13,024 nucleotides of DNA, from positions 1 through 13,024 of the forward strand of contig WJIO01000068.1 in the NCBI GenBank assembly GCA_014730235.1, read 5' to 3'. The stretch comes from Candidatus Poribacteria bacterium. GTDB taxonomy: Bacteria > Poribacteria > DTPJ01 > WJIO01. The number at the start of each line of letters is the position of its first letter. Position 1 is the stretch's first letter. This document shows, one piece after another, positions 1 to 13,024 of the stretch. The position numbers and the translations under genes were made by a program. The notes under the pieces were generated by a model that worked only from the letters and a program-made list of their open reading frames with translations, was not told the DNA's origin and made no database searches.

Positions 1-741
1 ATGTTAAAAAGACTGACGATATACACAGTTTTTGTTTTATCAATTTTGATGATATTATGTTATGGAGCTTATGCAAAATGGGATAAATCACGAATGAGTG
101 ATCCTGCCGATATGGAAGGTCATCTGAAGAGTATATTCTTCTTTGATGAGAAAAATGGCTGGGCTGCTGGTTCCAACAGCACAATTGTAGCAACTACTAA
201 TGGAGGTTCTACGTGGAAACCTATATCCGGTGGAACTGGTGCTGCTGAAATAGGCGGCGGTTCACCAGGGTTCTGGGATGTTCATTTCCTTACAACTAGA
301 AAAGGTTGGGCAGTAGGTGAAAGCGGCACTATAAAAATGACGGAAGATGGTGGGAAAAACTGGGTAACACAAGGTGAAGGCCTTACTGACAGTAACCTGG
401 GAAGCCTTGATTTTGTTGATGAAAACCACGGCTGGGCTGTTGGTGAAGGTGGCGTTATCCTGGCGACTACTGACGGTGGGAAAACCTGGAATCTTCAGGG
501 GCAGGAATTGAAAACCGAAGACTGGCTTCATGGCGTTGATTTTTATTCAAAAGATGAAGGTATTATTGCCGGAGAGTATGGAACTGTTTTACATACAAAA
601 GACGGCGGAAAGACATGGACTGTTGCTACCAGTGGAAAAATGCAGGGAGCGTTAAAAGATTCGTTCTACGATGCAGCTTTTCCAAATGCTAAAACAGCTT
701 TTGTCGCGGGTGAATGGGGCACCATTCTAAAGAATAAGTAG
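1..741 (+). CDS. Exported Ycf48-like (BNR-type) beta-propeller protein
   Basis: This 246-residue protein has a classic N-terminal signal sequence: Lys/Arg at 3-5, a hydrophobic core at about 6-20, and a likely cleavage after AYA near residue 25. The mature part is a run of about 30-residue repeats with the pattern D/F..-GWAxGxxGTI-xxTxDGGKTW. Four are full repeats (starting near residues 46, 93, 137 and 180) and a fifth, incomplete one ends the protein (GEWGTIL). This is the Ycf48/photosystem-II-assembly-factor-like repeat, which in non-phototrophs occurs in many secreted proteins of unknown role. Known Ycf48 propellers have seven blades, so this protein is short and may need to oligomerise or may not close a ring. 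The window starts on the ATG, so its RBS and promoter cannot be seen. The export and repeat-fold calls are firm; the function is unknown. Confidence 0.85.
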   Translation: MLKRLTIYTVFVLSILMILCYGAYAKWDKSRMSDPADMEGHLKSIFFFDEKNGWAAGSNSTIVATTNGGSTWKPISGGTGAAEIGGGSPGFWDVHFLTTRKGWAVGESGTIKMTEDGGKNWVTQGEGLTDSNLGSLDFVDENHGWAVGEGGVILATTDGGKTWNLQGQELKTEDWLHGVDFYSKDEGIIAGEYGTVLHTKDGGKTWTVATSGKMQGALKDSFYDAAFPNAKTAFVAGEWGTILKNK

Positions 742-763
742 TAATAGCATTATATTATATTTT

Positions 764-804
764 TTAAGGGCGTATATATTTTATATATACGCCCTTAATA
801 TTTT
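764..804 (+). terminator. Intrinsic terminator after the Ycf48-like gene
   Basis: A perfect 16-bp inverted repeat (764-779 with 783-798, 3-nt loop) begins 22 nt after the stop codon and is followed by a T-rich stretch (TATTTT). Its GC core is GGGCG/CGCCC. The T-rich side faces the plus strand, so it should end transcription of the gene at 1-741. Confidence 0.75.
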
Positions 805-808
805 GGGT

Positions 809-922
809 TCTTCCGGGTTTAGTGTGTTAAAGATAAGAAATTTCTATATGCTGTCATTCCTGCGAAAGCAGGAATGACAAGCTGAGAGAATTTTTAATTA
901 TAACCACACTGAACCCGGAAGA
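809..922. repeat. Large imperfect palindromic element (REP/MITE-like), copy 1
   Basis: The two outer arms (809-826 and 905-922) are reverse complements over 18 bases with one difference. The centre (853-878) is a hairpin, GTCATTCCTGC-GAAA-GCAGGAATGAC. The stretches between arms and centre are also imperfect reverse complements of each other, so the whole 114 bp folds back on itself. It lies between the convergent ends of the genes at 1-741 and 942-1751 and encodes nothing. A diverged relative is at 11581-11648. Similar CATTCCTGC...GCAGGAATG hairpins are common as dispersed repeats in bacterial genomes. Confidence 0.8.
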
Positions 923-941
923 GTCATATTTTGTCGAAACT

Positions 942-1751
942 CTATATAAAAAAGTATTTTATGATAAATGAAATAAAAATTGAGATTGATATAAACAGAA
1001 CCAAACTATCGGATAATTTAAAATAATAATTATATAAGTTACTTCTTAAATGACCGTTATAACATCTGGATTCTATTCCTATTAGCAATTGATCTGATTT
1101 CTGAATTGAATTTCTCACCAGTATAATTAATAGATTTATCAGTAGATTGGGTTCTCTTATGAATTTTCTTCTCCAGGTTTTTCTGCCTTTCATATTCTGA
1201 ATAATAATCAGTCTATTTAATTCATTATATAATTCAGGAACAAAATACATTACAAACATAGTAATTAAAGGTAGCTGTTCTGTATTTATACCTATTATTT
1301 TAAAAGGCTTTGTTAGTCTGGATATAGCATCGGCCAGACATATGGGTATAGTTGTGTAGGTAAGAATAAATGCACTTAAAACTATAAGAAGAAACCTGAA
1401 TCCTACGAGTATTCCTTTTTGCAGTCCATTCCAGGTCATTTTTATGGGCCCCAGAGCCAAAAAAGCTCCGGCTTTATTTTCTTCAAATAATAAATGCAGT
1501 AAAAATAAAGATACAAGGATCCATAAGAATGGCTTTAAATCTTTTGCTATTGAAATTATAGGCAATTTGGAAAACAAAATAGAGATAAATATAAGTAATG
1601 CTATTAGCAGTAACTCAAGAATATTTCCAGTAATTGATATTGATATTATAAGAAATATTAAAGCTAAAACTTTAGTTCGAGGATCAAGGCGATGTATTAT
1701 CGAATTATGGTGATAATATTTTCCCGGTATAATTCTTTTTAGATTTGACAT
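942..1751 (-). CDS. Energy-coupling factor transporter T-component (EcfT/CbiQ family)
   Basis: This 269-residue integral membrane protein opens with the usual EcfT/CbiQ N-terminus (H..-S.IHRLDPRTKVL at about 15-29). Hydrophobic segments follow at about 27-60, 70-90, 112-135, 160-178 and 246-268. The cytoplasmic region between the last segments carries the two short Arg-containing coupling motifs that in this family contact the ATPases: a poor one (MKGR, 187-190) and a recognisable one (ESRCY, 227-231). In ECF transporters EcfT couples two ATPases to a substrate-binding S-component for vitamin or metal uptake. No ATPase or S-component gene is in the window, so the substrate is unknown and this is an orphan T gene here. 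I see no Shine-Dalgarno sequence before the ATG, and a terminator sits just upstream. Confidence 0.85.
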   Translation of the reverse strand: MSNLKRIIPGKYYHHNSIIHRLDPRTKVLALIFLIISISITGNILELLLIALLIFISILFSKLPIISIAKDLKPFLWILVSLFLLHLLFEENKAGAFLALGPIKMTWNGLQKGILVGFRFLLIVLSAFILTYTTIPICLADAISRLTKPFKIIGINTEQLPLITMFVMYFVPELYNELNRLIIIQNMKGRKTWRRKFIREPNLLINLLIILVRNSIQKSDQLLIGIESRCYNGHLRSNLYNYYFKLSDSLVLFISISIFISFIIKYFFI

Positions 1752-1758
1752 TTATTAT

Positions 1759-1786
1759 AAAAAAACGGGTACGCATAAACGCACCC
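1759..1786 (-). terminator. Intrinsic terminator after the lytic transglycosylase gene
   Basis: Read on the minus strand this is a GGGTGCG/CGTACCC stem (1767-1786) containing a G-U pair and a short loop, followed by seven T's (1759-1765). The G-U pair is possible only in minus-strand RNA, which fixes the direction. It lies downstream of the gene at 1824-2990 and ends only 7 nt before the start codon of the EcfT gene. Confidence 0.65.
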
Positions 1787-1823
1787 TTAAAATCTGGTAA
1801 TATTTTAACAATATATTGATCAA

Positions 1824-2990
1824 TTATCTGGGTTTATATATTCTAAAAGACTGATTAGGCAAAATACATGACATTTTATCCGGGTCTATATTTTTTCCTC
1901 TATCATCTTTTATGTAGCTAAGGGATTGGCTATATGTAAGTTTATATCTATCCATAATTTGCTCTCTTACTATTTCATAAAAACAATCCCCAGGTTTTAC
2001 TACATAAACTGTATATGGTTTGGGTGCTTTAGTTCCCATTCGTCTTTTAGTATTAGCAATCAAAGCGGTATTTTTAGTGGAGTAAGCATATTTAAGTTCC
2101 AGTGTCCTGGTCAGATCTGAGATAACCCCTCTGGTGAAGTGAACTGTTTCCTGAATATAAGGTAGTCCTTCCCATTTCTTAGTTCTTTCCAATCCTGAAT
2201 TGTAAGCGGCCACTCCTCGCCAGACATTCATTTCCACCGGGCCTCCAAAATGCTTTTTACATTCCATAACATCCCTGTAAATATGTTCAATTCCAGCAGG
2301 TATTAAAATTTTGGGAACAAACCTCGCGTCGAAATCTTTACGTTTATCCTCTGACATGGAGTTTATCTTTGCTGTATAAGCTGATTTTGCATATTTAAGC
2401 TTATTATAAGCAGCTTTTCTTTCTACATAAAGCTTATCCAGAGATTTTCTTATTTTATTTATATTTGTCACATTGGAACTGCTTACGGGTATTCTACATG
2501 TTTCAACTAAATTATGTAAATCCTGACGACCTTCAGCTATTTTACTCCTGTAACTCTGGTAATTATCAATAGCTGAATCCAATTTCATCATCTCAGGGTT
2601 TTTAGCAACTTTTAATCCAAAATCCCTTGCAGTTCCGGGCATTAACTGTTGCAAACCACCTGCTCCTACATTGGATAAGGCATCCCATTCGAATCGGGAT
2701 TCGCTCCATATCTTACAAACTTCTAGCTCAATAAGAAATGGTATATTTTCCAAATAGTTTTTTTGTGGATCTGTGCAGGCTTCAACTATAAGGGGAAAAT
2801 AAGTTTTCATATCTCTGGAAGGAATTGCGTCAATAATATGGGGATAATCTCTTATATCTCTACTAAAACTACCAGGTTTTTGACCAGTTGGCACATTAGC
2901 CGATATTCCATGAAGTCCAAAACCATCTAAAGCTGCTGTTCCCGCAACGGCGATCATTGCTGTCAAAAATTGTCTTCTTCCTTTGTCCAT
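1824..2990 (-). CDS. Tat-exported lytic transglycosylase (SLT domain) with C-terminal LysM-like domain
   Basis: This 388-residue enzyme is predicted to cleave peptidoglycan glycan strands in the periplasm. The N-terminus has a twin-arginine signal (GRRQFL at 4-9, then a hydrophobic stretch to about 21). The SLT (soluble lytic transglycosylase) domain shows ESRF with the probable catalytic Glu97, the GA-GGLQQLMPGTA block (109-121) and AAYNSG (261-266), followed by the W-x-GLPYIQET block (273-282). Between LMPGTA and AAYNSG there are about 140 residues, where family members usually have about 45-50. The extra part (about 140-230) is rich in Lys, Arg, Glu and Ala and looks helical or coiled-coil. 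The C-terminus (about 325-386, YVVKPGD...) resembles LysM, a glycan-binding module. A weak RBS (AGGT) precedes the ATG. The transglycosylase call is firm; the role of the insertion is unknown. Confidence 0.88.
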   Translation of the reverse strand: MDKGRRQFLTAMIAVAGTAALDGFGLHGISANVPTGQKPGSFSRDIRDYPHIIDAIPSRDMKTYFPLIVEACTDPQKNYLENIPFLIELEVCKIWSESRFEWDALSNVGAGGLQQLMPGTARDFGLKVAKNPEMMKLDSAIDNYQSYRSKIAEGRQDLHNLVETCRIPVSSSNVTNINKIRKSLDKLYVERKAAYNKLKYAKSAYTAKINSMSEDKRKDFDARFVPKILIPAGIEHIYRDVMECKKHFGGPVEMNVWRGVAAYNSGLERTKKWEGLPYIQETVHFTRGVISDLTRTLELKYAYSTKNTALIANTKRRMGTKAPKPYTVYVVKPGDCFYEIVREQIMDRYKLTYSQSLSYIKDDRGKNIDPDKMSCILPNQSFRIYKPR

Positions 2991-3455
2991 TTCATTACCT
3001 ATTTTGTGTATAAATGAAAATTTTAGATTATATAATATACATTATAAATAATAGCATATATTATAATTTTTTAAAAGGAAAATAGGAATTTTCGAGGTTA
3101 TTTCAATTTAGTAGATAATTCAGGAACTTCAATTTTCTACAAATGACCAAATTTTTATCAATTATTCGGCAATTATACTGCTGAAGTAAATTTATTTTTG
3201 GCTAAAAGATTTACTTTTTACAGGCATTTGTCGCAATATAAGCCATGATAGAAAAATGGACAGATGTTTCAATTATCAATATTTAAGGGTGTTTGTCAAT
3301 TTTTAAAGATAAAGATATTATAACCGTTGCATTGTAATACATTTACGTATTTGTGTTTTTGGTTGATGCACAAATACAAAAATATCCTTATATATCAACG
3401 TTTTATAGCTTTTTTTCGTCTATATTGAATATCTAGCATGATTCCTGCGTATATA
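2991..3455. other. AT-rich non-coding stretch between divergent genes
   Basis: I find no plausible coding frame; the longest ATG-started frames I read are about 13-17 codons. The left part (3001-3080) is almost pure A/T with several TATAAT-like hexamers and probably holds the promoter of the leftward gene at 1824-2990. Only one inverted repeat in it (3347-3377) stands out. Confidence 0.5.
3347..3377. repeat. Perfect 9-bp inverted repeat
   Basis: GTATTTGTG (3347-3355) and CACAAATAC (3369-3377) are exact reverse complements around a 13-nt spacer. There is no T-run after it in either direction. It lies about 80 bp before the candidate structured RNA and could be an operator or a weak hairpin. 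The function is unknown. Confidence 0.4.
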
Positions 3456-3456
3456 A
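3426..3456 (+). promoter_or_regulatory. Possible promoter for the structured RNA and small membrane protein
   Basis: TTGAAT (near 3426) is followed after 19 nt by TATATAAA, which would start transcription close to 3460, where the RNA fold begins. The spacing is longer than the usual 17 nt, so this is tentative. Confidence 0.25.
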
Positions 3457-3581
3457 AAAGGCAACTTGGAGGATTAGCTGTAGACTCGTGTGAGTTTTTT
3501 TGTTGAAACACATCTTATAGTATCCTTCTGATGTGTCTCCAACCTCCTTCCCTCCCGGATCTCACGCGGGTCTACCCCTTT
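3456..3581 (+). ncRNA. Candidate structured RNA / 5' leader of unknown class
   Basis: A 15-bp stem pairs 3480-3494 with 3561-3575. Two positions are T in the left arm and G in the right arm, so they are G-U pairs in plus-strand RNA but C-A mismatches in minus-strand RNA, which points to a plus-strand transcript. Inside it is a second hairpin: GTTG (3502-3505) with CAAC (3540-3543), a small internal loop, then ACACATC (3508-3514) with GATGTGT (3530-3536), closed by a 15-nt loop. An outer AAAGG/CCTTT pairing (3457-3461 with 3577-3581) is possible. The unpaired GGAGG at 3468-3472 can also pair with CTCC (3537-3540) or CCTCC (3543-3547), allowing an alternative fold or pseudoknot. It ends 17 nt before the ATG at 3599, so it may be a leader that controls that gene, or a separate small RNA. 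I do not recognise the class; 6S, SRP, tmRNA and TPP motifs are absent. Confidence 0.5.
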
Positions 3582-3598
3582 CTTTTCGGATCAAAATC

Positions 3599-3937
3599 AT
3601 GTTTAATATAGAGTTTTCAGATGATATGGAGTTTACAATAGCAAGTTTTACTTATATAATGGCACATGTCGTTGATTATCTTTTTACTATATCAGGAGTT
3701 GAACTTTCCCCTCTCAACGAAGGTAACCTGATTATTCGGAATTACATGAATATGATGGGAATAGAACAGGGACTTCTTTTTTATAAAGGTGTCATGTGTG
3801 CAGGTGTAATACTGGGAATGAAAGCTGTTCAGTTGTCATATAGAAAGCGTAATATTAAATTTAAAGTGCAGTATATATTATATGGTGGGGCTGTAGCTAC
3901 TACATTAGGCGGTACTTTGTGGCTTTTTAAATTATAG
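3599..3937 (+). CDS. Small integral membrane protein, possibly DUF5658-like
   Basis: The open frame runs back to 3533, but its first 22 codons overlap the right half of the long hairpin at 3456-3581 and read as low-quality protein (Pro/Ser/Gly-rich). I therefore place the start at the ATG at 3599, giving 112 residues; another in-frame ATG at 3626 is also possible. The RBS is weak at either. The protein has about three hydrophobic segments: one carrying MAHVVDYLFTISGV, one around GLLFYKGVMCAGVILGM, and one at the C-terminus around YGGAVATTLGGTLWLF. The Asp in the first segment, followed by a Pro-containing loop and a Lys at the start of the second, is reminiscent of DUF5658-type small membrane proteins. 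I am not certain of the family and cannot assign a function. Confidence 0.6.
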   Translation: MFNIEFSDDMEFTIASFTYIMAHVVDYLFTISGVELSPLNEGNLIIRNYMNMMGIEQGLLFYKGVMCAGVILGMKAVQLSYRKRNIKFKVQYILYGGAVATTLGGTLWLFKL

Positions 3938-3970
3938 ATTAGTATATATTTTCTGTATGCGACTTACCTA

Positions 3971-4003
3971 AGAAATGGGCATTTCTATGACATGCCCATT
4001 TCT
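3971..4003. terminator. Hairpin between convergent genes, probable transcription end
   Basis: A perfect 12-bp inverted repeat (AGAAATGGGCAT, 3971-3982, with its reverse complement at 3992-4003; 9-nt loop) lies between the convergent genes ending at 3937 and 4025. Neither side has a clear T-run, so it may be a weak bidirectional terminator or a 3'-end stabiliser. Confidence 0.4.
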
Positions 4004-4024
4004 CCAAAACCATAAAATTTACTT

Positions 4025-5056
4025 TTACTGATTATCTATTTCAACATTTTGTTGTATAATGACTACATTATCAGGGTGAAATTCATTCCATGCGGCTTTA
4101 AAAGAAACTATACCAGCTTTATGTTTGAGGGCTTTTCCTTTTAACAAACCTTTGACGGAAATCCCCGTATTTCGATCCCATATAGATTCGGTCTCTTTGT
4201 CCTTCATTAACTTTTCACTAATAACTACAAATTGCAAAATCTTATCGTCCAATCGTCGAGAAAACATATTAACAGCAGTGCTTTCAGGATCAAATGTTAT
4301 AAGAAGCGGCCAGTTAACCTGATTTATGTTAAGTATAGGGTTATCCAATAAAAACTGGAATGACACTGAATAGGCATTTCCTGATGAAATCCATCCATAT
4401 ACAAAATCCTCCGGGTGCTTATAGAAATTTTTTGTATAATCATCAGTAGTCCTTCTCATATTTAATACTGTTGTTTCGGGGTGCTGATTTTTCCACGCTC
4501 CCCATGTGACCACTTTTGCCGGTATCAATTCAAGCTCAGTACCCTTAAGCTGACCTCTCATAGCTCTACCAAGTATATGGCTCCATAGGGATTTGGTCTC
4601 CTGATCTTGCATAACCAGACTACGGTTCCAAAGCATACCGGAAACACTGAAATTTAAAACCTGTCCATTTACTGCTGAAGCATAAACTATGCCGTTGTGA
4701 CATAGGTGTCACCAAGTTGCAGCTATGGCTACACCGGCGAGATTGTCGTTTATGATCTCGCGACTTGGCCCTGTAAGCATGTTTATGGGATAAGCTCGAG
4801 ATTGACCATCTATAGATACGCCTAAAACCAACTCATTATCATTTACCTGATCCTCTACCTGAGATGCAGTAATCAGGGGAGGCTCAGTAATGGCAGGATA
4901 TGGTGGAACTACCTGTATAGGATTGAATACTAAACCCTCTGCTTCTTCTATTTCTTTTTCTTCAACCATATCATTTTCTGACTGATTTAAGTTTATACAA
5001 CTAACTATGAATAATCCAGCGATAATAAATAAAAAAATCCAGCTTTTTTTGATCAT
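4025..5056 (-). CDS. DUF3179 lipoprotein, predicted selenoprotein (in-frame TGA = Sec116)
   Basis: One reading frame runs from the ATG at 5056 to the TAA at 4025, interrupted only by TGA at 4709-4711. Decoded as selenocysteine, it gives 343 residues. Residues 1-20 are a lipoprotein signal (hydrophobic 6-18, lipobox IVSC, lipidated Cys20), followed by an acidic linker. From about 75 the DUF3179 domain is clear: ELVLGVSIDG..RAYPINMLTGPSREIIND, then AATW-U-HLCHNGIVY. DUF3179 proteins normally read (Y/W)CxLC here, so the TGA replaces the first Cys of the CxxC. The frame continues with the family's next block (VSGMLWNRSLVMQDQET..SLW, 134-158). The C-terminal half (about 250-334) repeats the layout of residues 110-200 but lacks the redox motif. 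A good RBS (AGGAG, 8 nt spacing) precedes the ATG. A redox role outside the cytoplasm is inferred from UxxC; no substrate can be named. A nonsense mutation is the alternative, but the exact Cys position argues against it. Confidence 0.85.
4660..4711 (-). promoter_or_regulatory. Candidate bacterial SECIS element at the Sec codon
   Basis: In the mRNA, 21 nt after the TGA, GCATA pairs with TATGC around a 3-nt loop GTT (4680-4692). A G at the start of a small apical loop, 16-37 nt from the UGA, is the usual bacterial SECIS layout recognised by SelB. Two further A-T pairs across a CG bulge can extend the stem, and a lower stem CCT(AT)GTC/GACAGG (4699-4706 with 4660-4665) is possible. Competing hairpins exist: GTGACA-CCTA-TGTCAC spanning the TGA itself (4697-4712), and CTATGTC/GGCATAG (4687-4705). 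The exact fold is therefore not settled. Confidence 0.5.
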
Positions 5057-5144
5057 TCTTATACTCCTGTAGTAGATTTAGGGTAATATAAATGCTGTCA
5101 ATAATTTCAACAGCAGAAAGCTGGATTATAATTCCCGTTATATT

Positions 5145-7031
5145 TTATTCAGTTTTCCCTGGTGCTAGATAAGATAGAGCATAAGTTTCAGCTTTGCCAA
5201 TGGAACTAAGCAGGTTTAACCGAAGCTGGACAGCTTCTGAAGAAGATTCATCAGGTGATAAAGTTAATTTTCTTATAACCTTTTCCATTGGTTTTATATT
5301 TACTCCATCATTATCAATTTCAGCCTTCCAACCTTTTGGTGAAACAAAGCTAAGGCTACCGCTAAAACTATCTTCTCCAAAATTATAGACTTCTATATTT
5401 ACGATTGTAGGGGAGTCTTCAGGAATTGAATAAACATCTTCTTTTTTGTTCCAGCATTTCCTGGGAAATCTCAAATGCATTACCAGATGACATATATTTC
5501 CAAGATCAAAAGACTCGGGTTCAGAAATTTCCTTTATATTTTCCTTCCTCAAAGAATATCCCATAGCATCAACTGGCAATACAAGATATTTAACAGATGT
5601 ATCCGCTACCAGGTTAAGTCTTCCTGATTTTACTTCAATTTCTTTTTCTTTACCCATAATATTAATCAATTGGGCAGTATCTGTCTCAACCCTTATTTTA
5701 AATTTCCTCTCACTACTTTTAGACCAGTAGGCAAGAGTAAGATTTCCATCACCTCTTCTGAAGACCTGTATATTTACTCCAGAAATATCCAATCTTCCCA
5801 GATGATAGGCTTCTCCTAAAGCATAAGTGCAGGCAGCCAGGGTTGAATAACCAGCTGTAGGGGTCATATCCTGACGCAAAAGCCCAAACAGCATTACGTC
5901 ATTTTCACGATAATAGGGGAGTATAAACCAGAAATATTTATCAACCTTGGCTGATAGGGTTGTAATAATGGCCTTGGGCAAAAACTCGGCAACTTCATGT
6001 CCCTGCTCTTCGGTTAATTCTACAAGATCAGGAAGACGTTTTACTGCATGACCGGCTTCCGTAAGCCAGATAGGTTTGCGTTCAAGCCCGTAACGGCGCA
6101 TAACTTGAATATGTTTCAGAGCCCGATCAGAATGGTTTTCCCACTTATCGTAGATATGGTAATTATAAATATCAAAGAAGTCATTAACATTATTTTCAAA
6201 TACAGTTTCAGCAAATCTTCCAGGTCCATGGGCAAAACTGCACAACAGGACAGAAAGATCAGGATCAAAGGATTTGAAACCAAGATACATGGTCTTTAAC
6301 AGAGCAGCATATGAATCACCCAGTTCATCACTGAAGTTGGGAATATCCGGTTCGTTCCATACCTCCCAGGCTTTTACCTTACCGTCAAATCTTTCTGCCA
6401 TCTGGACGGCGAAGTTATAAGCATCCCTAAGATCATTGGGAAAAGATCTTCGCTTTTCTCCTTCTGTAGCCCAGGGTGGTGTATCATGAAAGACCTGATA
6501 AACATTTAACCCGTTTTTTACCTGTATTTCCGCTGAACGGTCATAGCGAGTATCTTCAGCGAATTTTCCCCTTTCTGGCTCAATTTCACCCCATCTTATG
6601 CGATCTCTGATCCAGTTTACACCGGCCAGATTCGTTAATTCAGCAAGCTCATCAAACTTATCGGGTTCTACCAGCCAGCTTGTAGCAAGGTCGGAAGCAA
6701 TACGGGATTCCCGATCCCTAATATGTTTATCTGGAGATGGCACAACGGCCATATAGACATTTTTTTTATCTTCTCCACTTTCTACGCTAACTACATAATG
6801 TCCTCTTGGCAGAGCGCCAATAAAAATTTCACTTTTTCCCGAAGGAAGCTCTTTCTTGAATACTTCATCGCCGTTATAATTAGTTACGGATATAACGGCT
6901 TCTGATAATACATCAATATTAAGATTTACCTCCTGGTTATCAATAAAAACGTTGCCGGTGTAGTTTGATGATATGTCTATGTTGCCATATACATAAGTTG
7001 TTAAACCTAATAAAAAAATAAGGCTGTCCAT
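5145..7031 (-). CDS. Exported clan GH-A glycoside hydrolase with C-terminal beta-sandwich domain
   Basis: I place the start at the ATG at 7031 (628 residues), not at the more upstream ATG at 7055. A very strong Shine-Dalgarno stretch (GGGGGGA) lies 8 nt before 7031, and the protein then begins with a signal sequence (MDSLIFLLGLTTYVYG). Residues about 17-105 look like a beta-sandwich carbohydrate-binding or Ig-like domain. A TIM-barrel hydrolase of clan GH-A type (GH39/GH5-like) follows at about 115-420. It carries WNEPD with probable acid/base Glu227 and WLTEAG with probable nucleophile Glu325. The last about 90 residues resemble NEW3/alpha-galactosidase-associated sandwich domains (VNIEVYNFGED..SGSLSF). 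It should act on polysaccharides or glycosides outside the cytoplasm; the substrate cannot be read from sequence. It is 39 nt downstream of thiM and probably co-transcribed with it. Confidence 0.8.
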   Translation of the reverse strand: MDSLIFLLGLTTYVYGNIDISSNYTGNVFIDNQEVNLNIDVLSEAVISVTNYNGDEVFKKELPSGKSEIFIGALPRGHYVVSVESGEDKKNVYMAVVPSPDKHIRDRESRIASDLATSWLVEPDKFDELAELTNLAGVNWIRDRIRWGEIEPERGKFAEDTRYDRSAEIQVKNGLNVYQVFHDTPPWATEGEKRRSFPNDLRDAYNFAVQMAERFDGKVKAWEVWNEPDIPNFSDELGDSYAALLKTMYLGFKSFDPDLSVLLCSFAHGPGRFAETVFENNVNDFFDIYNYHIYDKWENHSDRALKHIQVMRRYGLERKPIWLTEAGHAVKRLPDLVELTEEQGHEVAEFLPKAIITTLSAKVDKYFWFILPYYRENDVMLFGLLRQDMTPTAGYSTLAACTYALGEAYHLGRLDISGVNIQVFRRGDGNLTLAYWSKSSERKFKIRVETDTAQLINIMGKEKEIEVKSGRLNLVADTSVKYLVLPVDAMGYSLRKENIKEISEPESFDLGNICHLVMHLRFPRKCWNKKEDVYSIPEDSPTIVNIEVYNFGEDSFSGSLSFVSPKGWKAEIDNDGVNIKPMEKVIRKLTLSPDESSSEAVQLRLNLLSSIGKAETYALSYLAPGKTE

Positions 7032-7070
7032 TTGATTCTTCCCCCCTTGAACCATATTATTCTTTAGTAT

Positions 7071-7874
7071 TTAATTAATCAACTTATACTTTTCCATTTT
7101 ATCTATTTTATCCTGATCCAGGTTATAAACAGAATCATAAAATGCTTCTTTAAAAGTTCCTGGCCCATAAACACTTTCGGTGTTTGCAGCTAATTCGCCG
7201 GCAATACCAAAACAAACCAGGGCGGCTGTGGAAGCCAGAGCATAGTCTTTCTCTACTGCGGCAAAGCTTCCTATAACCGATGCTGACATACATCCTGTTC
7301 CCACAACGCTTCCCATCATGGCATGACCGTTGTTGACCAGAAACGTCTTATTGTTGTCTGAAACAATATCCTGTTTGCCAGTTATGACTACTGTTGCATT
7401 TTTACTCTTTGCCAGGTTTTTGGTTATTTCAACAGGATCACCTTCTAATCCCATTGCCTCAACACCTTTTACCTCTGCGTCTGCACCAGCCAGAATACCT
7501 ATTTCAGATGAATTACCTTTTATTATGTCAACTTTTATATATTCCAGGATTTCGTTTGCACTTTCAGTGCGCAGTTTTGTTGCCCCTGCTCCTACCGCGT
7601 CCATTACAACAGGTATATTTTTTTCATTGGCTGCTTTTCCCGCTTTTATCATGGATTTAATCAATTCCGGGGTTAAAGTACCGATGTTGAGCACCAGGGC
7701 TGATGCAATTGCCACCATATCCGCTGATTCTTCTATTGCATGGGCCATAACAGGTAAAGCACCAAAAGTTCTGGTTATATTTGCGCAGTCATATATAGTG
7801 ACCCAGTTTGTAATATGATGCACTAGAGGTTTTTCTGATCTTACTTTGTTTAATATATTGTATATTTCTGACAT
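7071..7874 (-). CDS. thiM: Hydroxyethylthiazole kinase
   Basis: This 267-residue enzyme phosphorylates 4-methyl-5-(2-hydroxyethyl)thiazole, the salvage route to the thiazole half of thiamine, in the cytoplasm. The length is normal. Diagnostic blocks are VHHITNWVT (18-26), the MDAVGAGAT nucleotide-binding region (91-99), KGNSSEI (119-125), VITGKQD (163-169) and the GTGC motif with catalytic Cys195 followed by MSASVIG. An RBS (GGAG, 7 nt spacing) lies in a short tandem duplication that also covers the end of the preceding gene. The gene follows the CYTH gene by 15 nt on the same strand. No TPP riboswitch is visible upstream, and thiE and thiD are not in the window. Confidence 0.93.
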
Positions 7875-7902
7875 TATTAATCTCCGTTATTAATCTCCGT
7901 TA
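7874..7902. repeat. 13-bp tandem duplication at the CYTH-thiM junction
   Basis: TTATTAATCTCCG occurs twice in direct succession (7874-7886 and 7887-7899), followed by a further TTA. On the minus strand the first-read copy contains the last codons and stop of the CYTH gene. The second supplies the GGAG ribosome-binding site of thiM. Confidence 0.85.
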
Positions 7903-8528
7903 AGCTTTCTCTTAATTTCCATAGCGCGTTCGAATTTAGAGCATGACTCAGGTAATAAATTCAATAATTTCAACTCAACATCCAGATTTTTAAGGTCCTT
8001 CATTTTACCGCTTTCACATAATTCAACCTCAACTTCATAAGTTCGATTTATTGAATCATTTATTGATATTTCTACTGTATCCAATGACATTATGCCAATA
8101 CGTTTTTCGCCTATATTAACAATTCTCTGGATCCTATGCTGTTTTATAACGCATATTTTATAAAGAGGTTTATCTTTTACAAATGAAACAACTATATTTT
8201 TAATCTTACTTTCCGGCCAATCCGATAGGAGTAAAAAGCCAGGAATATTAATTTCATATTCCTCACGTTCATGTATTGCCTCTTTAACTTTGCCAAGACT
8301 TTTTAATGTTAAAATCCAATCGCTACCTTTATTGCGTATTCGGCATGCGTAACCATTATTCTGGATTTGGTATTCACTGGTATCCAAATAATAGTCTATT
8401 ACGTCCTTTTCCCCGAGAGTTTTTAATAAATATATGCCTAATTCATCAGTTTTCAGTAACTTTTCCAGATTATAAAAATCTGAAGTCGAATATTTAGATT
8501 CGATCTCCAATGTCTTATCACCATCCAT
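7890..8528 (-). CDS. CYTH-domain phosphohydrolase (class IV adenylate cyclase / thiamine triphosphatase superfamily)
   Basis: The 212-residue protein begins with the CYTH signature ExExK (EIESK, residues 8-12). It then shows the expected alternation of charged residues lining the tunnel: YYLDT (46-50), ACRIR (61-65), LTLKS (74-78), EREEYE (87-92), the R-x-x-R pair (132, 135), SLDTVEI (148-154), EVEVEL (165-170) and a C-terminal SKFERAM (197-203). CYTH enzymes bind a triphosphate with metal ions and are cyclases, thiamine triphosphatases or inorganic tripolyphosphatases; bacterial ones are often the last. Its place directly before thiM makes a thiamine-phosphate substrate worth testing, but that is inference. 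The RBS is modest (AGGA, about 10 nt). It is the first gene of the leftward cluster. Confidence 0.85.
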   Translation of the reverse strand: MDGDKTLEIESKYSTSDFYNLEKLLKTDELGIYLLKTLGEKDVIDYYLDTSEYQIQNNGYACRIRNKGSDWILTLKSLGKVKEAIHEREEYEINIPGFLLLSDWPESKIKNIVVSFVKDKPLYKICVIKQHRIQRIVNIGEKRIGIMSLDTVEISINDSINRTYEVEVELCESGKMKDLKNLDVELKLLNLLPESCSKFERAMEIKRKLNGD

Positions 8529-8647
8529 ACAGTATACATCCTACAATATTATGGCTTTTATGACAACGATAAAGATATTAATACATCTATTTTATCATTC
8601 TAGCAAAATAAAACCGTTAAAGCAACTGTAATTTGTGAAAATCTTAA

Positions 8648-8676
8648 TTGATTTGTTACTCTGGACGAGGTATTAT
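8648..8676 (+). promoter_or_regulatory. Sigma-70-type promoter for the LamG gene
   Basis: TTGATT (8648-8653), a spacer of exactly 17 nt, and TATTAT (8671-8676) give a good -35/-10 pair, about 45 nt before the ATG at 8721. The rest of the 8529-8720 gap, which should also hold the promoter of the leftward CYTH gene, shows nothing I can name. Confidence 0.6.
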
Positions 8677-8720
8677 AAAACATGTGTAGATGATATTAAC
8701 AAAATAAATGGAGGTATATA

Positions 8721-9446
8721 ATGGCAAAATATATAATTTTAACTTTTATATTGCTTATGACTTTTTCTGCCTTTTCTTATGAAGTGGATGAAAATACTGT
8801 GGCCATATGGCGATTTGACAGAGTTGAAGGAAAAAAAGTTATAGATGCTTCTGGAAATGAACATCATGGTAAAATTGTCGGTGATGCAAACTGGATAACA
8901 AAGGGAAAGTTACATGGTGCTTTGGAATTCAATGGCAATAACTCATTTGTAGAAGTGCCAAAATCTAAAGACTTTGATCTTACGGAATTTACTATTGAGC
9001 TTTGGTTTAAAGCCGAATCTTTAGAAGGAACGAAGGCTGTTTTTGGTCATGGAGAATCTTTTGATACTGATATCGCCCAATATGTGGTGGAGATTAACGA
9101 CGAAGAGAATCGGGATAAAATCCATTTGTGGTACGAAGCTAAAAATGACAATGACACTTATGTTCCTTCAAAAACGGATATAAAGACAGAAACCTGGTAT
9201 TTTTTTGCAGCAACCAGGGATAAAGAGGGTAATATAAAAGTCTATCTGAATGGGGAGCTTGAAACGACAGCCAAACAACCTGTACCATCGGATTCTATTG
9301 ATCATATTATTACTATTGGCTGTCGAACAAATGATCCTACATGGAAAAAGTATCAGGACTATTTCCATGGTGTAATAGACGAGATCAGGCTGTCAAATAT
9401 AGCCCGTTCCAGTGAAGAAATTCAAGGATCATTTAAACTAAAATAA
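8721..9446 (+). CDS. Exported LamG/concanavalin A-like domain protein
   Basis: The 241-residue protein has a signal sequence (hydrophobic 4-18, likely cleaved near residue 20). The rest is one LamG-type jelly-roll domain: VAIWRFD (27-33), a DASGNEHHGKIVG block (42-54), GALEFNG..FVEVP (66-80), FTIELWFKAES (90-100), TWYFFAATRD (158-167), IKVYLNG (172-178) and the closing GVIDEIRLSNIARSSEEI (217-234). Such domains bind sugars or protein surfaces and are very frequent in exported proteins of Planctomycetota, Poribacteria and similar bacteria. No catalytic module is attached. A strong RBS (GGAGGT, 8710-8715) and the promoter at 8648 support the start. The ligand is unknown. Confidence 0.85.
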   Translation: MAKYIILTFILLMTFSAFSYEVDENTVAIWRFDRVEGKKVIDASGNEHHGKIVGDANWITKGKLHGALEFNGNNSFVEVPKSKDFDLTEFTIELWFKAESLEGTKAVFGHGESFDTDIAQYVVEINDEENRDKIHLWYEAKNDNDTYVPSKTDIKTETWYFFAATRDKEGNIKVYLNGELETTAKQPVPSDSIDHIITIGCRTNDPTWKKYQDYFHGVIDEIRLSNIARSSEEIQGSFKLK

Positions 9447-9475
9447 AAAATTTTAAACAAGTTTAATATAAAATT

Positions 9476-10393
9476 ATGAGTAAAATAGACGAACTGAAAT
9501 TCCTTGCATTAAAGCTTAAAATGGATAATATCCTTATTAAAATGGAGGATGTTGCCCTTAAAATTGAGGACAAAGGTGATCTTGTAAATACATTTCCTGT
9601 ACCCAATTGCGAGACGTGCACAGAAAAATGCTGTCCGCCCAGGGTTATGATATCCCTCTTTGATCTGGCTAATTTTATTGATAGGGGATTTGATGATTAT
9701 GTGGCCGGTATGTTTAAAGGATATGTGGAACTTTATCTTTCTGACGAAGATGAAAAAATTGATATATCCCGTCCTCACATGTTTCCCCCTGATCCTGATG
9801 CAAAGGAATGCGTTTTTATGGATGAAAACCAGCGATGTAGCATATATGAATACCGACCCCAGATATGCCGTTCTTTCCCACTGGCTGTAAGGATAGATGA
9901 AGATAAGACAAGAATAGCCATATGGATGGGGGGATGCAAAAACTACGAAATATCTTCAGACAAATATAAATTTATAAACCTTCTGGAAAACGCCATACAG
10001 GATTACAATGAAAAGGTGACATCCAATGCCCTGATGATGAATAAAAGAACAGAACTGCGGGAATTTGGATATGGTAAGTATATGGAAGATGAGCTTATCC
10101 TATTGAGAGATTATAAGAATAAAATCAAAGATTTACAGACAGAAACCGATGACCTTAAAAGAGTTGTAGAACGCCTGAGAGAACCACAGGATCAGGTGGC
10201 TATGGTGCAAAACTATCAGGAGGATAACCAGTGGCTAAAAGAGCGTCTGGTAAATATGGAAAAGGAACTATCTCAGCAGCGGGAAAACGCCCACAAAATT
10301 ATCTCTGAACTTACTGAGCAGCTTTCAGAGCAAAGGAAGCTTATAGAGAAAATTAATCAGGAACAGTATAAAAAAAGCCGCTGGCTCAGGTGA
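9476..10393 (+). CDS. YkgJ-family cysteine-cluster protein with C-terminal coiled coil
   Basis: The 305-residue protein has the cysteine pattern of the putative zinc/iron-chelating YkgJ domain. It runs C45-x2-C48-x3-C52-C53, followed by CVFMD (Cys112), RCSIYEYRPQICRSFP (Cys121 and Cys131) and a last Cys154 (GGCKNY). The family is thought to bind metal, possibly an Fe-S or zinc site; its biochemical role is not established. After about residue 200 the sequence becomes heptad-rich and highly charged (about 205-300, e.g. LKRVVERLREP and ELSQQRENAHKIISELTEQL), a long coiled coil that is not part of the usual YkgJ domain. It lacks a signal sequence, so it is probably cytoplasmic. No clear RBS precedes the ATG. 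It starts 29 nt after the LamG gene and is followed 7 nt later by lpxK. It ends in TGA, read here as a normal stop. Confidence 0.82.
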   Translation: MSKIDELKFLALKLKMDNILIKMEDVALKIEDKGDLVNTFPVPNCETCTEKCCPPRVMISLFDLANFIDRGFDDYVAGMFKGYVELYLSDEDEKIDISRPHMFPPDPDAKECVFMDENQRCSIYEYRPQICRSFPLAVRIDEDKTRIAIWMGGCKNYEISSDKYKFINLLENAIQDYNEKVTSNALMMNKRTELREFGYGKYMEDELILLRDYKNKIKDLQTETDDLKRVVERLREPQDQVAMVQNYQEDNQWLKERLVNMEKELSQQRENAHKIISELTEQLSEQRKLIEKINQEQYKKSRWLR

Positions 10394-10400
10394 AAATTTA

Positions 10401-11507
10401 ATGCCCAATACTACTGCTGAAAAGTTTCTGTATTATATGGACGGAGTAATCTCTGAACACCGGCGGGGTATTATACCAATATTTATCAGGATTATACTGA
10501 CACCCCTTAGCTGGCTGATGTGGATAATAACCGGCTTCCGACGTTGGCTGTATAGATTTCTTCCAAAAAAGCACCTGCCATGCAAAGTTATAAGTGTTGG
10601 TAATATAGTAGTCGGGGGAAGCGGCAAAACCCCTGCGGTTATGGCTATAACAAAAGTCTTGGCTGCTGAGGGAAATTGCAGGATTAGTATACTTTACCGG
10701 GGTTATAAGGGTACTAACAGGGGAACTGGCGTAGTTTCAGACGGCAGGAAAATCCATATAAACATTCGGAAAGCTGGGGATGAACCGTATTTTATGGCTC
10801 AGAATCTCCCTGGTTTTCCTGTTCTTGTGGGTAAAAGCAGGTTCAAAAGCGGTAAAAAGGCAGTTCAGGAATTCGGCAGTAAAATCTTGATACTGGACGA
10901 CGGATTCCAGCGTCTGGGGCTTTACCGGGATATGGATATAATTACTATGGATGCCACAAAGCCTTTTGGTAACGGTTATCTACTGCCCAGGGGTTATTTA
11001 CGTGAGCCTGCACTTGCCTTGAAAGATGCCCATGCCATAATACTCACCCGGACAGACCAATGTAAAGACTTAATAGAATTACACCGCAATATAAATCGCA
11101 TAGCTCCATCAGTTCCGATTTTTAATACTTTTTACAAACCGACCTACCTGAGACTGCTTCATACAAGAAATCCTGTAACCCTGGAGATCCTGAAAGGTAA
11201 ATCCTTGCTGGGAGTATGCGGTATCGGCAATCCGCAGTCTTTCCTGAATACTCTCAGATCATTACAGCCTGAAAGCGTGGAGCTAATAGCCTTTCCTGAT
11301 CATCACTCCTATCCACAATCCAGCATTCAGAAGATTAGCCGGAAGTTTGAATCTATTAAAGCCGACTTCATTATAACAACTGAAAAAGATGCACCCAAGA
11401 TGATAAATCTCAGGATATTACCAGCCTTCAGCCTGCATGTAGAACTGAGCATATCCGAAAGGTATGTTGATAGATTCAGAGAGTTTTTATTACAAATTGA
11501 AAAGTAG
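10401..11507 (+). CDS. lpxK: Tetraacyldisaccharide 4'-kinase, lipid A biosynthesis
   Basis: LpxK transfers the ATP gamma-phosphate to the 4' position of the tetraacyldisaccharide-1-phosphate, making lipid IVA at the inner face of the cytoplasmic membrane. The 368-residue length fits the family. An N-terminal hydrophobic segment (about 25-45) is the membrane anchor. It is followed by VISVGNIVVGGSGKTPAV with the Walker A loop (71-78), LYRGYKG (98-104), AGDEPYFMAQ (125-134), LDDGFQ (165-170, the family's Walker-B-like signature), YLLPRGYLREP (193-203), FPDHHSY and TTEKDAPK near the C-terminus. An AGG RBS overlaps the end of the preceding YkgJ-like gene. Its presence shows that the organism builds an LPS-type outer membrane. 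The other lpx genes are not in the window. Confidence 0.95.
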   Translation: MPNTTAEKFLYYMDGVISEHRRGIIPIFIRIILTPLSWLMWIITGFRRWLYRFLPKKHLPCKVISVGNIVVGGSGKTPAVMAITKVLAAEGNCRISILYRGYKGTNRGTGVVSDGRKIHINIRKAGDEPYFMAQNLPGFPVLVGKSRFKSGKKAVQEFGSKILILDDGFQRLGLYRDMDIITMDATKPFGNGYLLPRGYLREPALALKDAHAIILTRTDQCKDLIELHRNINRIAPSVPIFNTFYKPTYLRLLHTRNPVTLEILKGKSLLGVCGIGNPQSFLNTLRSLQPESVELIAFPDHHSYPQSSIQKISRKFESIKADFIITTEKDAPKMINLRILPAFSLHVELSISERYVDRFREFLLQIEK

Positions 11508-11580
11508 TTTTGTTTGAGTCTGCAAAACTATATGTGCATCAAGTTAAGGAAATTTACTTGCCCGATTAAATTTAGTTTTT

Positions 11581-11648
11581 CAGGATTAAGTGTTAAAATA
11601 ATTTGAAAATTCTCTAATCATCTTATTCCTGCTTTTGCAGGAATAGAA
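11581..11648. repeat. Diverged copy 2 of the palindromic element
   Basis: The central hairpin TATTCCTGC-TTTT-GCAGGAATA (11624-11632 with 11637-11645), the preceding AAAATTCTCT and the more distant AGTGTTAAAAT match the reverse strand of the element at 809-922 in the same order and spacing, with scattered differences. Only one side is recognisable; the other has decayed. Like copy 1 it lies between convergent genes, here lpxK and the gene at 11711-12784. Nothing else stands out in this 203-bp gap. Confidence 0.55.
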
Positions 11649-11710
11649 ATCAAAGTAAGTATTTTTTATTTAATTTGTAATTTTTCTTCACTAACATACT
11701 TCTTTATTGC

Positions 11711-12784
11711 TCAATTAACCCTTTCGGGACATTCAGGTAGTTCTTTTCGCATTCGCTCAAAGATGTCCTCGCATGTGTCCGGATCAAGGGGCAGGTCTAC
11801 ACGTATGTTGTCCACTGCGCTGATACATACTGCTTCCAGGATTTCATAGCCATGATAGCTTATATCAATATTACATGGATGGACTTTGCTGTCGTCGTCC
11901 AGCCAATCGGCAAAGTCTTTCATATACAAAGGTTGCAGCCTTGTAGATTGCTGAGTTCCCCAGTCATCACCCACTTCGCCAATAACATCACCCCCGGATG
12001 ATTTGGTAAATGCACCCCATCTTCCGTTGGCATCACCCCATGCATAGCCGTATGTTCCATAAACAGTCAGCCGGTCGTCAACCCAGAAATTCTCCTTGGG
12101 CATGTGGGAGGCCGAGAGCTTTCCGAATTCGAAATATGACCTGACCCCATTTTCAAACTCTACATGCCCCATGGTATAATTGGGCGATAGGTGATGATCG
12201 CTTAGCAGTTCTTTGCCGTGAACATGTCCCACAGCCCACCTGGCGGGACTACCGTTGTTAGCCCAAAGTATATAGTCCATATAATGTGTGCCCAACTGGG
12301 CCAACCAGGCCTGGCATGTAGCGTTAACATATGAAACTTCACCTATGTCACCGGAATCAACAATTTCTTTCATCTTTTGCATGGAAGTAAGATATTTATG
12401 CTGGTGGGATATAATGGCTTTTATACCTTTATCCTTGCACATTTTTGTAATAGCCCAGGCCTCTTTTAAAGAAGTTGCCATAGGTTTTTCAAAGGCCAAA
12501 CCTTTCACGTTATATTTACCAGCCAGTTTAGCCATAGGCAGACGCAGGTCTGGCTGAGTGACAAAGCAAAACACATCTGGCTTGGTAGCTTCCATCATTT
12601 TTTCAGCATCAGTAAAGAGTATTTCCGACGGCAGCTTCTTATCATTCGCGTATCCATTCAGCCTTTCCTGATTTATATCGCATAATCCCACCAATTCAAA
12701 GCGATCCGAAATCTGGAGAAAGGCATTAGCATGTATTACGCCCCGATGACCTATACCTACCTGAGCTACTCTGTATTTATTCAT
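11711..12784 (-). CDS. Gfo/Idh/MocA-family NAD(P)-dependent oxidoreductase
   Basis: This 357-residue cytoplasmic enzyme has an N-terminal Rossmann fold with GxGxxG (VGIGHRG, residues 9-15), an acidic Asp36 (LCDINQE) that suggests NAD(H) preference, and the family EKP motif (99-101, AFEKPMATS). The C-terminal alpha/beta domain has GTHYMD (165-170), the GxHxxD-type catalytic pair, and a long beta-sheet region. Family members oxidise or reduce sugars, inositols or related polyols. The substrate cannot be read from sequence, but the adjacent sugar isomerase-like gene, 18 nt upstream, fits a sugar or inositol pathway. A good RBS (AAGGAG, 6 nt spacing) supports the start. It is read in the same direction as its neighbour, so the two form an operon. 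Confidence 0.9.
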   Translation of the reverse strand: MNKYRVAQVGIGHRGVIHANAFLQISDRFELVGLCDINQERLNGYANDKKLPSEILFTDAEKMMEATKPDVFCFVTQPDLRLPMAKLAGKYNVKGLAFEKPMATSLKEAWAITKMCKDKGIKAIISHQHKYLTSMQKMKEIVDSGDIGEVSYVNATCQAWLAQLGTHYMDYILWANNGSPARWAVGHVHGKELLSDHHLSPNYTMGHVEFENGVRSYFEFGKLSASHMPKENFWVDDRLTVYGTYGYAWGDANGRWGAFTKSSGGDVIGEVGDDWGTQQSTRLQPLYMKDFADWLDDDSKVHPCNIDISYHGYEILEAVCISAVDNIRVDLPLDPDTCEDIFERMRKELPECPERVN

Positions 12785-12802
12785 TTCAAACTCCTTATTA
12801 GA

Positions 12803-13024
12803 TCAAGCCTGTTCTATAATTTCCTTGAGCTTCAAAATCTGTTCCTCAATAGAGTATTCGTCGGTGCTGTCTATGTATTCTATTGATATATATCCTTCGT
12901 AATCGCTTTCCTTAAGAGTTTTTAAAACCCAATCGAAATCCATTATTCCCTTATCCATAGACGCCTGAAAATTACCTACCACAGCGTTTCTAAGATGGAC
13001 ATGGGCTGAATGTTTTATCAGAAT
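12803..13024 (-). CDS. Sugar phosphate isomerase/epimerase-like TIM barrel protein (C-terminal part)
   Basis: An open frame enters from the right edge and ends at TGA 12803-12805, giving the last 73 residues. It contains HVHLRNAVVGNFQ, a D-KGIMDFDWVLKTLKE block and YEGYISIEYID, the ending typical of xylose-isomerase-like/AP-endonuclease-2-type TIM barrels. In that family the His and Glu in these segments bind a metal. The start lies outside the window. It is the upstream partner of the Gfo/Idh/MocA gene, a common pairing in sugar or inositol catabolism. Confidence 0.8.
   Translation of the reverse strand: MLIKHSAHVHLRNAVVGNFQASMDKGIMDFDWVLKTLKESDYEGYISIEYIDSTDEYSIEEQILKLKEIIEQA

Follow-up and report, generated by a model that had tools for sequence, protein, structure and literature searches.

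The DUF3179 domain-containing protein is already listed as a selenoprotein family, with the motif 'UxxC/T', in two reviews that credit Zhang & Gladyshev 2007 (PMC9312934, PMC13188914). Each review gives the family a single table row, which carries no phylum distribution, and the main text of one of the two, the 2026 review, makes no mention of Chloroflexota, Planctomycetota, Verrucomicrobiota or Poribacteria. A preliminary description of the locus studied here had suggested that selenocysteine (Sec) forms of DUF3179 might already be labelled as such, and these two reviews bear it out. The locus lies in a window of 13,024 nucleotides (contig C432) from a Candidatus Poribacteria MAG, and its product belongs to the same Pfam family as the listed selenoprotein (PF11376) and has the same UxxC motif. 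It goes beyond the listed protein in its placement in a subfamily with the motif TWUHLC[HF]NG and in a covarying SECIS. The DUF3179 selenoprotein itself is thus already known, and its spread and covarying SECIS, as reported here, are modest additions.

The minus strand from 5056 to 4025 reads as 344 codons in a single frame, in which the only stops are a TGA at codon 116 and the TAA at codon 344 (Table 1). Re-reading confirmed the earlier proposal that two apparent fragments (5056-4709 and 4636-4025) share one frame with the 24 codons that lie between them. The read-through protein matches PF11376 at 196 bits (E=1.2e-57), membership being defined as a score above the Pfam gathering cut-off of 27 bits; the match covers residues 54-213 with the TGA inside it, in the motif ATWUHLCHNG. 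From the base composition, the chance of a 227-codon open frame downstream of the TGA is about 2e-7. Identity to the nearest relatives is 55-63% upstream of the TGA and 43-50% downstream, and since it is still high downstream, the downstream half is under protein-level selection. A lipobox is likewise visible by eye in relatives (for example L027, L028 and L033). The protein would be exported and lipid-anchored through Cys20.

Table 1. Features of the DUF3179 locus, in window coordinates
Feature	Position	Strand	Basis
Complete predicted DUF3179 selenoprotein gene, 343 codons + TAA	4025..5056	minus	Frame analysis, PF11376 match
In-frame TGA, predicted Sec116, first position of U-H-L-C	4709..4711	minus	Same codon TGA in 79/110 homologues
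Cys119, second position of UxxC	4700..4702	minus	Sequence, homologue alignment
AGGAG, RBS-like, 7 nt upstream of ATG	5064..5068	minus	Sequence
Signal peptide with lipobox I-V-S-C20 (putative lipoprotein)	4997..5056	minus	Read by eye
N-terminal DUF3179 domain with UxxC, residues 46-207	4436..4921	minus	AlphaFold2 pLDDT 92.9; Rieske-like fold Z 8.3
C-terminal half, residues 218-330, degenerate copy of the N domain that lacks the Cys/Sec pair	4067..4405	minus	Rieske-like fold Z 8.7
SECIS-type hairpin GGCATA-GTT-TATGCT	4679..4693	minus	Family conservation; apical loop 21 nt past UGA, G first in loop

Alignment with homologues, as the preliminary description had advised, finds that members of different phyla have TGA at this codon. 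We assembled 110 DUF3179 loci spanning at least eight bacterial phyla and archaea, 80 of which came from a scan of named genomes; a contig scan with a single protein as query gave no matches, and an alignment-based scan succeeded. At window codon 116, 79 loci have TGA and 31 a Cys codon (TGC/TGT), so the TGA does stand, as had been claimed, at the first Cys of the family's CxxC, where all 31 non-TGA homologues have Cys. The TGA forms occur in Poribacteria, Planctomycetota, Verrucomicrobiota, Chloroflexota, Acidobacteriota, Nitrospinota, Bacillota and Marinimicrobia, and the Cys forms in Nitrosopumilaceae, Rokuibacteriota, Acidobacteriota and some Poribacteria. By our count, a full-length DUF3179 match holding exactly one in-frame TGA occurs in 67 of the 84 Poribacteria genomes, and six single-contig genomes (G010, G019, G035, G037, G045 and G047) have both a one-TGA DUF3179 and a tRNA-Sec. 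The TGA always lay within TWU..C in the relatives read in detail (28/28), and the Cys119 position is nearly invariant among the homologues. Exceptions are a Bacillota MAG, in which the second Cys is replaced by Ala (L115, UPLA), and an Acidobacteria MAG, in which it is replaced by Thr (L130, CPLT); these variants imply that a second Cys is not an absolute requirement. The Cys forms resemble the Sec forms in domain and in the position of the CxxC, but differ from them in having a Cys codon and almost never the hairpin described below. They differ also in the residue that precedes Sec or Cys (window codon 115, 4712-4714), which is Trp in 79/79 TGA forms and Tyr or Phe in 27/31 Cys forms.

On a tree of the homologues in which the Sec column was masked, five label changes are required; its rooting is arbitrary, so that it does not fix the direction of Sec/Cys exchange. 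The window protein groups with sequences from Planctomycetota, Verrucomicrobiota and a few Poribacteria in an all-Sec clade of 15 rows (100/100), apart from the copies with KIATTWUPLC that other Poribacteria have. It is a member of the TWUHLC[HF]NG subfamily found in Planctomycetota, Verrucomicrobiota and some Poribacteria, and there may have been horizontal transfer. The phylum name agrees with that of named relatives: L056, labelled Candidatus Poribacteria, has a protein that is identical in the tree to the one from G055, a genome of the host's phylum.

A bSECIS was taken to be a hairpin 16-37 nt past the UGA with a G within the first two loop positions, and the family has such an element; in the window the hairpin is present, though by itself non-significant (z -0.58). 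When the best hairpin of each sequence is considered, the apical loop lies 19-21 nt past the codon in 74 of the 79 TGA forms as against 2 of the 31 Cys forms, the loop in TGA forms being usually CGUGU or GUN. Relative to synonymously randomised sequences, the TGA forms have a mean z of -1.97 and the Cys forms one of -0.52. Among 36 non-redundant TGA forms, nt22 and nt30 (counting from the U of UGA) are A-T in 27, G-C in 8 and another combination in 1, whereas only 26% of Cys forms pair at these positions. Because nt30 falls on the third base of a Tyr codon, a change there is silent. Residue +7 and the Tyr codon at +9 covary, Ile occurring with TAT in 65/65 cases and Val with TAC in 10/10. For independent sequences, which these are not, the chance of such a split would be about 1e-12; the Ile-TAT and Val-TAC states are intermixed inside the window's own clade. 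Two properties of the window RNA count against the Sec reading: its hairpin, at -4.2 kcal/mol, is weak and does not stand out from synonymous controls (p 0.3), and the free 40-nt RNA favours another hairpin (-8.6) involving nt 7-13, counted from the UGA. A ribosome paused at the UGA would cover these nucleotides. An Rfam search of the window returned no match.

A search of the host genome for selA, selB, selC and selD had also been advised, and in this MAG (5.5 Mb, 91.6% complete, 4.8% contamination) tRNA-Sec, SelA, SelB and SelD were all found. The tRNA-Sec scores 79.1 bits and has a UCA anticodon, its anticodon loop reading CUUCAAA, and the matches to SelB and SelA reach 366.6 and 530.2 bits. 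SelD (C226:2151-3077, L021; 394 bits) has an in-frame TGA of its own, in THGAGUACK, and thus looks Sec-containing from its sequence, an independent sign of Sec use in the genome. That the sel genes lie on contigs other than the window's, in a MAG with this level of contamination, counts against the Sec reading; in 54 of 58 related genomes a match to tRNA-Sec exceeds the family cut-off. The host has two SelA-like genes above the family cut-off (C246:1704-2852, L018, and C64:7849-9198, L019), both with FSGDK(L/F)LGGPQ, and the more divergent one, L019, is either a paralogue or on a mis-binned contig.

The AlphaFold2 models are mainly beta, with a pLDDT of 87.6 for the full protein and 92.9 for the N domain alone, and the N- and C-terminal halves match each other by BLASTP (E=1e-9). 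In fold comparisons of both halves the top 50 rows were all Rieske-type, the best at Z 8.7 (91 residues) for the C-terminal half and Z 8.3 (91-92 residues) for the N domain, where Z of about 8 is near a level that the comparison tool rates as middling and its warning describes Z 7-8 as common. The likeness to Rieske ferredoxins is one of fold only, with some 91-98 residues superposing at 2.6-3.5 A (Z ~8), whereas DUF3179 lacks both the Fe-S ligand motif and sequence-profile support and has its UxxC elsewhere on the fold. Indeed, the Rieske ligands C-x-H...C-x-x-H are absent from the window protein, which has no PF00355 match; Foldseek E-values exceeded 0.01, an hhalign comparison of profiles, made with 14 Rieske proteins from Poribacteria, was negative, and a sequence search against solved structures gave no match. 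We also considered, and dropped, an equation of UxxC with the second Rieske ligand motif (C-P-x-H), which misfits both the model (38-140 on Rieske 2-96) and a weak hhalign register. As a lead only, then, the tandem domain model resembles a Rieske fold without iron-sulphur ligands. It may even be that DUF3179 consists of tandem Rieske folds whose [2Fe-2S] site was lost and which have instead a Sec/Cys redox pair at a new position on the fold, a former cluster-bearing electron carrier turned envelope selenol/thiol enzyme, but this is speculative and we think it improbable.

On these sequence data, the window gene is almost certainly an intact DUF3179 selenoprotein gene, with UGA116 read as selenocysteine. 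A nonsense mutation or a miscall in a Cys-type DUF3179 gene would be compatible with the fact that the locus is known from a single MAG contig and that a gene caller takes the TGA as a stop. Yet tens of independent assemblies, among them single-contig genomes and members of several phyla, have TGA at this codon, and protein constraint persists past it. As the TGA is common to homologues across phyla, sequencing error is excluded, and the TGA at the redox-Cys codon, the Sec machinery of the host and the hairpin of the TGA forms point to a genuine selenoprotein, leaving a pseudogene scarcely credible; the original preference for Sec over a nonsense mutation therefore stands. We consider it just as implausible that TGA has been reassigned to a standard amino acid throughout the host genome. 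In-frame TGA does occur in two of the genes read, DUF3179 and SelD, but both codons are at known or listed Sec positions, the genome has a dedicated tRNA-Sec and SelB, and the hairpin is confined to TGA forms, in the proportions given above. TGA moreover still terminates normal window genes, such as the ORF ending at 10393, in keeping with the initial view that a recoded genome was unlikely. Barely less remote is a UGA whose main task is to let selenium decide whether a short lipoprotein of 115 residues or the full protein is made: the window hairpin is indeed weaker than in most relatives, but the truncated form would stop within the predicted fold, right before the reactive pair, and we saw no sign of separate selection on a short form.

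If UGA116 is read as Sec, this would be done by SelB and tRNA-Sec(UCA), with the short hairpin that starts about 15 nt 3' of the UGA directing insertion. Sec116 and Cys119 could then be partners in a selenenylsulphide/dithiol-type pair whose targets in the cell envelope would be thiols, disulphides or peroxide; because of the general chemistry of Sec/Cys exchange, such a redox role seems reasonably probable. A rival to this role, although not to Sec insertion, is that the two residues are metal or cofactor ligands. The resemblance of the predicted domain to the Rieske fold, a metal-cluster fold, lends this some appeal, but Cys20, Sec116 and Cys119 are the only Cys or Sec residues in the window protein and no C-x-H...C-x-x-H set is possible. 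The aligned ranges also put UxxC away from the Rieske ligand loops, and the profile comparison with Rieske proteins is unsupportive, so we regard ligation as unlikely, if still worth keeping in view.

What is added here to the listed family is, as far as sequence can tell, the near-fixation of its Sec form in Poribacteria, together with a large spread in Chloroflexota, Planctomycetota and Verrucomicrobiota, the TWUHLC[HF]NG subfamily and the tandem domain model. A mechanical gene call cuts DUF3179 at the UGA, leaving the gene liable to misreading as two fragments, and this risk extends to most Poribacteria and to many Chloroflexota and Planctomycetota genomes. That the Sec form has been kept across many lineages suggests that residues 116 and 119 are the likely reactive site of a family whose function is unknown, which makes that function directly testable. 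In a comparison of neighbours across phyla no gene was recurrently beside DUF3179, and recurrent neighbour clusters were dropped as a functional clue because they looked lineage-specific or like frame artefacts. Four of the Poribacteria DUF3179 proteins with the Sec motif (L031, L032, L046 and L052) carry an insertion of collagen-like GxDGADGQ repeats within their C-terminal half.
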